Shown: positions 1 through 64,000 of the stretch, piece after piece | Position numbering within the stretch: the stretch's first letter is position 1 | Layout: each line of letters starts with the position of its first letter | NCBI RefSeq assembly: GCF_001027285.1 | Contig: NZ_CP011509.1 | Span: 1,620,501 to 1,684,500, forward strand | Length of the DNA stretch: 64,000 nucleotides | Source: Archangium gephyra | GTDB taxonomy: Bacteria > Myxococcota > Myxococcia > Myxococcales > Myxococcaceae | Reading direction: 5' to 3' | The notes under the pieces: model-generated | The model's input: only the letters and a program-made list of their open reading frames with translations | Told to the model about the DNA's origin: nothing | Database searches by the model: none | Program-made: the position numbers and the translations under genes

Positions 1-708
1 CTGGAGGGCGGCGGCCCGGTGAATGAGATCTACGACGCGTTCCACGCGGAGCTGCGCGCGGCGGCCGAGCGGCTGGGCGCGAAGGTGGAGCAGCAGGCGC
101 AGGCCGAGCGCGCGGCGAGCGCTTCCTTCCGGGCCACCGTGAAGGCGCGGCTGTCGGCCGAGGACGCGCGGCCGCTGGTGGACGCGGCGCTGCGGGCCTC
201 GGCGGGCGTGGAGGCGCGGGCCTCGGGCGCGGCGCTGTCGGCCCTCCTCTCGGCGGGCGGCGCGGCGGATGACGTGAAGCAGCAGGCGGTGACGGCGAGC
301 ACCACGCTGCGCACCCAGGTGCGTGCGTCCACGAGCGCGGCCATGGCGGCCAATGCCTTCGCGAGCTTCGAGTCGAGCGTGTCCGGGAGCGCCGACCTGC
401 AGGCCTCGGTGCTGGGCCGCTACCTCGGGGTGAATGCGTCCAACCAGCTCACGCTGGGCCTGGCGGTGCAGGCCACGGTGACGGCGGCGGCGGTGCTGGA
501 CACCACGCTGGACGCGGCGAGCTCCTCGGCGGTGTCGGCGGACGCGGTGAACGTCTCGCTGCTGGCCACGAAGACGGCCGAGGCCTACCAGGCCTATGCG
601 ACGGCGGTGCGGGCGCAGGCCACCGCGCTGTCCGTGTTCGGCGCCAAGGCGACGCCCGCGGTGGAGGTGCTGCTGGTGGCCGAGGGCTCCTTCCAGATGG
701 GCCAGTAG
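1..708 (+). CDS. Ala-rich hypothetical protein, 5' end outside the window
   Basis: Unrecognised. The frame is open from base 1, so the gene probably begins upstream; a GTG at 19 would give 229 residues. The product is very rich in Ala, Ser, Val and Thr, predicted mostly helical, with no Cys, no lipobox and no obvious membrane segment in the visible part. The N-terminal third has a charged, coiled-coil-like stretch (residues about 10-50 from the GTG). It ends just ahead of a lipoprotein gene on the same strand. Codon use matches the neighbours. Function unknown. Confidence 0.6.
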   Translation: MEGGGPVNEIYDAFHAELRAAAERLGAKVEQQAQAERAASASFRATVKARLSAEDARPLVDAALRASAGVEARASGAALSALLSAGGAADDVKQQAVTASTTLRTQVRASTSAAMAANAFASFESSVSGSADLQASVLGRYLGVNASNQLTLGLAVQATVTAAAVLDTTLDAASSSAVSADAVNVSLLATKTAEAYQAYATAVRAQATALSVFGAKATPAVEVLLVAEGSFQMGQ

Positions 709-803
709 CACCCACCTGTCGAGTTTCAACCCATGGACCCCCTCTCCTCCCGGTACCCACCGGGAGCGGCAGGGGGTTCTGTCTTGATGCAAGGAATGAC
801 CCG

Positions 804-1757
804 ATGAAGACCCGTCTGCTGCTGTTGTCCGCCTCCGCCTCGCTCGTGTCGGGGTGCTTCTACGGAGGGGACTGCGATCCGGAGCCGGACATCACCGTCA
901 AGCTGGAGGCCGCGTCGGAGGACGTGCGGTCGCTGCCCGTGCTCGCCAGTGGCAAGCTGTCGCTGCTCGGCCTCAACGTTCCCGATGCGCACGGTGACGT
1001 GAAGGTCAACCTGCGGATGACGAACGCGAGCAGCGTGGATGTCACCGGGCTGCGCTTCGAGGAAGTGGTGGATGGCACCCCGCGGACCCTCGAAGTCCTC
1101 GCCCAGCAGCACAACGGCTCCACGGTGAACAACGGGGGCTCGGTGGTGGACAAGGGCCAGCTGCGCTTCGCCTGGCGGGCGAAGAACCTGAGCGAGCTGC
1201 GCCTCCCCGCCGCGAAGGCCCACACCGGCCGCGTCACCCTCAATTGGAAGTACGAGGGCTGCCGAACCCAGACGGGCTCGGCCACCCTGGACGTTCCCGG
1301 CTTCGTGAAGGCGGTCGTCTCGACGGGCAACCTGCGGCTGGTCTCCGCCGAGGCCGCGGCGCCGGATCTGGTGAAGGGCGCCAAGGTGAAGATGGCGGTG
1401 GAGAGCGCGGTGGGCGACGCGGTGGTGAATCTGAAGGACGCGAAGTTCACGGTGACGTACTTCGGCGACGGTCTGATTCCGGGTGTGGGATTGGGACTCG
1501 TGCAGGCGAGCCAGGTGGCCCTGCGGTCCGGAGGCACGGCGCGCACGCAGGTGGCCGTGGGCGAGACGCTCGAGGTCTTCACCTCGCAGGAGCCCGGGGC
1601 GAGCTCCCCCGTCTTCGAGCCCTCGGGCCTGGCGGCCGCGGTGGGCAGCATCAGCGGTGGCAAGGCGCTCGTCACCCTCAACCTCACCTCCGAGAAGCAG
1701 AGCCAGCCCGGCGTGCCCGTGGTGGACACGGTGACCGAGCTGGTCGACCTGCCCTGA
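804..1757 (+). CDS. Putative lipoprotein, function unknown
   Basis: 317 residues starting at an ATG with AAGGA about 8 nt upstream. The N-terminus MKTRLLLLSASASLVSGC is a lipoprotein signal peptide with lipobox VSGC (Cys18). The rest is soluble and beta-rich, with phrases such as DVTGLRFEEVVDG and a TVTYFGDGLIPGVG segment that suggest repeated beta-sandwich domains. No catalytic motif is visible. It is followed by another lipoprotein and a CotH-like lipoprotein on the same strand, so a cell-surface role is inferred. Confident as a gene; function unknown. Confidence 0.8.
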   Translation: MKTRLLLLSASASLVSGCFYGGDCDPEPDITVKLEAASEDVRSLPVLASGKLSLLGLNVPDAHGDVKVNLRMTNASSVDVTGLRFEEVVDGTPRTLEVLAQQHNGSTVNNGGSVVDKGQLRFAWRAKNLSELRLPAAKAHTGRVTLNWKYEGCRTQTGSATLDVPGFVKAVVSTGNLRLVSAEAAAPDLVKGAKVKMAVESAVGDAVVNLKDAKFTVTYFGDGLIPGVGLGLVQASQVALRSGGTARTQVAVGETLEVFTSQEPGASSPVFEPSGLAAAVGSISGGKALVTLNLTSEKQSQPGVPVVDTVTELVDLP

Positions 1758-1901
1758 CAGTCTGTCCCGCGTCCCGGGACGTCTCGCGGTCGGTCTGTCG
1801 CTGTCGCGCGCCACGCGCCGCTCGTGCACCCGAGCAGGCAAGCGTGGCGCGTGCGTTGCACGGGGCCCCGTCCATTGCGCGAGCGCGCGGAGGGGGAACC
1901 C

Positions 1902-2432
1902 ATGCGTGGATGGAAGAGGCTGTGCTGGATGGCGTTGGCCGTGGTGGCGGTGCTGGGCGCTGGCTGTGGTGGCGGCGGGCTCACGCCCGAGGAGCAGGAG
2001 CGATGGGTGGGCTCCTACCGGCTGCCGCAGGACGGCGTCGAGAACAACAACGCCCCTGTGGGGCCGTTCTGCTGCTCGGGGAAGACGCTCCTCGTCCGGG
2101 AGCCGGAGGGAGAGGGCGTGCTCGGCTACGCCCACTTCTATTCCTGGGAGGGACAGGCCTACAACTTCGAGGGGGGCTCGGGTGCGCCCGACGTCCTCCT
2201 CCGCTTGAGCGGCCGGACGCAGCTGGACGCTGGCGTGGGCGAGGAGGAGATGGGGCACATCGCGTTCACGGCCGCGGAGCTGAAGGCCGGTGCTTCCAAG
2301 CGCCAGCGCGTGGGCGCGCTCGAGTACCTCGTCACCGTGGATCGCGTGGAGACGCTCGACCACGACGGCCGCCCGTACTTCCGCATGGACTCGCTGGAGG
2401 TCTCGGTGGATGTCCTGCGGGTGAAGGACTGA
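1902..2432 (+). CDS. Putative lipoprotein, function unknown
   Basis: 176 residues. The start is the ATG at 1902, preceded by GGAGGGGG; the longer open frame upstream lacks a signal peptide. MRGWKRLCWMALAVVAVLGAGC gives a charged n-region, hydrophobic core and lipobox GAGC (Cys22). The mature part is acidic, contains a CC pair (FCCSGKTLLV) and aromatic-rich beta strands. It lies 143 bp after one lipoprotein gene and 113 bp before another. No family recognised. Confidence 0.8.
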   Translation: MRGWKRLCWMALAVVAVLGAGCGGGGLTPEEQERWVGSYRLPQDGVENNNAPVGPFCCSGKTLLVREPEGEGVLGYAHFYSWEGQAYNFEGGSGAPDVLLRLSGRTQLDAGVGEEEMGHIAFTAAELKAGASKRQRVGALEYLVTVDRVETLDHDGRPYFRMDSLEVSVDVLRVKD

Positions 2433-2545
2433 AGGCGCCTCCAGGAGGGCAGGGAGGCAGCCGAGCGGTCACTGGCCCAGCTCCCGCCCCGGTACCTCTT
2501 CCATGACGGAATGATTACTTCTCCCGCCACGGCGGGGAGGGGGAC

Positions 2546-4258
2546 ATGAGGGGCAGAGGGTGGTGGGGCCGGTGCGCGCTGGTGCTGGTGGCGTGTCTCG
2601 GGGGCGTGGGCTGCGAGTCCTCGCGGGACAGGGGCGGCTCGCTCGCAACGGGCGGGGACACGGTGTCTCCCGGGGAGCCGGGTTCTCCGGTGCCCTCGGA
2701 CGGAACCCCGCCCGCTCCCCCTCCGGATGACCCGAGGCCTCCGGCTTCACCGGACGCGGGGTCACCGGCGCCGGATGCCGGTCCATTGCCTCCCAAGCCC
2801 ACTGTCTGCGCGCCCACGGGAGAGGGTCCGCACTGGCTCCAGGAAGGCGAGCCCGTGACGGTGACGTTCCGCTGTGGCACCGGCTACACGGCGCCGGGGC
2901 TGCGCTTCAGCGTGTCGCCCCTGCCGGCCGGGGCGAGCCTGGACGAGGCGAGCGGTACCTTCCGGTGGACACCGGGCAAGGCCCAGGCGGACGTGTGGCT
3001 GCTCACCGTCACCGAGCACAGCACGGGCGAGACGGGGGTGGTGAAGGTGGGCGTGGCCGACAACTGGCTGGCGCCGGGCAACGTGCGGGAGGTGAACCCC
3101 CTCACGTACACCGAGGAGTACGGGCTGCCGGTGTTCCACCTCTCCTTCGAGGGCACCCTCACGGCGGGGGGCTACCGTCCGGTGCAGCTCGTCTACCGGG
3201 GGCACCGCTACACCGCCGAGGCCAAGTACCGCGGCGCCACCTCCAGCATCTTCCCCAAGCGCAACTACACCTTCAAATTCGACAAGGAGGACCCCTTCAA
3301 CGAGCCGGAGCTCGCGGGAGGCTTCTCCGGCCGGCGCAACCTGGTGCTCATCACCAGCTTCAATGACAACTCCTACCTGCGGCCGAGGCTCGCCTTCGAC
3401 CTGTGGAACCGGATGTCGCCGGAGCATGTGCAGGTGAAGACATACAGCGCGGTGCTCTATGTGAACGGGCGCTTCTGGGGCCTCTTCACCGTGGCGGACC
3501 ACGTGGACGAGCACCTGATGGAGCGCCACGGCCTCTCCGACGACGGAGACCTCTTCAAGGCGGTGGAAGCGGACGCGAACTTCTCGCGGCTCGACAAGAA
3601 TGGCGCGCCCAAGCAGCCCCTGGAGCTGGGCTTCGAGAAGAAGGAGGGCACGCCCAAGGACGGCTGGGTGGGCGCCTATGACACGCTCAACGCGCTCACC
3701 GCCTTCATCGCGGACTCGGACCGGGAGACCTTCCGCACGCAGTGGGGCTCGCGGCTCAACACGCGCGACTACGAGGACTGGTGGATCTTCAATACGGCCA
3801 TCCTCGGCACGGACTCGGGCGGGAAGAACGCCTACCACTACTACGATCCCGTGACGCGAGCCCCCTGGCGCTTCATCCCGTGGGACCTCGACGCGAGCTT
3901 CGGCCAGGACTGGGACACGCGCCGGCTCGGGCCCACGGTCCTCCTGGACTTCTCCGGCGTCAACCGGCTCTTCGCGCGCATGCTGGAGGAGCCCTCCATC
4001 TCCGGGCCCCTGCGCGAGCGCTACCGCTCGATGCTGCGGGGCCCGCTGGCGAAGGAGGAGGTGCTGAAGCTCCTCGACGGCTACGTGCGCGAAATCCACC
4101 CCGTGGCCCTGCGGGACGAGGCGCGCTGGCTCCAGCAGTACCGCACCTTCGAGCGCTGGAGCGATCGCACCGACTTCACCACCCACGAGCAGGAGGTGGA
4201 GTACCTGCGCCGGTGGGTGGACGAGCGGTGGAACCTGCTGGAGCGGCAGCTGCCGTAG
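2546..4258 (+). CDS. CotH-like kinase domain lipoprotein
   Basis: 570 residues; ATG preceded by GGGAGGGGGAC. The N-terminus has a lipobox (GVGC, Cys about 24) followed by a low-complexity Pro/Gly/Asp linker to about residue 90, then an Ig-like segment (about 95-180), then a CotH domain (about 185-560). CotH landmarks are KRNYTFKFDKEDPF, LVLITSFNDNSYLR, LYVNGRFWGLFTVADHVDEH and the acidic metal-site stretch PWDLDASFGQDWD. Known CotH proteins are atypical protein kinases that phosphorylate spore-coat or secreted proteins. Here an outer-surface kinase is inferred, possibly acting on exported proteins. The target is unknown. Confidence 0.85.
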   Translation: MRGRGWWGRCALVLVACLGGVGCESSRDRGGSLATGGDTVSPGEPGSPVPSDGTPPAPPPDDPRPPASPDAGSPAPDAGPLPPKPTVCAPTGEGPHWLQEGEPVTVTFRCGTGYTAPGLRFSVSPLPAGASLDEASGTFRWTPGKAQADVWLLTVTEHSTGETGVVKVGVADNWLAPGNVREVNPLTYTEEYGLPVFHLSFEGTLTAGGYRPVQLVYRGHRYTAEAKYRGATSSIFPKRNYTFKFDKEDPFNEPELAGGFSGRRNLVLITSFNDNSYLRPRLAFDLWNRMSPEHVQVKTYSAVLYVNGRFWGLFTVADHVDEHLMERHGLSDDGDLFKAVEADANFSRLDKNGAPKQPLELGFEKKEGTPKDGWVGAYDTLNALTAFIADSDRETFRTQWGSRLNTRDYEDWWIFNTAILGTDSGGKNAYHYYDPVTRAPWRFIPWDLDASFGQDWDTRRLGPTVLLDFSGVNRLFARMLEEPSISGPLRERYRSMLRGPLAKEEVLKLLDGYVREIHPVALRDEARWLQQYRTFERWSDRTDFTTHEQEVEYLRRWVDERWNLLERQLP

Positions 4259-4261
4259 GGC

Positions 4262-4648
4262 TCACGTGTCCTGCTGGATGAGCTCCACCCGGTAGCCATC
4301 CGGGTCCTCGACGAAGGCGATGACGGTGGTGCCGTGCTTCATGGGGCCCGGCTCGCGCACCACCTTGCCGCCGGCCTTGCGGATGGTGTCGCAGGTGCCG
4401 TGGATGTCCTTCACTCCCAGGGCGATGTGGCCGTAGGCATTGCCCAGCTCGTACTTCGAGGTGTCCCAGTTGTGGGTGAGCTCGAGGGCCGGGTGGGTGT
4501 CCTCGGGGCCATAGCCCACGAAGGCCAGGGTGAACTTGCCCTCCGGGTAGTCCTTGCGGCGCAACAGCTGCATGCCGAGGACACGGGTGTAGAAGTCGAG
4601 CGACTTGTCGAGGTCGCCCACGCGCAGCATGGTGTGGAGGATTCGCAT
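4262..4648 (-). CDS. gloA: Lactoylglutathione lyase (glyoxalase I)
   Basis: 128 residues, the normal size for bacterial GloA. It isomerises the hemithioacetal of methylglyoxal and glutathione to S-lactoylglutathione in the cytoplasm. Sequence: [20 protein letters not shown], typical of the VOC fold with metal-ligand His5, then [10 protein letters not shown], the GHIALGV strand with a second metal His, and [11 protein letters not shown] containing the last metal Glu. The start at 4648 is set by homology; the upstream open frame is a shadow. It is 5 bp after the end of an unknown gene on the same strand. Confidence 0.95.
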
Positions 4649-4653
4649 GCGCG

Positions 4654-5385
4654 CTACATACCCTGGAACGTGCGCGTCCAGGCCCGCAACCGCCGCTGCA
4701 GCGCGGTGAGTGTCCAGAGGTCCGCCGGGTTGTCCGGGGCCACGGCCGCGAGCGCCCGCTCCACATGGGGCAGGGCACCAGGCTCGCCCCATTCGGAGAG
4801 CCGGCGCAGGGCGGACAGCGAGGGGCCCACCTCCAGCGCGGCCAGCAACGTGTGCACCACGCGGGGGCTGCGCTCGCGGCACAGCCGGTCCACCGCCTCG
4901 TGCCGCTCCTCGAAGGAGGACTCGGGGTGCAGCAGCACCGCGGAGAGCGCCTGGAAGGTCTCTTCCGGCAACAGCGGCTGGGGCGCCGGGTGGGGCCAGT
5001 GCTCGAGCGTGATGCCGGTGGGCCCCGCCGCGCTGCACTCGCGTTTCACCCCGTCCTCACCGAGCAGCTCCAGCAGCTTCCCCGGAGAGGGCGTGCCCGC
5101 CTCCAGCACCCGCCGGGCCCGCGGGGTGAGCGCCGCCGAGTGCCCGAGCAGGTGCAGGCGCAGCACGGACACTTCTTCCTGCGCGCAGGCCTCCTTCTCC
5201 ACCCGCTTCCACTTCACGAAGACCTCGGCGAGCCCCCGCTCGTGCACGTACCAGCGGTACTCCAGCCACACGGCGCTCAGGCGCTCGTCGAAGCGGGAGT
5301 CCTCGGGCTCGTACATCCGGGCGGCGCCCTCCTCCACACCCTGGAAGGAGGTGTCCAGCAACGCCTGCACGTGGCTCAATCGCAT
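4654..5385 (-). CDS. Hypothetical protein, HEAT-like
   Basis: 243 residues, unrecognised. It is soluble, without signal peptide or membrane segment. The C-terminal half has helix pairs such as [32 protein letters not shown] and [16 protein letters not shown], which look like HEAT/armadillo repeats of about 35 residues. The ATG at 5385 has no strong ribosome-binding site. The gene directly precedes gloA (5 bp), so the two are probably co-transcribed. Codon use is normal for the window. Confidence 0.65.
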
Positions 5386-5491
5386 GGGGGCAAGGCGCAG
5401 TGTGCCATGAAAGGCCGCTCGACGGCGCCGGGCGGGAGGGCTTTACTCCCGGGGAGGTGGCACCCCGGTGCCCCGCATTCCCTGGAGGAAC

Positions 5492-5989
5492 ATGATGGCG
5501 GATGGTGACAAGGTGATTCTGGCGACGCTCGGCGCCGAGGCGGAGTTGGTGCGGCTCGGGACGGCGGTGGCCGACGTGCTGGCGAAGCTCAACGAGGTCT
5601 CCGCGCAGCAGCAGCGGACCATTCTGCAACTCGTGGTGGATGCGCGCGTGGCCAGTGAGTCCGTGCGTGGCCCCACGTCCGAGCCGAAGTCTGCCTCCCT
5701 TCCCCCCATCGAGCCCGCGCAGTCCGTGCCTCCGGCGGAGCGGGCCCCGGAGTCCGGCTCGCCCTCGGCCCACCCCGACGAGGCGCGCGCGCGGGCCCTG
5801 GCCTCCGTCTACGAGGCGGCGGCGCAGGCGCTCGGCCTGGCCTTCCAGAACGCCGTGGCCAACCAGCAGCAACTCAACACCCTGGGGCAGGCGGCGCTGA
5901 GCCAGTCGGCCGTGCTCGTGCTCTCGGCCGGCTCCTCCGGTGAGTCCCAGGGCGCGTCCCAGCCGGCCAGCGTCCTCAAGGCCGGCTGA
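5492..5989 (+). CDS. RebB-like (R-body/killing-trait) protein with duplicated motif
   Basis: 165 residues from the ATG at 5492, preceded by GGAGGAAC. The C-terminal part (residues 104-148) matches the RebB family: VYEAAAQALGLAFQNAVANQ, then QQ, then LxQAALSQ. RebB proteins are building blocks of refractile R-bodies, coiled protein ribbons first studied in Caedibacter. An N-terminal segment (N34 to S55) contains a second, degenerate copy, NEVSAQQQRTILQLVVDARV, that aligns with N120-V141. A Pro/Ser-rich linker (about 60-98) joins them. It is a single gene, with no other reb-like gene in the window, so a role in R-body assembly is only inferred. Confidence 0.6.
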   Translation: MMADGDKVILATLGAEAELVRLGTAVADVLAKLNEVSAQQQRTILQLVVDARVASESVRGPTSEPKSASLPPIEPAQSVPPAERAPESGSPSAHPDEARARALASVYEAAAQALGLAFQNAVANQQQLNTLGQAALSQSAVLVLSAGSSGESQGASQPASVLKAG

Positions 5990-6088
5990 GCCGGCACCCG
6001 AGGGGCCGGTGCGGGGGGCGTGGGCCACCATGGGCGGCAGCTGGAGTCCTGGCTGCCGCACGTGTCCTGGGCGCACGGTGCCCAGCAC

Positions 6089-7162
6089 TCACGGCCCGGG
6101 CTTGCCCGCGCACGACTGGCGGAGCGGCGGGATGGGCCGGCAGATGTGGGAGAGCCCGCAGTAGAAGCGGTTCTCACAGGCTCGCGAGGTGCAATCCTCA
6201 TCCTCTTGCGCGAACCGCCGGCAGGTACCACGCGTCGAGCTGCTGGGGTACGCTCCGTGACAGTAGAGGCCCCAGTCACACTCCAGGTCATGGCGGCATG
6301 AGGCGTCCTCGCCGAGCAGCTCGCGGCAAGTGCCGCGCGTGTAGGGGTCGGCATCACAGAAGAGCTCCTGCTTGCAGTCGCTTTGAATGTGGAGGCCCGA
6401 GTACCGGGTCCTGCAGAAGGCCCCCTGGGTTCTCGGCACCTGGCAGGTGCCTTCGATGCAGACGAGGTTCCAGCGACACGGAGCCTGCGAGAGGCCGCAG
6501 GACTGGCCCAGGGACGCGGCGCGCCGGCAGACCTTGTTGCGCATGTCGCAGAAGAGGCCTGGCGCGCAGGGCCCCAAGCCGAAGACGCCAGCTGACTCGC
6601 AAGTCTGGCCCTCTTCGAGAGGCTTCTGGCAGACGCCTTTGAGAGTGATGAGCCCCTCCTCGCACTGCGTGAGGAGCGAACTCGTCATTCCCTCGCCAGC
6701 CAGGGGCTGGCACGTGCCGCAGGAGGACGAGCTCGAAGTGGTGCAGAAGGAGCGGAGGCCACAATCACCGCTTCTATCGCAGCGCTCGCCGTCCTTCACT
6801 TGACCGAAGAGGAAGCGGCATTCCGCGGACGTTCCCATTTCCTCCATCAGCAGCCGCATGGGCAGCGGGGGCTGGTCGCAGGAACTGGTGCGGATCTTCT
6901 CCAGACATGCCGTGGCTGCCGCCGCGTCATACTGCATCCAGCCGGCTTGGAGGGCCTCGCTGTAACGCGTGGTCAGTGTGTAGAGGTCGATGTGCTGCTG
7001 CAACTGACCGCGCTTGCAGGAGTCCTTGTCGTAAGACACTCCGCAGCGCATGTATTTCTCGCACACGGCCTCGGCGAGCTGCGCCTCGAAGTCCTCTTGC
7101 TTCACGCTGCACGCCGCCAGCCACAACCCCACCACGGCCAGTGCCGTCCGGTACCTGTACAT
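6089..7162 (-). CDS. Cys-rich lipoprotein
   Basis: 357 residues from the ATG at 7162 (MYRYRTALAVVGLWLAAC, lipobox LAAC at Cys18). The mature protein has more than 30 cysteines arranged as repeats of the type GExCDRSGDCGLRSFC, GQTCESAG.....C.PGLFCD and GEDASCRHDLECDWGLYC, each 40-50 residues. These resemble Dickkopf-like disulfide modules common in myxobacterial lipoproteins. A helical domain (about 20-120) precedes them. Probably a disulfide-stabilised cell-surface protein; no enzyme motif seen. Confidence 0.8.
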   Translation of the reverse strand: MYRYRTALAVVGLWLAACSVKQEDFEAQLAEAVCEKYMRCGVSYDKDSCKRGQLQQHIDLYTLTTRYSEALQAGWMQYDAAAATACLEKIRTSSCDQPPLPMRLLMEEMGTSAECRFLFGQVKDGERCDRSGDCGLRSFCTTSSSSSCGTCQPLAGEGMTSSLLTQCEEGLITLKGVCQKPLEEGQTCESAGVFGLGPCAPGLFCDMRNKVCRRAASLGQSCGLSQAPCRWNLVCIEGTCQVPRTQGAFCRTRYSGLHIQSDCKQELFCDADPYTRGTCRELLGEDASCRHDLECDWGLYCHGAYPSSSTRGTCRRFAQEDEDCTSRACENRFYCGLSHICRPIPPLRQSCAGKPGP

Positions 7163-7403
7163 GGATGTCTTGCCCCCCCGCGTTGCTTGAGGGCGTACCC
7201 GTAGCACGCATCAGCGCTTGGTGAGGAGGGTGGGGTGGGCACACTGACTCCTGTCGTGCGTTGGACCCCGGTGCCGGGTGGCCTCATCCATCTGGTGGGA
7301 AGCGCATCGCCTTCCAGGTCTACTCCTGGCTCAATGGCACCTACGAGGCGCACCAGTGGGATGAGCCGGAGGACAAGGAGCCGGTCACCGATGAAGAGTC
7401 CGA
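7163..7403. other. Intergenic stretch before the gene remnant
   Basis: Upstream of the Cys-rich lipoprotein (minus strand) and ahead of the decayed gene (plus strand). Short open frames here have no ribosome-binding site. One plus-strand frame reads FQVYSWLNGTYEAHQWDEPE and could be a scrap of a former gene. No promoter motif is obvious. Confidence 0.3.
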
Positions 7404-7768
7404 GCCCGGGCCAGGGCGGTTCTGCAAGGGCTACGTGACACACCGGGGCTGGTCGCGGGAGCGCTCTCCGTCACCTTCGAGAGGCAGGGGACACGGCTCG
7501 TGGCGGAGGTGCGGGCCCGCGACGTGGGCCACCGGGTGCCCACGGGAGATCCCTTCCGCCGTCTGCGCCTGCGGCTGTGTCGCGAACCGGCCTGTGCATC
7601 CCCCATCGCCACGCGCTTCCTGATGCGCCGCTTCGAGATACGGGGCGACGGCTGGACGCTGGGCGAGGACACCACGGTGCCGGTGGAGACGGCATCCACC
7701 CCGCCGGTGCGCCGCCTGGAGTTTCCCCTCACGGCCCCGCTGCCGGAGGTGTTGCACTGGTGGCTGGC
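7404..7768 (+). pseudogene. Remnant of a multiheme cytochrome-like protein, C-terminal part
   Basis: A plus-strand frame without a usable start reads LVAGALSVTFERQGTRLVAE, then VRARDVGHRVPTGDPFRRLRL, then PVRRLEFPLTAPLPEVLHWW. The VGHRVPTGDPFRR phrase and closing beta strands resemble the C-terminal domain of cytochrome c554-type multiheme proteins. No heme-binding CxxCH sites remain in the readable part, and the frame runs into the 3' end of the minus-strand propeller gene. Interpreted as a truncated, non-functional 3' fragment. It could also be a divergent small domain protein that merely looks decayed. Confidence 0.4.
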
Positions 7769-9439
7769 TCAGCGCCGGGTGACGGCGGCCGGGGCGCTCC
7801 AGTCCAACCGCGAGAGTCCGCCCTCCGTACCGAAGAGGACCGTGCCCTCCTCCACCAGCAGCGCGTACACGCGGGGATCCGCGAGCCTCGGCAGCGGGCG
7901 CACCGTGCCGCTCAGCGCGTCGTAGTGCGCCGCGCCCAGCAGCGTGCCCAGCAGCGCTCCACCCGGCACCAGCGCCGCCGACACCACATAGCGGCTCGGC
8001 AGGCCCTCCGCGTCACGCACCCGCGTCCAGTGCTCGCCGTCGAAGTAGCTGAAGCCGTCCTGGCACGTGCCCACCACCGCGCGGCCCTCCGCGTCCGCCG
8101 AGAGCGCCGTCACCCAGTTGTCCGTGAGGTGCTTCCCATCGTGGAAGCGCGTCCACTGCGTGCCGTCCCAGCGCAGCAATCCCCGGTCCTCGCTCGCCAC
8201 CCAGAGGTAGCGCCCGGCACCATGCGCTCCCGAGACATGGCTGCTCCAGCCCTCGGGCAGGGGCAGGCGCCTGGCCAGCTCGAGCGGCTGGCTCGCCCGC
8301 TTCACGAAGGAGGTACCCCGCCCATCCACCAGGGCGACGCCGTCCTCGGTGTCCGGCACCGCCGCCAGCACCGACAGCTTGCCGAGCGCCACCGGGTTGC
8401 GGCCACCGTACGCCATGGGCGTCCACGTCTTCCCGTCATACAGGCCCAGCCCGGACATCGTGGCCACGTAGAGGTTGCGTCCGTCGCTGGCCAGGCCCAG
8501 CACATGGTTGCTCGGGAGGTGGGGCGCGCGGAACGTCCGCCACTTCCCGTCGGGCTGCTCCCAGCACACGCCCTTGTCGAAAGTGCCCACCACCCGCAGC
8601 CCCTGGTGCCGCGTCAGCGCGGTGATGTGGTTGCCGCACAGCTGGCCCGTGGGCGTCACCCGCTTCCACTCCGCGCCCTGACGCCGGAAGACGCCCTGGC
8701 CGCGCGTCCCCACCCACGCCACGCCATTCAACTCGACGGTGCTCGTGGCGCCCGGGGGCAGTGCCCGGGCCTCGCCGGAGCGCTCGCCCCAGTGCCGCGC
8801 CTCGCCCTCGGCACCGAGCACCCGCGTCCCGCCCTTCGTGTCCTTCGCATACGCGAGCGGGCCCGCCGGCACGGGGAGCGAGACGAGCCCCTCGGGCCCC
8901 AGGGTGAAGGCGCCCTCGGTGGTGCCCACGCGCAGCACGCCGTCCGTCTCCTCCAGCATCCGCACCGGCCCCGGCACCGTCCACAGGCGCCCCGCGCCCG
9001 GCGCCATCACCCGCCCGTCCGCCGTGCCCAGGTAGCCCTCGGTGAAGGCCGTGTACGTGGGGCCCGCGGGCAGCCGCTCCGAGAGCCAGCCGAGCGCCGC
9101 GCGGTACAGCTCCGCGTTCATCCCGCCCTCCGCCGGCAGCGCGTGCCACTTCGCCCCCACCACCGGCTGCACGCGCCAGCCCTTGTCCACCGCCACCACA
9201 CCCTCGTCCGTGGCCGCGAAGAGCTCGTCCCCCGCCACCTCCAGCGCGCGGCAGAAGTGACTCGGCAGGCCGTCGTCCACCGTCAGCGTGCGCACCGCAC
9301 GGCCCGCGCGGGTGAAGAGCTCCAGGCCGCCCTCGGTGCAGGCCACCACGTGGCCGTTGTACGTGGCGAGGTCATGCACCAGCTCGGTGTTGGTGACGGT
9401 GGCGGAGAGCAGCGCGGCGGTCAGGGTGGAGAGCAGCAT
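7769..9439 (-). CDS. Secreted beta-propeller protein (two-component-regulator-propeller type)
   Basis: 556 residues; start ATG at 9439, chosen because it gives a short signal peptide (MLLSTLTAALLSATV) and is preceded by a purine-rich stretch. Repeats of about 40 residues carry the propeller signature of a Gly-Leu-Pro turn and a W/Y-rich strand: VDDGLPSHFCRALEVAGDEL, LPSNHVLGLASDGRNLYVAT, LTDNWVTALSADAEGRAVVG and GLPSRYVVSAALVPGG. These resemble the Reg_prop blades found in the sensor part of hybrid kinases, but no kinase domain follows. It lies 154 bp downstream of the VIT/VWA gene on the same strand. Likely an exported ligand-binding protein; ligand unknown. Confidence 0.75.
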   Translation of the reverse strand: MLLSTLTAALLSATVTNTELVHDLATYNGHVVACTEGGLELFTRAGRAVRTLTVDDGLPSHFCRALEVAGDELFAATDEGVVAVDKGWRVQPVVGAKWHALPAEGGMNAELYRAALGWLSERLPAGPTYTAFTEGYLGTADGRVMAPGAGRLWTVPGPVRMLEETDGVLRVGTTEGAFTLGPEGLVSLPVPAGPLAYAKDTKGGTRVLGAEGEARHWGERSGEARALPPGATSTVELNGVAWVGTRGQGVFRRQGAEWKRVTPTGQLCGNHITALTRHQGLRVVGTFDKGVCWEQPDGKWRTFRAPHLPSNHVLGLASDGRNLYVATMSGLGLYDGKTWTPMAYGGRNPVALGKLSVLAAVPDTEDGVALVDGRGTSFVKRASQPLELARRLPLPEGWSSHVSGAHGAGRYLWVASEDRGLLRWDGTQWTRFHDGKHLTDNWVTALSADAEGRAVVGTCQDGFSYFDGEHWTRVRDAEGLPSRYVVSAALVPGGALLGTLLGAAHYDALSGTVRPLPRLADPRVYALLVEEGTVLFGTEGGLSRLDWSAPAAVTRR

Positions 9440-9593
9440 GGGCGTTTCCTCGGGGCGAAGGCGGTGTGCGCCTTGCCTTCGGGTTGCATTGCGAAGTCCG
9501 GGCCAGCGCGTAACCGCCCGGAATCGCTCGGGGGCGTCTCCCTCCGGCCTCGGCGTGTGGCCGGGCGCCAGCACCCGGCGGAGGGCGGGAGGG

Positions 9594-12140
9594 TTACTCC
9601 TCGACGGTGAGGGCGACGCGGACCTTCTCGCGGCGCTCGAAGCGGTTGCCCGCCGCGTCCCGGGCCACGAGCACCAGCTCGTACTCCCCGGGCTCCGTGC
9701 CAGCGGGCACCCCCAGCTCGCGGGTGAAGCGCAGGCCGTCGCGCGTCTCCAGCAGGTGCTGCGCGTCACCGAAGAGCTCGCCGTAGACGCTCACCTCCTT
9801 GGTGGCCTCCACCGCGTCCACCTCCAGCTTCAGCGTCTGGCCGGGCGCCACCAGCCGCGAGGACAGCGTCACCTCGATGTCGTTGCCCTTGGAGTCCAGC
9901 CGGTAGCGCACCTCGCGCCGGCGCACCGTGCCGTCCGGCATCTCCACGGACACCAGCACGTCGTAGTAGCCGTCCTCCACCCAGAGCGGCACCAGGAAGC
10001 GGCCCCGCCAGTAACCCGACACCGTGTCGAAGGTGAGCGGCTTCACCAGCCCGAAGGGGAAGTAGGCCGTCACCCGGCGCGCGTTCCTCGGCGCCACCAC
10101 GGAGATGATGGGGTCTCCCGGCGGAATCTCCTCGCGGCTCAGCTCCCCGGTGACGGCCGCGTACGAGGTGCCCTCGGGCAGCTCCACCGGCACCAGCTCG
10201 CGCACCGTGGCACCGCCGGGCTGCGTGCGCGCCACCTCCTCCACCGCGACGAAGGAGGTGTACTTGCTCATCAGCCCGTACTGGAGCGCCGTGGCGGTGA
10301 TGGCCTGGACGACCTCGGGCTTCTCGCCGCGGTAGTTCTCCACCGTCAGCTCCTCAATTCGCTGGCGCGCCCAGAGGCTGCGCAGGGACGCGTGCTCCGG
10401 CGCGGACTCGGGGAGGGTGAGCGGCACCTCGAAGTGGCGCTCCTGCCCACGCACGCGGCCGGTGATGCGCAGCAGGCCCTGGCCCGTGCCGTGGAACTTG
10501 CCGATGAGGAACAGCGGCTGGCCGCTGAAGAGATCCGGCAGGGTCCGCGGGTAGACGTCCGACACCGGCAGCCCGTCCGTGCCCACGCGCACCGACGTCA
10601 GCACCGGGCCGCGGATGCGCGACTCGAACTCACGGGCCACCTCGTCCTCGGGACGCTTCAGGTTGACGAAGGTGGAGGCGCCGCGCCCCACCTCGCCCAT
10701 CTTCGCGACGAGGTAGCGGTTGACGTCATTGCCCACGCCCACGCTGAAGACACGCGTCTCCTCGCGCAGGTGGGACTGGAGGGTGCCGAGCACCTGGTGG
10801 TCGTTGCCGATGAAGCCGTCCGTCATGAACAGCACCATGCGCAGGCGGGCCGGGTCGTTGGCGGGCACCATGGCCTCCTGGGCCGCGATGCGCACGTCCG
10901 TGCCGCCACCGCCCCAGAAGTTGGCCACGTAGGGCAGGGCGCGCGCCACGTTCTCCGGCGAGGCCGGCACCGCGGCGGGAGCGAACTTCGTCACCTGCGT
11001 GTCGAAGTTGAGCACCTGGAAGGTGTCCTCGGGGTGCAGGTGGCGCAGCACCTCGGCGGTGATGGCCTTGGACTTCTCGATGGGCTGGCCGGACTGCGAG
11101 CACGAGGTGTCGAGCACCAGGTACAGCTCGCGCGGCACCACCTCCTCCTGCTTGGGCGCCAGCTGCGGGTTGAGCAGCACGAGGAAGTAGCCCTCGTCGG
11201 CGCCGGGCTCGCGGTGCACCAGCACGGCCGGGCGGATGAGCGCGTCGGCCACGCGGTACTCCAGGGTGAAGGTCTTGTTGGGGATGCGGTCCTCCGCGGC
11301 CAGCTCCACGCGGGCGCGGCTCGGGCCCTCGCGCGTCGCCGTCACGCGGTGCGACGTGGAGCGCAGCTCGTGGACGGGCACCCCCGCGTCCAGGCGCACG
11401 TGGAGGCGGATGTCGCGGCCACTGCGCACCTCGGGAGGCAGCACCGGCGGGGTGATGCGGCTCGCGTCGGGGACGGTGGTGGTGTCCGGCGCGGTGCCCT
11501 CGCCCTGGCGGAAGGCCAGGGACTCGCCGCCGATGTAGCGCGGGCCCACCGTCATGGGGAAGTTGAAGCTGTACTTGCCGTCCTCGTAGACGAGCCGCTC
11601 CACATAGTGGATGCGCACGCGGAGCTCCTCGCCCGGGAGGATGTTGGCCACCGACTGGGTGAAGAGGTTGGGGCGTTCCTGATCGAGCAGCGCGGCCGTC
11701 TTGCCCTCGGCGCGGGCGCGCTCGTAGGTGTCACGCGCCTGCTCGCGCGTCTGGATGACGCCGCGGATGACGCGCTGGCCGATGACGAGCTCCATGGCGT
11801 CCACGGCGGCCTTCTCCGGCAGCGGGAAGACGTAGAGGGCCTCGAGCGGCTCGGCGTAGGGATTCTCGAAGACCTGGGTGACGGTGACGCTGGCGAGGAA
11901 GCCACTCACCTCGGCGTCGACTTCCGTGTGCTTCAGGCTGAAGCGCTGGGGCTGGGACTCGGGGCAGCCCTGGGCGGAGGCGTGGCGGCGGAGCTTCGCC
12001 ACCAGCGTGCCCTGGGTGATGGCCCCGGAGCTCAGGGGCGAGGCGGAAGCGGGGCAGGGCGTCTCACCGGAGTCCTGCTCCTGGGCGGAGGCGGGGACGG
12101 ACAGAAGACAAACGAAGAGCGCGACGAGTGCGGCTCGCAT
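9594..12140 (-). CDS. VIT and von Willebrand factor A domain protein
   Basis: 848 residues with signal peptide MRAALVALFVCLLSVPASAQ, cleaved after ASA. A VIT domain (about 68-195; SLKHTEVDAEVSGFLASVTV) resembles inter-alpha-trypsin inhibitor heavy chains. A VWA domain follows (about 338-525) with an intact metal-ion site: D344-x-S-x-S348, the GGTD turn near 413-415, and MTDG with D441. The C-terminus (about 700-848) is Ig-like. No LPxTG or C-terminal sorting segment was seen. VIT-VWA proteins are usually exported adhesins or scaffold proteins. Its upstream region holds the four-palindrome array. Confidence 0.9.
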   Translation of the reverse strand: MRAALVALFVCLLSVPASAQEQDSGETPCPASASPLSSGAITQGTLVAKLRRHASAQGCPESQPQRFSLKHTEVDAEVSGFLASVTVTQVFENPYAEPLEALYVFPLPEKAAVDAMELVIGQRVIRGVIQTREQARDTYERARAEGKTAALLDQERPNLFTQSVANILPGEELRVRIHYVERLVYEDGKYSFNFPMTVGPRYIGGESLAFRQGEGTAPDTTTVPDASRITPPVLPPEVRSGRDIRLHVRLDAGVPVHELRSTSHRVTATREGPSRARVELAAEDRIPNKTFTLEYRVADALIRPAVLVHREPGADEGYFLVLLNPQLAPKQEEVVPRELYLVLDTSCSQSGQPIEKSKAITAEVLRHLHPEDTFQVLNFDTQVTKFAPAAVPASPENVARALPYVANFWGGGGTDVRIAAQEAMVPANDPARLRMVLFMTDGFIGNDHQVLGTLQSHLREETRVFSVGVGNDVNRYLVAKMGEVGRGASTFVNLKRPEDEVAREFESRIRGPVLTSVRVGTDGLPVSDVYPRTLPDLFSGQPLFLIGKFHGTGQGLLRITGRVRGQERHFEVPLTLPESAPEHASLRSLWARQRIEELTVENYRGEKPEVVQAITATALQYGLMSKYTSFVAVEEVARTQPGGATVRELVPVELPEGTSYAAVTGELSREEIPPGDPIISVVAPRNARRVTAYFPFGLVKPLTFDTVSGYWRGRFLVPLWVEDGYYDVLVSVEMPDGTVRRREVRYRLDSKGNDIEVTLSSRLVAPGQTLKLEVDAVEATKEVSVYGELFGDAQHLLETRDGLRFTRELGVPAGTEPGEYELVLVARDAAGNRFERREKVRVALTVEE

Positions 12141-12284
12141 GGGATTCCTCGGACGGGATGGGTACGTGCCGAGGTAATGCAGCCAGCGGGCCAGGGGCTG
12201 GGATGCGCCAAGTGCGCGGAAACACTGGGGGCGGGGCGCTGCGAGCTGTGGCTGCCTGGCCACACATGGCTGCTGCACCGTCTC
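12141..12284. promoter_or_regulatory. Upstream region of the VIT/VWA gene
   Basis: The non-coding sequence between the VIT/VWA start and the palindrome array, presumably holding the promoter for the minus-strand gene. No consensus -35/-10 pair or sigma-54 site could be picked out with confidence. Confidence 0.3.
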
Positions 12285-12448
12285 GTTTCACTTGTCACCG
12301 GTGACAAGTGGAATGGCCCCGCCCCGTTTCACTGGTCACCGGTGACCAGTGGAATGCACCTGCCGCGTTTCACTTGTCACCGGTGACAAGTGAAATGGCC
12401 CCGCCCCGTTTCACTCGTCACCGGTGACCAGTGGAATGCACCTGCGCC
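12285..12448. repeat. Array of four 22-bp palindromes at exact 41-bp spacing
   Basis: Four 41-bp units, each beginning GTTTCACT. They alternate A-B-A-B, so the array is also two copies of an 82-bp block. Palindromes lie at 12289-12310 and 12371-12392 (half-site CACTTGTCACC), 12330-12351 (half-site CACTGGTCACC) and 12412-12433 (CACTCGTCACC against GGTGACCAGTG). The first three are perfect; in the third, symmetry extends to 28 bp (12368-12395). Linkers alternate between ATGGCCCCGCCCC-like and ATGCACCTGC-like sequence. The array starts 145 bp upstream of the VIT/VWA start and ends 4 bp beyond the glutathione peroxidase stop. It may be an operator array, a cruciform-type terminator or a mobile palindromic repeat. 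Confidence 0.95.
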
Positions 12449-12452
12449 TGGA

Positions 12453-12998
12453 CTACTGGGCGAGGGCCTTGTCGAGGGCGCCCTTGAGCTCCTTGCTGTC
12501 CGGCGTCACGGAGCTGGGGAAGGCGGCGAGCACCTGGCCGTCCTTGCCCACCACGTACTTGTGGAAGTTCCACTTGGGCTCGCCGTGCTTGCGCGCGAGG
12601 AACTCGTAGATGGGAGACTGGCCCTCGCCCTTGGTCTTCACCTTCTCGAGCATGGGGAAGGTGACCTTGTAGCGGAGCTCGCAGAACTTGGCGATCTGCT
12701 CGGAGGTGCCGGGCTCCTGGCCGCCGAAGTCATTGGAGGGGATGCCGAGCACCACCACGCCCTTGGTCTTGTACTCGCCCCAGAGCTTCTCGAGGCCCGC
12801 GTACTGGGGGGTGTAGCCGCACTCGGACGCGGTGTTCACCACGAGCACCACCTTGCCCTTGTACTCGGAGAGGTTGGCGGGCTGGCCGTTGAGACGCTTG
12901 GACTGCAGGTCATGGAAGGACATGGCACGCTCGGCGGAGACGGCGGCGGTGCCCAGCAGGAGCACGGCCGCGGTGAGGGGAAGGAGTCGGTTGGACAT
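12453..12998 (-). CDS. Glutathione peroxidase, exported
   Basis: 181 residues including signal peptide MSNRLLPLTAAVLLLGTAAV; predicted periplasmic. It reduces hydroperoxides using glutathione or, more often in bacteria, thioredoxin. Catalytic residues are present: Cys60 in NTASECGYTPQY, Gln94 in DFGGQEPG, and Trp143-Asn144 in KWNFHKYVV. Cys is used rather than selenocysteine. Cys106 in AKFCELRY is at the place of the resolving cysteine of thioredoxin-dependent members. Its stop lies next to the palindrome array. Confidence 0.93.
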   Translation of the reverse strand: MSNRLLPLTAAVLLLGTAAVSAERAMSFHDLQSKRLNGQPANLSEYKGKVVLVVNTASECGYTPQYAGLEKLWGEYKTKGVVVLGIPSNDFGGQEPGTSEQIAKFCELRYKVTFPMLEKVKTKGEGQSPIYEFLARKHGEPKWNFHKYVVGKDGQVLAAFPSSVTPDSKELKGALDKALAQ

Positions 12999-13042
12999 GC
13001 CCCCCAGGATGCCTCAAGCGGCGGCGCGTTGCGGGGGGACTG

Positions 13043-13957
13043 CTAATCAAGGAAGCGGCGCTCCCAGCGGCGCTTGTCCTCGAAGTCGGGATCCCGAACG
13101 TGCTCCTCATGGTAGAGCCAGGGCTCCAGGACGCGCGCCAACTCCCGGTAGGCGGGGAGCGTCTGGCCCTGCTCGGTGTCTCCCGCTTCGGGCCAGGTGC
13201 CGAGGGTGACGACGGCGCGCTCCCCTTCCAGCTCCTGGACGGTGGTGCCCGGTGAGGACAGGCGCGAGCGCAGAGCCGACGCGCCGCCCAGCTCGCCCAG
13301 GATGGGCTGGCCCAGGACTGTGAGCCAGGAGGGGCCACGTACCCGGAAGCCGAGTTTCCACGAATGCCAGCTCGGTTTGGGGATGTCCAGGCCTGGGTAG
13401 CGGAAGCACCGCGCGCGGACTTCCCGCATGACGCCGGCCAGGCTCAACTGACCGTTGAATGAGAGGCCCACCTGTCCGAAGTAGAAGGGGAGAGGGGCTG
13501 CCAGCTTCAGTGCCAGCTCACGCAGCCGGTTTGGACCGTGCTCCTCAAGGTACTCGGTGGGAAGCCAGAAGCCCACCATGCATGACGCATGTGGTTCTCC
13601 GTCCAACGCGGGGGCGGGGGTGCCGAGCGGTTTGCCAAGATAGTCGAAACCGTACTGGTTCTCGAGGTTGGAGTCATCGTCGCGCAGCGAGATCATGGGC
13701 CATTCGTCCTCGAGCAACTCACGCCGGATCTCCTTCCACCCAGCGTCATCGAGCAACTGCGTGTATCCGCTGTGCTCCACGTATGTGCCGAGCGCCCCTG
13801 GCCCTACCTCATTCAAGTAGGTTTCCAACGACTGAAGCACTCCCCGCACGATCTCCTGGTGGGGGTGGCGGATGTAGAAACAGAGGCCCAGGCTATCGCG
13901 GAGGATGATATGTCCAGCTGGATGGTAGATGCGGATGCGTGGAGGGTGCCCGCTCAT
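13043..13957 (-). CDS. DUF3396-type immunity protein
   Basis: 304 residues. The ATG at 13957 overlaps the stop of the upstream nuclease gene (ATGA) and has GGAG 8 nt upstream, so it is preferred over the ATG at 13975. Features recalled from the DUF3396 (type VI immunity) family are an ALGTYVEHSGY segment, MISLRDDDSNLENQYGFDYLG, LPFYFGQVGLSFNG and the closing RRWERRFLD. It has no signal peptide and should act in the cytoplasm. Overlap with a nuclease gene supports the immunity role; the cognate relationship is inferred. Local GC is lower than in the neighbours, which fits acquisition by transfer. Confidence 0.75.
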   Translation of the reverse strand: MSGHPPRIRIYHPAGHIILRDSLGLCFYIRHPHQEIVRGVLQSLETYLNEVGPGALGTYVEHSGYTQLLDDAGWKEIRRELLEDEWPMISLRDDDSNLENQYGFDYLGKPLGTPAPALDGEPHASCMVGFWLPTEYLEEHGPNRLRELALKLAAPLPFYFGQVGLSFNGQLSLAGVMREVRARCFRYPGLDIPKPSWHSWKLGFRVRGPSWLTVLGQPILGELGGASALRSRLSSPGTTVQELEGERAVVTLGTWPEAGDTEQGQTLPAYRELARVLEPWLYHEEHVRDPDFEDKRRWERRFLD

Positions 13958-14700
13958 GGCGTGACTCCTATCCAAGGGAGGATTTCCCTGGGTTCAACCC
14001 CCAGGGCTTCCTGATACACCTCGTTTTGCCAACGGCCCGCATGAGGCCCTGTTTTATACTTGCACCAAGGGATTTGAGCACTACTCACACACGGAAACTT
14101 GAAGTCATAGACGAGCAGGGGCAAGAGCGGATTGCCCGCGTGGATGACGATGTCTGGCTTGATGGTGCCGCGCAGCTCGCTGTAGCAGCCCTCCTCCAGT
14201 AGCGCCTCCTCCTTCTCCGGGCTGATCAACTCGCGCTGCCGGGTGTCCGTGTTGTAGCGGTAGCGCGGCTCCCGGCTGAACCCACCTGGACGCAGCGCGC
14301 TCAACTCCAGCTCCGCACACGCGAGCGCGACCTTGTGCATCTCCTCGCCGAGGAACATGGCGCGCGTCCTCACCCTGCCTCCGAACTCCTTCTTCTCGCG
14401 GCACTCGGCCGGAGTTGGGCTCCTGCCTCCCATGTGCTGGCGGAGCACCTTCTCGCGGGCCATGTTGGCGCACTCCGTCAGTTTCCGCTCGATGGCCGTC
14501 TTGTTCGCTTCATTCAGCACCACCGCGGTCGCGGTAACGGAAGCGCCAAACTCAGCGAGGCGCTGTGCGGCCTGCGGTACGACGGTCTCCTCTCCGGCCA
14601 CGCGGGCGCACAGGGCAGGTTGGGTCCGGCAGGCGCTCGAGGCCGAGTCGAGGGACTGCGCGGAGGCCTGACTGGCCAGGAGCAACACGCTGGCGAGCAC
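13954..14700 (-). CDS. Putative secreted PD-(D/E)xK nuclease toxin, native start out of frame
   Basis: The in-frame part is 248 residues from a GTG at 14700 with no properly spaced ribosome-binding site. It begins inside a hydrophobic signal core, LASVLLLASQASA, cleaved before Gln. The C-terminal domain carries a nuclease-like pattern: E175, P182-D183 in GTIKPDIVIHAGN, and D199-F-K201 in LVYDFKFPC, then QNEVYQEALG. A better start, the ATG at 14786 (MTHLSSTPRFGPALRRKYGA), gives a complete n-region but is out of frame because of a 26-bp tandem duplication at 14693-14744. Removing one copy restores a continuous gene. As it stands the toxin may be unexported or off. Confidence 0.65.
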   Translation of the reverse strand: MLASVLLLASQASAQSLDSASSACRTQPALCARVAGEETVVPQAAQRLAEFGASVTATAVVLNEANKTAIERKLTECANMAREKVLRQHMGGRSPTPAECREKKEFGGRVRTRAMFLGEEMHKVALACAELELSALRPGGFSREPRYRYNTDTRQRELISPEKEEALLEEGCYSELRGTIKPDIVIHAGNPLLPLLVYDFKFPCVSSAQIPWCKYKTGPHAGRWQNEVYQEALGVEPREILPWIGVTP

Positions 14701-14744
14701 GGCTCCGTACTTCCGCCGGCGAGCACGGCTCCGTACTTCCGCCG
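14693..14744. repeat. Perfect 26-bp tandem duplication in the toxin signal-peptide region
   Basis: Two adjacent identical copies (14693-14718 and 14719-14744), each beginning GCGAGCACGGCTCC and ending CTTCCGCCG. Because 26 is not a multiple of three, the second copy shifts the reading frame between the ATG at 14786 and the nuclease body. One copy would give RRKYGAVLASVLLLASQASA without a break. Confidence 0.95.
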
Positions 14745-14894
14745 GAGCGCGGGCCCGAATCGTGGTGTGGATGAGAGGTGTGTCATGTGCCCTGTGATGA
14801 CGCCGGTGGGACCGCCGCCTCCGTGCGAGGCAAACCGCGCGTGCGAGTCTGGCGGAAGCGCGAGTCGGGTCAAGGCACTCGGGCCGGCTCCCCC

Positions 14895-16247
14895 TCAGTG
14901 CACGGTGTCACACGGCAGGGGGCTCGGCTCGATGGCCTTCTGTTGCAACTGGCTCCAGCGCTGCTCGATGAAGCGCAGGTCGTGCTCGCGCTGCTCGGCG
15001 AGCCGGGAGGCCTCGTACACCGCCCGCCCTGTCTGGACGAGCGCCCCTCGCATCGCCGTGTCCGCCTCCACGCTGGCGATCTCCGCGAGCACCTCCAGGA
15101 TGCGGACCAGCACCCGGGGCTGCGACTCCGCGGCGAGCGGAATCTCCCCGAACGCGTCCCGTAGGAAGGGCACCAGCCCGAAGCCCGGCCGCAGCAGCGT
15201 CACCCTCCCGCACCGCTGCATCCACCAGCCCTGGCCGAGCCGCCCCCGGCTGGCCACCATCCGGCCCACGGCGCCCAGCTCGTTGACCACCATCACCGCG
15301 GTGGTGACGTCGTTGATGGCGGGCGAGAGCGCCTTGAGCGCCATGTCCACCAACTGCCGCACGCCATACAGCACGTCCTGCTGCGTGGTGCGGGTATGCC
15401 CCACCGCGATGGCGGCGTGGAGCCTCCGCTTCTGCCAGGCATTCAGGGACACCTGGGGCCAGAGCGTCAGCAGGGGCAGCCCCGGGATGAGGAAGTCTCC
15501 CGTCCGCATGTCGAGCCGCACCGTGTGCACGCGCCGGGGGAGGGCCGAGAGCAACCGCTCAGGGTCCACGAGCTGCACATAGCCCGTCTCCCACGCGGTG
15601 ACGACCGTGGCCTCCTCCGTGGGGCAGGAAGGGGTGTCGCCCAGCTCCCGCACCTCCGTCACGTTCAGCCGCTTCAGCTCCTGGATGACCTCGCGGCCGA
15701 TGGACGCGATGACGCTGCTCGCCTCGATGGAGCGGGCGGCGTGATGGAGGAAGTAGGGCAACAGCAGCAGGCACAGCAGGGTGAGGGTCAGCGCCACCCC
15801 GAGCGACAGCACGGGCAGCGGAATCCGTCCGTCCTCATTCTCCTGGGTGCCCAGCACGCCGAGCAGCAACAGCAGGTACACCACGGTGAGCAGGTAGCTG
15901 CCGAGCACCCGCTGCGTGGTGCGGTCCGCCATGAAGCGCGCCAGCAACCGGGGGGTGTATTGCGTGGAGGCCAGCTGCACCGTCACCATCGTCATGGAGG
16001 TGGCCACCGTCATGACGGTGACGAGCGCGGCCACCATGCCCAGCAACACCTCGCGGCTGCTGTCCGGCGTGGTGGGCACGTAGATGGCCAGCCAGAGGGA
16101 GCGGAACGACTGGCCCAGCCCGGGCCAGCTCCGGTCCAGCGACGGCAACCACAGGCCGAGCCCGATTCCCAGCGTCACGAACAGCACGGGCCGGAACCAG
16201 AGGCTCACCTGAAGGGAGTTCCACCATTTCACCAGACGCGGAGACAC
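14895..16247 (-). CDS. DUF2254 membrane protein
   Basis: 450 residues from a GTG at 16247. Four membrane segments lie in the first 170 residues: PVLFVTLGIGLGLWL, VLLGMVAALVTVMTVATSM, VLGSYLLTVVYLLLLLGVLG and VALTLTLLCLLLLPYFLHH. A cytoplasmic domain follows with RSIEASSVIASIGREVIQEL and SPAINDVTTAVMVVNELG. STQYTPRLLARFMADR after the second segment is typical of DUF2254. Function of the family is unknown; an ion-channel-like role has been suggested. Start codon uncertain, with a GTG at VKWWNSL also possible. Divergent from CapA, sharing 84 bp. Confidence 0.88.
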   Translation of the reverse strand: MSPRLVKWWNSLQVSLWFRPVLFVTLGIGLGLWLPSLDRSWPGLGQSFRSLWLAIYVPTTPDSSREVLLGMVAALVTVMTVATSMTMVTVQLASTQYTPRLLARFMADRTTQRVLGSYLLTVVYLLLLLGVLGTQENEDGRIPLPVLSLGVALTLTLLCLLLLPYFLHHAARSIEASSVIASIGREVIQELKRLNVTEVRELGDTPSCPTEEATVVTAWETGYVQLVDPERLLSALPRRVHTVRLDMRTGDFLIPGLPLLTLWPQVSLNAWQKRRLHAAIAVGHTRTTQQDVLYGVRQLVDMALKALSPAINDVTTAVMVVNELGAVGRMVASRGRLGQGWWMQRCGRVTLLRPGFGLVPFLRDAFGEIPLAAESQPRVLVRILEVLAEIASVEADTAMRGALVQTGRAVYEASRLAEQREHDLRFIEQRWSQLQQKAIEPSPLPCDTVH

Positions 16248-16331
16248 CCCGTAACGGTGGTGGCGGGCCGTCAAGGCGTGGAGGCGGGGGGGGCCTGTCC
16301 TCCGGGCCAATTGCCTGGGTAGCATGCGAGC

Positions 16332-17624
16332 GTGCTCGCTCAGGCGCTCCTGCTCGTTCCCCTGCTCTGTGCCGCTCCCCCGGAGCGCGTGGAGCTCGTC
16401 TTCGGGGGAGATGTCATTCCCCATGGTGAGGTGAAGGAGGCCGCGGCGGACCACGCCCGCGCCGACTCCGGGGATGCCGGCCCCGCCCGCTCGCTCAACC
16501 ACGAGGGCTGGGACCATGTCTTCGGGCCCATCGCCGACGTGCTGCGCTCGGCGGACGTCGCCATGGTGAACCTGGAGACGCCCATCAGCGGCAATCCGCT
16601 CGCCCGCACCGCGCCCCTGCTCTTCGACGCGCCGCCCGCCATGCTGCACGCGCTGGCCACCGCCGGGGTGGATGTCGTGTCCACCGCGAACAACCATGTC
16701 TTCGACCAGCGCCGCGCCGGGGCCGAGGCCACGTGGAAGCACCTGGCCGAGGCCGGCCTCCGGAGCGTCGGTACGGGCCCCTCGGAGGCCGCCGCGTGGG
16801 AGCCCCTCATCGTCGAGAAGCACGGAATGCGCATCGGCTTCCTGTCCTTCACCCGGTGGCTCAACGGCGCCCGCAACCCCGAGGAGCCGGAGACCTCGCC
16901 CCACGTCGCGTATGTGCCCTATCGCGGCAAGGTGAAGGGGAGCTGGCAGTCCCCCGAGGCGGCCGTGGAGCTGGTACGGGCCGCGGCCCGGCGCTGTGAC
17001 GCGCTCATCGTCGCCATCCACTGGGGCGTCGAGTACTCGCACACGCCCAATCCGGAGGACCGCAAGCTGGCCCGCGCCCTGCTGGAGGCCGGCGCGCTCG
17101 CCATCATCGGCCACCATCCCCACGTGCTGCAGCCCGTCGAGTCGTACCGCACCTCCTCCGGACGGGACACGCTCGTGGCCTTCTCGCTGGGCAACCTCAT
17201 CGCCAACCAGGATCGGCACTACGTCCATGGCCGGCGGATGGAGGCGGATGGCACCAAGCGCGACTCCGTGCTGCTGCGCTTCTCGCTCACCCGTCCCCAG
17301 CCGGGCGCGCCCGTGTCGCTCGAGGGCGTGGCCGTGTTGCCGGTGTGGATCGAGAACAACCACTATGTCGCGCGCGGCCGTGACCGGGTGCCGCGCCACA
17401 TCCAGCCCGTGCTGATCGACGAGGAGCTGCGGGCCATCCACGAGCGGCTCCTGGCGCTCTCGGCCCGGGCGCTCACCCAGCCGCGCGAGGTCCGCCAGGA
17501 GCGCACCACGCTCGAGCGCCGGCTGGACATGGCCCGGTACCGGCGCGAGCTCATCCTGCGCATCACCCGGCCTCCCGGCTCCGACGTGGGTTCGACGGAG
17601 TCCGGGAGGCGTCCCGCGGGTTAG
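16332..17624 (+). CDS. CapA-family (poly-gamma-glutamate synthesis type) metallophosphatase
   Basis: 430 residues from a GTG; an N-terminal hydrophobic stretch (LAQALLLVPLLCAAP) suggests export. CapA-family metal-site motifs are present: VFGGDVIPHG near residue 25, VNLETPI, STANNHVFDQ, IVAIHWGVEY, IIGHHPHVLQPVE and VAFSLGNLI. In Bacillus, CapA takes part in export or anchoring of poly-gamma-glutamate, and the fold is a calcineurin-like phosphoesterase. No capB/capC partner is nearby, so the substrate is unknown. Its last 4 bp overlap the convergent lipoprotein gene. Confidence 0.9.
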   Translation: MLAQALLLVPLLCAAPPERVELVFGGDVIPHGEVKEAAADHARADSGDAGPARSLNHEGWDHVFGPIADVLRSADVAMVNLETPISGNPLARTAPLLFDAPPAMLHALATAGVDVVSTANNHVFDQRRAGAEATWKHLAEAGLRSVGTGPSEAAAWEPLIVEKHGMRIGFLSFTRWLNGARNPEEPETSPHVAYVPYRGKVKGSWQSPEAAVELVRAAARRCDALIVAIHWGVEYSHTPNPEDRKLARALLEAGALAIIGHHPHVLQPVESYRTSSGRDTLVAFSLGNLIANQDRHYVHGRRMEADGTKRDSVLLRFSLTRPQPGAPVSLEGVAVLPVWIENNHYVARGRDRVPRHIQPVLIDEELRAIHERLLALSARALTQPREVRQERTTLERRLDMARYRRELILRITRPPGSDVGSTESGRRPAG

Positions 17625-18049
17625 TCCCTGGGCTGCGTCTGCGGGCGCACGTTCGGCGGAGACACGGTGTCCTCGTCCACCTGACCCTCGTTGTGGTCGA
17701 GCCCCTCGTCGTTCACGCCCGGTTGGAGGACGCCCTCGTCCTCGTCGCGCACGTCGTCCTGTCCGGTGCCACCCGCACCGCCGGTGCCGGGCTCATCCAG
17801 GAAGTCCTCGTCGGTGCCCGTGCCGCCCGTATCGCCCGTATCGCCCGTGTCGCCCGGGCCCACGGAGCCGCCGGTGCCGGGCTCGTTCAGGACGTCGTCC
17901 TGGGTGGTGTCCTCGTCCTGTTGCTGCTGCTGTTGCAGGAGATCCTGCGGGCGGGGCTCGGCTTCCGCGCGCGTGCATCCGGCGCCCAGGGCCACGGAGC
18001 CGGCGAGCAGTCCCGCCAGCATGAGTCGCGTTGTCCTCTGTCCAGCCAT
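17621..18049 (-). CDS. Acidic Gly/Asp-repeat lipoprotein
   Basis: 142 residues. The ATG at 18049 has GGAGC 8 nt upstream. Signal peptide and lipobox end at GAGC (Cys25). A polyglutamine run of six (residues 39-44) follows, then acidic low-complexity repeats: DDVLNEPGTGG, GDTGDTGDTGG and EDFLDEPGTGG. No folded domain is apparent. Possibly a flexible, negatively charged surface spacer or Ca-binding tail. The CAG-type run and the 9-bp GATACGGGC-type repeats are prone to length change. Confidence 0.75.
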   Translation of the reverse strand: MAGQRTTRLMLAGLLAGSVALGAGCTRAEAEPRPQDLLQQQQQQDEDTTQDDVLNEPGTGGSVGPGDTGDTGDTGGTGTDEDFLDEPGTGGAGGTGQDDVRDEDEGVLQPGVNDEGLDHNEGQVDEDTVSPPNVRPQTQPRD

Positions 18050-18272
18050 CGTTCCAGCTCCTTTCAGGGGGATGGGCCGCTTGAAGCCGGAACGTGGGCA
18101 CGCGAGCCCGGAGCCCGCAGGAGGCGCCTGCCCTCCCGGGTGCTCCCCGTCCGCGCGGCGGAGAGGGGACGCCCCTGGTTGGGGGGGCTTGCACGACCCA
18201 TGGAGCAAGTCCCTAGGCGCGGGTTGGCCTCTCGGGTAATGTCCTCCAACGTCTCTTTGGACGTCACGCACC

Positions 18273-18674
18273 ATGGTCTCGAAACGTACCCCCCCGCCCC
18301 CCTCGCAGCAGCGCATGGATGACAAGCTGGCCCTCGCCCTGGGGGCCGCGGCGCGCGCCGCCCGGTTGCGCGCGGGGCTCACCCAGGCGGAGGCGGCCGA
18401 GAAGGTGGGTCTGGCCCCGGGTGTCTACGGCCGCATCGAGCGCGGGGGGATGATGCCCAGCGTCCCCACCCTCCGGCGGCTGAGCATCGTCCTGAAGATT
18501 CCCTCCGACACCCTGTTGAGCCTGAGTCACTCGGAGGTGACGGCGTGGGTGGACTCGCTGCCCGCCCGGGAGGAGCGCTCCCCGGATTTGCGGCGGCTGT
18601 CGCGCTCGTTGCGCAACCTGTCCCCGGCCCAGCTCAAGGTGCTCAACGTCATCGCCACGGCGCTCACCCGCTGA
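18273..18674 (+). CDS. XRE-family helix-turn-helix regulator
   Basis: 133 residues from an ATG. An XRE/Cro-type helix-turn-helix lies at about residues 22-78: GAAARAARLRAGLTQAEAAE, then KVGLAPGVYGRIERGGMMPS, then LRRLSIVLKIPSDTLL. A C-terminal helical tail (about 85-133) has no recognisable ligand domain. It ends 64 bp before the first prenyltransferase gene on the same strand, so it may regulate or be co-transcribed with that operon. Confidence 0.9.
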   Translation: MVSKRTPPPPSQQRMDDKLALALGAAARAARLRAGLTQAEAAEKVGLAPGVYGRIERGGMMPSVPTLRRLSIVLKIPSDTLLSLSHSEVTAWVDSLPAREERSPDLRRLSRSLRNLSPAQLKVLNVIATALTR

Positions 18675-18738
18675 GTCCCGGGTCGGGACAGCTCGACCGA
18701 CCTGATTGGGGAGGTTGGCCGTGTTGGAGGTTGCGTCG

Positions 18739-19674
18739 ATGAGCCCCGCGGCGCGCTGGTGGTACGCCCTCAAGCCGGCGAGCTGGCCGAAGGTGCTCGT
18801 GCCCGCGCTGTTCGGCCAGGCCGTGGGCGCGGCCGCCGCCGGCCAGGTGTCGCTGGGGGCGCTCGGCTTCGGCGTGCTGTGGATGCTGGCCGACGTCTCC
18901 TTCATCGTGCTGCTCAACGACTGGGGAGATCGCGAGGTGGACACCCTCAAGCGCCGCATGTTCCCCCAGGGCTGCTCGCCCAAGACGATTCCCGACGGCA
19001 TCCTCCCCGCCAGGGCCGTGCTCCTCGCGGGCCTCGGGGCCGGTGGGGGGGCGCTGCTGCTGGCGTGGGGCGCCGGGCTCGCGCTGGGGCGGCCGTTGCT
19101 GCTGCCGCTGGCCGCGCTGGGCCTGCTCGTCTTCGCCGCCTACACGCTGCCTCCCCTGCGGCTCAACTACCGGGGCGGGGGCGAGCTGCTGGAGATGGTG
19201 GGCGTGGGAGGTGTGCTTCCCACGCTGCATGCGTATGCCCAGTGTGGCCAGTGGGCCCCCGCGTGGTGGGTGTCGCTGGCGCCGGGCCTGCTGGTGTTGT
19301 CCCTGTCGAGCGCCCTGGCCAGCGGGCTGTCCGACGAGGAGAGTGATCGCGCCGGAGGCAAGCGCACCTTCACCACCTCGTGGGGCAACGCGGTGGTCCG
19401 CCGGGGGACGGAGGTGTCCCTGGGGACAGGGGTGCTGCTGTGGCTCGCGGCGTCCTGTCTGGCCGAGGACGCACCGCCCCTCGGGGTGGTGGTGCCGGCC
19501 GTGGTGCTCGCATTACCTTTCACCATGCGTCTGGTGAGGAGGAGCCCGTCCGCGGTGACGAATGCCTTCGGTGCGCAGTCGGCCTATAAGGCGGAGCTCC
19601 ACCGTGCCATCTGGTGGGGAACGTTGACACTGTCGGCGGGTGTGCTCGCCGCGGGGCTGGGAGGGTGGAAGTGA
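18739..19674 (+). CDS. UbiA-family prenyltransferase, first paralog
   Basis: 311 residues from the ATG at 18739 with GGAGG 8 nt upstream. It has about nine membrane helices and both Mg-binding Asp motifs of UbiA enzymes: N60-D61-WG-D64-REV-D68 and D199-EES-D203. UbiA proteins transfer prenyl groups to aromatic rings, heme, lipids or lycopene ends. YRGGGELLEMVGVGGVLP is shared almost exactly with the second paralog at 20393. It overlaps the next gene by 4 bp. The acceptor substrate is unknown. Confidence 0.88.
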   Translation: MSPAARWWYALKPASWPKVLVPALFGQAVGAAAAGQVSLGALGFGVLWMLADVSFIVLLNDWGDREVDTLKRRMFPQGCSPKTIPDGILPARAVLLAGLGAGGGALLLAWGAGLALGRPLLLPLAALGLLVFAAYTLPPLRLNYRGGGELLEMVGVGGVLPTLHAYAQCGQWAPAWWVSLAPGLLVLSLSSALASGLSDEESDRAGGKRTFTTSWGNAVVRRGTEVSLGTGVLLWLAASCLAEDAPPLGVVVPAVVLALPFTMRLVRRSPSAVTNAFGAQSAYKAELHRAIWWGTLTLSAGVLAAGLGGWK

Positions 19675-20396
19675 GAAGACTTCCGGAAGACATCCTCGCC
19701 GGGCTGGAGCCCCTGTCCCCCCTGCTGGGAGAGGCGGTCTCGCTCGACACGAGCCGGCCGCGCGCGCTGCTGCCCGTGGAGCTGGCGGCCCGGCTGATGG
19801 AGGGGGACGCCGGGGAAGAGAAGGCACGGGCCTTCGCCCAGGGCCTGGGCGAGGTGGTGCGGGCGCTCGCGGAGGATTTTCCGGAGAACATCTTCTGGGA
19901 CCTGGACTTCCTGGCCTGCCGCATGTGGAACGCCGGGGGGCCCGAGGCGGTGCTCGGCTTCGCGCGGCGGGTGGTGACGCTGTGCCGGGGCTTCGGCAAC
20001 AAGTCGCAGCTGCGCTTCCGCTACGCCCATGACTTCCTGTACGGCTATGACTGGGCCCGCTGGGTGGTGCGCCAGCCGGAGAAGCGCGCGGCCATCGGCC
20101 CCTTCGACCTGGCCTTCTTCGACTACCTCGAGGGCCGGCTCCAGACGCTCGTCGAGCTCATCGCCGACGACGACGGCAAGTACGGCAAGCTCCAGGGCCA
20201 GGAGTTCCGCAACCCCTTCACCTTCTGCCGGGAGCCTCGCGAGGAGGCGCACCTGCACCAGGTGCTCGCCCAGGCGGACTTCATTCCCGTGAAGGCCTGG
20301 CGCTTCGATGGGGACTGCCGCTGGGACCTTCCCTTCACCGACCTGCGCACCGAGGCCGCCCGGCGCCTCGGGCTGGCGCGCGAGGCCACCTCGTGA
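19671..20396 (+). CDS. Conserved-looking protein of unknown family between two prenyltransferases
   Basis: 241 residues from a GTG overlapping the previous stop (GTGA), with GGGAGGG upstream. Unrecognised. It is soluble, without signal peptide or membrane helix, and rich in aromatic and charged residues that look catalytic or structural: FPENIFWDLDFLACRMWN, FGNKSQLRFRYAHDFLYGYD, GPFDLAFFDYLEGRLQ and WRFDGDCRWDLPF. Four-base overlaps on both sides with the UbiA genes imply coupled translation and a shared pathway. It could be an enzyme acting before or after prenylation. Confidence 0.8.
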   Translation: MRRLPEDILAGLEPLSPLLGEAVSLDTSRPRALLPVELAARLMEGDAGEEKARAFAQGLGEVVRALAEDFPENIFWDLDFLACRMWNAGGPEAVLGFARRVVTLCRGFGNKSQLRFRYAHDFLYGYDWARWVVRQPEKRAAIGPFDLAFFDYLEGRLQTLVELIADDDGKYGKLQGQEFRNPFTFCREPREEAHLHQVLAQADFIPVKAWRFDGDCRWDLPFTDLRTEAARRLGLAREATS

Positions 20397-21301
20397 AGGA
20401 CGGCGGGGGCACGCTCCGGGCCTGGCTCCAGGCCTCGCGGTTTCCCTCGCAGTCCTACCTCGCGCTGCCCCTGCTGCTCGGGCAGGCCGTCGCGGTGTAC
20501 CCGCGCGGCGGGGGGCTCGACGTGGGGACGCTGGTGGCCGTGCAGCTCTTCGGGGTGCTCGACCAGCTCTTCATCGTCTACGCCAATGACCGGGCGGACC
20601 TGGAGACGGATCGCCGCAACCAGACGGCCACCCTCTTCTCCGGGGGCTCCCGCGTGCTCGTCGAGGGCCGGCTCTCGCCCCGTGCGCTCGGACTCGCCGC
20701 CGGGGTGTGCGCGGGCGCGCTGCTGGCCCTGTCGGTGGGGCTGGCGGTGCTCCGGGGCGCGCCGCTGCTCGTGCCGCTGGCGGTGGCGGCGCTGGGGCTG
20801 CTGTGGGCCTACAGCTATCCGCCGCTCCGGCTCTCGTACCGGGGCGGGGGCGAGCTGCTGCAGATGGTGGGCGTCGCTGGCGTGCTGCCGCTCTATGGGT
20901 ATGTCGCGCAGGGCGGGGACCCGGGGCGCTTTCCCTGGGCGCTCGTCGTGCTGCTGCTGCCCACGCACCTCGCCTGTGCCATCGCCACGGCGCTGCCCGA
21001 CGAGCCCTCGGACCGGGAGAGCGGCAAGCTCACGTTGCCGGCACGTGTGGGGGGCGAGCGGGCCGCCTGGGTCATCGTGTTGCTCAATGGCCTCACCGTG
21101 GCGCTGGCGCCGTGGGGCCTGCGCGTCCTGGGCCTGAGCGCGGGCCTGGGGCTGCTGGTGCCGGTGGTGGCCACGCTCGTGGTGCTCCTGGTGCGTCCCG
21201 CGCCGCCCGGCTCCCTGCGCGTGCAGGTCCGTGTCGCCGCCGCCATCACCGCCACGCTGGCCACGGTCGCGCTTCCCCTCCTCGCCCTCGTGCGCACCTG
21301 A
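20393..21301 (+). CDS. UbiA-family prenyltransferase, second paralog
   Basis: 302 residues from a GTG overlapping the previous stop. It is a polytopic membrane protein with two Asp motifs: N65-D66-RA-D69-LET-D73 and D203-EPS-D207 (SDRESGKLT). The YPPLRLSYRGGGELLQMVGV segment aligns with the first paralog, showing an old duplication. MenA-like in general plan. Two paralogs could modify two ends of a symmetrical substrate or carry out successive prenylations; the substrate is not known. Confidence 0.88.
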   Translation: MKDGGGTLRAWLQASRFPSQSYLALPLLLGQAVAVYPRGGGLDVGTLVAVQLFGVLDQLFIVYANDRADLETDRRNQTATLFSGGSRVLVEGRLSPRALGLAAGVCAGALLALSVGLAVLRGAPLLVPLAVAALGLLWAYSYPPLRLSYRGGGELLQMVGVAGVLPLYGYVAQGGDPGRFPWALVVLLLPTHLACAIATALPDEPSDRESGKLTLPARVGGERAAWVIVLLNGLTVALAPWGLRVLGLSAGLGLLVPVVATLVVLLVRPAPPGSLRVQVRVAAAITATLATVALPLLALVRT

Positions 21302-21308
21302 GCACGCC

Positions 21309-22013
21309 ATGACGTATGAGTTCCTGGTGATGGCGCTGCTGTTCCTGGTGCCGGGTGCCATCTTCTGGCTCGTGCGCGCGGACCTGCGCTGGCTGATGCG
21401 CAGGGCGATGCTGGCCTCGCTCCCGTTCGCGGCCACCGAGTGGTTGTTCTATCCGGAGTACTGGACGCCGCGTTTCCTGTTCGGCCTGGCGGATCGCATC
21501 GGCTTCGGCGTGGAGGACGTGCTCTTCGTCGCCGGGCTCGGGGCCTTCTCCTCCTGCGCCTACGCGGTGGCGTTCCGCCAGACGGTGGTGCCCCGGGGCA
21601 GCGGCACGCGGCCCTGGTTCCGGGCGGCGGGGGGCATCGCGGCCATGCTGGCCTTCACGGGGCTGCTGCTCGCGGTGGGCGTGCCCATCCTCTACGCGGC
21701 GGTGGCGGCGATGGGCGTGGGCACCCTGGGCGTGCTGGGGGTGCGCCCGGACCTGGTGCTCCCGAGCCTGCTGGGCGCGGTGCTCTCGTGCGTCATCTAC
21801 CTGGGGCTGTGCCTGCTCTTCGAGCGGCTGGTGCCCGGCGTCTTCGAGCGCACGTGGCGGCCGAGCCTGCTGCTGCGCGGCCATTTCCTCGGGGTTCCGC
21901 TGGATGAGCTGCTGTACGGAGCCGGCGCGGGCCTCGCCGCGACAGCCTTTCCAGCGTGGGCCTTCCGGTTCGCGTTCGCGCCGCTGCCGCGTCCGGGCTC
22001 GCGCTCAGGGTAG
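21309..22013 (+). CDS. Lycopene-cyclase-domain membrane protein
   Basis: 234 residues from the ATG at 21309, 7 bp after the UbiA stop. Six to seven membrane helices form two half-domains: IGFGVEDVLFVAGLGAFSSC near residues 64-83, and LGVPLDELLYGAGAGLAATA near the C-terminus. These are variants of the acidic PxE(E/D)xxF motif of heterodimeric-type lycopene cyclases (CrtYc/CrtYd) and related carotenoid end-group enzymes. With two UbiA enzymes, the set resembles in outline the C50 carotenoid systems (lycopene elongase plus cyclase), but no phytoene synthase or desaturase is present here. It converges with the aminotransferase gene (9-bp overlap). Confidence 0.7.
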   Translation: MTYEFLVMALLFLVPGAIFWLVRADLRWLMRRAMLASLPFAATEWLFYPEYWTPRFLFGLADRIGFGVEDVLFVAGLGAFSSCAYAVAFRQTVVPRGSGTRPWFRAAGGIAAMLAFTGLLLAVGVPILYAAVAAMGVGTLGVLGVRPDLVLPSLLGAVLSCVIYLGLCLLFERLVPGVFERTWRPSLLLRGHFLGVPLDELLYGAGAGLAATAFPAWAFRFAFAPLPRPGSRSG

Positions 22014-23195
22014 CGTGTCCAGGCTGGCCATGAGCCGGTCCACCTCGGCCAGCGTGTTGTAGTGCAGCAGCGAGACGCGCACCGCGCCCTCGGGCATGAG
22101 GCCCAGCGCCTGCATGGCCAGCGTGGCGTAGTAGTGGCCCGCGGCCACGCCCACCCCGCTACGGGCGAGGTGCTCGGCCACGGCGCGCGGCGGGACACCC
22201 TGCACGTTGAAGCAGAAGGTGGCCACGCGGCCCTTGGGCTCGGGGATGCCGTAGAGGCGCACGCGCTTGTGGGCGCGCAGCCGCTCCAGCGCGGACTCCA
22301 GCAGCGGACGCTCCAGGGACTCGATGCGGCGGAAGGCCTGCTCCAGCCCCGCGCGCCCGGGCTGCCCGCCGCCGAGCACCTCGCGCACGTAGCGCAGCGA
22401 GCCCAGCCAGCCCGCGAGGCCCTCGTGGTTGGCGGTGCCGGGCTCGAACTTCTGCGGGCTGTCCTCGGGGACGAACCACAGCTTGTCCGCGGGCAGGCGG
22501 GACAGCAGCTCGTGGCGCACGTACAGGCAGCCCAGGTGGGGGCCGAAGACCTTGTAGGGCGAGAAGACGGCGAAGTCCGCGCCCCAGGCCTTCACGTCCG
22601 GCAGCTGGTGCGGGCTGGAGTGCACCGCGTCCACGATGAGCCAGGCGCCCACGGAATGGGCGAGCGTGGCGGCGGCCGTCACCTCCGGCGCGGTGCCCAC
22701 CGAGTTGGCGGCGGCCGTCACCGCGACGAGCCGGGTGCGCGCGGTGAGCAGCGGGCGGAGCTCGGCCAGCTCCAGCCGGCCCTCGGGCCAGCGGGCCTTC
22801 CACGGCTTCACCACCACGCCCTGGGACTCCAACCAGCGCCAGGGGCTGGCGTTGGACTCGTGCTCGAGCTCCGAGATGATGACCTCGTCACCGGGCTGGA
22901 AGATGCGGGAGAAGGCGCGCGAGAGCTGGAAGGTGAGGGCGGTGGCGCTGGTGCCGAGCATCACCTCCTCGGGCAGACAGTTGAGGAACTCGGCGGTGGC
23001 GGCGCGGGCCTGGGCCTTCACCTCGGTGGCGCGCACGGAGGCCGGGTAGGGCTGGCCCACGTTGCAGCTCCCCTGGGTGAGGAAGTGCGTGATGGCGTCG
23101 ATGGTATGCGAGGGCACCTGGGCGCCAGCGGCGTTGTCGAGGTAGCTGAAACCCGACCGCAAGGCGGGGAAGTGCTCGGCGAAGGGGGAAGTCAT
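22005..23195 (-). CDS. Cysteine-desulfurase-like class V aminotransferase
   Basis: 396 residues from the ATG at 23195. A PLP-dependent fold-type I enzyme: SYLDNAAGAQVP at the N-terminus, ISELEHESNASPW, WLIVDAVHSSPH with the cofactor Asp, and FSPYKVFGPHLG with the Schiff-base Lys. LARSGVGVAAGHYYA near the C-terminus is typical of the cysteine-desulfurase-like subfamily rather than NifS/IscS. A conserved active-site Cys loop like that of SufS is not obvious, so sulfur transfer is uncertain. Substrate unknown. Confidence 0.88.
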   Translation of the reverse strand: MTSPFAEHFPALRSGFSYLDNAAGAQVPSHTIDAITHFLTQGSCNVGQPYPASVRATEVKAQARAATAEFLNCLPEEVMLGTSATALTFQLSRAFSRIFQPGDEVIISELEHESNASPWRWLESQGVVVKPWKARWPEGRLELAELRPLLTARTRLVAVTAAANSVGTAPEVTAAATLAHSVGAWLIVDAVHSSPHQLPDVKAWGADFAVFSPYKVFGPHLGCLYVRHELLSRLPADKLWFVPEDSPQKFEPGTANHEGLAGWLGSLRYVREVLGGGQPGRAGLEQAFRRIESLERPLLESALERLRAHKRVRLYGIPEPKGRVATFCFNVQGVPPRAVAEHLARSGVGVAAGHYYATLAMQALGLMPEGAVRVSLLHYNTLAEVDRLMASLDTLP

Positions 23196-23282
23196 GGAGC
23201 GCGCAGCATAGCCGCCCAGGCCTCCGGCTGCTCGCCATGGCACTGGAAGCGGCCCTGACGCACCGGTACGTTCCCGCGCCGC

Positions 23283-24317
23283 ATGCGAGTCATCACCCAG
23301 CGGGCCTTTGGCGGAGTCGAGCAGTTGGTGGAGGAGGACTGGCCCCTGCCGGTGCCGGGCCCGGGCGAGGTCCGGGTGCGCATCCGGGCGGCCTCCTTCA
23401 ATCCGGTGGACGTCCTCTACCGGCGGGGAGGCTTCGGAGGCCGGCTGCCGCAGGTGCTGGGACGGGACCTGTCGGGCGTGGTGGACGCACTGGGCGAGGG
23501 CGTGACGGGACTGGCGGTGGGGGAGGAGGTGTTCTGCTACCGGGCGGGGCAGGGCAGCAATGGCTCACACGCGGAGTACACGTGCGTGCCGGCGGTGCTG
23601 ATGGTGCCCAAGCCGAGGCGTCTGGGATTCGCCGAGGCGGCCGCGCTGCCCGTGGTGGCGCTCACGGCCTGGCAGTGTGTCACGCGGGCCCGGGTGCGGC
23701 GGGGCGAGGCCGTCTTCGTCGCGGGAGGCTCGGGCGGCGTGGGCTCCATGGCGCTTCAACTGTTGCACCACCTCGGAGCCCACCCCGTGCTCACCACGGC
23801 CGGCAGTGACACGAGTGCTGAGTACCTGGTGAAGCACCTCGGCGTGGAGCCGGGCCACATTCTTCGCTACCGCGGGCGGACGCCGGAGCAGTGGCTCGCG
23901 GACGTGCTGGCGATGAATGGAGGGCAGCCGGTGCCGGTGGCCCTGGATTTCGTCGGGGACAGCATGAAGGAGCTGTGCTTCGCCGTGTCGGCGGTGGACG
24001 GGCGGGTGGTGTCCATCGTCGAGGAGCCGGCGGACTCGTCCTTCAACCTCTGGGACGAGACGCGCAGCCCGCTGATCCTGCGCTCGCTGGAGTTCCACTT
24101 CATCCAGCTCGGGGCCCGGGCCCGGTACGCGCCGCGCGAGACGTGGACCGTGTATCGCGAGCAGCTCGAGGCGATCCGCGGGCTCCTCGAGGAGGGCGCG
24201 CTGAAGCCACCCGCGGTGCGCGGTGTGGGCCCGCTGTCGGCCGCCACCGCACGCGAGGCCCACCGCCTGCTGGAGGAGGGTCGCGTGCAGGGCAAGCTCG
24301 TCATGGAGTGCGGTTGA
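23283..24317 (+). CDS. Quinone-oxidoreductase-like MDR family protein
   Basis: 344 residues from an ATG. Medium-chain dehydrogenase/reductase without zinc: MRVITQRAFGGVEQL, the substrate-binding NPVDVLYRRGG, GRDLSGVV, and the NADPH-binding VFVAGGSGGVGSMALQLLHH. It lacks the structural-zinc cysteines of alcohol dehydrogenases. It likely reduces quinones or enones with NADPH in the cytoplasm. Isolated between convergent and divergent neighbours. Confidence 0.9.
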   Translation: MRVITQRAFGGVEQLVEEDWPLPVPGPGEVRVRIRAASFNPVDVLYRRGGFGGRLPQVLGRDLSGVVDALGEGVTGLAVGEEVFCYRAGQGSNGSHAEYTCVPAVLMVPKPRRLGFAEAAALPVVALTAWQCVTRARVRRGEAVFVAGGSGGVGSMALQLLHHLGAHPVLTTAGSDTSAEYLVKHLGVEPGHILRYRGRTPEQWLADVLAMNGGQPVPVALDFVGDSMKELCFAVSAVDGRVVSIVEEPADSSFNLWDETRSPLILRSLEFHFIQLGARARYAPRETWTVYREQLEAIRGLLEEGALKPPAVRGVGPLSAATAREAHRLLEEGRVQGKLVMECG

Positions 24318-24350
24318 GCGGTGGGTGCGGCTGAGCGGTGAAGGACTGCC

Positions 24351-24878
24351 TCAGTGCATCGCCGCGCCGGACTCGTCGAGGTTCACCTTCTCGTTCTCGC
24401 CGGGGCGGTACGGCTCGCCGGTGAGCACGCCCTTCACGAAGCCCACGAGCTGCACCATGCGCTTGTTGGGCGTGTCCCAGAACTCCGCCTTGTTCACCGT
24501 CACGCACAGCAGGGCGAGCTCGGGGTCATCCACGCCCTGCGGGAACCAGGCCTTCAGCGTGGGGTTCCACAGCTCGCGCGCCTTCTCCTTGTCGAGCACC
24601 AGCCGGGCCACGCCGCTCACCGACACGTAGCGGTCCTTCGCCGTGTCCGCGTACGACAGGCTCACGTGGCTGTCGCGCTCCACCTCGTCCACCTTGGGCG
24701 AGTGCTCCCGGGTGAAGAACCACAGCTGTCCGTCGAAGTCCCGGTCGTGCGTCCACATGGGCCGGCTGCGCAGCGTCCCGTCCTCCTCCACCGTCGTCAT
24801 CATCGCGACCTTGATGCCGTGGATGAGCTCGCCCAGGTGCACGACAGGGTCCTTCTTGTCCGTCTTCTTCGTGGTCAT
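24351..24878 (-). CDS. Pyridoxamine-phosphate-oxidase-like (general stress protein 26) protein
   Basis: 175 residues from the ATG at 24878, preceded by GGGAGGCAGGA. A split-barrel FMN-binding fold: IHGIKVAMMTTVEEDGTLRS, RPMWTHDRDFDGQLWFFT, HVSLSYADTAKDRYVSVSGV and LCVTVNKAEFWD. This is the pattern of general stress protein 26-like flavoproteins, usually of unknown substrate. Convergent with the MDR gene, 33 bp apart. Confidence 0.9.
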   Translation of the reverse strand: MTTKKTDKKDPVVHLGELIHGIKVAMMTTVEEDGTLRSRPMWTHDRDFDGQLWFFTREHSPKVDEVERDSHVSLSYADTAKDRYVSVSGVARLVLDKEKARELWNPTLKAWFPQGVDDPELALLCVTVNKAEFWDTPNKRMVQLVGFVKGVLTGEPYRPGENEKVNLDESGAAMH

Positions 24879-25273
24879 TCCTGCCTCCCGTGTGCTCACG
24901 GTAAGCAGGACCGGAGGGCCTGACAGGAGCGCGGATGCCGCCCTCCCGTCCTCACACCAGGGAAGCCCACGGGGCGGATTGCCTCGGACGCGCACCATGC
25001 GTATGCGCCGCACCGCGTGTTGCCTCCCAGGCAACATCTTCCAGAAGACATCCGCGCGTCCGTGCACGGGATTATCAGACTGCGAGAGTAGCGATCTTCA
25101 CGCATGAGAGCGTTTCCCGAGGCCCGGGATTCGTAGCGTATTGAATGCTGCTTTCTTCTCGTGTGGTCGCGCTTCTCCCTCTCTCCGCGTCGCTGTGCAG
25201 CCGGGCAGGCGGCATGTAGGCTGTCTTTCTGTTCTTCGCGGCCTTGGCCGCTATTTCCGGACAGGGGGGCTGT
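24879..25273. other. 395-bp divergent intergenic region
   Basis: Separates the divergently transcribed flavoprotein and membrane-protein genes and presumably holds both promoters. A perfect hairpin at 25018-25036 is the only clear structure. Short open frames inside lack ribosome-binding sites. The part at 25060-25240 is less GC-rich than the coding DNA around it. No gene is seen. Confidence 0.5.
25018..25036. promoter_or_regulatory. Perfect inverted repeat, 8-bp arms
   Basis: TGTTGCCT and AGGCAACA separated by CCC. It sits about 140 bp upstream of the flavoprotein start and about 240 bp upstream of the membrane-protein start. It could be a repressor site or a small hairpin. There is no T-run on either side, so an intrinsic terminator is unlikely. 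Confidence 0.4.
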
Positions 25274-25615
25274 ATGACTGGCATCCTGGGAATGGAGGGC
25301 CTGTCCACAGCGCAGGTGCAGGAAGAGCTGCGACGCGGTGGGCGGTTCGTCGTGTTCGAGTACTGCGTCTCCTTCTTCGTCACGACGCTGCGGCGCTCCT
25401 CGGACGTCTACTTCGTCCGGGCCGGGCAGGGCACGTTCGGCTTGAGTCTCGGCTACACGCTGCTGTCGCTGTGCCTGGGCTGGTGGGGGATTCCCTGGGG
25501 CTTCATCTACACGCCCCTGTGCCTCTCCACGAACCTGCACGGTGGCAAGGACGTGACGGAGCTGGTGGTGGCCTCGCTGCTGGCCCCCCGCTACGACCCG
25601 AGCCTCGGCTACTAG
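25274..25615 (+). CDS. Small conserved membrane protein, unknown function
   Basis: 113 residues from the ATG at 25274, with GGGGGG about 5 nt upstream. EYCVSFFVTTLRRSSDVYFV is followed by two hydrophobic stretches (LGYTLLSLCLGWWGIPWGFI, then YTPLCLSTN) and GGKDVTE near the end. I recall similar proteins in other myxobacteria and planctomycetes with the YCxSxxVxTxxRxSDxYFVRxG pattern, but no function. It converges with the GH15 gene, 10 bp apart. Confidence 0.75.
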   Translation: MTGILGMEGLSTAQVQEELRRGGRFVVFEYCVSFFVTTLRRSSDVYFVRAGQGTFGLSLGYTLLSLCLGWWGIPWGFIYTPLCLSTNLHGGKDVTELVVASLLAPRYDPSLGY

Positions 25616-25625
25616 CGGACGGCGC

Positions 25626-27527
25626 TCACTGCACCGCCTCCCACGAGAAGTGGGACATGAACATGGAGCGCCGGCCGAGGTGGTAGGTGAGCGCGAAGTC
25701 CGCGTAGTCGTACGCGCCCGCCCTCGGCAGCTGGAAGCTCCGGCCCGCGGAGAGTTGCGCGCACGAGGCCACCAGGGCCATGTGCGTGAAGGCCTGCGGG
25801 AAGTTGCCCATGGCCTCGCCCGTGCCCGGCACCGCCTCCTCGGCGTAGAGGCCCACGTCGTTGGCCAGGCTCAGCAGGTAGCGCAGCAGCTCCTCCGCCT
25901 CCCGCGTCCGGCCCGAGTGCACCAGCACGTCATGCAGCCAGAAGGAGCACAGCAGGAAGGTGCCCTCGCCGCCGCTCAGTCCATCCGGCGCGTGGTAGCG
26001 GTAGAGCAGCCCGCCCCTCTCCAGCCGCTGGCGCACCACGTCCACCGTGCGGCTCACCAGCGGGTGGGCCGACGGGAGGAAGCCCAGCGCCGGCAGCTGC
26101 AGCACCGAGGCGTCCGGCAACTCCGAGCCCACCGACTGGGGGAACCACCCCTGGCGCGCGCCTTCCTTCAGGAGGTACTCGCGCACCGCCGCGCGCTCGC
26201 GCACCCAGCGGCCCACCGGCGCCGGCAGCCGCCGTGAGCGGGCGATGCGGATGGCCCGGTCCAGCGCCACCCAGCACAGCAGCTTCGAGTGGAGGAAGTG
26301 CCGGGGCTCGTCGCGCACCTCCCAGAGGCCCTGGTCCGGCTGGCGCCAGCGCTCGCACACGTTGTCCACCAGCCCGCGCAGGAAGTCCCATTTCGCCTGG
26401 GGCATGCGCCGCCCCATCTTCGAGAAGAGCCACGCCCCCTCCAGCATCTCCCCGAAGACGTCGAGCTGCAGCTGCTTCACCGCCCCGTTGCCGGCGCGCA
26501 CCGGCCGCGAGCCCCGGTGGCCCTCCAGGTGCGCCAGCTCCACCTCGGGCAACAGCCGGTGGCCGCGGATGCTGTACATGATTTGAACGTCCTCGGCCCG
26601 GCCCGCGCTGGTGCGCGCCAGCCAGCGCTCGAAGGCGAGCGTCTCCTCCTGGTAGCCCAGCAGCATCAGCGAGATGAGCGTGAGCGTGGTGTCGCGCAGC
26701 CAGGTGTAGCGGTAGTCCCAGTTGCGCACGCCGCCCGGCTCCTCGGGCAGGGACGTGGTGGGGGCCGCCACGATGGCGCCCGAGGGCGCGTACGTGAGCG
26801 CCTTGAGCACCAGCGCCGAGCGCCGCACCGCGTGCGAGTACTCGCCCTCGTAGGCGCAGTGGGAGATCCACTCGCGCCAGAAGGCCACCGTCTGCTCCAG
26901 CCGGCGGCGCATGGACGCGAGGTCCGGCATGTCCGCCGCGCTCCGCTCGACGAGCGAGGGCGTCCACGCCGCCTCCACCCAGGCCTCGTCCCCGGCCCGC
27001 AGGTGCCAGCGCGCGCGCAGGGCATTGTCGTGCGCCTCCAGCGGACGCGTGGCCGTCACCCAGAGGGCGTCGGCGCCGCCCACCAGCTCCGCCGTCTGGG
27101 GCGAGGTGAGGCGGATGCGCGGCACGAAGGCGCCGTACTCGAAGCGCGGCGCCACCACCACCCGGGTCCGCACCTCGCCGCCGATGCAGCGCAGCCGCCG
27201 CAGCAGGGCGTGCCGCGTCCCCGAGCGGGTGCTGTGGGACAGCCCGGTGCGCACCGGCATGCAGTCCGTCACCTCCAGCACGCCGGTGGACGTGGTGAAG
27301 GTGGTGACGAGCACGTTGGTGTCGTCGAGGTAGCGGCGGGTGGAGCGGAAGGAGCCCTCGGGGCTCACCCGGAAGGAGCCGCCCTTGCCCACGTCCAGGA
27401 TGCGGCAGAACACCGCGGGCGAGTCGAACCGGGGGAAGCAGGCCCAGTCGATGGAGCCATCCCGGCCCACCAGGGCGGCGGAGTGGCAGTCCCCCAACAA
27501 CGCGTAGTCGTCGATCCGCTGCCGCAT
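25626..27527 (-). CDS. Glycoside hydrolase family 15 protein (glucoamylase/trehalase-like)
   Basis: 633 residues, a usual length for cytoplasmic bacterial GH15 enzymes. The N-terminal beta-sandwich starts with IDDYALLGDCHSAALVGRDG and SIDWACFPRFDSPAVFC. The (alpha/alpha)6 barrel has GVRNWDYRYTWLRDTTLTL, DQGLWEVRDEPRHFLHSKL with the likely general-acid Glu, and GEAMGNFPQAFTHMAL near the end. Family members hydrolyse alpha-1,4 or alpha,alpha-1,1 glucosidic bonds (glucoamylase, glucodextranase, trehalase). No signal peptide. Specificity cannot be decided from sequence alone; trehalose or storage-glycogen turnover is plausible. Confidence 0.92.
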   Translation of the reverse strand: MRQRIDDYALLGDCHSAALVGRDGSIDWACFPRFDSPAVFCRILDVGKGGSFRVSPEGSFRSTRRYLDDTNVLVTTFTTSTGVLEVTDCMPVRTGLSHSTRSGTRHALLRRLRCIGGEVRTRVVVAPRFEYGAFVPRIRLTSPQTAELVGGADALWVTATRPLEAHDNALRARWHLRAGDEAWVEAAWTPSLVERSAADMPDLASMRRRLEQTVAFWREWISHCAYEGEYSHAVRRSALVLKALTYAPSGAIVAAPTTSLPEEPGGVRNWDYRYTWLRDTTLTLISLMLLGYQEETLAFERWLARTSAGRAEDVQIMYSIRGHRLLPEVELAHLEGHRGSRPVRAGNGAVKQLQLDVFGEMLEGAWLFSKMGRRMPQAKWDFLRGLVDNVCERWRQPDQGLWEVRDEPRHFLHSKLLCWVALDRAIRIARSRRLPAPVGRWVRERAAVREYLLKEGARQGWFPQSVGSELPDASVLQLPALGFLPSAHPLVSRTVDVVRQRLERGGLLYRYHAPDGLSGGEGTFLLCSFWLHDVLVHSGRTREAEELLRYLLSLANDVGLYAEEAVPGTGEAMGNFPQAFTHMALVASCAQLSAGRSFQLPRAGAYDYADFALTYHLGRRSMFMSHFSWEAVQ

Positions 27528-27651
27528 TCCGTCTCCCGGGGGCCACTCCAGGATGAGGGGCCTCCCTCGTCATTGAGTACGGAGGAGAGCGGTTGCAACC
27601 GCGACCGGTCCCGGTGTGCCCCGGCTCCAGGCAGGGGAGCGTGCACTTCCC

Positions 27652-27686
27652 TTCCTCGCCCCCCGGGAGAGGGGCGAGGGCAGGGG
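27652..27686. repeat. G/C-rich palindromic repeat, divergent copy
   Basis: A CCTCGCCCC / GGGGCGAGG inverted repeat with a CCGGGAGA centre, located 6 bp after the stop of the minus-strand lipoprotein gene. Similar in sequence and position to the copies at 34965 and 63401-63544. It can form a strong hairpin, but no T-run follows, so it is a candidate rho-independent-like or REP-type element rather than a classical terminator. Confidence 0.6.
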
Positions 27687-27691
27687 GCCCG

Positions 27692-28093
27692 TCAGTTGGC
27701 GAGGGCCGGGCGCTCCTCGAGCGGCACCCGGAGCAGCACCGCGCCGTCGTGCACGTCCACGTAGACGAGCTCCCGCACGAGCACGCCGTCGCCGCCGCTC
27801 CACGTCACGGACACCGCGTAGGCGGGCACCTCGTCGGCGACGAGCGTGGGGCGGACGCCGTGCGGACGGACGTAGGAGATGCCGAGCACCTCATCCGTGG
27901 TGATGACGCCGGAGATGGCGGCGGCCGCCGCGGCGCGCGCCTCGACCGGGCTCAGCCGCGGCCCGGCGAGCGGCGTCTCGAGGGTGGCGGGGTTCAGCTC
28001 GGGGGAAGACAACTCTTCCTGGGGACCGCAGGCGACGACGGCGAGCGACAGACCAGCGGCGGCCACGGCGCGGAACAGCGATGGCGAGTTCAT
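27692..28093 (-). CDS. Small lipoprotein
   Basis: 133 residues from an ATG. MNSPSLFRAVAAAGLSLAVV then AC gives a lipobox (VVAC, Cys22). The mature part has ARAAAAAAISGVITTDEVLG and strands ending VRELVYVDVHDGAVL, which resemble the PepSY/FTP propeptide domain of secreted metallopeptidases. That could make it a stand-alone peptidase inhibitor or chaperone. No peptidase gene is next to it. Weak family assignment, confident gene. Confidence 0.75.
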   Translation of the reverse strand: MNSPSLFRAVAAAGLSLAVVACGPQEELSSPELNPATLETPLAGPRLSPVEARAAAAAAISGVITTDEVLGISYVRPHGVRPTLVADEVPAYAVSVTWSGGDGVLVRELVYVDVHDGAVLLRVPLEERPALAN

Positions 28094-28302
28094 GAGGTTG
28101 CTCCCATTCAGGGAAGGGGGTGGAGCCTCCAGGCGGGCTCATCGCGCGAGCCGGGAGGAGGGAGGTCTCGGCGGGCACCTCCGGAGTCAGTGCCTTCGTG
28201 AAGGCGGCGGGAGGCTGCACCGAACTCCAGGAGAATTCCAGATTTACTAGTAGTTCAATTCTGGAGCAATTTTCGCCTTAGGCGGTTACTAGTTTGACGC
28301 TG

Positions 28303-28986
28303 TCAGTCATTGGCCTGGGCGAGCAGCCGGCGCGTGGCCTCGTGCCGCGGCGCGTCCAACACCTGTGCGGGCGGGCCCTGCTCGACGAGGTGGCCGTGGT
28401 CCAGCACGAGGACGGTCTCGGCGGCGCGCGCGAGCTGCACGTCATGCGTCACGACGAGCTGTGTCATTCCCAGCGCGCCCACCCGGCGCAGCGTCTCCAC
28501 CACCTCGCGGCGCAGCGAGGGATCCAGGGCGCTCGTCGGTTCGTCGTACAGCAGCACCGCGGGCTCCATGGCCAGCGCCCGGGCGATGGCCACGCGCTGC
28601 CGCTGCCCGCCGGAGAGCATCTCCGGCCACGCCTCCAGCCGGTGTCCCAACCCCAGCTCCTCCAGCAGCTGGCGCGCCCGCGCCTCCGCCTCGTCCCGCG
28701 AGCGCCCGGCCACCAGCCGCTGCGCCAGCGTGCAGTTGCCCAGCACCGTGAGGTGGGGGAAGAGCTCGAAGGACTGGAACACCAGCCCCGCCTGTCCTCC
28801 CAGGTGGATGGAGCCCGTGTCCGGCCGCTCCAGGCCCACGATGCAGCGCAGCAGCGTGGACTTGCCCGAGCCGCTCGGCCCGAGGATGGCGGCCAGCCCG
28901 CCCTTCTCCAGCGTGAAGGACACGCCGTCCAGCGTGGCCGAGGCCGCTCCGGGGAAGCGCTTGCGTACGTCCTCGACGCGAATCAT
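28303..28986 (-). CDS. Amino-acid-type ABC transporter ATP-binding protein
   Basis: 227 residues. Walker A GPSGSGKST, Q-loop LVFQSFELFPHLTVLGN, signature LSGGQRQRVAIARALA, Walker B VLLYDEPTSALDP and switch His in VVTHD. Most like the GlnQ/HisP polar-amino-acid importer class. The start overlaps the stop of the fused binding-protein/permease gene (ATGA), giving a complete importer from two genes. Confidence 0.95.
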   Translation of the reverse strand: MIRVEDVRKRFPGAASATLDGVSFTLEKGGLAAILGPSGSGKSTLLRCIVGLERPDTGSIHLGGQAGLVFQSFELFPHLTVLGNCTLAQRLVAGRSRDEAEARARQLLEELGLGHRLEAWPEMLSGGQRQRVAIARALAMEPAVLLYDEPTSALDPSLRREVVETLRRVGALGMTQLVVTHDVQLARAAETVLVLDHGHLVEQGPPAQVLDAPRHEATRRLLAQAND

Positions 28987-30533
28987 CGCGGCACCTCCTT
29001 CAGGTGCCGGCCGAGCCGCGCCTCCACCGTGCGCGCCAGGTGCGCGAAGGGCAGGCCAAGCAGCAGGTACAGCACGGCCACCAGCAGCCCCAGGCCCAGG
29101 TGGTCCCTCATGGCGTTGGCGAGGTTGAGGTAGGTGCGCGTGAGCTCGGTGAGTGTCACCAGCGACACGAGGGAGCTGTCCTTGAGCAGCGCGATGAAGT
29201 CATTCGTCATGGGCGGCAGGGAGATGCGCACGGCCTGGGGCATGACGACGTGCCGCAGCGTCTGCCAGCGCGACAGGCCGAGCACCCGCGCCGCCTCGTG
29301 CTGGCCCGCGGGGACGCTGGCCAGCCCCGCCCGGTAGTTCTCCGCCTCGGCCGCCGCGTAGTTGAGCCCCAGCGTCAGCACGCCCGCCGTGAGCGGCTCC
29401 AGCCGGAGGCCGAGCTGCGGCAGCCCGAAGTACACCAGGGTGAGCTGCACCAGCAGCGGCGTGCCGCGCACCACCTCGATATAGGCGGTGGCCAGCCAGC
29501 GCAGGGGCAGGGGGCCGTAGACGCGCGTGAGCGCCAGCACCCCGCCCGCGGCCACCGCCAGCGCCATGGACAGCAGCGACACGCCCAGCGTCATCAGCGC
29601 CCCGCGGGCGAAGAGCGACAGCGTGGCCGGGTAGCGCTCCGTCACGCGCTCGAGGAAGGGTGGCACCCGGCCCACCGCCGCGCGCCAGGACTCGTACTGC
29701 TCCGGCACGCCCCGGGGGCTCGGGTCCGGGTCTCCCAGCAGCTCCGCCGTCTCGGCGTTCCACAGGCCCCAGCGCTCGTAGATGCGGCGCAGCGTGCCGT
29801 CGCGCGCCAGCTCCTCCAGCGCCGTGTCCAGCGCCTCGCGCAGCGACTCCTCGCCCTTGCGCACCGCCACCGCGTAGCGCACCTCGCCGAAGGTGCCCGG
29901 CACCACCTCCAGCTCCGGGTCGATGGCGCCGTAGTACCGGGTGATGGGCTCGTCCAGCAGCACCGCGTCCGTGCGGCCCAGCCGCAGGTCCGCGTAGATT
30001 TCATCCTGGCCGCCCTCGTACGTCTTCACCTGGGCGCCCTCGCGGCGGAGGATGCGCTCGGCGAGCGAGCCGGGCAGCGTCCCCACCCGGCGCTCCTTCA
30101 CCTGGGCGAGCGAGTGGGGCGCCTGGGGGTCTCCCCGGCGCACCGTGAGCCGCTCGGCGGCGGCGTAGTAGGCGCGCGAGAGCTCGCAGACGCGCTTCTT
30201 CTCCTCGGCCACTTCAATCCCGTTGAGCGCCACGTCGAAGTCGCCGCGCGCCAGCAGCTCCAGCAGCGAGTCCCACGGGCCGAGCACCGGCCGCGCGCGC
30301 ACGCCCAGCTTCGCGGCGAGCGCCTCCGCCAGGTCCACCTCGAACCCGATGAGGCGGTTGGGATCCATGGGATCCTGGAAGACGTAGGGGGCACCGCCTT
30401 GCGCGTCCGCGCCCCACCACAGCTCGCCGCGGGCCCGTACCGCCGCGAGTCCCTGGGGCTCGGCGGGGGGCGCCTCCTGCGCGAAGGTGGGAAGACAGAC
30501 GAGGACGAGGCCGAGGAGCAGGGCTCTGGTCAC
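28983..30533 (-). CDS. Fused solute-binding protein and permease of an amino-acid ABC importer
   Basis: 516 residues. The signal peptide (MTRALLLGLVLVCLPTFAQ) is followed by a periplasmic binding-protein domain (about 30-270: LIGFEVDLAEALAAKLGVRA, FDVALNGIEVAEEKKR, GRTDAVLLDEPITRYY). A permease domain (about 300-510) has an EAA loop, EAARVLGLSRWQTLRHVVMP. GlnP-type fusions of this kind are known in Gram-positive bacteria such as Lactococcus; in Gram-negative bacteria the binding protein is usually separate. Transports a polar amino acid by family analogy. Probably co-transcribed with the upstream STAS gene (27 bp). Confidence 0.92.
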   Translation of the reverse strand: MTRALLLGLVLVCLPTFAQEAPPAEPQGLAAVRARGELWWGADAQGGAPYVFQDPMDPNRLIGFEVDLAEALAAKLGVRARPVLGPWDSLLELLARGDFDVALNGIEVAEEKKRVCELSRAYYAAAERLTVRRGDPQAPHSLAQVKERRVGTLPGSLAERILRREGAQVKTYEGGQDEIYADLRLGRTDAVLLDEPITRYYGAIDPELEVVPGTFGEVRYAVAVRKGEESLREALDTALEELARDGTLRRIYERWGLWNAETAELLGDPDPSPRGVPEQYESWRAAVGRVPPFLERVTERYPATLSLFARGALMTLGVSLLSMALAVAAGGVLALTRVYGPLPLRWLATAYIEVVRGTPLLVQLTLVYFGLPQLGLRLEPLTAGVLTLGLNYAAAEAENYRAGLASVPAGQHEAARVLGLSRWQTLRHVVMPQAVRISLPPMTNDFIALLKDSSLVSLVTLTELTRTYLNLANAMRDHLGLGLLVAVLYLLLGLPFAHLARTVEARLGRHLKEVPR

Positions 30534-30560
30534 GAGGGGGCGCAGTCTACCCCCTCGTGC

Positions 30561-30935
30561 TCAGTCGTCGAAGTCGTGGTCGTCCCAGGGCGAGCGGACC
30601 GCGGGGACCTGGCGGCTCATCCGCAGGGGCGCGAGGGTGCGCGGGTCGATGTGCAGGTACTGGAGGACGCGTGCCGGGTGGCCGGGCAGTCCCCACGTCT
30701 GGAGGCGGAGCTTCGGCAACAGGCTCAGCTCCCGGGCGAAGAGATCCAGGGCGAAGTCCTGGAAGGACTTCACCTTGCTGAAGTCCACCAGCACCGGCTC
30801 CTTCCCGGCATACCGCCGCAGCGTCTCCAGGGCGCTCCGGGCCGCCCTGACATCAAAGGCCCCCTGCAGCTCGAGGCGGGGAGCCAGCGGCCGGGTGGCT
30901 CCGTCCACGGTTGCAGGCATTGTCTCCACCATCAT
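30561..30935 (-). CDS. STAS-domain protein
   Basis: 124 residues from the ATG at 30935 with AGGAGG 8 nt upstream. APRLELQGAFDVRAARSALE, PVLVDFSKVKSFQDFALDLF and RLQTWGLPGHPARVLQYLHI follow the strand-helix order of STAS domains (anti-anti-sigma SpoIIAA type). The regulatory Ser/Thr is placed near SFQDFA. No anti-sigma factor is adjacent. It ends 27 bp before the ABC-transporter operon and may be co-transcribed with it. Confidence 0.75.
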   Translation of the reverse strand: MMVETMPATVDGATRPLAPRLELQGAFDVRAARSALETLRRYAGKEPVLVDFSKVKSFQDFALDLFARELSLLPKLRLQTWGLPGHPARVLQYLHIDPRTLAPLRMSRQVPAVRSPWDDHDFDD

Positions 30936-31097
30936 GGGAAGGCCTCCTTTCATGTGCATGACTCATTGAAAGCCGCGTGCCAACCGCTCCGCCCGTGCCC
31001 CCGGGGCACCCGGCGCAATTCATGCGCGGACGCACCCCGGGCCGTGCAGTCCGTGCGCCCTCCCGCCGGGGGGACGCCGCTGTCTTCCTCTGGGGCC

Positions 31098-32054
31098 CTA
31101 ACGGGCATGGGGCGCCCAGGAAGGGGGATGCACCTTCCACACCAGGGGGGTGAGCGAGCCGAGCAGGACGAACAGTCCCTGCGTGCCGTGGGCGAGCAGG
31201 GCGATGGACAGGGCCCGGGCCGGGGTGGTGCCGAAGGCCGGGGCCGAGAGCGCGAAGGCCCCATCCCTCACGCCGAACTGTCCGGGCACCAGGGCGCCCA
31301 CCACCATGGACACCAGGTGGAGCCCCTGGGCGAGGAGCGCCTCCACCGCGGTGGTGTCGATGCCCACCGCCACCGCGAGGGTGCCGTACTGCGCCACCTG
31401 CAGCGTCCGGCCGAGGAGGGTGGCCACCAGGGGCCGGGTGGGGGGCAGCGCGCGGCCGTGCATTCCCGCGTGCATGCCCAGGCCCACGAGCAGCAGCACC
31501 AGCGCGTGCACGCCGAGCACGAGCGTCAGCCACGAGGCCCCCGTGCGCAGGTAGGCCGCGAAGGCACAGGGAAGGCAGACGAGGCCCGCGGACACCAGCG
31601 AGGCCGCCTGCGAGGTGGCCGCCGCCGCCAGGGCCGTGGCTCCTCCCGTGTACGGGCTGAGCAGCGCCGCCTTCGTCGCCTCGCCCGAGGCGCGTCCTCC
31701 GGGCGCCACGCTCGACACGGCCGTGCTGATGAGCTGCGCGCGGAGCATGCAGTGCCAGGGCACCTCCCGCGCCCGGTGGCCGTACGCCACCCACGTGGCC
31801 ACCGCGTCCAGGCCCTGGCGCGCCACCTCGAGCAGCAGCACCAGGGGCAACCACGGCGCCGCGCGCGCCAGCACCCGCCCCAGCTCCTCGGCGCCCGCGC
31901 GCTGCACGAGCACCGCGAGCAGGGCCACGCCCAGTACCGCGCACACCGGGTGCAGCACCGCCAGCACCCGCGCCCCCAGGGGCTTGCGCACCACCGGGGG
32001 AAGGCTCACGGCCAGCGCGCCCAGGCTCCACTGCTGTCGCTCGCCACCCACCAT
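31098..32054 (-). CDS. Flippase-like membrane protein (LPG synthase transmembrane-domain type)
   Basis: 318 residues from the ATG at 32054 with GGAGGG upstream. About eight membrane helices. The family pattern is visible in ARAAPWLPLVLLLEVARQGL, LISTAVSSVAPGGRASGEAT and VVGALVPGQFGVRDGAFALS. This is the UPF0104/AglD-like transmembrane family found as the flippase part of MprF and in stand-alone lipid-related proteins. The C-terminal synthase domain of MprF is absent. Confidence 0.75.
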   Translation of the reverse strand: MVGGERQQWSLGALAVSLPPVVRKPLGARVLAVLHPVCAVLGVALLAVLVQRAGAEELGRVLARAAPWLPLVLLLEVARQGLDAVATWVAYGHRAREVPWHCMLRAQLISTAVSSVAPGGRASGEATKAALLSPYTGGATALAAAATSQAASLVSAGLVCLPCAFAAYLRTGASWLTLVLGVHALVLLLVGLGMHAGMHGRALPPTRPLVATLLGRTLQVAQYGTLAVAVGIDTTAVEALLAQGLHLVSMVVGALVPGQFGVRDGAFALSAPAFGTTPARALSIALLAHGTQGLFVLLGSLTPLVWKVHPPSWAPHAR

Positions 32055-32311
32055 GCGCCCTCCCCTCCGCCGTGCGAGCAGCGGATGTCCGTAAAGGTGC
32101 GCAGTGCCCGGCTTCTTGGCGAGCGCCGCGAGGACGAGCCGCGCCCGGCTGGTGCTCGCGTCCGCGGGTGGACAGGGCACCTGGACGGGAGTCGGAGGCG
32201 GAGGAACGGCCCCATGGGGGGAGGGAACGTGATAGGGGCAGCGCCCTGTCCCGCGGGACGTGCCCCGGGAGGGGAGTGCGGGCCGCACCAGGCCCGAGGA
32301 GAAGGACGGCG

Positions 32312-32809
32312 ATGCTGCATACGGCGATGAACGAGTGGGCCCTGAAGGCAATCCAGCTGGAGACGGCGATGATGGCGCTGGACGAGGTGGGGCTGCCGGC
32401 GAACATGAAGGGCCTGCAGGAGACGGCCGAGAAGGCCATGCTGGCGCTGGTGCGCGGCTGGCTGGCGCAGAAGCCCAAGGCGGAAGAGCGCAAGTGGAAG
32501 GTGTCGCCCGCGCAGGAGGGCGCCATGCCCAAGGACGAGGAGCTCGCCGAGGTGGTGTCCCACCTGAAGGAGGACGGCCTGGAGTGGAGCGTTTACCTGG
32601 CCACCAGCGACAAGGGGGAGACGGTGGAGACGCTCGTGGCGGAGGAGCGGGCGTGGATGGTGGCCGGCGGTGAGTACTACCCGGGCCAGTGGGACGAGGA
32701 CGCGCAGCAGCTCGAGGTGGGCCGTGACGACGAGGAGGGCGAGCTGGGCACCGGCCTCGTCTTCACGCTCACGGGCGAGCTCGTGTACGAGCCCCAGTTC
32801 GAGACCTGA
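32312..32809 (+). CDS. Hypothetical protein, acidic
   Basis: 165 residues from the ATG at 32312, downstream of AGGAGAAGG. Unrecognised, soluble and acidic, with a helical N-terminal part (NEWALKAIQLETAMMALDEV) and a C-terminal half rich in Glu and Asp (VGRDDEEGELGTGLVFTLTG). No signal peptide. It converges with the aldo/keto reductase gene, 6 bp apart. Confidence 0.75.
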   Translation: MLHTAMNEWALKAIQLETAMMALDEVGLPANMKGLQETAEKAMLALVRGWLAQKPKAEERKWKVSPAQEGAMPKDEELAEVVSHLKEDGLEWSVYLATSDKGETVETLVAEERAWMVAGGEYYPGQWDEDAQQLEVGRDDEEGELGTGLVFTLTGELVYEPQFET

Positions 32810-32815
32810 GCGCGG

Positions 32816-33637
32816 CTACAGGCCGAGGTACTCCACCATGCGGGCCCGGGTCTTCTCCCCGGGCAGGCGCCCGGAGCCCGCGCGCAGGTTGTCCTCGAGG
32901 TGGCGCGGGTTGCTGGTGGCGGGAATGGGGCACGTCACGGCCGGGTGTCCGAGCAGGTATTTAAGGAAGAACTCCGCCCAGCTCTTGCAGTCGAAGTCGG
33001 CGGCCCAGGGCGGCAGGGACTTGCCCTTCACCTTGCGGAAGAGCTCGCCGCTCTCGAAGGGCTGCATCACCAGGACGGCGGTGCCGTGCTCGGCGGCGGC
33101 GGGCAGCAGCCGTTGCTCGGCGTCGCGCCGGGCGATGGAGCAGGGCAGCTGGACGAAGTCCAGGGACTCCTCGCGGATGAGCTTCTCCAGGTCGTCGAAG
33201 GCCCCGCGCTGGTAGTGGGTGACGCCGAGGTAGCGGATGCGCCCGGCGGCCTTCCATTCGCGCAGGGTGGGCAGGTGCGTGCGCCAGTCCACGAGGTTGT
33301 GCACCTGCATCAAGTCGAGCTGCCCGGGCCGCAGCTTGCGCAGCGAGTCGCGCATCTGCTCCACGCCGGCCTCGCGGCCGGTGGTCCACACCTTGGTGGC
33401 GAGGAAGGGGGTGCGCTCCTGGCCGAGCTCGCGCAGCAGGTCTCCCACCACCTGCTCGGCGCGGCCGTACATGGGGGAGGAGTCGATGACGCGGGCGCCG
33501 GCCGCGAGGAATTTCTGGAGCACCTCCTTCTGGGACTTGCGCTCGCCCGGGGAGGGCCCCACGTCGAACGTCTGCCAGGTGCCGAGCCCGATGACGGGCA
33601 GCTTCTCACCGCTCTTGGGAATGGTGCGCGTCAGCAT
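32816..33637 (-). CDS. Aldo/keto reductase
   Basis: 273 residues; start ATG at 33637 chosen at the family N-terminus (the frame stays open much further upstream as a shadow). The catalytic tetrad is intact: Asp52 and Tyr57 in VIDSSPMYGRAE, Lys82 in ATKVWTT, and His113 in LMQVHNLVDW. GLGTWQTFDVG marks the first strand. An NADPH-dependent carbonyl reductase of broad substrate class. Divergent from the surface-repeat gene. Confidence 0.93.
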   Translation of the reverse strand: MLTRTIPKSGEKLPVIGLGTWQTFDVGPSPGERKSQKEVLQKFLAAGARVIDSSPMYGRAEQVVGDLLRELGQERTPFLATKVWTTGREAGVEQMRDSLRKLRPGQLDLMQVHNLVDWRTHLPTLREWKAAGRIRYLGVTHYQRGAFDDLEKLIREESLDFVQLPCSIARRDAEQRLLPAAAEHGTAVLVMQPFESGELFRKVKGKSLPPWAADFDCKSWAEFFLKYLLGHPAVTCPIPATSNPRHLEDNLRAGSGRLPGEKTRARMVEYLGL

Positions 33638-33721
33638 GGGCGGGAAGGTAGCAGGTGACAGTTGTGCGGGGTGCCGGTGTTTCAGTCGCCGATGGCTGCG
33701 ATTTCCAGAAGAGGTCAGGCG

Positions 33722-34958
33722 ATGAAGCTCCAGAGCTCGGTGTGCGCGGGAGTCATGGCGGCGATGGTGTCGTTCCCGGCGATGTCGTTCCCGGAGGGGA
33801 CGGAGCCGCCGGCGGCCGAGCCGGTACAGGCTCCGGTGGTGGAGGCCCCGGTGGTGCAGGCTCCGGTGGTGGAGGCCTCCCAGCAGGCGCCCGCGCGGGA
33901 GGTGCACATTCCGTTCAGCATCTCGCTGCTGCCGGGCATCAGCGCCAACGGTTTCGAGAGTGGCCGTGTGGTGAACAACATCTCCCTGGGGGTGCTGGCG
34001 ACGCATGCGGGCCGGGTGGACGGCCTGGCGATGGCGATGGTGGGCAACTGGGTGGACCGGGAGATGCGCGGGGTGGAGTGGGCGATGGGGGCCAACTACG
34101 CCGGGCAGGTGCAGGGCACGCAGATGGCGTTGGGCGTGAACGTGGCGGGGGGCTCGCTCAAGGGCTGGCAGACGGCGCTGGGCGTGAACGTGGCGGCTGG
34201 GGAGATGGTGGGGGCGCAGTTCGCCGTGGGCCTCAACGTGGCGGCGGGGAAGTCCTGGGGCCTGCAGGCGGCGACGGGGCTCAACCTCGCCGAGGAGCTC
34301 AAGGGCGTGCAGTTCTCCTCGGGCCTCAACCTCGCGAGCCGCCTGAGTGGCGCGCAGTTCTCGCTGTTGAACGTGGGCGGAGAGGTGAGCGGCGCGCAGG
34401 TGGGCCTCGTCAACGTGGGCGGGCGGGTGAAGGGCCTGCAGCTGGGCCTCATCAACGTGGCGAGCGAGGCGGACAGCTCGCTGGGCCTGCTGAGCTTCGT
34501 GGGCAATGGCCAGCAGCACGTGCAGGCGTGGGGCAGCGAGATGGCCATGACGAACGTGGCGTTGAAGCTGGGAGGCCGGCACATGCACACGCTGTTCACG
34601 GTGGGCCTGAGGCCGGAGCGCGAGGGCCGGCAGCGCCTGTGGTCAGCGGGTCTGGGAATGGGAGGCCACATCCCGGTGGGGCACTTCTTCGTGGACGTGG
34701 ACGCGCTGGCCCACTCGCTGCACACGGGGGGGGTTCATCGAGCCCTCGGGGCACCTGCTGGCGCAGCTGCGGCTGGTGGCGGGCTGGCAGCCGTACCGCC
34801 ACTTCGCCATCTTCGGAGGCCTGACGGCCAACACGCTCGTGTCCTTCGTGGATGAAGAGGTGCAGGGGGTGGACCGCTTCAAGCTGGGAGCGGTCTACGA
34901 CTCGGAGCGGGTGCGGGTGCGGACGTGGCCGGGCCTCATCGCGGGCATCCAGATCTGA
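33722..34958 (+). pseudogene. Surface-repeat protein (LA_2272-like), interrupted by a G-run frameshift
   Basis: Start ATG at 33722 (GAGGTCAGGCG upstream), with signal peptide, then a Pro/Val linker and repeats of about 20 residues of the form LGVNVAAGEMVGAQFAVG, LLNVGGEVSGAQVGLVNVGG and VKGLQLGLINVA, as in leptospiral LA_2272-type surface proteins. The frame breaks at a run of eight G (34726-34733). With seven G it continues through FIEPSGHLLAQLRLVAGWQP to a stop at 34958; as read, it would end at a wrong tail. Sequencing error, slippage and decay are all possible. Confidence 0.75.
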
Positions 34959-34964
34959 GCCCCC

Positions 34965-35001
34965 ATCCCCTCTCCCCCCGGGAGAGGGACGGGGTGAGGG
35001 T
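34965..35001 (+). repeat. G/C-rich palindromic repeat copy
   Basis: Begins ATCCCCTCTCCCCCCGGGAG and ends GGTGAGGGT. The CTCTCCC/GGGAGAG stem is perfect. Starts 6 bp after the stop of the surface-repeat gene. Nearly identical to both arms at 63401-63544. Confidence 0.75.
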
Positions 35002-35240
35002 GCCCGTCCCCGTCCTCCCCACCGTGAGGAAGGAAGCGAGCCCCGGGTTGCACCTCCGTCCCCCGGCCGTGCGCCAGGGGAGGGGGGTGTTCACCGGTGG
35101 AAACGTACCCAGGTTCCAGATGCGTGCCCGGCACGGGACAATCAGTTGGTGTCCGGTGCGGGACGGGGTGGGTACCGGATGGTGGGTGTGGGGCAGGCGA
35201 ACCCGTGCCGGACGCGCTCCTCTTCGACAGTCCTCGCCGC

Positions 35241-37187
35241 TCAGAAGGCGGTGCCGTTCACACGCAGGCCTGGCGACGCGCTCCGGGTCGAGAGGCTCGT
35301 GTGCAGCACGAAGCCGCCGGTGGCGGTCGCGTCGGGGCTGCGGTTCATGGACACGCCGTCCTGGCTGGCCAGGCTGCTCGTGTAGCTGAACGAGTCGATC
35401 GTCGTCGCGTTCTTGGCGGACGAGGTCTTCACCGTCACCGTGTCGCTGGTGTTGTTGAGGCTGAGCGTGCCGGTGGAGGCGGCCACGGCGTTGGGCGTGC
35501 CCGAGGGAATCCCACTGGCCCCGCCGAACACCACGATGGCCTTGCCCGCGCCGAGCACCGTGCCCGCGGCGAAGGTGTGCCGCACCGAGGTGGCATCCGC
35601 GAGTGTCCAGCCGCTGATGTCGATGGCCGCGCCGCCCACGTTCACCAGCTCCACGAATTCACCATCGGTGTCGCTGCCGGGCTCGTTGGCGAGCAGCTCG
35701 TTGAGGATGACCTTGGCGGGCGTGGCGGACGCGGTGATGGTGAAGGTGCCATCGCTCATGTCCGAGGCGGAGCCGAAGGCATCCGTGGCGCGCACCCGCG
35801 CCGCCGTGCTGGCCGAGTTGGGCACCGTCCACGTGTAGCTGCCGGTGGACGCGGCCACGCTGCTGGCGATGAGCTGCCACGTGCCGCCGTTGTTGAGCGT
35901 GTACTCGAGCTTCACGTTGGAGAGGTCCTGGGACGTCCAGGTGATGGCGCGGGCGCCGCCGCCGGCCCAGCTCTCGCCACCGTTGGGGCTGGTGACGGTG
36001 AGGCCCGGCGCGGGCGTGCGCGTGGAGGCGCTGGCCGGCGAGGACTCGTTGCCCGCCGCGTCCAGGGCCGTCACCTGGTACCCGTAGGTGACGCCGGCCG
36101 AGAGGCCCAGGTCCGCGAAGCCGGTGGTGGAGGACGTCCCCGCCAGCGCGTAGGCGCCGCCGCTGGTGCTCCGGTAGACCCGGTAGCCCGTCACGCGCAC
36201 GTTGTCGGTGGAGGCATTCCAAGACAGGGAGACTTCCGTGGGGGAGAGGGCGCTGGCCACCAGCGCGCCCGGCACGGAGGGGGCCTGGGTGTCCGGGCCC
36301 GTGCCCTTGGAGGCATAGGAGACGCTGCGCGTGCCCTGCGTCACCACGAAAGCGTCACCCGTGGAGGAGCTCAGCTGGATGTGGCCCAGCAACTTGTTCG
36401 AGGCGGGGTCCTCCGTCTGCCAGATGGCCGAGCCATGCGCCGTCAGCCGGTCCAGGCACTCGGCCGTCGGGTGGCCGTAGGTGTTGTCGCGGCCCACGGA
36501 GATGAAGGACACGGTGGGGTTCGTCGCGTCCAGGAGCGCGTTGCCGGACGAGGTGCGCGAGCCGTGGTGGTGCACCTTGTACAGCTCGAGCTCGCCCACG
36601 TCGGCCAGGAGGGTGGACTCGATGTCCGGGGTGCTGGTGAGGTCTCCGCCGACCAGCGCGTCGAACGCGCCGTAGGAGATCTTCACCGTGACGGATTTGG
36701 TGTTCTCGTCCGTGCTGGAGATGCCGTTGCCGTTGGCGGCGACCACGGTGAGCGTCACCTGGCCACACAACGAGAAGCTCTGCCCGCGGGACACGGTGTT
36801 GCGCCGGCCGCTGAAGTGGCTGACGTAGTCGTCATAGGCGCTCGAGTTGTACGTGCCGCCGTGGTCGTACACCGCGTCGATGGAGACGGCGTCCGTGCCC
36901 ACGTCCACCTCGTCGATGCCGCCCAGGTGGTCCGCGTGCATGTGCGAGACGAAGGCCATGTCGATGTTCGTCACCCCCAGCGACTTGAGGTAGGCCTTGA
37001 TGGTGGCGCCCGAGCCGGTGGGGCCTCCGTCGAACAGCGCCACGCACCCCCCGGGCGCGATGAGCACCGCGGCGTCGCCCTGGCCGATGTCCAGGGTGGT
37101 GAAGCGCAGGCCCTGCGACCAGGCGAGCGTGGGCAACAGGGTGAGCAGCAACAAGGGACGCAGCGGGGACCACGGGCGGGTGAGCAT
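35241..37187 (-). CDS. Secreted ComEC-like metallo-beta-lactamase-fold protein with FN3 and lamin-tail domains
   Basis: 648 residues from an ATG with GGAGG 7 nt upstream; signal peptide ends near AWS|QG. The MBL-fold domain (about 27-290) has VSHMHADHLGG (H82, H84, D86, H87) and YKVHHHGSRTSSGN, both typical of the C-terminal nuclease-like domain of ComEC. Then come a fibronectin type III domain (about 310-395), an Ig-like NGGESW domain (about 397-485), and a lamin-tail domain (about 490-640; ILNELLANEPGSDTDGEFVE). An extracellular DNase or phosphodiesterase is inferred; the lamin-tail domain is often attached to secreted nucleases. Confidence 0.85.
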   Translation of the reverse strand: MLTRPWSPLRPLLLLTLLPTLAWSQGLRFTTLDIGQGDAAVLIAPGGCVALFDGGPTGSGATIKAYLKSLGVTNIDMAFVSHMHADHLGGIDEVDVGTDAVSIDAVYDHGGTYNSSAYDDYVSHFSGRRNTVSRGQSFSLCGQVTLTVVAANGNGISSTDENTKSVTVKISYGAFDALVGGDLTSTPDIESTLLADVGELELYKVHHHGSRTSSGNALLDATNPTVSFISVGRDNTYGHPTAECLDRLTAHGSAIWQTEDPASNKLLGHIQLSSSTGDAFVVTQGTRSVSYASKGTGPDTQAPSVPGALVASALSPTEVSLSWNASTDNVRVTGYRVYRSTSGGAYALAGTSSTTGFADLGLSAGVTYGYQVTALDAAGNESSPASASTRTPAPGLTVTSPNGGESWAGGGARAITWTSQDLSNVKLEYTLNNGGTWQLIASSVAASTGSYTWTVPNSASTAARVRATDAFGSASDMSDGTFTITASATPAKVILNELLANEPGSDTDGEFVELVNVGGAAIDISGWTLADATSVRHTFAAGTVLGAGKAIVVFGGASGIPSGTPNAVAASTGTLSLNNTSDTVTVKTSSAKNATTIDSFSYTSSLASQDGVSMNRSPDATATGGFVLHTSLSTRSASPGLRVNGTAF

Positions 37188-37443
37188 GGGCTCGCCTCCA
37201 GGCGCGAAGGGCTACCCCACCGTGGCTATCTCATTTCTTGAGAATTCAGCAAGGCGGTAAGATTCGATATTTCCAGAATTTCTCCCCAGCCCCCTCGGCT
37301 TGTACGGGCGGTGCGTCTCGGGCCGTACCGGCCAGGGGGACGGGCGCTGTCCGTGGGGGCGGGGCCGCGCTTGGGGCGTGGGGGGCGGATGCGCAGCCTT
37401 GTCCCCGGGGACAGTGCCAGGCCGAGGACCCCGGGAGACCTTC

Positions 37444-38040
37444 ATGCTCACGCCCTTGCAGGAGAGACGCTTCTTCGCCGGCTACCGGGACGAGGAGATG
37501 CCGCTCGGCTCCTATGCGCTCCTGATGGGGGTGTATGGCACGGCGCTGGGGAGCTTCCTCGGCTGGCGCCATGGGCGGGCCTTGCCGGTGCGGCTGACGC
37601 TGCGCGATGCGTTGCTGCTGGGCGTGGCCACCCACAAGCTCTCGCGCCTGGTGGCGCGGGACTTCGTGACGAGTCCCCTGCGGGCGCCCTTCGTGCGCTA
37701 CGAGGGAAAGCGTCCGGCCGCCGAGGTGCGTGAGTCCCCGCGAGGCCATGGCCCGCGCCGGGCCGTGGGAGAGCTGGTGTCCTGCACCTTCTGCCTGGGG
37801 CCGTGGGTGGCGGGGGCGCTCGTCTGCGCTCACGCGGTGCGCCCGCGCGAGACGCGCCTCGTCGCGTCCATCTTCGCCCTCACGGCCGTCTCGGACTTCC
37901 TCCACCGCGCCTACGAGTGGGTGGGCGAGGGGCTGAAGCGCACCCGCCGGAGTGCCAGGGCCATGGAGGTGTCCGAGGGGCCCGTGGCGCGCACTCCTGC
38001 GCCCCAGGGCTCGCGCGAGTCCTGGGTGACGGTGCCCTGA
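37444..38040 (+). CDS. DUF1360 membrane protein
   Basis: 198 residues from the ATG at 37444 (GGGAGACC upstream). Three to four membrane helices. The DUF1360 marks are LTLRDALLLGVATHKLSRLV and the Cys pair in LVSCTFCLGPWVAGAL. In Bacillus the family includes the sporulation-related YjfK-like proteins; function not defined. Divergent from the ComEC-like gene, sharing 256 bp. Confidence 0.85.
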   Translation: MLTPLQERRFFAGYRDEEMPLGSYALLMGVYGTALGSFLGWRHGRALPVRLTLRDALLLGVATHKLSRLVARDFVTSPLRAPFVRYEGKRPAAEVRESPRGHGPRRAVGELVSCTFCLGPWVAGALVCAHAVRPRETRLVASIFALTAVSDFLHRAYEWVGEGLKRTRRSARAMEVSEGPVARTPAPQGSRESWVTVP

Positions 38041-38047
38041 GGCGAGG

Positions 38048-38341
38048 TTACTTCGAGGGCTCCTCGTCCTTGCGAGCGGGTGCTCCCGTATCGGGAGACA
38101 GCCGCGCCACCTGCTGCTGGCTCTCGGTCCAGGAGTCCTCCGCGTCGTGGGCATGCACCTCGGCGGCGGCTGCATCGTCCTGCTTGCTCGCCCAGGTGGT
38201 GTGGCCTCCGGCGTAACCCTCGAGCGGACGCGGGCCCCGCTGCGACTCGACTTCCAGGTCCTTCGCTTCCAGCTCGCGCAACCGCTCCCGCTCCTGCTCA
38301 CGCTCGCGCTGGTGCATCTTGTCCAAGGGATCGTTCGCCAT
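38048..38341 (-). CDS. Small hydrophilic protein
   Basis: 97 residues from the ATG at 38341 (GGAGAG 5 nt upstream). Highly charged: an N-terminal coiled-coil-like REREQERERLRELEAKDLEV, then GGHTTW and an acidic tail. Unrecognised. Probably a cytoplasmic, partly disordered protein. It converges with the DUF1360 gene, 7 bp apart. Confidence 0.7.
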   Translation of the reverse strand: MANDPLDKMHQREREQERERLRELEAKDLEVESQRGPRPLEGYAGGHTTWASKQDDAAAAEVHAHDAEDSWTESQQQVARLSPDTGAPARKDEEPSK

Positions 38342-38486
38342 CTGGACTCTCCTTTGCCCGAAGGTGCGAACGGTGCTGCTCGGCGTCAGCGGGCCATGGC
38401 GGGAGGAGGGGGCCTCGTGTGTCCGGCCGCCGGGCGGGGAGACAGGAGTCTTGCGAGGGGGGAGCTTCCCCCGGAAGCTGCGCGCC

Positions 38487-39685
38487 ATGAAGACAGTCCA
38501 CCGCTCGTGTGTCGTGTTGCTGCTGTGGGGAGCGCTCCTCGCTGGATGCAGTGTCGCTCGAGTCACCGTGCCTCCGCCCACCGGGGACGAGGTGACGATT
38601 CTCGTGCCCGGCTACCGGGGCAGCTTCCTCGTCACCGAGGGCCCCGAGCCCGAGCGGGCCTGGCTCACGGTGGGACAGGCGCTCTCGCGGGGAGAGCGGA
38701 CGCTCGCGCTGCCGTTTCCCGGCCAGCGCCCCGTGCCGAGCTATGGGCCGTTGCGGCCGGACGGTCCGATGACGCAGCTGTCGGCGTTCTTCATCTCGGT
38801 GGATGCGTACCGCTCGTTCATGGAGTTCGGGAGGGAGAAGCTGCCGGGCTTCGTGCCGTTCTCGTATGACTGGAGGAAGGACATCCGGGAGAGCGCGGGA
38901 GCGCTGTGCGAGCGCATCGAGCAGCTGGTGGCGGAAGGGGGAGGGAAGCGGAAGGTGAACATCGTGGCGCACAGCATGGGGGGCTGGTGACGATGCACTG
39001 CCTGCTGCACGGTGGCGCGCGAGCCGGTGAGCGCCCGTGGGTGGGAGCCGGGCACGTGAAGCGCGTGGTCATCATCGGCACGCCGTTCACGGGGGGCCCG
39101 GGGCTTTTCGACGACTTGCAGGTGGGCACGGAGACGATGCGCAACCGGGCCCTGCTCGCGCCCGAGGCGTTGTTCACCTTCGCGTCCGCCTTCCAGTTGT
39201 TGTCCACGCGCAGCGACTTCTTCGTGGATGCCGAGGGCAGGCCGGTGGAGCTGGATGCCTTTGATCCAGCCGTCTGGGTGGAGCGGGGCTGGGGGCCCTT
39301 CGCGGACGCGACGCTGCGGGAGGACGAGGCCTACCGGGCGCAGTTGGTGCGGATGCTGGACGCGCACCGGGAGCTGTACGAGGGACTCGGGCCGAGGCCG
39401 GGGCTGACGGGGGCGCCGTTCGAGACGCTGGTGGTGGTGGGGACGGGGAGGCCGACGGTGAGTGGGATGCGGATGGTGGACGGGAAGCTGGACGTGGAGC
39501 ACCCGGCGCGAGCGGATGGGGATGGCTCGGTGCTGTCCGCGCGAGCGGTGCCGGTGTTGCCCATTGCCTATCAGCGCGTGGACAGCCCCGCCGAGCATGT
39601 GGCGCTCATGTCCGACCGCGAGGTGCTCCACGCCGTGGAGCGCTTCCTGCGGGGCGAGACGGTGGGAACGGTCCACCAGCCGTGA
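38487..39685 (+). pseudogene. LCAT/lipase-like alpha/beta hydrolase lipoprotein, frameshifted in a G-run
   Basis: Start ATG at 38487; lipobox in LLWGALLAGC. VTILVPGYRGSFLV and PFSYDWRKDIR match the LCAT-like lipase family. The nucleophile elbow VAHSMGG is immediately followed by a six-G run (38978-38983) that leads to TGA. With seven G the frame continues as GGLVTMHCLLHGG and supplies the rest of the fold, including a likely Asp in DGDGSVLSARAV and His in SPAEHVALMSD. So all catalytic residues survive on both sides. A one-base error or a recent mutation is the simplest reading. Confidence 0.75.
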
Positions 39686-39693
39686 ATTGACGG

Positions 39694-41034
39694 TCAGGAG
39701 CGGTGGCGCTCGGCGACGCGGTAGAGCTGGGTGAGGGAGGAGTCGAGGAGGGACTGGCGCGAGCGCATGTAGCGCCAGGCGCGGACGAAGGGCAGCCAGA
39801 CGCGGTGGCCCACGCGGACCTGGGCCTCCTCGAGCTTCTGGCGAGGAATCCACTGGCCGCCGAGGTGGCGCACCAGCACCTGGCCCAGGTAGGCACCGAT
39901 GGCGGGCACGGCATGCGCGTCGATGGGGTGGCGCTCGAAGACGGTGGGGAAGTCCTGGTGCCAGAACTGGTAGTCGACCTCGGTGAGGGACTGGGGCGTC
40001 TCGTCGAAGACGGAGGGGACGTGGGAGTGCAGCAGGGCGACGAGGTGCTCGGCGAGGTCGCCGTAATGCCCGAGAGCCCGCTGTGGGTCCGCCACGTCAC
40101 AGGGCAGGGCGGCGGAGGCGGGGAGCCACTCGTCGGGCTCGGGAGGCTGGTAGAGGTTGAGCTCGGAGATGCGGCGCTGGCGCTCGTGGAGGGCGCAGTC
40201 CTCCACCACGCGGGAGAGGAGCGGGGCCACGTCCGGGTGGAAGCGGGGCTGGACGGGAGCGAGGGAGGCGCTGCGCTCGCGCAGGGTGCGCAGCAGGGTG
40301 GAGAAGTCGAGGTCTGGCCGGAGATGGGCGTGGGCACGGGCCTGGGCGAGGCGGGCCGCGTCGCTGGCGAAGTCGGCGGCGGTGGGCCAGGTGACGAGGA
40401 GGACGGAGCCATTGGGCAACTCCTCCACCCGGTGGGCTGGCGTGGACAGCATGCGCTCGCGGCCGACGGTCTCCACCAGCCTGGGCCCGAAGACGTTGAG
40501 CCAGAACACCTCGTAGATTTTGTCGAAACCGTCCCGAATGGAGGTGTCCATGTCGCGGCCGAAGAGGGGCGAGTCCGCCAGACCCCTGTCAGCCAGGCTG
40601 TGGGCTGACGCATGGGAGACCGGGTAGTGAGAGGCCCAGGTGCGCACCATCTCCACGAACTCGAGGCAGCGCTCCGCTTCCGCGAAGAAGGAGAGAGGCT
40701 GCACCTTGAGCGAGAGTCGTAATTGGGGAAGGCGCGGCGGGAAGTGGAGGTCGAGCAACATGTACAACGCGGGCCACGTCGTACGACCGAACACGACCTC
40801 CGTGCTCTGGTCGTCGCGCTTTTCCTCAAGGGCTTTCCAGATGGCAGCGCGGGAGTATTTGCGTTGCCGCTGGCCCTCAACGACATCCGGCATCCAATCG
40901 CCTGCGTTCGCCTCGAGCGCTTGCAGCAAAGGCTCCAATTCGCGCTCGATTGCTGACTGCGGGTCGAAGGTGCTTTCGAAATCGAGCCGGAGGCGATCCT
41001 CCTCCTTCAAATCCGAGAGCTTCAGCCGCTTCAT
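39694..41034 (-). CDS. Putative immunity/partner protein of the lipoprotein toxin
   Basis: 446 residues. The ATG overlaps the toxin stop (ATGA), giving translational coupling. Unrecognised overall. The N-terminal part is charged (MKRLKLSDLKEEDRLRLDFE); the C-terminal 130 residues have AIGAYLGQVLVRHLGGQWIP and GHRVWLPFVRAWRYM, a YLGQ..VRHLGG.W pattern I associate with small immunity-type proteins without being able to name a family. No signal peptide. It is large for an immunity protein, so it may combine two domains. Order and overlap with the toxin are the main evidence. Confidence 0.6.
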   Translation of the reverse strand: MKRLKLSDLKEEDRLRLDFESTFDPQSAIERELEPLLQALEANAGDWMPDVVEGQRQRKYSRAAIWKALEEKRDDQSTEVVFGRTTWPALYMLLDLHFPPRLPQLRLSLKVQPLSFFAEAERCLEFVEMVRTWASHYPVSHASAHSLADRGLADSPLFGRDMDTSIRDGFDKIYEVFWLNVFGPRLVETVGRERMLSTPAHRVEELPNGSVLLVTWPTAADFASDAARLAQARAHAHLRPDLDFSTLLRTLRERSASLAPVQPRFHPDVAPLLSRVVEDCALHERQRRISELNLYQPPEPDEWLPASAALPCDVADPQRALGHYGDLAEHLVALLHSHVPSVFDETPQSLTEVDYQFWHQDFPTVFERHPIDAHAVPAIGAYLGQVLVRHLGGQWIPRQKLEEAQVRVGHRVWLPFVRAWRYMRSRQSLLDSSLTQLYRVAERHRS

Positions 41035-43283
41035 TGGAACAGCACCTCCACTGCTGGAGCCACATCCTTGGCGGCGCTCACTGCTGCCTGCAAGTCGGCT
41101 ACGTCCTTGGGCTTGAGTGTGCCTCCTTGGTAGACGAGGCGGACCTTTTGAACCGGCACGTTGCTGCCCTCGCGCACGAGGTGTTGAAGGGATGGTCGGC
41201 GGATGTTCAGCGTCCCGCCGTAGTACCGCAGGGCTTCGCTCGCGTCCGCCTTCATCTGTGTCTTCAAGGCACCTTCTTCCAGCAGGCTGAGGTCGCGGCT
41301 CTTGAAGCTGAACGTCTCCACGCGGGGCGGTGTGCTGGCGAACGTACCCTCTTCGATGACGAGCACATCGGCGAAGCGCAGGCCCCTCTCTGGTGTTCTC
41401 ACGCCCACATAGGTCTCGATGCGGGGCTGGAGGAAGTCCCCCAGGAAGCGGCGCTCCGCCCGGGGCCGTTGCGCGTCGATGCGCAGCAGTTCCACCATGA
41501 TGCGCTCGAAAGCCAGCCCCCGGGCGAACCATCCCCGCATCCGCTCGTAGCCGGCCCAGGCCAGGGGCGGTTTCACCGACGTCCGCTGCCGCAGCTCCCC
41601 GAGGCGCTTCTCGTAGTAGGCGACGTACTCACTCCAGCGCGGGTTGCCTTGAGCGCCGGGCGGCGGGAGCTCGAGGACGGGGCGCTGTTTCTCCAGTAGC
41701 TCGACGTTCCCGGGGAGGCGTGGGCTCGACGACTCGAGCTCCACCCGCAGCCACTTGGCTTCCACCACCTCCGGGGTGAGGCCCGCCTGCTCGTCCACCA
41801 GCGAGGACAGGCCTGTCTGGTGCCTGGCGGCGGGGGATGTCTTCGGGGTGGAACGTGCTGTGCCGTCCGCCACGGAGGCTACTTCCCCGGGACCCTTCCC
41901 CGCCCCACCCCTCGCCGCGGTGGGGCTCGCGTGCTCGGGCGTGCGCTGGGACAACCAGGCTTGCGCCCTGGCGACATTCCCCCGCGCCTCGCGGAGGGCC
42001 AGGGCGGCGTCCACACCTCCCGCGGCCACGAATTGGCCCGCCTCTCGGCTGGCACGGATGTCCCTGGCCAGCTCCCGCAGGCCGTCCACGCCCAGTTTCG
42101 CTTCCCACTGCCGAGCCATCTCCTGGAGAGCGCGCAGGCGCTGCTCGGGCGGCAGGCCTCGCGGAAGCCCCGTGCTGGCGCGAGCCTGGGAGAGGGGGCG
42201 CAGGCCCTTGCCTCCCGCGTACAGGGCCACCAGCAGCGTCGCGGGGGCCAGCTCGCGCGTGGCTTGTTCGTACTGTCCCTGAGAGAGTGTGTACGCCCCG
42301 CGGCCCGTGCCGGTCACCAGGTGGTAGAAGCCCAGCGGCACGCCAAACGTCAGTGAGTCGAAGCTGCCCACGGTCACGTGGCCCGGGGCGAAGTGCCGCT
42401 GTACCAGGGCCTGTCTCACTTCGTCGAAGGCCCGCTGGTAGGGCGGCGGTAGCTGCCCCCTCATCGGGTGCAGCGATGTGTACCGGGCGTCCTCACTGGT
42501 CTGGCTGCTGGAGAGGGCGTCCCGGGCGGCGCGGCCCAGGCCTCGCAGCACGTCGCGGCTCTGCTCGGCCCGGTCCGGAAAGTGAGCGAGCGGCAGGCCC
42601 CGCGCCTCCAACTCCTCGCGCACCGCTGGCATGAGGCCCAGCGTCTGTGCCAACTGCTTGTCCTGAGCCAGCAGCCGCAGCATCTCCCGCACCTCGTCGT
42701 CGTGGGCCGAATGCAGGACGAAGAGGGCGAACACCTCGGTGTACGCGAGGCCGTACAGCTCGGTGGCGGTCAGGAGGAAGGCGACGCGTTTGCGCTGCAG
42801 GAGGGGCGCGGCATCGTCGCGCACGGGCCCCAAGGCGCCGAGTCGCACGGCGCCCCAGTCCTCCAACGCCTCCACCAGCCGGGGCATGTCCACCCGGTGC
42901 TGTATGTGGAGGAATTCCGCGGGCGAGCACCCCAGCAGAGGGGCCAGCAACTCTTCGTCGCGGGAGGACAGGTCGGGCCAGCCCGGTGGCAGGGCCACGC
43001 CCGAGCAAAACAGCGGGGCCGGCGCGGAGGGCTGAGCCACACCTTCCCAGAGCACCTCATTCCAAGGAGCGACAGCGGAGACTTCGGGGAAGCCCCCCGC
43101 GCCTCCGGCGGTCTCGGCCAGTGCCGCGACGGTGGCTGGCCGCCGGGAGGCGGAAAGGGAGCGGGAGTGGAGGCCGAAGCCGCTCGTCAGACTCCCGCGT
43201 GGGTGGTCTGTGGCGCAGCCTGCGAGCAGCGCCCACAGGGCCAATGCCAGGACAACCGGGCCCACGGGCCGCGTAGGGGACAC
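41031..43283 (-). CDS. Large lipoprotein toxin candidate (SitA-like layout)
   Basis: 750 residues from the GTG at 43283 with AGGAG 8 nt upstream; this gives a 22-residue signal with lipobox LAGC (Cys23). The ATG at 43358 would add 25 residues. A long central helical region (about 100-500) is followed by a Pro-rich hinge and a C-terminal domain. FADVLVIEEG and RVETFSFKSRDLSLLEEG (D639, E656, K661) suggest a divergent PD-(D/E)xK nuclease, not proven. SitA toxins of Myxococcus are lipoproteins passed between kin cells by outer-membrane exchange; layout is similar, identity unverified. Confidence 0.6.
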   Translation of the reverse strand: MSPTRPVGPVVLALALWALLAGCATDHPRGSLTSGFGLHSRSLSASRRPATVAALAETAGGAGGFPEVSAVAPWNEVLWEGVAQPSAPAPLFCSGVALPPGWPDLSSRDEELLAPLLGCSPAEFLHIQHRVDMPRLVEALEDWGAVRLGALGPVRDDAAPLLQRKRVAFLLTATELYGLAYTEVFALFVLHSAHDDEVREMLRLLAQDKQLAQTLGLMPAVREELEARGLPLAHFPDRAEQSRDVLRGLGRAARDALSSSQTSEDARYTSLHPMRGQLPPPYQRAFDEVRQALVQRHFAPGHVTVGSFDSLTFGVPLGFYHLVTGTGRGAYTLSQGQYEQATRELAPATLLVALYAGGKGLRPLSQARASTGLPRGLPPEQRLRALQEMARQWEAKLGVDGLRELARDIRASREAGQFVAAGGVDAALALREARGNVARAQAWLSQRTPEHASPTAARGGAGKGPGEVASVADGTARSTPKTSPAARHQTGLSSLVDEQAGLTPEVVEAKWLRVELESSSPRLPGNVELLEKQRPVLELPPPGAQGNPRWSEYVAYYEKRLGELRQRTSVKPPLAWAGYERMRGWFARGLAFERIMVELLRIDAQRPRAERRFLGDFLQPRIETYVGVRTPERGLRFADVLVIEEGTFASTPPRVETFSFKSRDLSLLEEGALKTQMKADASEALRYYGGTLNIRRPSLQHLVREGSNVPVQKVRLVYQGGTLKPKDVADLQAAVSAAKDVAPAVEVLFQ

Positions 43284-43497
43284 CCACGGCACTCCTACGC
43301 GCGCATGGGGGCTCGGCAGCACGCCTTCCGGGTGAGGGTCAACACGATGGGTGGACATGCCGCACCTCACTCCTGCGCCATGGGGCTGACGCCAGATGAG
43401 CTGCGGCCCCTTCGTACGGAGCCGCTCTCGTCGCGCTTCGTCATCCGGAAGCAACTCTCCCTGTCAGGTGCGTCATGGCTGAGCGGAGTGCCGGGGT

Positions 43498-43668
43498 CTA
43501 AGCTATCGGAACAAAGTCCTTTCAGGGGGAGTGAGTCCGCCCCCCGGGCGCGCTCTTCACGAAGTTGTCCAACTGTTGGACAAGTTTGGCGAGACCGTGC
43601 CCGGAGGGGTCCCTCCTGCTTTCGAGCTGAGGGCAGACCCCTGAAAGAACTTGGTTCCTATGGCTTGG
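43498..43668. repeat. 31-nt inverted repeat flanking the centre of the divergent toxin promoters
   Basis: Left arm 43498-43528, right arm 43638-43668; 26 of 31 positions pair. Read outward on each side the arms begin CCCCTGAAAG, then ACTT, GTTCC, AT and GCTT at matching places. Each arm points toward one toxin gene. This looks like one promoter/operator sequence used twice in opposite directions. A 171-bp MITE-like element is the alternative. Confidence 0.75.
43565..43583. promoter_or_regulatory. 19-bp perfect palindrome, candidate operator
   Basis: TTGTCCAAC, one central base, then GTTGGACAA. It lies between the two 31-nt arms, near the midpoint of the element. The size and symmetry suit a dimeric repressor; no T-run follows to make a terminator. 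Confidence 0.6.
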
Positions 43669-43825
43669 CATGAAGGGGGCGGAGGGCGCCGAGGCTTCTC
43701 GGGGACTGCAACTTGGAAGCGGGTGGTGCTGAGAGCGAACTGGACAGGCGCTGGCAGCTCTCCTCCGAGGTGCGGGACACTGGCCGCCGCCAGCGCTGGA
43801 AGCCCCAGGGCCGGAGGAGCCGGAC

Positions 43826-45190
43826 ATGAAGCCGAGAGTCACGCACGCCCTCTACGTGTTGCTGCTGGTGCCATTGTTGCTCCTGGCGGCACCGGTGGGA
43901 GCCGAAGCGGGGCTGCCGGTGTTGGAGCCGGTGGGGGTGAGCGGGTACCAGGGCGAGGCGGGGCAAGGGCTGAGGCTGACCTTCAAGCGGTTGGAGCCGG
44001 ACCCCACGCTGGCGTTGTGGACGGTGGAAGAGGCGCGGGAGGTGGTGGAGGCACTGGAAGGCGAGTTCAAGGAGGCCAAGCCGAGGCTAGGGCCGCGGCT
44101 GCTGCCGGAGGCCCACACGCGGACGATGACGGGCCTGGTGCCGCCGCCGGACACCCGGCCCTCGGCGCTGGAGAGGCGGGTGCGCGAGGAGTACGAGGCG
44201 CTGCTGGGCACTTCCCTGTTAGGGCTACCGGGCTCGCTGGAGAGTGCCAGGTGGTTTCAGGCGCTGAAGCTCTCGCCGCGCTACATGGGAGCGGGCGTGA
44301 GGGAGGCGGCGTTGGAGCTGTTCGGCTCGCCCGCAGTGCTGCTGTCGGTGGGCACGTCCATGGTGCTGTACATGATGGCGTGGGCGGCGCCGGAGCCCCT
44401 CTTCTCCAAGGCGTTCGCGGCGGCGGTGACGATGGGGCTGCTGCTGACGTACAGCGCGGCGGAGCTCTACAACGTGGGGCTGGCGTGCCTGACGCTGTAC
44501 CGGGAAGCGGAAGGAGCGAGGACGAGGGAGGAACTGGAGGCGGCGGCCGAGCGCTTCGGGAAGGCGCTGGGAGGGGTAGGGCTGAGGGTGCTGGTGACGG
44601 TGGCGGGGGCGAAGCTGGCGAGGGGGTTGCCGGAGGTGCCGAAGGGAGGGCTGTGGGCGAGTCTGTCACCGCCGCGCTTCGCCATGGCGGGAGGAGGCGT
44701 GAAGGGCGGCTTGCGCGTGGGGGCGGGGACGCGGGCGCAGGTGAGCGTGGCGGACGGGACGGTGGTGCTGATGGGGGTGACGGCGAGCACGACGGCCGCG
44801 GCGGTGACGTCGGCGGTGAGCGCGGCGAGGACGACGGGTGCGTGTGCGGAGTCGGGGCAGGACGGCCACCATCGCCACCACCTGTGCACCAACAAGAATG
44901 ACATTTCGGAGAACAGCGGTGGCCCCTGGACACCCCGCTTCGAGACATTTTTCGAAAAGGCGGGGATGAGCCTGGAGGACCCGGCGAACATCATCTACCT
45001 GCGAGACCACAAGGGGCCTCATCCCGAGGCGTACCACCGTAGGATTTTCGAGCGATTGGGGGCGGCGCTTGGAACCTGTAGGACCCGCGCCGAATGTCGA
45101 GCGAAGCTCGTGGATGAACTCGACAGGATTGCAGGGGAAGTCTGTACGCCGGGCTCCACACTCAACAAGCTGGCCACGAGGAATCCATGA
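43826..45190 (+). CDS. AHH-domain nuclease toxin
   Basis: 454 residues; ATG with GGAGG 7 nt upstream; signal peptide MKPRVTHALYVLLLVPLLLL then AAPVGAEA. The middle has two membrane-like helices (about 171-189 and 197-214). The C-terminal AHH nuclease domain (about 345-420) has the paired His351-His352 (RHHLCTNKND), GGPWTPRFETFFEKAGMSL, and H395-K-G-P-H399 with Y403-H404 (HKGPHPEAYHRRIFE). AHH is an HNH/Endo VII-type nuclease domain of polymorphic toxins, common in myxobacteria. An Imm11-type gene overlaps it. The membrane helices may help delivery or self-translocation. Confidence 0.9.
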   Translation: MKPRVTHALYVLLLVPLLLLAAPVGAEAGLPVLEPVGVSGYQGEAGQGLRLTFKRLEPDPTLALWTVEEAREVVEALEGEFKEAKPRLGPRLLPEAHTRTMTGLVPPPDTRPSALERRVREEYEALLGTSLLGLPGSLESARWFQALKLSPRYMGAGVREAALELFGSPAVLLSVGTSMVLYMMAWAAPEPLFSKAFAAAVTMGLLLTYSAAELYNVGLACLTLYREAEGARTREELEAAAERFGKALGGVGLRVLVTVAGAKLARGLPEVPKGGLWASLSPPRFAMAGGGVKGGLRVGAGTRAQVSVADGTVVLMGVTASTTAAAVTSAVSAARTTGACAESGQDGHHRHHLCTNKNDISENSGGPWTPRFETFFEKAGMSLEDPANIIYLRDHKGPHPEAYHRRIFERLGAALGTCRTRAECRAKLVDELDRIAGEVCTPGSTLNKLATRNP

Positions 45191-45795
45191 CAGTGCAAGG
45201 AAGGTATTTCAAATTATATGATGATATGTCCATCCCAGGGCGCTGGGACTTGAGATTTCCTCTCTTCAAGGATGGAGGGAACTCGGGCTCGCGTGAGGAC
45301 GACGATGAGCGCGAGTTGTTCGACACCTGGAGATTCAACGAAGGGAATTTCCTGGAGATCGAGAGGCCGATCCGCTTGTCCATGAAGCCGGCGGGCCTCG
45401 CACTCGAGTTCAGTGAGGCCATGGGGACTCCCATCGTTCATCAGCGAGTGGTCTCACTCTTCGAGCGTCTGGGGCTCCAGAAGGAGGTGCAGTTCATCCC
45501 GGTGGAAGTGGAGGGACAGACGGAGCCCTGGTTCATCCTCAATGCCTTGCGAATCATCCGGTGCATCGACGATGCCCGGTGTGAAGAGGTGCTCTACTGG
45601 CAGCCGGAGGACAACCGCCCGGACAAGGTGGGCCAGTACCGCGACGTCGCGGGGCTGAGGGTGGACCCAACGAAGATAGGAGATGCCCACATCTTCCGCC
45701 CCTGGGGCTGGAAGGTCGTCCTCATCGTCTCCGAGTACGTCAAGCAAGCGATGGAGGCCGAGGGCCTCACCGGCGCCAAATTCCTCGAAGTCTGA
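45187..45795 (+). CDS. Imm11-type (DUF1629) immunity protein
   Basis: 202 residues; its ATG overlaps the toxin stop (ATGA). PWFILNALRIIRCIDDARCE and HIFRPWGWKVVLIVSEYVKQ, then AMEAEGLTGAKFLEV, match the C-terminal pattern of Imm11/DUF1629 proteins. No signal peptide. The first 40 bases of the gene are noticeably AT-rich compared with the window, a sign of recent acquisition. It should neutralise the AHH nuclease in the cytoplasm. Confidence 0.85.
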   Translation: MTVQGRYFKLYDDMSIPGRWDLRFPLFKDGGNSGSREDDDERELFDTWRFNEGNFLEIERPIRLSMKPAGLALEFSEAMGTPIVHQRVVSLFERLGLQKEVQFIPVEVEGQTEPWFILNALRIIRCIDDARCEEVLYWQPEDNRPDKVGQYRDVAGLRVDPTKIGDAHIFRPWGWKVVLIVSEYVKQAMEAEGLTGAKFLEV

Positions 45796-45816
45796 GTCCA
45801 CCCCCACAGATGAGTC

Positions 45817-46725
45817 TCACCCCGCGGGGCTGGCGCCGGGCGGCTCGGGGGTCTCCATCTCCGGGGGCAGCACGTAGGGCTCCAGCGTGTCGCGGTACTC
45901 GCGCAGCAGGGCCTCGGGGGCGTGCACCTTCCGGCCCGTGAGCATCGTCTGCAGCATCATCGCGTTGACCACGCCCTTGCCCCTCACGTGGTTGTTGGTC
46001 ACCACGTACACGTCACTCACGCGCGGATGCTCCGCTATCTCCTTCGTCCGCTCGGCCCACGGCTTCAGCTCCTTCGCCGGGTACAGGTAGTCGTAGCGCT
46101 CCATCGCGCTCGCCGTCTTGCGGAACCAGTTGTGGTAGTTGCGCCCGTGCACCCGCACGTACCCCACCGACGACGTCACCCGCGCGCTCGGGCCCAGTGA
46201 GTTCTGGAAGAGCGGCTGATCGATGTTCACGAACCCCACGCCCCGCTCGGCCAGCTCCGCGAACACGTCCGGCACGTTCCACGACTCGTGCCGCACCTCC
46301 AGCACCAGCGGCCAGTCGGAGAACGTCGTCACCAGCTCGTCCAGCCAGTCCCGGCTCTCCTCCGTGTTGCGGAACGACCAGGGGAACTGCATCAGCACCG
46401 CCCCCAGCTTCCCCGCCTCGTGGAGGGTATCCAGCCCCTCGCGCGTCTGGCGCACGTCGTCCGCCGTCCACACCGCGTCCCGCTCGTGCGTGAAGCGCTT
46501 CCACAGCTTCGCGGTGAAGCGGAAGTCCCGGTTGAACTCCGTGCGCTGCACCCAGAGCTCCGCGTTGCGGCGGCTGATGGGCGCGTAGAAGCTGGTGTTC
46601 AGCTCCATCGCGTCGAAGTACCCCGCCAGGAAGGCCAACGGGTCGAACCCCTTCGGCTTCGGCTTCGGGTACACCACTCCTGCCCAGTCGTCGTAGCACC
46701 ATCCCGCGGGGCCGATGCGAATCAC
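45817..46725 (-). CDS. DUF72 protein (YecE-like)
   Basis: 302 residues from a GTG at 46725 with GGAGG 7 nt upstream. TIM-barrel DUF72: IRIGPAGWCYDDWAGVVYP, LNTSFYAPISRRNAELW, FRFTAKLWKRFTHERD, LGAVLMQFPWSF, VRHESWNVPDV and YVRVHGRNYHNW. The family is widespread but has no established reaction. Convergent with the immunity gene, 21 bp apart. Confidence 0.9.
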   Translation of the reverse strand: MIRIGPAGWCYDDWAGVVYPKPKPKGFDPLAFLAGYFDAMELNTSFYAPISRRNAELWVQRTEFNRDFRFTAKLWKRFTHERDAVWTADDVRQTREGLDTLHEAGKLGAVLMQFPWSFRNTEESRDWLDELVTTFSDWPLVLEVRHESWNVPDVFAELAERGVGFVNIDQPLFQNSLGPSARVTSSVGYVRVHGRNYHNWFRKTASAMERYDYLYPAKELKPWAERTKEIAEHPRVSDVYVVTNNHVRGKGVVNAMMLQTMLTGRKVHAPEALLREYRDTLEPYVLPPEMETPEPPGASPAG

Positions 46726-47013
46726 GCACACACCTCCAACGGTTGACGATGGGGCCCCCTCCGCCGCGCCGCAGCACGCGCCCGCTCGGCTGCCCTCACG
46801 GGTTACCCCGCGCGTGGAATACCCATGACTCCAGGTATGCGTCCGAGGGCCTTCCGCAAAGCCTGCGCGCCCGCCGAGGGGTCTCCGCAAAGGCTGCATC
46901 CCTGGCCCGCGCCAACCCCCTGTTTTCCCGTGAGCAGGGCGTTGGCGCTCCGTATGCAATGGAGTGGGGTCGTCACGACGGCTCCAACGGGGAGCCCATC
47001 ACGAGGCACGAAG

Positions 47014-47346
47014 ATGAAGCGAAACCTGCAGATCACCTTCCGTGGAATGAGTCCCAGCGATGCCCTCTCGGAGCACATCCGCGACAGCGCGGAGAAGCTC
47101 GAGCAGTTCTTCGACGGCATCACCGGCTGCCACGTGGTGGTGGAAGAGCCGCACCGGCATCATCAGCAGGGCAAGCATTTCCACGTCCGCCTGGACATGC
47201 ACGTCCCTGGCAAGAACATCGTGGTCGACCGCGACCACGGCGACAAGGTCTCGCACGAGGATCCCTACCAGGCCGTGAACGATGCCTTCGATGCCGCCCG
47301 GCGCCAGCTGCAGCACTACGCCGAGGGTCTTCGCGCCCACCGTTGA
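47014..47346 (+). CDS. hpf: Ribosome hibernation promoting factor/RaiA-like protein
   Basis: 110 residues from the ATG at 47014, GAGG 7 nt upstream. MKRNLQITFRGMSPSDALSE, CHVVVEEPHRHHQQGKHFHV and DPYQAVNDAFDAARRQLQHY follow the short HPF/RaiA fold. Unlike standard HPF it is rich in His around residues 46-57. It binds the 30S subunit to block translation in stationary phase by family role. The symbol is by family, not a proven ortholog. Confidence 0.85.
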   Translation: MKRNLQITFRGMSPSDALSEHIRDSAEKLEQFFDGITGCHVVVEEPHRHHQQGKHFHVRLDMHVPGKNIVVDRDHGDKVSHEDPYQAVNDAFDAARRQLQHYAEGLRAHR

Positions 47347-47361
47347 AGTCCGTCGTGGCGG

Positions 47362-47886
47362 TCAGGGGGGACCGTTGTACGTGGGGTCATCGCCCGGGAC
47401 GTAGTTCTTGCCGCGGAGGTCGTAGGTGCACTCCAGCCGCGAGCCATCCTCGAACCGGGCGTCGAACCTCCCCTCGAGGTGGTTGGCGTCCGCGAGCCTG
47501 ACGGAGAACGTGCCCCCACTCAGCGGGGGCGCGTCCGCGGGCGCCTGGAGCTTCCAGAGGGAGACCGCGCCGTCCTGGGGTCTCCGCTGGGTCCACTCGT
47601 CCTCGGACAGGCCGAGGGGAAGCTCCGTCAGGTCCTGCTCCGCCGGCAGCTTGACCTCGGCGATGAGCCGCAGCGCGCTGTCTCCGTAGAAGAGCTGGAG
47701 GCGCGCCGCCCGGACCTGCGCGGTCTCGTGCTCGGGATGGAAGGTCGTGGGCACGATGGCGAGCAGGCTGTCCCCATCGAGCTCTCCCTGGATGGGGGTG
47801 CCGCCCACGGTGCCCTCGCACCGTCCTTGGGGTCCACACCCGGTGAGCAGCGCGGCACCGAGCAGGCAGGGGATGAAGCGAACCAT
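47362..47886 (-). CDS. Putative lipoprotein
   Basis: 174 residues. MVRFIPCLLGAALLTGC gives a lipobox (LTGC, Cys17). Soluble beta-rich mature part with GTVGGTPIQGELDGDSLLAI and GGTFSVRLADANHLEGRFDA, which looks like a small barrel. Unrecognised. Followed on the minus strand by no close gene; preceded by another lipoprotein 40 bp upstream, so the two are probably one operon. Confidence 0.75.
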   Translation of the reverse strand: MVRFIPCLLGAALLTGCGPQGRCEGTVGGTPIQGELDGDSLLAIVPTTFHPEHETAQVRAARLQLFYGDSALRLIAEVKLPAEQDLTELPLGLSEDEWTQRRPQDGAVSLWKLQAPADAPPLSGGTFSVRLADANHLEGRFDARFEDGSRLECTYDLRGKNYVPGDDPTYNGPP

Positions 47887-47926
47887 TCAGACACTCCCAT
47901 GGGAAAGGGATTGCCGCGTCACGGCA

Positions 47927-48379
47927 TCAGGGCAGTGACGGGTTGTCACAGGGACGGACCTCGACGGGTCCCAGCACGGGGCCCCCATCGGGGTTCTGGC
48001 ACACGGCGCACACGCCTCCCCGGGGCCAGCGCTGCGTGGGCGAGCCATCGCTGCTCCGCACCGCCCCCGTGGAGAGCAGCCCGTCGTAGCCGGTGGCGAG
48101 CTCCACCGTCGTGGTGCTGTCGCCCAGCAGGCCGCTGAGCACCAGCTTGCCGTCCCGCTCCTCCCAACGGCCCCGCGCATCATCGAAGGTGTCGCAGCCG
48201 CGCATGGACCAGCGCACCACGTGCCCCGGTTCGATGGACAGGTTGTAGGCATCCACCTTGCCCTCCCAGTGGAACACCCCGGCGTAGCCCTGGGGTGGGG
48301 GGGTCGCATCCTCGCCACACCCCGCGCCCACCAGGAGCAGGGCGGCCCACAGACCGCGGATTCCTCGCATTCGAGACAC
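47927..48379 (-). CDS. Putative lipoprotein
   Basis: 150 residues from a GTG at 48379 with GGAAGG 6 nt upstream (an ATG three codons later is the alternative). Lipobox VGAGC after MSRMRGIRGLWAALLL. The mature part carries a VFHWEGKVDAYNLSI strand and two close Cys (CAVCQNPDGG). Similar architecture to the lipoprotein at 1902 (a signal, then VGSYRLPQDGV-like segment and Cys pair), so the two may be distant paralogs. Function unknown. Confidence 0.75.
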   Translation of the reverse strand: MSRMRGIRGLWAALLLVGAGCGEDATPPPQGYAGVFHWEGKVDAYNLSIEPGHVVRWSMRGCDTFDDARGRWEERDGKLVLSGLLGDSTTTVELATGYDGLLSTGAVRSSDGSPTQRWPRGGVCAVCQNPDGGPVLGPVEVRPCDNPSLP

Positions 48380-48549
48380 GCTTCACCTTCCTCCATCGAA
48401 GTGACAGCGGCCTCGGGACAGCAATCCCCACGCCACCCGGGGGCCGCGGCGCACCGTCCAGAAGACGCGGACTTGGCGTGGCTCCCGGTGGCCGGCCCTC
48501 TCCGTCATTCGTGGAGGGCCCTCGGTTTTTCGTCGTTCCGGGGGCGCGG

Positions 48550-50205
48550 CTACCGGAGCAGCGGGGCGAGCAGCTTGTCGAGCTCCTCCGCATGGAAGGG
48601 TTTGAGGAGCCGGGCGTTGGGCACTCGCGCCAGGAAGTCGCGGGCGGTCTGGGTGAAGGCGCCGCCGGTCATGAAGATGAGCCGGAAGGTCTGCTCGGGA
48701 GCGGTGCGCGAGAGCTCTTCGTAGAACTGCTCCCCGGTCATCTCCGCCATCATGACATCACAGAGGATGGCGTCGTAGGCGGTGCCGTTGCGCAGCTGCT
48801 CCAGCGCCTCTCGCGCATCATGGAGCACCGTGACGTCGTGCCGCGGCTCCAGCAGCATCTGGAGGGTCTGCGCGAGCAGGGGCTCGTCGTCCACGATGAG
48901 GAGCCGTGCCCGGCGAAGGACTTCCTGGCGCGGCGGGGTGGGGGACGCCGCGCTCCTGCCCGGTGCCATGGGGAGGCGGACGCGGAACACGCTGCCGCGG
49001 CCCACCTCGCTCTCCACGCCGAGCTCGCCCCCGAGCGCCGTCACCAGGCCATGGCTGATGGACAGGCCGAGCCCGATTCCCTTTCCCACCGCCTTGGTGG
49101 TGAAGAAGGGATCGAAGATGCGGCCGAGCAGCTCCGGGGGAATGCCCTGTCCCGTGTCCCGCACCTCGACGCAGACCGTGCGCTCCTCGGCCCAGGTGCG
49201 CAGGCGGACTTCATGCTGCTCCGCGTGTCCCTCGGGAATGGCCTGGGCCGCGTTCACCAGCAGGTTGAGGAACACCTGGCCCAGCCGGGAGCCGTCCGCG
49301 AGGACGTCCGGAACGGGCCCGTACTCGCGCACCAGCCGGGCCCGGTGGCGCAGCTCTCCCTGGGCCATCTTCACGGACAGCTCGAGCACCTGCCGCACGT
49401 CGATGGGCGCCGGGGGGCGCTCGTCCGGGTGGGAGAAGGTGCCGAGGTCCCGCACGATGTTCTGGATGCGCTCGGCGCCCACGCGGGCATCCGTCAGGTA
49501 CTTGAGAAGGGCATCCATCTCCTCCGTCCCGGAGCCGGAGGGGTTGAGCAGCCGGCGCGCGGCGAGCTGGAGGCTGCCGAGGACGAAGGTGAGCGGATTG
49601 TTGATTTCATGGGCCACGCCGGCCGCGAGCGTGCCCACGGTGGCCAGCCGCTCGGTGAGGCTCAGCCGCAGCTGCATCTGGCGCAGCTCGGTGATGTCGA
49701 GCAGGGCCGTGCGGCACAGGTGGCCGTGGGGCTCCCCCCCGTCGAAGGGAGCGCTGTGGAGCCGCACCAGGCGCCGCTCCTTGCCCACCCGCAGCGTCAG
49801 CTCGGTGCTCTGCGTCTCGCCCAGGAGGCACTGGCGCACGTGCTGGAGGAAGCGGCTGAGGTCCTGGGGCTCCACGAAGGGGATGAAGGGCTGGCCGAGC
49901 AGGTGGGGGCGATCGCGCCGCAGCAGGCTGGCGCCGGTGAGGTTGAGCTCGCGGATGCAGGCCCGGCCATCCAGGCTCACGCAGGCCATGGGGGCGAAGT
50001 CGTAGAGGTCCACGTAGCGGCCGCGCGACTCCTCCAGGGCGTGCTGGGTCTCCCGGAGCTCGCGGTTCTGCATCTCCAGCTCGAGCTGGTGGCGTTGCAG
50101 CTCCCGGAGCAGGAACTTGAGCTCGCTGGCCGCCAGGGGCGTGGAGTCCAGGGATTCCAGCGCCCGCGCCAGCTCGGCCCGGGAAAGACTTGCATACTCT
50201 GACAT
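48550..50205 (-). CDS. Hybrid sensor histidine kinase with C-terminal receiver
   Basis: 551 residues from the ATG at 50205 (GGAG 5 nt upstream). A coiled coil (about 30-62), PAS domain (about 62-178), HisKA with phosphorylated His199 in LAAGVAHEINNPLTFV, HATPase (NLLVNAAQAIPEG, DTGQGIPPELLGRIFDPFFT, GKGIGLGLSIS), and a receiver with Asp483 in ILCDVMMAEMTG. No membrane segment: a soluble kinase. Third gene of an operon with a response regulator and a CheB-CheR protein (76 bp gap). Confidence 0.93.
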   Translation of the reverse strand: MSEYASLSRAELARALESLDSTPLAASELKFLLRELQRHQLELEMQNRELRETQHALEESRGRYVDLYDFAPMACVSLDGRACIRELNLTGASLLRRDRPHLLGQPFIPFVEPQDLSRFLQHVRQCLLGETQSTELTLRVGKERRLVRLHSAPFDGGEPHGHLCRTALLDITELRQMQLRLSLTERLATVGTLAAGVAHEINNPLTFVLGSLQLAARRLLNPSGSGTEEMDALLKYLTDARVGAERIQNIVRDLGTFSHPDERPPAPIDVRQVLELSVKMAQGELRHRARLVREYGPVPDVLADGSRLGQVFLNLLVNAAQAIPEGHAEQHEVRLRTWAEERTVCVEVRDTGQGIPPELLGRIFDPFFTTKAVGKGIGLGLSISHGLVTALGGELGVESEVGRGSVFRVRLPMAPGRSAASPTPPRQEVLRRARLLIVDDEPLLAQTLQMLLEPRHDVTVLHDAREALEQLRNGTAYDAILCDVMMAEMTGEQFYEELSRTAPEQTFRLIFMTGGAFTQTARDFLARVPNARLLKPFHAEELDKLLAPLLR

Positions 50206-50281
50206 GGAGACTCCGGTGAGCGGCAATCCTTAACACGAGGGGGAGGCGGCACCACCATCCCCCCCCCGCCGCCGTCAGGGC

Positions 50282-53251
50282 TTATGTCTGACCGGTGACG
50301 TCCGTGATGGAGAGCAGGATGCGTTGCGTACCCAACTCCCGTCCGGAGATCCTCCGGGCGTTGAGCAGCATGCGCCGGTGGCCGAGCAGCTCGAAGTCGT
50401 GCTCCACCACGAAGTCGTGCAGCCGGGTGTTGCGCGGGAGGATCTCCTCCAGCAACAGCCGCAGCGGGGGCACGTTCCACTGGCCATTGCCGAGCTGGTA
50501 GATGGGCTGTCCCAGGGTGCGCGCCTCCGTCACCTGGAAGGCCGCGTAGAAGGAGGGGTTGGCGGTGAGCACCTGGAGGTGGCTGTCGAGCACGAGGAAG
50601 GGCTCGCGCATCGTCTCCACGAGCGCTTGCGCGTACTCGTTGGCCTGGTGGGCCTCGTCGAGGCTGTGCTTGAGCCGGTCGATGTCCAGCAGCGTCATCA
50701 CGACGCCGTCGAGCTTGTTGTCCAGCGTCTTGTAGGGGCGCAGCCGCAGGGAGTACCAGTGCCCGTCGCGGGCGCGCACCTCCCGCTCGAAGGGGAGGAG
50801 CTGGCCGGTGACCTGGGAGACGGCGCGCTCCAGGTCGGGCAGCTCGAGGGGGAAGTGCAGATCGCGCAGCGAGCGGCCCACGTCCCCGGCGGTGAGCCCG
50901 AGCACCTCGTGCGCCATGGGGGTGAAGCGGCGGATGCGCAGGTCATCCCCCAGCATGACGGTGGCGATCTGCGTGCTGCCGAGCAGGTTGTTCAGGTCGC
51001 TGTTGAGCTGGCTGAGCTCGAGGTTGCGGTTCTGCAGCTCCTCGTTGAGGGTGGTGAGCTCCTCGTTGGTGGACTGGAGCTCCTCCTTGGCTGTCTCCAG
51101 CTCCTCGTTGGTGGATTGGAGCTCCTCGTTGCTGGACTGGGCCTCCTCATGGGCGGCGCGCAGCTGCTCGGAGGTGGTCTCCTGCTCCTGCAACAGCGTC
51201 TGCAGGTGCTGGCGGGCGGTGCGCAGCTCCTCGCGCAGCCGCTCCGCCTCCTGGCGAGGGGCGGCGCGCGGGCCGCGGGCCGCCTGGGCCCTGGTGCCGC
51301 GCGGGGGGGCGGAGGGGGAGGGCTCGGGTGCCTCCTCGAAGAGGACGAGGTAGTAGTGCTCCCGGGTGCTCGAGGAGGCTTGCAGCAGGTTCACCTCGAG
51401 GTTGATGCGCCGCTCGCCCTCCCCTCCGGACACCCGCACCTGCTCCTTGCGGACCCGGCTGGTGCCTCGCTGGACCTCGCGGATGGCCGCGCGCAGCTCC
51501 AGCGCCAGGCCCTCGCGCACCATCTTCAGCAGGTTGAGGCTCGCGGCTCCGGGCAGGGGCTCGAGATAGGGGCCGGTGTGCCCGCGGAAGTGGAGGATCT
51601 CCAGCGCGTCGTTGATGATGACGCCCGGGGGCCCGTACGAGGCGAGGACGAGCCGGTCCGCCTCCCGCTGGGGATCCCGCTCCGGTGCGCCGCGCCTGGA
51701 CGGAGGAGGCGCGTCCTCGTGCCGCTCCGCCACCGGCTCCTGGTAGGTGAAGGAGAGGTGGGGCCGGTACGAGACGGACTTCTTGCGGTAGAGCTTGTGG
51801 CGCCGGTCCACCAGGGAGAAGAGGTCCGCCGAGGCGCCGACGGTTTCCGAGGTGCCCAGCAGCAGGTAGCCCCCGGGGTTGAGGGCGTAGTGGAAGACGG
51901 GCAGGACCTTCTTCTGCAGCACCGGGTCCAGGTAGATGAGGACGTTGCGGCAGCTGATGAGGTCCATCCGCGAGAAGGGCGGGTCGGCCACCACGTTCTG
52001 CCGCGCGAAGATGCACAGGTCGCGCAGGGACTTGTGGATGCGGTAGCCCCCCTCGGTGCGCACGAAGAAGCGGCGCAGGCGCTCGGGGGAGAGGTCGGCG
52101 GCGATGGACTCGGGGTAGAAGGCGGCGCGGGCCTGGGCGAGGGCCGGCTCGCTCAAGTCGGTGCCGAACGCCTGGATGGACGTGGTGGCGAGCTCCTCGC
52201 CGAGGTACTCCAGCAGGCAGATGAGGAGCGAGTAGACCTCCTCCCCGGTGGAGCAGCCCGGCACCCAGAGGCGGAAGGGTTGGCCGGGAGACCGGTCGCG
52301 GAAGCGCTCGGGGAGGACGTGCTGCTTGAGGGCCTCGAAGGTCTCCGGGTCCCGGAAGAAGCTCGTCACGTGGATGAGCAGATCCTGTCCGAGCGCCTCG
52401 CACTCCTCGGGGTACTCCTCCAGGTAGCGGGCATAGTCGGCGAGACGGTCCGTGCGCCGCAGGCGCATCCGCTGGCCCAGGCGCCGGTGGATGGTGCTGG
52501 GCTTGTAGTGGGCGAAGTCCACGCCCGTCCGGGTGCGCAGCAGCTGGAAGACGCGGGAGAGGTCCTGCTCGGACCCGTCGGAGGAGGGCGCGGGGGGCGC
52601 GAGGGCCGCACGCGGGCCATGGGCGAGCCGGAGCAGCGCCGCCGCGATGCCCTCGGGAGGCAGCACGTGGTCCACGCCGCCCGCGTCGATGGCGCTGCGA
52701 GGCATGGCGTCGAAGCCCGCCGAGGCCGGCTCCTGGGCGAAGGTGGTCCCCCCGGCGCCGCGGATGGCCCGCAGGCCCCGGGTGCCGTCCGTGCCCGTGC
52801 CGGAGAGGATGACCCCGATGGCGCGGCCCGGCGCCGATTCCGCCAGGGAGCCCAGGAGCTCGTCGATGATGCGGGGCTTGCCGCGGAGGGAGCGGGCCTT
52901 GCCCAGGTGCAGGGTGTCCCGCTCGAGGGTCAGCCGGATGCCCGGCGGGTTGACGTAGACGTGGTCCGGCGTGAGCGCCAGTCCGTCCCGGGCCTCGAGC
53001 ACGGGCATGGAGGTGCGCAGGGCCAGCAGGGCGGGCAGGAGGCTCTCGTGGTCGGGCGAGAGGTGCTGCACGATGATGAAGGCCATCCCGGTGTCGGAGG
53101 GCAGGGACTCGAGCAGGGCCTGGAGGGCGGGCAGTCCTCCGGCGGAGGCCCCGATGCCCACCACGGGGAAGCGATCCAAGAGGGCAATGCGTTCCACCTC
53201 GCCCCCCCGGGGGGCGCTCCGGTGCTTCCTGGCGGGTGGTTTCTTGCTCAC
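50282..53251 (-). CDS. CheB-CheR fusion with PAS domains
   Basis: 989 residues from a GTG (GGGAGCCC upstream). The CheB methylesterase domain (about 28-210) has Ser36 in GIGASAGGL, His63 in IVQHLSPDH and Asp155 in SGTGTDGT. The CheR methyltransferase (about 230-490) has VTSFFRDPETFEAL, VPGCSTGEEVYSLL, GTDLSEPALAQARA and SCRNVLIYLD. Then come a charged linker, a long coiled coil (about 650-725; AQSSNEELQSTNEELETAKE) and two PAS domains. No histidine kinase domain follows, although many such fusions have one; the kinase may be the separate gene at 48550. Lies between the receiver gene and that kinase. Confidence 0.95.
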   Translation of the reverse strand: MSKKPPARKHRSAPRGGEVERIALLDRFPVVGIGASAGGLPALQALLESLPSDTGMAFIIVQHLSPDHESLLPALLALRTSMPVLEARDGLALTPDHVYVNPPGIRLTLERDTLHLGKARSLRGKPRIIDELLGSLAESAPGRAIGVILSGTGTDGTRGLRAIRGAGGTTFAQEPASAGFDAMPRSAIDAGGVDHVLPPEGIAAALLRLAHGPRAALAPPAPSSDGSEQDLSRVFQLLRTRTGVDFAHYKPSTIHRRLGQRMRLRRTDRLADYARYLEEYPEECEALGQDLLIHVTSFFRDPETFEALKQHVLPERFRDRSPGQPFRLWVPGCSTGEEVYSLLICLLEYLGEELATTSIQAFGTDLSEPALAQARAAFYPESIAADLSPERLRRFFVRTEGGYRIHKSLRDLCIFARQNVVADPPFSRMDLISCRNVLIYLDPVLQKKVLPVFHYALNPGGYLLLGTSETVGASADLFSLVDRRHKLYRKKSVSYRPHLSFTYQEPVAERHEDAPPPSRRGAPERDPQREADRLVLASYGPPGVIINDALEILHFRGHTGPYLEPLPGAASLNLLKMVREGLALELRAAIREVQRGTSRVRKEQVRVSGGEGERRINLEVNLLQASSSTREHYYLVLFEEAPEPSPSAPPRGTRAQAARGPRAAPRQEAERLREELRTARQHLQTLLQEQETTSEQLRAAHEEAQSSNEELQSTNEELETAKEELQSTNEELTTLNEELQNRNLELSQLNSDLNNLLGSTQIATVMLGDDLRIRRFTPMAHEVLGLTAGDVGRSLRDLHFPLELPDLERAVSQVTGQLLPFEREVRARDGHWYSLRLRPYKTLDNKLDGVVMTLLDIDRLKHSLDEAHQANEYAQALVETMREPFLVLDSHLQVLTANPSFYAAFQVTEARTLGQPIYQLGNGQWNVPPLRLLLEEILPRNTRLHDFVVEHDFELLGHRRMLLNARRISGRELGTQRILLSITDVTGQT

Positions 53252-53287
53252 GGGCTCCCTCGTCTCGCTACCGGGGCACCCTTTCTA

Positions 53288-53653
53288 TCACCTCGGGACA
53301 GGGGAGGCCGGGGTCAGCACGTGCTTCACCGCGCCGAGCAGGGCCTCCAGGGAGAAGGGTTTGCGCAGGAAGCCCTGGACGGGCTGCCCCTCGAGGGCCT
53401 CGCGGCCGCAGGAGGTCACGACGATCACCGCCGTGGAAGGCGCGTCCCGCCGCACGGCCTCGAGTACCTTGAGGCCGTTCACCAGGGGCAGCATCAGGTC
53501 CAGCAGCACCAGGTCCAACCGCTCACGCGCGATCGTGCCGAGCGCATCCAGGCCGTTCTGGGCGGTGAGCACCTGGTGGCCCTCGCCCTCGAGGATGTCC
53601 CGGAGGGAATCCGTGAGGACCTCTTCGTCCTCGACGATGAGGATGCGGCTCAT
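53288..53653 (-). CDS. Single-domain response regulator
   Basis: 121 residues from the ATG at 53653 (GGGAGGG upstream). RILIVEDEEVLTDSLRDIL with the acidic pair, phospho-acceptor Asp52 in LVLLDLMLPLVNG, Thr80 in VIVVTSCG, and Lys98 in GFLRKPFSL. Receiver only, no output domain. First gene of the operon, 36 bp before the CheB-CheR gene. A likely partner of the hybrid kinase. Confidence 0.93.
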   Translation of the reverse strand: MSRILIVEDEEVLTDSLRDILEGEGHQVLTAQNGLDALGTIARERLDLVLLDLMLPLVNGLKVLEAVRRDAPSTAVIVVTSCGREALEGQPVQGFLRKPFSLEALLGAVKHVLTPASPVPR

Positions 53654-53861
53654 GGGCGCCCTCCCGGCTCGCGCGTGCGCCGCGTCCCCATCCATGAAAG
53701 GGTCTCCTGGGTGTGCACTGCCTGTCCTCCGGAACGGTGTGCATCTGGAGGTGGGACGCGGGGGGAGGCGCCGCTCCGCCGCCTGCCCTGCGCACGGCCG
53801 GCCGGGCCAGATTCCTCGCAAGACAGCGCGGGTTGTGGAGGAGTGGAGACGAGGTGTGCCC

Positions 53862-54158
53862 ATGAGTGAGACGAGCGCGCGCGAGACGCAGGCCCAGGTC
53901 TGTCACCGCTGCCTGATGCGGCTGGAGACGAGCGCCGGAGGCGTGGATCTGCCGCGCCGCATCCGCGCCACGCTCGCCGCCCGGGGCGAGGCCGTGCACG
54001 TGAAGCTCACCGGGTGCCTGGGGTGGTGCCCCGTGGGGCGCGTGAGTGTTCAACTCCGGCGCGCGGGAGAGCTCTCGGAGGTGGTGTTGCTCGACCCGGC
54101 GAGGGATGGGGCGGAATTGCTCACACACCTTTCGTGCCCATCCACGGAAACGCCGTAG
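53862..54158 (+). CDS. Small (2Fe-2S) ferredoxin/thioredoxin-like protein
   Basis: 98 residues from an ATG. VCHRCLMRLETS and VKLTGCLGWCPVGRVSVQLR give four cysteines in the spacing CxxC...CxxxC of thioredoxin-fold 2Fe-2S or DUF1636-type proteins. The usual spacing differs slightly (three residues in the second pair), so metal binding is likely but not certain. Divergent from the regulator operon. Confidence 0.75.
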   Translation: MSETSARETQAQVCHRCLMRLETSAGGVDLPRRIRATLAARGEAVHVKLTGCLGWCPVGRVSVQLRRAGELSEVVLLDPARDGAELLTHLSCPSTETP

Positions 54159-54353
54159 TCCGGGTGTCCAGGGGTTTTCGCCTGTGAGTGATTTGGCTGC
54201 GTCAGGCGCAGAACTTTCTCGCGCGGTAATCGCTCGGAAGTGAAAGAAAACACTCGTACCGGGGGGCGTGAATCCTGGCTGGGGTCTCGGACGTCCTTAG
54301 GTTAGCCACAAGCTGCCCCAACGTCGGGACAGCGGGGGCTGGTAGGAGGGCGT

Positions 54354-56120
54354 GTGGACGGGAACCATTCGAACGTCGAGGGCAATCTTCTTTCGCGGGC
54401 GGGGAGCGGGGCACAGCCTCCGCGGCTCTCGCCCCCTTCCTCCGAGACGGCACCCGCCAGCGTCCAGTCGGCCTTGCGCGAGGTGCGCGCGGATGACCTG
54501 GACGCCATCTTCGACGGCGCGCTCTTCGGGCCGCCGGAGCTGGAGACGTCCGCCGAGGTGTCTGACACCGGAAGGGCCGCGGCCACGCCGGTGCCCGTGG
54601 GCGCCATGGACTGGTACGCGGAGCGGCACGGCCAGCCGGCGGGACCGTACCGTCTCGAGCGGCTGCGCGAGCTGTGGCACCAGGGCGAGCTCAGCCCCGA
54701 CACCCTCTTCTGGTGCGAGGCGTGGAGCTCCTGGCGGCCGCTGTCGAGCGTTCCAGAGCTCGTGGCCTCGCTGACCATCTCGGGGCTGCCCACGGTGGCC
54801 GCGGACGCGGCGGTGTCCACGGCCCCGGTGCGTGAGAAGGAGCCCGGCTCCGGGAAGAAGGTCGTCTCCGCGCTGCACTCGCTCGTCGAGGAAGAGGAGG
54901 TGTGGCTGCGGCAGATGAAGGAGGCGAAGGAGCAGGCGAAGGAGGAGGCGCGCTCGGCGATGCTCGACGTGCCCACCGAGCCCGTGGCCGCTCCCGCTCC
55001 CGTGCCCGTCGTGCAGCCGGTGCCGGTTCCGGTCCAGGTGATGCCTCAGGCCGCGCCGTACCCGGGGCTCGGTGTGCCCGTGGCTCCGCCCGTCGTTCCC
55101 GGCCTCATGGCCGCGCCGCCCGCGCCCGAGCCCGCTCAGCGGGGAAAGGGAGTCCTGGCCGGGGTGCTCATCGGCTCGGCGGCGGTGGGCATCGTCGCGG
55201 GGGCGTTGTTCCTGCTGTCCCAGAACCTCGGCGCTCCGGAGCAGGTGGCTCCGCGCCCCGTCGTCCCGTCCGAGACGGCTCCGCGGCAGGAGGCTCCCGC
55301 CGTGGCTCCGGCCGCCGTGCCCGCGCCCGCTCCCGTGGTGGTGGCCCCGGTGACGCAGGCTCCGGCTCCGGCTCCGGCGACTCCCGCTCCGGCGACTCCC
55401 GCTCCGGTGATGCAGCAGACTCCGGCCCCGGTGGCTCCGGCTCCCGTGATCGCGACCCCGGTGGTGCGGCCCACGACGCCCGCGCCCGTGCCCGCTCCCG
55501 TGACGCCGGTACCCGAGAAGCCGGTGGCGAAGGCCGTCACTCCGGCCCCGCAGCCCGAGAAGCCGAAGCCCGCCGCCGTCGTGGCCCCGGCTGCCCCGGA
55601 GGTGCGCGTGCCGCGTGCCGTCGAGCCGACCCCGCGGAGCAACCCGCAGCCGGCGCCCGCCACCCCGGTGAAGGCGAAGTCCAATGATCCTCTCGACTTC
55701 GAGGACGCGCTCGACAAGAAGTTCGAGGAGGAGCTCGGCCTGTCGAAGGGCGCGCCCAGGTTCAAGCCGGAGGATCCGCGCGCGAAGCGCAACGTCTATA
55801 TCCCGCCCGAGCCGGGCAAGGACCTTCCCGAGACGCTCTCCACCTCGGACGTGGTGCAGGTGGTGGGCTCGCACAAGGATGCCATCCTCGCCTGCATCTC
55901 GACGCACTCGCCCGCGCGGATGTCGGACTCGGGCAAGGACCGGTTCGTGGTGCGCTGGCGTGTGCTGCCCACGGGTGACGCCGTGGATGCCGTCATGGAG
56001 ACGGAGGCCCTCAAGGGCACGCCGTTCGCCCGCTGCATCGAGGGCCAGGTGCGCTCGTGGAAGTTCCCGGAGCACCGGGTGCAGAGCCGCGAGCCCGTGC
56101 GCTTCCCGTTCACCTACTGA
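54354..56120 (+). CDS. GYF-like/proline-rich protein with AgmX/PglI-type C-terminal domain
   Basis: 588 residues from a GTG with AGGAGGGCGT upstream. A GYF_2-like domain (about 84-140; DWYAERHGQPAGPYRLERLR) is followed by one membrane helix near 262-285 (GVLAGVLIGSAAVGIVAGAL) and a very long Pro/Ala/Val linker (about 290-440). The C-terminal domain (about 490-588; VVGSHKDAILACIST, FVVRWRVLPTGDAVDAVMET, FARCIEGQVRSWKFP) resembles the TonB-like domain of AgmX and PglI proteins linked to gliding motility and periplasmic transport in Myxococcus. A span from cytoplasm to outer membrane is inferred. Confidence 0.8.
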   Translation: MDGNHSNVEGNLLSRAGSGAQPPRLSPPSSETAPASVQSALREVRADDLDAIFDGALFGPPELETSAEVSDTGRAAATPVPVGAMDWYAERHGQPAGPYRLERLRELWHQGELSPDTLFWCEAWSSWRPLSSVPELVASLTISGLPTVAADAAVSTAPVREKEPGSGKKVVSALHSLVEEEEVWLRQMKEAKEQAKEEARSAMLDVPTEPVAAPAPVPVVQPVPVPVQVMPQAAPYPGLGVPVAPPVVPGLMAAPPAPEPAQRGKGVLAGVLIGSAAVGIVAGALFLLSQNLGAPEQVAPRPVVPSETAPRQEAPAVAPAAVPAPAPVVVAPVTQAPAPAPATPAPATPAPVMQQTPAPVAPAPVIATPVVRPTTPAPVPAPVTPVPEKPVAKAVTPAPQPEKPKPAAVVAPAAPEVRVPRAVEPTPRSNPQPAPATPVKAKSNDPLDFEDALDKKFEEELGLSKGAPRFKPEDPRAKRNVYIPPEPGKDLPETLSTSDVVQVVGSHKDAILACISTHSPARMSDSGKDRFVVRWRVLPTGDAVDAVMETEALKGTPFARCIEGQVRSWKFPEHRVQSREPVRFPFTY

Positions 56121-56126
56121 GCGGGC

Positions 56127-57098
56127 TCAGCGCGCGGCCAGCCGGGCGGCCTTGAGCAGCGCCTCCACCATGGGGACGCTGCTCGCCTTGCCCGTCCCGG
56201 CCAGGCTGTACGCCGTGCCGTGATCCGGCGACGTGCGCGGCACGGGCAGTCCGAGCGTCACGTTCACCGTGCGCTCGAAGTCCAGCGCCTTGGCCGGGAT
56301 GAGGCCCTGGTCGTGGTACATCGCCAGCACGGCGTCGTAGGGGAAGTTCTCCACCCGGGCGAACAGCCCGTCCGCCGCCAGCGGCCCGTGCGCGTCCACC
56401 CGCAGCTTGCGCGCCTGTTTGATGGCTGGCGTGAGGACCTCCACCTCCTCGCGCCCCAGCAGCCCGCCCTCACCCGCGTGCGGGTTGAAGCTCAGCACGC
56501 CAATCCTGGGGGCCCGGCCCACCACCGGCTTGAGGCTCCGCGACAGGAGTTGCAGCTGGCCCACCAGCCGCTCCACCGTCAGCATCCGCGAGACGTCCAC
56601 CAGGGGCACGTGGTTCGTCGCCAGCGCCACCCGCACCCGCGGGCCGTCCATGAGCATCATCACCTCACGGCCGAAGGCCTCCGCGAGCACCTCCGTGTGC
56701 CCCATGAAGGGAATGCCCGCGCGGGAGATCTGCTCCTTCGACACCGGCGCCGTGCACAGCGCGTCCACCTTGCCGGCGCGCGCCGCCTCGATGGCCGCCT
56801 GGATGTAGCCGTACTGTGCTTTGCCTCCCGCCCGCGTCGGCTTGCCCGGGAGGCGGTCCTTCTCGGCCAGCTCCGTGACGACGCAGAGAGTGGGGCCCGT
56901 GACGCGCTCGAGCGTGCCGGGCGTGGCGCGCGTGTACTTCTTGAAGGCCGGGAAGCGCTCCAGCGTCGGCCCGTCTCCGAAGACGACGGGGATCAACGCC
57001 TGGCGCACCTTGGGCTTCGAGAGCGCCGACGCGGTGACTTCCGGGCCAATCCCGGACACGTCTCCCAGTGAGATGCCGACGACGGGACGCTCGTTCAC
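56127..57098 (-). CDS. pdxA: 4-hydroxythreonine-4-phosphate dehydrogenase
   Basis: 323 residues. It oxidises 4-phosphohydroxy-L-threonine in pyridoxal 5'-phosphate synthesis, with NAD and a divalent metal. GISLGDVSGIGPEVTASAL, ALCTAPVSKEQISRAGIPFM followed by GHTEV with metal-ligand His, SFNPHAGEGGLLG and YHDQGLIPAKAL are PdxA motifs. Located 2 bp after surA-like stop, so co-transcribed with the folding genes. The surA-pdxA order is known from enterobacteria too. Confidence 0.95.
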   Translation of the reverse strand: MNERPVVGISLGDVSGIGPEVTASALSKPKVRQALIPVVFGDGPTLERFPAFKKYTRATPGTLERVTGPTLCVVTELAEKDRLPGKPTRAGGKAQYGYIQAAIEAARAGKVDALCTAPVSKEQISRAGIPFMGHTEVLAEAFGREVMMLMDGPRVRVALATNHVPLVDVSRMLTVERLVGQLQLLSRSLKPVVGRAPRIGVLSFNPHAGEGGLLGREEVEVLTPAIKQARKLRVDAHGPLAADGLFARVENFPYDAVLAMYHDQGLIPAKALDFERTVNVTLGLPVPRTSPDHGTAYSLAGTGKASSVPMVEALLKAARLAAR

Positions 57099-57100
57099 GT

Positions 57101-58072
57101 TCAGATCTTCTCTTCGACCGAGGCCTTCTGACGCAGCTCCTGGACGTACTGCTCCACGAACTTCTCCGTCTTCTGCATCTTCAGGCGGTTCTCCAGCTCG
57201 GCCTTCACCTGCTCGAAGGGCGCCACGTCCACCGCGCGCCGCTCCTCCACCTTCAGCACGTGCCAGCCGAACTGCGTGCGCACCGGCTCGCTCACCTCGC
57301 CCTCCTTCAGCGTGAAGGCCACCCGCTCGAAGGCCGGCACCATCACTCCGCGCCGGAAGAAGCCCAGGTCTCCGCCGTCCGAGGCGCTCGGGCCCTCGCT
57401 CTTCGCCTTCGCCAGCTCCGCGAAGTCCACGCCCGGCTTGCGTGCCTCCTCCGCCAGCTTCAGCGCCTTCTGCCGCGCCGCCTCCACCTGCTCCGGCTTC
57501 GCCTTCGCGTCCACCTGCACCAGGATGTGCCGGGCGTGCACCTCGGCGTCCCCGGACTCCAGCTTCGAGTACTGCGTGTACGCCGCCTTCAGGTCCTCCT
57601 CGGACACCTTCACCTTCGGCGCCACCTTCATCTGCACCAGCTTCATGCGCGACATCTGGTTGCGCAGGAAGTCCTTGTACGTCTTCACCGTGAAGCCCTC
57701 GCCCGACAGCAGGCGCTCGAACTGGGCCTCGTCCGTGACGTTGTTCTGCTTCCGCACGTCCGAGACGGCCGCCTCCAGCTCCGCGTCCGTCGTCGCCAGG
57801 CCCAGCTCGCGGATCTGCTCCTCCATCAGCTTCTCGCCGATGAGCGTGTTGAGCGAGGACTTGAGGACCTTCGTCCGCTCCTCGGCCCGCTGCTTCGGAT
57901 CCCTCACCGCCGTGTTCAGCCGGGCCAGCTCCGGCGCCGCGCGCTTCTCCACCTCGGACAGCGCGATGACATCCCGGTTCACCACCGCCGCCACCCGGTC
58001 CACCAGCTCCGCCCGAGCCACCGCGCCGCTCAGCAGCAGCGCCGCCACCATCGTCCCCATCAGCTTCTTCAT
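57101..58072 (-). CDS. SurA-like periplasmic chaperone/peptidyl-prolyl isomerase
   Basis: 323 residues; signal peptide MKKLMGTMVAALLLSGAVARA. The SurA N-terminal domain (about 22-160; VDRVAAVVNRDVIALSEVEK) is followed by one parvulin-type rotamase domain (about 170-275; VHARHILVQVD, GGDLGFFRRGVMVPAFERVA, TQFGWHVLKVEE). It helps fold outer-membrane proteins. Standard SurA has two parvulin domains; this has one. Preceded by two more PpiC-type genes on the same strand. Confidence 0.92.
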   Translation of the reverse strand: MKKLMGTMVAALLLSGAVARAELVDRVAAVVNRDVIALSEVEKRAAPELARLNTAVRDPKQRAEERTKVLKSSLNTLIGEKLMEEQIRELGLATTDAELEAAVSDVRKQNNVTDEAQFERLLSGEGFTVKTYKDFLRNQMSRMKLVQMKVAPKVKVSEEDLKAAYTQYSKLESGDAEVHARHILVQVDAKAKPEQVEAARQKALKLAEEARKPGVDFAELAKAKSEGPSASDGGDLGFFRRGVMVPAFERVAFTLKEGEVSEPVRTQFGWHVLKVEERRAVDVAPFEQVKAELENRLKMQKTEKFVEQYVQELRQKASVEEKI

Positions 58073-58112
58073 GTGCTTTCTCTTTCCGTTTCCGTGTCGA
58101 TGGGACGGCTGC

Positions 58113-59132
58113 TCACTGCTTCGCCGCCGCCTGCGTGGCGGGCCGTCCGCGGATGGCCTGGAGCGTGGCCTCGTTCACCCAGACCTGGGCCTTGGTCCTC
58201 AGCTCCTTCTCGTACGTCTCCTGCGCCTCCGCCCGCCGCTGCGCCAGCAGCTTCGTCTCCACCTGCTCCCGCACTTCCGTGAACTCGAGCTTGCGCCCCG
58301 ACTTCTTCTCCAGCACCCGGAACAGGTGGTAGCCGTACTCCGTCTCCACCACGTCCGACACCTGGCCCGGCGACAGGTAGAACACCACCTGGTCGAAGGC
58401 CGGCGGCATCTGCCCGCGCGGGAAGAAGCCCAGATCTCCGCCCACCTTGGCGTCCGCGCTCAGCGAGTACTTGCGCGCCAGGTCCGCGAACTTCTTGCCC
58501 GACTTGAGCTGAGCCTGCACCTTGCGCGCGTCGTCGATGCCCTTCACGACGATCTGGGCGGCGCGCACCTGCTCGGGCTCGGAGAACTCCGTCTCGTGCG
58601 CCGCGTAGTACGCGCGCAGCTCCTCCTCCGTCACCGCCACGCGCGTGTACACGTGGTTCGTGAAGAGCTTCTCGATGGTGAGCCGCGCCGCCTCGCGCGC
58701 CTTGAGCTCGGCCATGGACAGCTGGCCCTGGGCGAGCACGTCGTTGAAGTTGCCCGCCGGGTAGTCACTCGACAGCCGCAGCACGCCCCGGTCCACCTCC
58801 TCGGGGCTCACGGTGACGTTGTGCGTCCGGGCCTCCTGCAGCAGCACCATGCGGGAGATGAGCGTCTCCAGCAGCGCCCGCTTGTAGGGCTCCACGTCCT
58901 CCGGGGTGTGCTGGCCGGACTCGTTGGCGGATGAGGCGAGCTCGCGCCCCAGCTCCTGCTCGAAGTCGGCGCGCGAGAGCACCTCGCCATTCACCGTGGC
59001 CACCACGTTGGCGTCCGGATCCTCCTTGTCCTTCTTGTTGCAGCCGGCCAGGCCCACGGCGAGCGCCAGGGCGGCGAGCAGCGGGGTGGCGCGGGCGAAG
59101 GTCCGCGGCATGAGAGGGTTGCTGAAGGTCAC
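58113..59132 (-). CDS. PpiC-type peptidyl-prolyl isomerase lipoprotein
   Basis: 339 residues from a GTG overlapping the previous stop (GTGA) with GGAG 5 nt upstream. Lipobox VGLAGC at Cys31. A SurA-N-like helical region (about 40-180; VATVNGEVLSRADFEQELGR) and parvulin domain (about 185-290; AAQIVVKGIDDARKVQ, VGGDLGFFPRGQMPPAFDQV, EYGYHLFRVLEKKSG). Likely an outer-membrane-anchored chaperone for exported proteins. Second in the operon; 40 bp before the SurA-like gene. Confidence 0.92.
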   Translation of the reverse strand: MTFSNPLMPRTFARATPLLAALALAVGLAGCNKKDKEDPDANVVATVNGEVLSRADFEQELGRELASSANESGQHTPEDVEPYKRALLETLISRMVLLQEARTHNVTVSPEEVDRGVLRLSSDYPAGNFNDVLAQGQLSMAELKAREAARLTIEKLFTNHVYTRVAVTEEELRAYYAAHETEFSEPEQVRAAQIVVKGIDDARKVQAQLKSGKKFADLARKYSLSADAKVGGDLGFFPRGQMPPAFDQVVFYLSPGQVSDVVETEYGYHLFRVLEKKSGRKLEFTEVREQVETKLLAQRRAEAQETYEKELRTKAQVWVNEATLQAIRGRPATQAAAKQ

Positions 59133-60159
59133 GGGCGCTCCACGGGGGAGGAGGGGAGGGGGGCGGGGATGCTACCGGGCGGCGGACCACTCAGGGGCCG
59201 CATGGGGGTGCTCACGTCCACGTGCACGCGCGAGAGCGTCGCGGCGTCCACGCTGAAGCCTGAGCGGCGCTCCAGCCCGGCGAGCAGCTCCGCCCAGGCC
59301 CGGGTGCGCTTCTCCTGCGAGAGGCGATTCACGATCTGCTCGCGCACGTCCTCGAGCTTCAGGTTCAACGCGGACTGGTGGCCGGTGAGCTGCAGCACGT
59401 GCAGTCCCGCGTCGGTGCGCACCACGCCGCTGAGCGAGCCCGGGCCGCTGGCCAGCAGGCCCCGCGCGGCTTCAGCCACCTCGGGCCCGAAGTCCCGTCC
59501 GAGCTCCTCGAGCGAGCGGTAGCGGAGATCTCCATCCAGCGGCTGCGTGCGGGGCTCCTCGCTGTGCGCGCGGGCCAACCGGCCAAAGGCGGTGAAGTCC
59601 TTGGGGGGCAGCGCCTTCGCCTCGGCGAGCAGCTTCTCCGCCTTCACGCGCGCCGTCTCGGCGCGGGCCGCGTCCGCCCGGGGCGCCGCGAGGAAGAGGT
59701 GCGAGAGCCGCACCTGCTCCGGCCGCACGTAGTCGTCCTGGTGGCTCGCGTACCAGGCGGCGATTTCCGCGTCGGAGACGGGGGCTTCGCCTCGTCGAGC
59801 TGGGCGCGCATCAGCCGGGACACCAGGGCGCGCTTGGTGCTGGCCACCACCTCGGGGTCGTTCTGCAACCCGCGGGCAACCGCCTCCTGCACCAGCAGCT
59901 CGAAGCGGGCCAGGCCCTCCACGTACTCGCGCTTCTGCTCGAGCGTCTGGTAGCGCTCGCGCAGCGCGGGGCTCATCTCCTCCAGGCGCTGCTTCAGCTC
60001 CTCGGCGGACACCCCGTCCTCCTTCCAGGCGGCCACGGGCGTGCTCACCGGGGCGCGGGTGTGCCGGAAATCCACGAGGGCATGGCCCGGCGCGGGGCCA
60101 CGCTCGCAGCCCGCGAGGGCCAGCAGGGCGAGGGACAGGAAGCGGGAGACAGGAGACAT
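59129..60159 (-). pseudogene. PpiC-type lipoprotein interrupted by a one-base G/C-run frameshift
   Basis: ATG at 60159; lipobox LALAGC in MSPVSRFLSLALLALAGC. The first frame reads to VVASTKRALVSRLMRAQLDE then AKPP; the second starts EAPVSDAEIAAWYASHQDDY and carries the parvulin domain (QVRLSHLFLAAPR, GDLRYRSLEELGRDFGPEVA, DAGLHVLQLTGHQ). A run of five G (plus strand, 59780-59784) should be six to join them. Since both parts look normal and the downstream gene overlaps its stop, the gene is probably intact in the cell and the break an error; not provable from one sequence. Confidence 0.8.
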
Positions 60160-60226
60160 AGAATGCGGGCCCGTGGGGTAGCACGCCGGGGGGGAGCGGA
60201 CAACCGGGCATCCCCCCGGGGCCTTC

Positions 60227-61243
60227 CTACGCCCGGGTCGCGTGCGCGGACAGGAACGCCTCCACCAGCGGGAAGATTTCGTCCGGTGCCCGACGCCCCA
60301 GCACCAGGTCCGCATGCCCGTAGTCCTCGGCGAAGCCATGGCCGCGCCCGGCCACCACCAGCTTCACCGGCCCGCCGAGGTGCTCCTGCGCCCGCGCCAC
60401 GGCGAGCGGGGGAGCGAGCAGGTCCTTGCTTCCCGCCACCAGCATCACCGGCAGCTTCACCCCCGCCAGCGGCTTGCGGTAGCACGTGCCGTCCACCATG
60501 CAGAAGGAGTCGGTGGCAATCCAGTGGGCGAACTGGCGCACCACGCCGCCGTAGATGTCCGCGGGCACGTTGGCCAGTGCCTTGCGCACCACGTCCGGCT
60601 CCATGTTGGAGGCCAACATCATGTAGCGGCTGAGTGGCCCCGGTGGCGCGCCGAACAGGGCGATGCCCGTAATCCGCCGGGTGGGAATCATCTTCAGCCG
60701 CAGCAGCGGCTCTATCCGCTGGATGAACGTCTTGAGGCCCGGCTGCACCGCGAAGGTGAAGGGGCTGCCAATGGCCACCGCGGCCCGCACCGGGGCTTGC
60801 GGGTTCCGGGCCAGATGGCCGTACAGGGTGAGCCCTCCCTTGGAATGACCCACCCAGAGCACTTGCTTGGCCCCCGTGGACAGTACGGTTCGCAGGGCGG
60901 TGCGCACGTCGTGCTCGGCCTGATCATCGAAGGAGGCGTCGCCGCACGGGCCCGCCAGCCCCCGGCCGCGCAGCTCCATCACCCACGTCTCGTAGCCCGC
61001 CCGGGCCAGGTAGCGCGCCAGGCTGTAGTGCTCGTCGAAGTCCATGTGGAACCGGTTGGCCCCCAGTCCATGGCAGAGGATGACCGGCTCGGCGTACCGA
61101 CGGTGCTCCCGGGCGTGGTAGCGCCCCAGGGCAATGGCCGCCCCGTCGTCGGTGGGCACCCGGTACAGCTCGTCGGGCTTGAAGGGCAACGTGAGCAACC
61201 CTTCTCCGTCGCGATTTACCGCTCGGGAGAAAATATCCGCCAT
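60227..61243 (-). CDS. Alpha/beta hydrolase
   Basis: 338 residues from the ATG at 61243; a GTG at 61276 is less likely since neither has a strong ribosome-binding site. Oxyanion region VILCHGLGANRFHMDFDEHY, nucleophile elbow WVGHSKGGLTLYGHL with Ser, likely Asp in GSKDLLAPPLA, and His in GHADLVLGR. This resembles PHA-synthase-related/lysophospholipase-like hydrolases. No signal peptide. Substrate unknown. Confidence 0.88.
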   Translation of the reverse strand: MADIFSRAVNRDGEGLLTLPFKPDELYRVPTDDGAAIALGRYHAREHRRYAEPVILCHGLGANRFHMDFDEHYSLARYLARAGYETWVMELRGRGLAGPCGDASFDDQAEHDVRTALRTVLSTGAKQVLWVGHSKGGLTLYGHLARNPQAPVRAAVAIGSPFTFAVQPGLKTFIQRIEPLLRLKMIPTRRITGIALFGAPPGPLSRYMMLASNMEPDVVRKALANVPADIYGGVVRQFAHWIATDSFCMVDGTCYRKPLAGVKLPVMLVAGSKDLLAPPLAVARAQEHLGGPVKLVVAGRGHGFAEDYGHADLVLGRRAPDEIFPLVEAFLSAHATRA

Positions 61244-61388
61244 GCGTGTGAGCCTGGGCCCGTTTCGATTCGTCACGACTGGAATCTAATGCCCTGCGGG
61301 ACGGATGCCGTGTTGAAAAACCAGCGCACCCACATGTCGGCAGACCGGTTGCAATGCCTCTCTCGCGTTCAAGCCGGGAGGCGAGTGG

Positions 61389-61655
61389 ATGCGGCAAAAG
61401 CCGACTGTTGCGGAAAGGTTGTCCTCGATCGAAGTCGCCCTGGTTCCCACGGATACCCTCCTGCGTGCCCTGCGAGTGATGGAGCGGTGCGGTACCTCCC
61501 TGCTCCCCGTGGTGGGGGAGAAGGGGGGGCTGGTGGGGCTCGTGAGCCGGGCCCACGTCCTGGCGGCATGGAAGGTGGACCCGTTGCTGCCGGTGGCGCT
61601 GGTGATGGCGGCGTACGAGGGGAGGCGGGGAGGCGGGTACCCGGCCTCCTGGTGA
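61389..61655 (+). CDS. Short CBS-domain protein
   Basis: 88 residues; ATG preceded by GGGAGG 7 nt upstream. VALVPTDTLLRALRVMERCG, TSLLPVVGEKGGLVGLVSRA and HVLAAW form one CBS motif. CBS domains normally work in pairs, so this single copy may dimerise. CBS pairs bind AMP, ATP or SAM; nothing more can be said. Confidence 0.7.
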   Translation: MRQKPTVAERLSSIEVALVPTDTLLRALRVMERCGTSLLPVVGEKGGLVGLVSRAHVLAAWKVDPLLPVALVMAAYEGRRGGGYPASW

Positions 61656-61719
61656 GCAGCCGGGCGGGCGATGAAGGCGTCCGGACGGGCGGGGGCGTGC
61701 GCTATGCTGCCGCCCCGCC

Positions 61720-61977
61720 GTGCCGGACACCTGGACCGTCTACATGGTGCGCTGCCGGGACGGGACGCTCTACACCGGCGCCACCAACAACCTCGAACGC
61801 CGCGTGGCCACCCACAACAAGGGCCGGGGCGCCGCCTACACCCGCGCCCGCCTGCCGGTGACGCTCGTCTGGAGCGAGCCAGCGGCCGACCGGGGGGCCG
61901 CCCTTCGCCGCGAGGCCGCCCTCAAGCGTCTCTCACGTGCCGAGAAACTTCGTCTGGTGGGCCGGGTGCGCCGCTGA
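61720..61977 (+). CDS. GIY-YIG nuclease family protein (UPF0213-like)
   Basis: 85 residues from a GTG. TVYMVRCRDGTLYTGATNNL carries the YxV and YTG halves of the GIY-YIG motif, with RRVATHNKGRGAAYTRARLP containing the conserved Arg and His, and LKRLSRAEKL near the end. This is the small stand-alone YhbQ-type family, with a likely DNA repair role. Length is typical. Confidence 0.9.
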   Translation: MPDTWTVYMVRCRDGTLYTGATNNLERRVATHNKGRGAAYTRARLPVTLVWSEPAADRGAALRREAALKRLSRAEKLRLVGRVRR

Positions 61978-62067
61978 CCCAGGCTGGGTTTCGTTTGACC
62001 CCATTTTGTGAGAGTGTTGTGCGCAGAACTCTCCAATCTCTTGGAATCCCGGGGAACCCGCACGGAC

Positions 62068-63396
62068 ATGGCGCAGCCGCACGAAGGAGCCCCCCTGGAG
62101 GAGCCGGGGGAAAGGCCACGCAGTGAGGACCTGGTGCTCCGGGACGAGCAGCGGTTTCTCTATGCGCTGGCGCTCTCGTGTCTGCCGTTCTGGCTGGTGG
62201 ACTCGTTGTCGGTGGGGAGGCCGGCGTGGGACACGCTGGCGCTGCGGCTGGGGTGGGCGGGGCTGACGGGGGCGATGGGCTGGGGGCTGCGGTGGGTGGA
62301 GCGGCCCGCGCGCCGCCGGGCCGTGCGGACGCTGGCGGGGGTGGTGGTGCCCAACCTCTTCCTGGGGCTGGTGGTGTACCGGCTGGGGGGGACGGGCAGT
62401 CCGCTCTTCAGTTGGATCTTCGTGATGCCGCTGATGACGCTCACGGTGCAGCGGGGCGAGCTGTGGCAGGGGGTGCTGAGCACGCTGTTGCCGCTGGTGT
62501 CCGCGGGGACGTTGATGGGGCTGGAGGGGATGGCGCCGCGGGCGATGGTGACGCGGTTGTTGCTGTTGGTGGGGGCGGGGGCGGTGGGGATGCAGATGAG
62601 CTTCTTCTACGGGCGGCTGCGGCAGGCGCGGGTGCGGGCGGAGCATGAGCAGCGGGCGGTGCAGGAGGCGCTGGAGGCATCGCAGGCGCGGGCGCTGCAG
62701 GCCGAGCGGCTGGCGCAGGTGGGGCGGCTGGCGGCGGGTGTGGCGCACGAGGTGAAGAACCCGCTGGCGTATGTGCAGGCCAACCTGCGCTTCCTGCTGG
62801 AGGAGTGGCGGCAGCCGACGACGGGTGCGGATGACACCGAGTACACCGAGGCCCTGCAGGAGACGATGCAGGGGGTGGAGCGCATCCATCAAATCGTGAA
62901 GGACCTCACGGCGCTGTCGCGGGCGGAGGAGACGGTGGCGGGGGTGGGGCGGTGCGAGCTGGTGCCGGTGGTGGACGCGAGCGTGCGGCTGGCATCGGTG
63001 CGGCTGAAGTCGCTGGTGCGGCTGGCGGTGGAGGTGCCACCGGAGGCGGTGGCGAAGGCGGAGCCGAGGCGATTGGGGCAGGTGTTGCTGAACCTGCTGT
63101 TGAACGCGGCGGACGCCATCGAGGACGCGAAGGTGCAGGACGGGCGGGTGGCGGTGCGCGCGGAGGTGGTGGGGCAGTGGGTGCGCGTGGTGGTGGAGGA
63201 CAACGGGCCGGGAATCACGGCGGAGAACCTGCCGCGGCTCTTCACGACGTTCTTCACGACGAAGGACCCGGGGAAGGGGACGGGGCTGGGGCTGGCCCTG
63301 TCGCGCCAGTACGTGGAGGCCTTCGGAGGGACGCTGCGCGCGGAGAACCGCCCGGAGGGCGGCGCGCGCTTCATCGTGGAACTGCCGGTGGCGTGA
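62068..63396 (+). CDS. Membrane sensor histidine kinase
   Basis: 442 residues from the ATG at 62068. Six hydrophobic segments between about 28 and 182 form a membrane sensor (LYALALSCLPFWLVDSL, LFLGLVVYRLGG, PLFSWIFVMPLMTLTV, VTRLLLLVGAGAVGMQM). Next a coiled coil (about 185-220), HisKA with His227 in LAAGVAHEVKNPLAYV, and HATPase with NLLLNAADAIED, DNGPGITAENLPRLFTTFFT and GKGTGLGLALSRQ. No receiver domain and no adjacent response regulator, so an orphan kinase. Confidence 0.92.
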   Translation: MAQPHEGAPLEEPGERPRSEDLVLRDEQRFLYALALSCLPFWLVDSLSVGRPAWDTLALRLGWAGLTGAMGWGLRWVERPARRRAVRTLAGVVVPNLFLGLVVYRLGGTGSPLFSWIFVMPLMTLTVQRGELWQGVLSTLLPLVSAGTLMGLEGMAPRAMVTRLLLLVGAGAVGMQMSFFYGRLRQARVRAEHEQRAVQEALEASQARALQAERLAQVGRLAAGVAHEVKNPLAYVQANLRFLLEEWRQPTTGADDTEYTEALQETMQGVERIHQIVKDLTALSRAEETVAGVGRCELVPVVDASVRLASVRLKSLVRLAVEVPPEAVAKAEPRRLGQVLLNLLLNAADAIEDAKVQDGRVAVRAEVVGQWVRVVVEDNGPGITAENLPRLFTTFFTTKDPGKGTGLGLALSRQYVEAFGGTLRAENRPEGGARFIVELPVA

Positions 63397-63400
63397 GCGG

Positions 63401-63544
63401 ATATCCCCTCTCCCTTCGGGAGAGGGTCGGGGTGAGGGTTTCCGAGCCCGTTCTTCAACCCGTGGCCCCCAGTGTGGACAGAGGGTTCAACCCGGGATGC
63501 GTGGCACCCTCACCCCGTCCCTCTCCCGGGGGGCGAGGGGATAT
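63401..63544. repeat. Two inverted copies of the G/C-rich palindromic repeat
   Basis: Left arm 63401-63439 and right arm 63506-63544 (39 bp each, 35 matches), both starting ATATCCCCTC when read from their own gene. They sit 4 bp after the kinase stop (plus strand) and 22 bp from the stop of the convergent membrane-protein gene (minus strand). Each arm also contains a GGGAGAGGG/CCCTCTCCC stem. Probably read-through barrier, REP-like or MITE-derived. Confidence 0.8.
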
Positions 63545-63566
63545 GACCGCGGTGAAGTCGTCAGCT

Positions 63567-63884
63567 TCAGACGGCGGGACCGGGCTGCGCCGGCGGGGGG
63601 GTGGGCGGCTGCTGCATCCGCTTCTGCTTCTTCGAGCGCGACACCACGAAGACGATGCCCAGGATGAGGAAGGTGCCCGCTCCAATGAGCGTGCCGTACA
63701 CCTGGTAGCGCAGCAGCGACGCGGTGATGCCCTGGATGACCTTGGGCAGGTCGCACACCGTCTGCGCCCCCAGCGGCGCCGTGTTGTACCACTCGAGGAA
63801 ACTGGGGCCGACATACGAGGCCGTTGCCAGCCCCAGGAAGGCTCCCAGGAGGATGAAGGTGAGCAGCGTCTTCAGTGTGGCCAT
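63567..63884 (-). CDS. Small membrane protein
   Basis: 105 residues from the ATG at 63884. Two membrane helices: LKTLLTFILLGAFLGLATAS near the N-terminus and VYGTLIGAGTFLILGIVFVV near residues 68-87, separated by a segment with one Cys (QTVCDLPKVIQG). The C-terminus is basic then Pro-rich (SRSKKQKRMQQPPTPPP). Unrecognised; no family named. GAGG lies upstream at a long spacing. Confidence 0.7.
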   Translation of the reverse strand: MATLKTLLTFILLGAFLGLATASYVGPSFLEWYNTAPLGAQTVCDLPKVIQGITASLLRYQVYGTLIGAGTFLILGIVFVVSRSKKQKRMQQPPTPPPAQPGPAV

Positions 63885-64000
63885 CGTCCGGGCACCTCGG
63901 TGAGGAGACGTGGGAGCGTGCTTTAGCACGCAATCCGCGCACGGGGGCCACCACCCGCCACCGGCCGTGCTATCTGAGGGCCGTGCCGCTCCTTCCGCTC

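Follow-up and report, generated by a model that had tools for sequence, protein, structure and literature searches.

R-bodies are coiled, SDS-insoluble ribbons that serve some bacteria as a killing device. In Rhodospirillum centenum, cysts show a rise of up to 50-fold in an R-body operon (PMC4340629, in excerpt). The primary groups of R-body proteins fall under Pfam family PF11747 (RebB), and the domain criteria used here, namely, a domain 1 with QITD and K-x-x-x-D/E and a domain 3 with NAV and QQQ, were taken from the 2026 Reb survey of Dorr et al. (PMC13430693, in excerpt). Shorter and longer relatives have also been described. Proteins of secondary group S1 and of HP1.4, which are equated in this analysis, have 60 to 80 amino acids and are encoded inside clusters. 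HP1.3, described by Raymann et al., is Reb-like, about twice the usual length, and also encoded in clusters (PMC3583457, in excerpt). RapA of strain PA14 colocalizes with RebP1 (PMC8322103, in excerpt) and is placed by the survey in secondary group S4 (PMC13430693, in excerpt). The synteny analysis of the survey took in only patterns with at least three reb genes (PMC13430693, in excerpt), so Reb genes that occur singly or in pairs lie outside it.

A search of the open-access literature, with subscription journals outside its scope, found no work on R-bodies in connection with Archangium, only Rhodospirillum work on R-bodies in connection with myxobacteria, and, among the papers listed, no mention of "orphan reb" or "single reb gene." Plesiocystis pacifica is a myxobacterium. 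Its Reb genes were among the seeds of the survey (PMC13430693, in excerpt), so Reb was already known from the phylum. Here we describe a Reb-related gene that stands alone in the window, i.e., the whole stretch of 64,000 nucleotides of the Archangium gephyra genome that was analyzed (NZ_CP011509.1, positions 1,620,501 to 1,684,500).

The lone gene, its locus, and other RebB genes

The first-pass annotation had placed a gene for a 165-residue protein at position 5492, with two copies of the RebB core motif and a Pro/Ser linker. The open reading frame is real, and both motifs and the linker were found in it. The start was revised to the ATG at 5495, which is conserved among orthologues and gives a protein of 164 amino acids. 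This start was preferred because GGAGG lies upstream at 5484 to 5488 and because four of the other six orthologues, those of G002, G003, G005, and G008, have no other ATG. The features are as follows.

4654-5385, minus strand: divergent neighbor gene, 243 amino acids, no Pfam match at an E value of 0.01
5459-5472, plus strand: inverted repeat GGCACC-CC-GGTGCC, read by eye, between GGCTTTACT (5439-5447) and the ribosome-binding site
5484-5488, plus strand: ribosome-binding site GGAGG, kept in six aligned upstream regions
5495-5989, plus strand: coding sequence of the two-copy Reb-related protein, 164 amino acids, stop codon TGA included
5495-5662, plus strand: N-terminal half, predicted helix at residues 2-58, diverged motif L-x-x-L-N-x-V-x-x-x-Q-Q-x-x-I-L-x-L
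5663-5773, plus strand: Pro/Ser/Ala-rich linker, no predicted secondary structure from residue 59 on
5774-5935, plus strand: C-terminal half, RebB core (PF11747 positions 15-65), predicted helix at residues 94-145
G000:C1:2572968-2576927 (locus L029, about 6948-10958): cluster of seven RebB genes in the same genome, one Reb with a Pro-rich tail

The inverted repeat may be a hairpin or an operator. The unit of GGCTTTACT followed by the inverted repeat (5439 to 5472) is present in the six Archangium sequences and absent from G008, and in one of the six (G001) the two arms appear by eye to be altered together. An AlphaFold2 model from the single sequence predicts helices at residues 2 to 58 and 94 to 145 with an unstructured stretch between them; helix packing is not readable from it because the mean pLDDT is 63 and the pTM is 0.37.

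Orthologues with full-length matches were found in all six Archangium genomes and in one related metagenome-assembled genome (MAG), G008, and the reading frame is open in 7/7. In an alignment of five of the six orthologues and the related protein of a two-gene locus described below (the pair-locus protein), the four rows from within the genus are 81 to 92% identical to the window protein, G008 is 60% identical, and the pair-locus protein is 29% identical. The motif columns of the N half are invariant across the seven alignment rows. Among the six Archangium orthologues, the C half has a mean identity of 91%, and the linker is the least conserved region (72%). The lone gene is under purifying selection: over the 15 pairs that six Archangium sequences give, mean pN divided by mean pS is 0.41 for the whole gene, 0.24 for the C half, 0.52 for the N half, 0.49 for the linker, and 0.41 for the tail.

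The first-pass annotation had called the C-terminal copy RebB-like, a claim that it tied to a significant RebB match, and the profile search returned one. PF11747 matches residues 97 to 147 of the 165-residue form with 43.1 bits (E = 4.7e-11; curated cutoff, 24), and the scores range from 39 to 46 bits across the seven genomes. At the level of sequence, this match establishes Reb descent for the C half. The match covers profile positions 15 to 65 of 68. The alignment places the domain 3 motifs NAV and QQQ in the C half, and neither it nor the profile match shows a domain 1 with QITD and K-x-x-x-D/E in the lone protein. The first 14 profile positions are missing, and the cluster members in the same genome carry QITDAVTQ or a near variant in the part of the domain that the lone protein lacks. 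In hydropathy profile, the C halves agree with 45 other Reb sequences (r = 0.85). A search of solved structures with one canonical Reb of the A. gephyra genome gave a viral proteinase as its best match (E = 0.13).

The 243-amino-acid neighbor is divergent from the lone gene at 7/7 loci, and its gene was found in 60 of 96 genomes of the family. With a profile of the seven orthologues, we searched as far as 1,500 bases upstream at 30 neighbor loci and recovered the lone gene at the seven known loci only. The next-best match had an E value of 0.077, and diverged orthologues beside the neighbor in other genera were rejected on this result. Since only these 7 of the 30 neighbor loci hold the reb gene, the lone gene either came into this site in the Archangium lineage or was retained there. 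A mobile origin was rejected as well: none of 50,697 phage records matched, and viral contigs yielded no relative. Among the matches listed, no non-Reb gene was common to the lone locus and the reb clusters. Downstream of the lone gene, at 6089 to 7207 of the window, lies a predicted Cys-rich protein with a Dickkopf_N match under its cutoff; it recurs at one of the six other loci compared (56% identity).

RebB matches occur in 10 of the 195 Myxococcota genomes searched. At the locus itself the gene is alone, as the first-pass annotation had it, and no second RebB match was found there in 7/7 genomes. The search for further reb genes did find seven RebB matches elsewhere in the A. gephyra genome (G000), within 4 kb and 0.95 Mb from the lone gene. 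G004 likewise has seven further matches in one cluster. In the other five of the seven carriers (G001, G002, G003, G005, and G008, the last with an assembly that is 86% complete) the lone gene is the sole RebB match; four of the six Archangium genomes show no cluster, and three of these are assembled in one or two contigs.

Two observations concern the surroundings of the A. gephyra cluster. An open reading frame (ORF) resembling an RNA polymerase sigma factor lies on the opposite strand (L029:8942-9697), and similar ORFs occur at the clusters of G100 and Ruegeria. Near the cluster, the gene at L029:4420-5112 has 28% identity over 134 amino acids to the one at L065:11532-12227, which lies by the Eleftheria cluster and is annotated as a glycoside hydrolase domain protein; these two genes may be chance neighbors or cargo.

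A two-gene locus composed of a canonical Reb gene and a gene for a protein of the same design as the lone protein was found in G085 and G004. In G085, a Myxococcaceae MAG whose RebB matches are confined to this locus, the second gene follows the canonical Reb gene after 13 bases and encodes 189 amino acids with the N motif LNRVLELQQQSIL, a Pro/Ala-rich linker, and a RebB half (36.2 bits). In G004 the locus accounts for two more RebB matches, and the second gene (G004:C27:23002-23465, L064) lies in two frames with a break inside the linker, which is either an assembly error or a broken gene. A pattern scan of the genome contigs for the pair-locus protein, a scan whose reach is limited to close relatives, returned only the two known loci.

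Relation of the N-terminal half to the C-terminal half

The first-pass annotation had read the N half as an internal duplicate of the C half. The N-terminal copy has no match to Pfam RebB, and within the window protein the relation is faint: 8% of 2,000 shuffles reach the score of the local alignment between the N half and its own C half (P = 0.08), and the best alignment is in a register other than the annotated one. Across eight proteins, the lowest pairwise P value is 0.0045 (pair-locus protein) and the highest is 0.43 (G005). The duplication gains support when the halves of these eight proteins are compared as profiles. With hhalign, N halves against C halves scored 22.9 (E = 3e-4, 35 columns), a score reached by 0/400 column shuffles and 0/400 heptad-class shuffles, and the alignment falls on L-A-x-x-N-x-V-x-x-Q-Q-Q-x-x-x-L, which is the annotated register. 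N halves against 45 Reb domains scored 12.9, which was reached by 14/400 and 24/400 shuffles.

Profiles were also compared across the two lineages. The profile of the seven lone N halves matched the trimmed C halves of the pair-locus proteins with 18.2 and 14.4 bits (0/500 shuffles each) and the untrimmed pair-locus ORFs with 13.8 and 7.4 bits, the best non-Reb domain scoring 5.5. Conversely, the pair C-half profile matched 7/7 lone N halves with 11.5 to 17.0 bits (0/500 shuffles each). The lone C-half profile gave 8.4 and 8.5 bits with the two pair N halves (0/500 and 2/500 shuffles), and the pair N-half profile gave 5.8 to 9.5 bits with the seven lone C halves (0 to 4 of 500 shuffles). A general Reb profile scored 6.1 and 6.8 bits with the two pair N halves (11/500 and 5/500 shuffles) and was not significant with the lone N halves (3.0 to 4.3 bits, 45 to 132 of 500 shuffles).

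Residue shuffles preserve composition and lose the order of a helix; therefore, heptad-class shuffles, a background of real ORFs, and whole-genome searches were added. The background comprised 3,496 ORFs of at least 40 amino acids, 44 of them labeled Reb. With the lone and pair ORFs removed, the N7 profile ranked one ORF not labeled Reb first, followed by 12 Reb ORFs running; by score, this top ORF is the N half of the split pair gene of G004. With the profile of both pair N halves, few Reb ORFs came near the top (three in the first 40 rows). Among the 45 Reb cores set against shuffled decoys, a P value of 0.05 was reached in 24 with N7 and in 14 with the pair N profile.

A blind search of seven whole genomes with the pair C-half profile, including G004, which is itself a source of that profile, returned 23 matches at E values up to 1. 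All but one of these lie in Reb or lone genes, and the N half was matched in four of the seven lone genes (E = 0.13 to 0.45). Across the 195 Myxococcota genomes, an N-half profile that included both pair-locus N halves gave 19 matches at E values up to 0.1, comprising 9 lone or pair N halves, 1 match to the G085 pair protein within its RebB half (E = 0.038), and 9 others (E = 8e-4 and worse). The nine others were set aside as unrelated, and with them an occurrence of the N half elsewhere in the phylum; the two inspected, one in G020 and one in G083, look like antisense frames across other genes, the latter apparently across a response regulator.

The tree and the hydropathy test used a gapless register set by hand on the N-x-V anchor. 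In a tree of 63 cores and 47 residues, all N halves form one clade (99/100) that groups with the pair-locus C halves (99.8/93), to which the long N-half branches may be drawn; N and C halves jointly are unsupported as a clade (38/55). Hydropathy is uncorrelated between N and C halves (r = 0.08 in lone and 0.06 in pair proteins; permutation P = 0.32 and 0.35), and lone N halves show no clear correlation with pair C halves (r = 0.15, P = 0.17). Between lone and pair genes, N halves correlate with N halves (0.56) and C halves with C halves (0.73). The profiles relate the N half to the C half beyond chance, and hydropathy does not. We read the N half as an old internal duplicate that probably took another face, and the difference in hydropathy means that the copies need not pack alike.

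Proposed function of a Reb core outside a cluster

The explanation we favor, with moderate confidence, is that the lone gene encodes a Reb-derived accessory protein that turned solitary and is kept for a function needing no R-body cluster. The protein would be a diverged member of the Reb family in which two related helices are joined by a flexible linker. The C half would keep the surface by which Reb helices pack, as suggested by its hydropathy (r = 0.85), while the N half, with its different pattern, would bind something else. Beside a canonical Reb, as in the two-gene locus, such a protein may cap, seed, or tether the ribbon in the way that RapA associates with RebP1. By this analogy the pair-locus protein would be an accessory, and the lone gene would have outlived or left its partner, becoming independent in Archangium. 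The partnerless protein would most likely self-associate through its C half, forming a small oligomer or a filament with the N helix on display; it would be a two-ended adaptor and not an R-body. A recruited scaffold, one of the two roles offered by the first-pass annotation, is a candidate role compatible with these data.

It is possible, but in our judgment doubtful, that the gene is a domesticated Reb whose duplicated core left the R-body and became an intracellular polymer or cross-linker of its own in Archangium, with the two-gene locus as a surviving intermediate. If true, this would show how a killing ribbon can become a cellular part.

The lone protein might also be an accessory of ordinary R-bodies that acts in trans on a canonical cluster, with the gene being a remnant in genomes that lack one or the cluster coming and going. 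The A. gephyra genome and G004 carry a seven-RebB cluster besides the lone gene, and the sister gene adjoins a canonical Reb. However, no cluster was found in four of the six Archangium genomes, three of them in one or two contigs, and the gene is conserved, under purifying selection, and fixed in its site, which makes action in trans unlikely.

The other role offered by the first-pass annotation, that of a plain R-body subunit variant, finds no support: the QITD and K-x-x-x-D part is missing, and in five of the seven carriers no other RebB match was found. We consider it improbable that the lone protein builds a short R-body-like ribbon alone, with both halves as subunits of a two-fold repeat. 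The core helix is present in two copies and Reb proteins are known from the literature to polymerize, but the QITD part is missing and the N copy is unlike the C copy in hydropathy.

A further proposal concerns the N half alone, which could be a helix of separate origin that was fused to a Reb core and has its L-N-x-V-QQ likeness by chance. The lack of a Pfam match, the pairwise P value of 0.08, the nonsignificant general Reb profile, and the lack of a common hydropathy pattern would fit this. The cross-lineage profiles and the blind search, with 22 of 23 matches in Reb or lone genes and four lone N halves among them, argue against it, and we give it a low probability. Decay of a leftover from a reb cluster, to which the incomplete domain might point, is very improbable for a gene that is open in 7/7 orthologues and whose mean pN to mean pS ratio is 0.41 for the full length and 0.24 for the C half.

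A conserved solitary Reb offers a single-gene handle on the role of the Reb core outside the ribbon. In G085, the gene pair may constitute a very small R-body system.

Comparison with described Reb proteins

The lone protein shares with the PF11747 R-body proteins of the primary groups (PMC13430693, in excerpt) the domain of its C half with the NAV and QQQ motifs. It differs from them in lacking the QITD/K-x-x-x-D part, in carrying a second copy in front with a linker, and in being solitary. Like the lone protein, the short Reb proteins of S1 / HP1.4 keep mainly the domain 3 motifs; unlike it, they stand inside clusters and have no N copy. Among plasmids, the window protein matched seven Azospirillum records best, though not significantly (E = 0.2), and in the one record checked (H21) the match falls within a 77-amino-acid gene of the S1 / HP1.4 sort; the pair-locus protein had no plasmid match.

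RapA and the S4 proteins of group 2 clusters have a long N-terminal region, a Pro-rich stretch, and a Reb-like part behind it, and they are ribbon accessories. An S4-like protein of Ruegeria, SPO_RS23395, which was assigned to S4 here, has a weak Reb core (15.3 bits, 0/300 shuffles). In comparisons of this one protein with the profiles N7, C7, and Cg, the scores were reached by 178, 240, and 111 of 300 shuffles, respectively, and with Ng by a borderline 17/300. Because even this best value leaves no significant relation of the N regions, the likeness to S4, judged from sequence, is probably one of plan and not of membership. The gene of a RapA / S4 accessory would be expected alongside structural reb genes; the lone gene is not so placed, and its sister gene in G085 and G004 is. 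That second gene, whose product has 189 amino acids in G085, encodes the same order of N copy, linker, and RebB half at 29% identity and, unlike the lone gene, stands behind a canonical Reb gene.

Follow-up and report, generated by a model that had tools for sequence, protein, structure and literature searches.

Tandem palindromes with a rigid 41-bp period in Archangium: a dispersed family with candidate upstream activating sites at some of its loci

The window, i.e., the whole stretch of 64,000 nucleotides from Archangium gephyra analysed here, carries four tandem palindromes between two genes of the minus strand. The stop codon of a glutathione peroxidase gene (gpx; 12453..12998, minus strand) is located 15 nt from the array, which lies ahead of a VIT/VWA-domain gene (9594..12140, minus strand, start codon at 12140), its candidate target. 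Here and below, some neighbour-gene names were read off translations. Against TIGR03788 (marine sortase target), the VIT/VWA protein reaches 494 bits, which is under the cut-off of 551. A putative sigma-54 -24/-12 promoter (CTGGCCCGCTGGCTGCA; 12178..12194, minus strand) faces the VIT/VWA gene at a distance of 90 bp from the array edge. Just upstream of this promoter, a three-species alignment reveals a conserved block (CCCAGTGTTTCCGCGCACTTGGCGCATCCC; 12200..12229, minus strand), which is possibly a further binding site.

All four units are given for the plus strand. Unit 1 (12285..12314) reads GTTTCACTTGTCACCGGTGACAAGTGGAAT with core GTCACCGGTGAC, unit 2 (12326..12355) reads GTTTCACTGGTCACCGGTGACCAGTGGAAT, unit 3 (12367..12396; GTTTCACTTGTCACCGGTGACAAGTGAAAT) is a 28-bp perfect palindrome, and unit 4 (12408..12437; GTTTCACTCGTCACCGGTGACCAGTGGAAT) shows one C/C mismatch. 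As the first-pass annotation had it, the centres (12299.5, 12340.5, 12381.5, 12422.5) are exactly 41 bp apart and three units, namely 1 to 3, comprise perfect 22-bp palindromes. The 82-bp super-repeat reported there is found as well, i.e., linkers 1 and 3 share the sequence GGCCCCGCCCC, and both linker 2 and the sequence past unit 4 start with GCACCTG. Such higher-order repeats of 82 bp, in which one core or flank base alternates, occur in several unrelated arrays (window 12285-12437, L030, L084). The palindrome unit is better taken as 30 bp (GTTTCACT-N14-AGTGGAAT), which together with a linker of about 11 bp makes up the period of 41. The 12-bp linkers are alike or identical both inside one array and across arrays; unique spacers between the repeats, as in a CRISPR, are not found in these arrays.

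The array had further been described as far beyond chance in unique sequence. The former holds, since the 12,489,432-bp (12.49 Mb) genome contains 24 copies of GTCACCGGTGAC, of which 18 belong to 41-bp arrays (five loci) and six are single, while a reversed-pattern control yields 0. The sequence is not unique, given that core and arrays recur elsewhere in the same genome. In total, the source genome (G000) holds 6 arrays with 22 units, i.e., the window array and five more. Using a core-independent search together with a covariance model, we gathered 34 array loci from five Archangium genomes and one relative, namely G000, G001 (A. lansinium), G004 (A. violaceum), G002, G005 and G008, a MAG of another genus. 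The complete Archangium genome G003 has no arrays, and in total none were found in 90 of the 96 family genomes scored. In a scan of 84,980 species, which possibly did not include the source genome, the strict unit pattern was recovered solely from Archangium violaceum Cb vi76 and A. lansinium MIWBW. A strict restriction to Archangium is thus nearly true, but fails given the units present in G008. The spacing of 41 bp holds almost everywhere in the family, and the tandem copy number varies from 1 to 8. Viral contigs contain no palindrome unit; a virus origin was discarded on these grounds and given that the orphan gene palA introduced below is not found in the phage and plasmid records searched. 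Rfam gave no match above the gathering score, and a known RNA family was dismissed, the sub-threshold miRNA matches being a hairpin artefact. We found no earlier description of 41-bp palindrome arrays in the literature searched, of which the coverage was partial. That is, the arrays apparently form an undescribed, low-copy family almost confined to Archangium.

Next, we consider how the units vary. The cores seen in arrays include GTCACCGGTGAC, GTCGTCGGCGAC, CTCACCGGTGAG, CTCATCGATGAG, CTACGTACGTAG and CTACCCGGGTAG, the inner arms CACT/AGTG are nearly invariant, and the centre of some units is one base longer. Changes on both sides are found at the unit pairs 10-21, 13-18, 12-19 and 6-25. Altogether, 28 cells show a both-side change compared to 9.4 in shuffled data, and none of 500 shuffles was as good. 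These paired changes preserve the palindrome, such that symmetry is more conserved than the sequence itself. A favoured core is found in each species, e.g., CTCACCGGTGAG in 12/12 strict-pattern units of G002 and GTCACCGGTGAC in 18/22 units of G000. Such species-wide switches of the core are compatible with a co-evolving trans factor. Within the G000/G001/G004 group, the lexA and phzF arrays are of mixed, often alternating cores, and the palA-linked and VIT-linked arrays are uniform. The Neisseria dRS3/NIME elements, like our units, are short inverted repeats in which the outer arms are fixed and the centre varies; they are not known to form a 41-bp array or to be homologous. The unit arm GTTTCAC/GTGAAAC matches the halves of parS, the ParB site. 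In contrast to the contiguous 16-bp TGTTTCACGTGAAACA, which was not found, the halves are 16 bp apart in every unit and one of them is usually degenerate.

The arrays are intergenic, many of them just past stop codons and others in promoter regions. Beside the window array (locus A), they are located between lexA and a convergent TPR-like gene (locus B), after an EamA-type gene (C), after a phzF-like gene (D), and between convergent genes (H and I). At lexA, phzF, EamA and gpx, stop codons are 5-42 nt from the array. The lexA locus carries the array in G000, G001 and G004; in G003 it is empty, and the lexA stop lies directly against the next gene end. A different palindrome, CCCTCTCCCTCTGGGAGAGGG, is present at locus B in G002 and G005. 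It is also found at locus D in G005, and G004 and G008 have both palindromes there. Likewise, palindrome CCCTCTCCCTCTGGGAGAGGGCTGGGGTGAGGG fills the same lexA/phzF gene-end slots (L096, L097, L104, L101) in species without the 41-bp array. A clean insertion with target duplication was looked for and not seen, the flanks being too different except for lexA in G003. Across genera, array positions are kept at phzF and palA.

A single orphan gene family of about 224 aa, here named palA, is the neighbour at nine array loci from six genomes and two genera (locus E with five array loci in Archangium species, locus G with two, locus J with one, and one in G008). The earlier remark that no obvious regulator lies alongside stands for the window locus, but elsewhere arrays adjoin palA. 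The array is always upstream of palA, and 169-189 bp separate its near edge from the start codon. In an alignment of the upstream regions, TGGC and TGC blocks are conserved in a -24/-12 layout (GG-N10-GC), i.e., a promoter 94-106 bp from the array edge with conserved boxes and a variable spacer. In 400 kb of G003, a region at the guessed syntenic position, no palA was found. The source genome itself has a second palA-type locus (L006), in which array and neighbour gene are kept and palA is missing.

All 68 array sides were scanned outward for GG-N10-GC promoters, using weights set by us and the published consensus TGGCACG-N4-TTGC(T/A) (PMC9765219). The top eleven of the 68 sides are the nine palA and the two VIT loci, all at 90-106 bp from the array. 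Per array side, scores of at least 22.8 have a background of about 9e-4 in this 17-bp slot, and those of 23.6 or above one of 1.7e-4; such a score is expected in about 1/1,000 sides, or in about 1/6,000 for the VIT score. Thus, 11/34 array loci have a -24/-12 promoter at 90-106 bp while 23/34 are without one at that distance; the latter include the lexA, phzF and EamA arrays as well as loci H and I. As the palA loci are homologous to each other and were identified via the arrays, the independent support amounts to one gene family plus VIT. The VIT promoter is kept in three species (window CTGGCCCGCTGGCTGCA, G004 CTGGCCCGCGGACTGCA, G001 CTGGCCCAGGGGCTGCA) with the same boxes and an altered spacer, and its distance to the array is 90 bp at both VIT loci (window and L028). 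Since a gene intervenes in G001 between array and VIT promoter (667 bp), the link between the two is not strict.

The first-pass annotation had offered a cooperative operator of the VIT/VWA gene, a cruciform and a mobile palindromic repeat as explanations. The first is partly upheld by the conserved sigma-54-type promoter between array and VIT start, whose layout is that of the nine palA loci. On the other hand, the genome-wide search found copies at unrelated gene 3' ends, which the annotation had named as refuting an operator and which support the mobile repeat, and the family as a whole is therefore not a VIT operator. An operator unique to VIT is ruled out by the five other arrays of the genome. 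Taken together, we regard the arrays as a new family of palindromes that probably serves as an enhancer at a minority of its loci, its role elsewhere being none or not assigned.

Enhancer-binding proteins are known to bind upstream activating sites (UAS) about 100-150 bp upstream and to loop to the sigma-54 polymerase (PMC7057263), with typically two to three dyad sites per promoter for NtrC-like proteins (PMC11841059). The palA and VIT arrays match such sites in position, repetition and helical phasing. The reading we favour, plausible if far from assured, is that part of this dispersed extragenic family provides the upstream activating sites of a dimeric activator of sigma-54 promoters, that of VIT/VWA among them. 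Both the binding protein and any activity of the arrays are inferred. Each palindrome would bind a protein dimer, and the spacing of 41 bp (about four helical turns) would place all sites on one face of the DNA, such that bound dimers could oligomerise. The oligomeric complex may then loop to the sigma-54 polymerase 100-130 bp away. For the VIT/VWA gene, the window array would act as the upstream activating region, and arrays at gene 3' ends would be dispersed or ancestral copies. What the arrays share with sigma-54 UAS of the NtrC, NmpR or Nla28 type is the repeated dyad sites that lie, in a myxobacterium, 100-150 bp ahead of a -24/-12 promoter. While UAS usually comprise 2-3 sites with N5 dyads, the arrays consist of 1-8 sites, 22-30 bp palindromes and species-specific cores, and many copies lie away from any -24/-12 promoter. 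Compared to the NtrC-type site GCGCA-N5-TGCGC (PMC11841059), it is the core that varies and the outer arms that are fixed. Further points against the enhancer reading are the several arrays between convergent genes and the mixed cores inside one array (L030, L031), which are not easily explained by a single sequence-reading protein. If it is true, the family provides a natural set of sites, with 1-8 copies at fixed distances, for the study of sigma-54 activation in myxobacteria and shows a regulator and its scattered sites shifting the core together between species.

The main rival is a neutral or selfish REP-like reading, because most arrays (lexA, phzF, EamA loci) lack such a promoter. That is, a non-autonomous or formerly mobile extragenic palindrome spread and was tandemly amplified, has no regulatory role at most sites, and inherited its nearness to promoters from an ancestral palA upstream region. 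We consider this a serious possibility, albeit a rather doubtful one. Copies at many unrelated intergenic sites, often right after stop codons, the clade-specific gain or loss at lexA (filled in G000/G001/G004, empty in G003), the other palindrome family in the same gene-end slots of sister species, and the tandem copy-number variation of 1-8 are all in its favour. The arrays also share with REP/BIME elements (GTAG and CGTC super-families, PMC3733652) that they are short imperfect extragenic palindromes of 20-40 bp, often gene-downstream, clustered and with paired changes. Yet, the source genome has only 6 array loci (22 units) compared to the usual high REP copy number (>100 per genome), the units follow each other strictly head-to-tail at 41 bp instead of alternating, and no GTAG/CGTC tag is constant at the unit ends. 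Furthermore, target-site duplications were not seen, positions are kept across genera at phzF and palA, and, unlike REP/BIME, part of the family is at fixed distance from -24/-12 promoters. There is no clear RAYT/Y1 partner, as the Y1 transposase (Y1_Tnp) hits are weak, do not track the arrays and are absent from the array-bearing G004. Even as a repeat only, the arrays would make up a new, well-defined family of palindromes, whose period is very rigid and whose co-variation is clear.

Two further readings concern the palindromes as such. RNA hairpins in 3' UTRs, which terminate transcription or protect the mRNA with the stem rather than the sequence under selection, would explain the compensatory pairs (28 both-side cells vs. 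9.4, 0/500), the extra base tolerated at the centre, the fold of the plus strand (z -11.6) and the stop codons 5-42 nt off at lexA, phzF, EamA and gpx. The rare 9-mer CGYACTTTT, with 3/6 arrays adjoined, fits as well. This is nonetheless quite improbable, as the palA and L023 arrays are upstream of genes and there is no U-tract directly after the hairpins; neither an intrinsic terminator nor a sigma-70 promoter was found at the array. The units show a G.U bias (74 vs. 10 A.C); at gpx, EamA and phzF, the G.U pairs fall on the strand opposite to that of the upstream gene. An RNA on a single strand was rejected, since this bias rests mostly on two near-invariant positions and the orientation to genes varies. 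Least credible, and indeed very unlikely, is a functionless, neutral minisatellite perfected by hairpin-templated (quasi-palindrome) repair. Perfect palindromes with drifting sequence, including the 30-bp perfect units in L083 and L078, as well as the alternating 82-bp repeats (window, L030, L084) would be expected from it, whereas the fixed distance to palA promoters and the retention after phzF in another genus are left unexplained.

Returning to an activator that binds the arrays, PalA is a candidate autoregulator. No sequence match to PalA was found in Pfam, NCBIfam, PHROG or PDB. Its full-length model is poor and that of the C-terminal domain fair (alpha-beta-beta-alpha, pLDDT 77). Foldseek (probability 0.44) and VIA (Z 3.9 over 54 residues) give the modelled domain a weak resemblance to the C-terminal domain of ParB (5noc), which is a lead and not an identification. 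That PalA binds the arrays, controls through them its own sigma-54 promoter as well as a small number of dispersed sites (VIT/VWA, lexA, phzF, others), and co-evolves with the species-specific core is in our view unlikely; if true, it would constitute a lineage-restricted regulator-array system.

Some smaller features accompany the arrays. Of the 8 copies of the 9-mer CGYACTTTT in the 12.49 Mb genome, 3 are about 17-21 nt from arrays, namely at the phzF, lexA and EamA loci (L020:3076, L005:3014, L013:3268; 3 of 6 arrays). At these, it always faces away from the array, toward one flanking gene; the five sites elsewhere in the genome have no hidden arrays. The end of a small lipoprotein-like gene (EEEALLRTDREFN..WKVVVD) adjoins an array in G001 as well as in G008 of the other genus (L027, L106). 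Finally, at a convergent locus that lacks palA (L080/L083), the array is followed by a 30-bp block (GTCCCGTGTCGTGGACGG..CCTCCGG) like the flank of the palA arrays, which suggests that array and flank travelled together.
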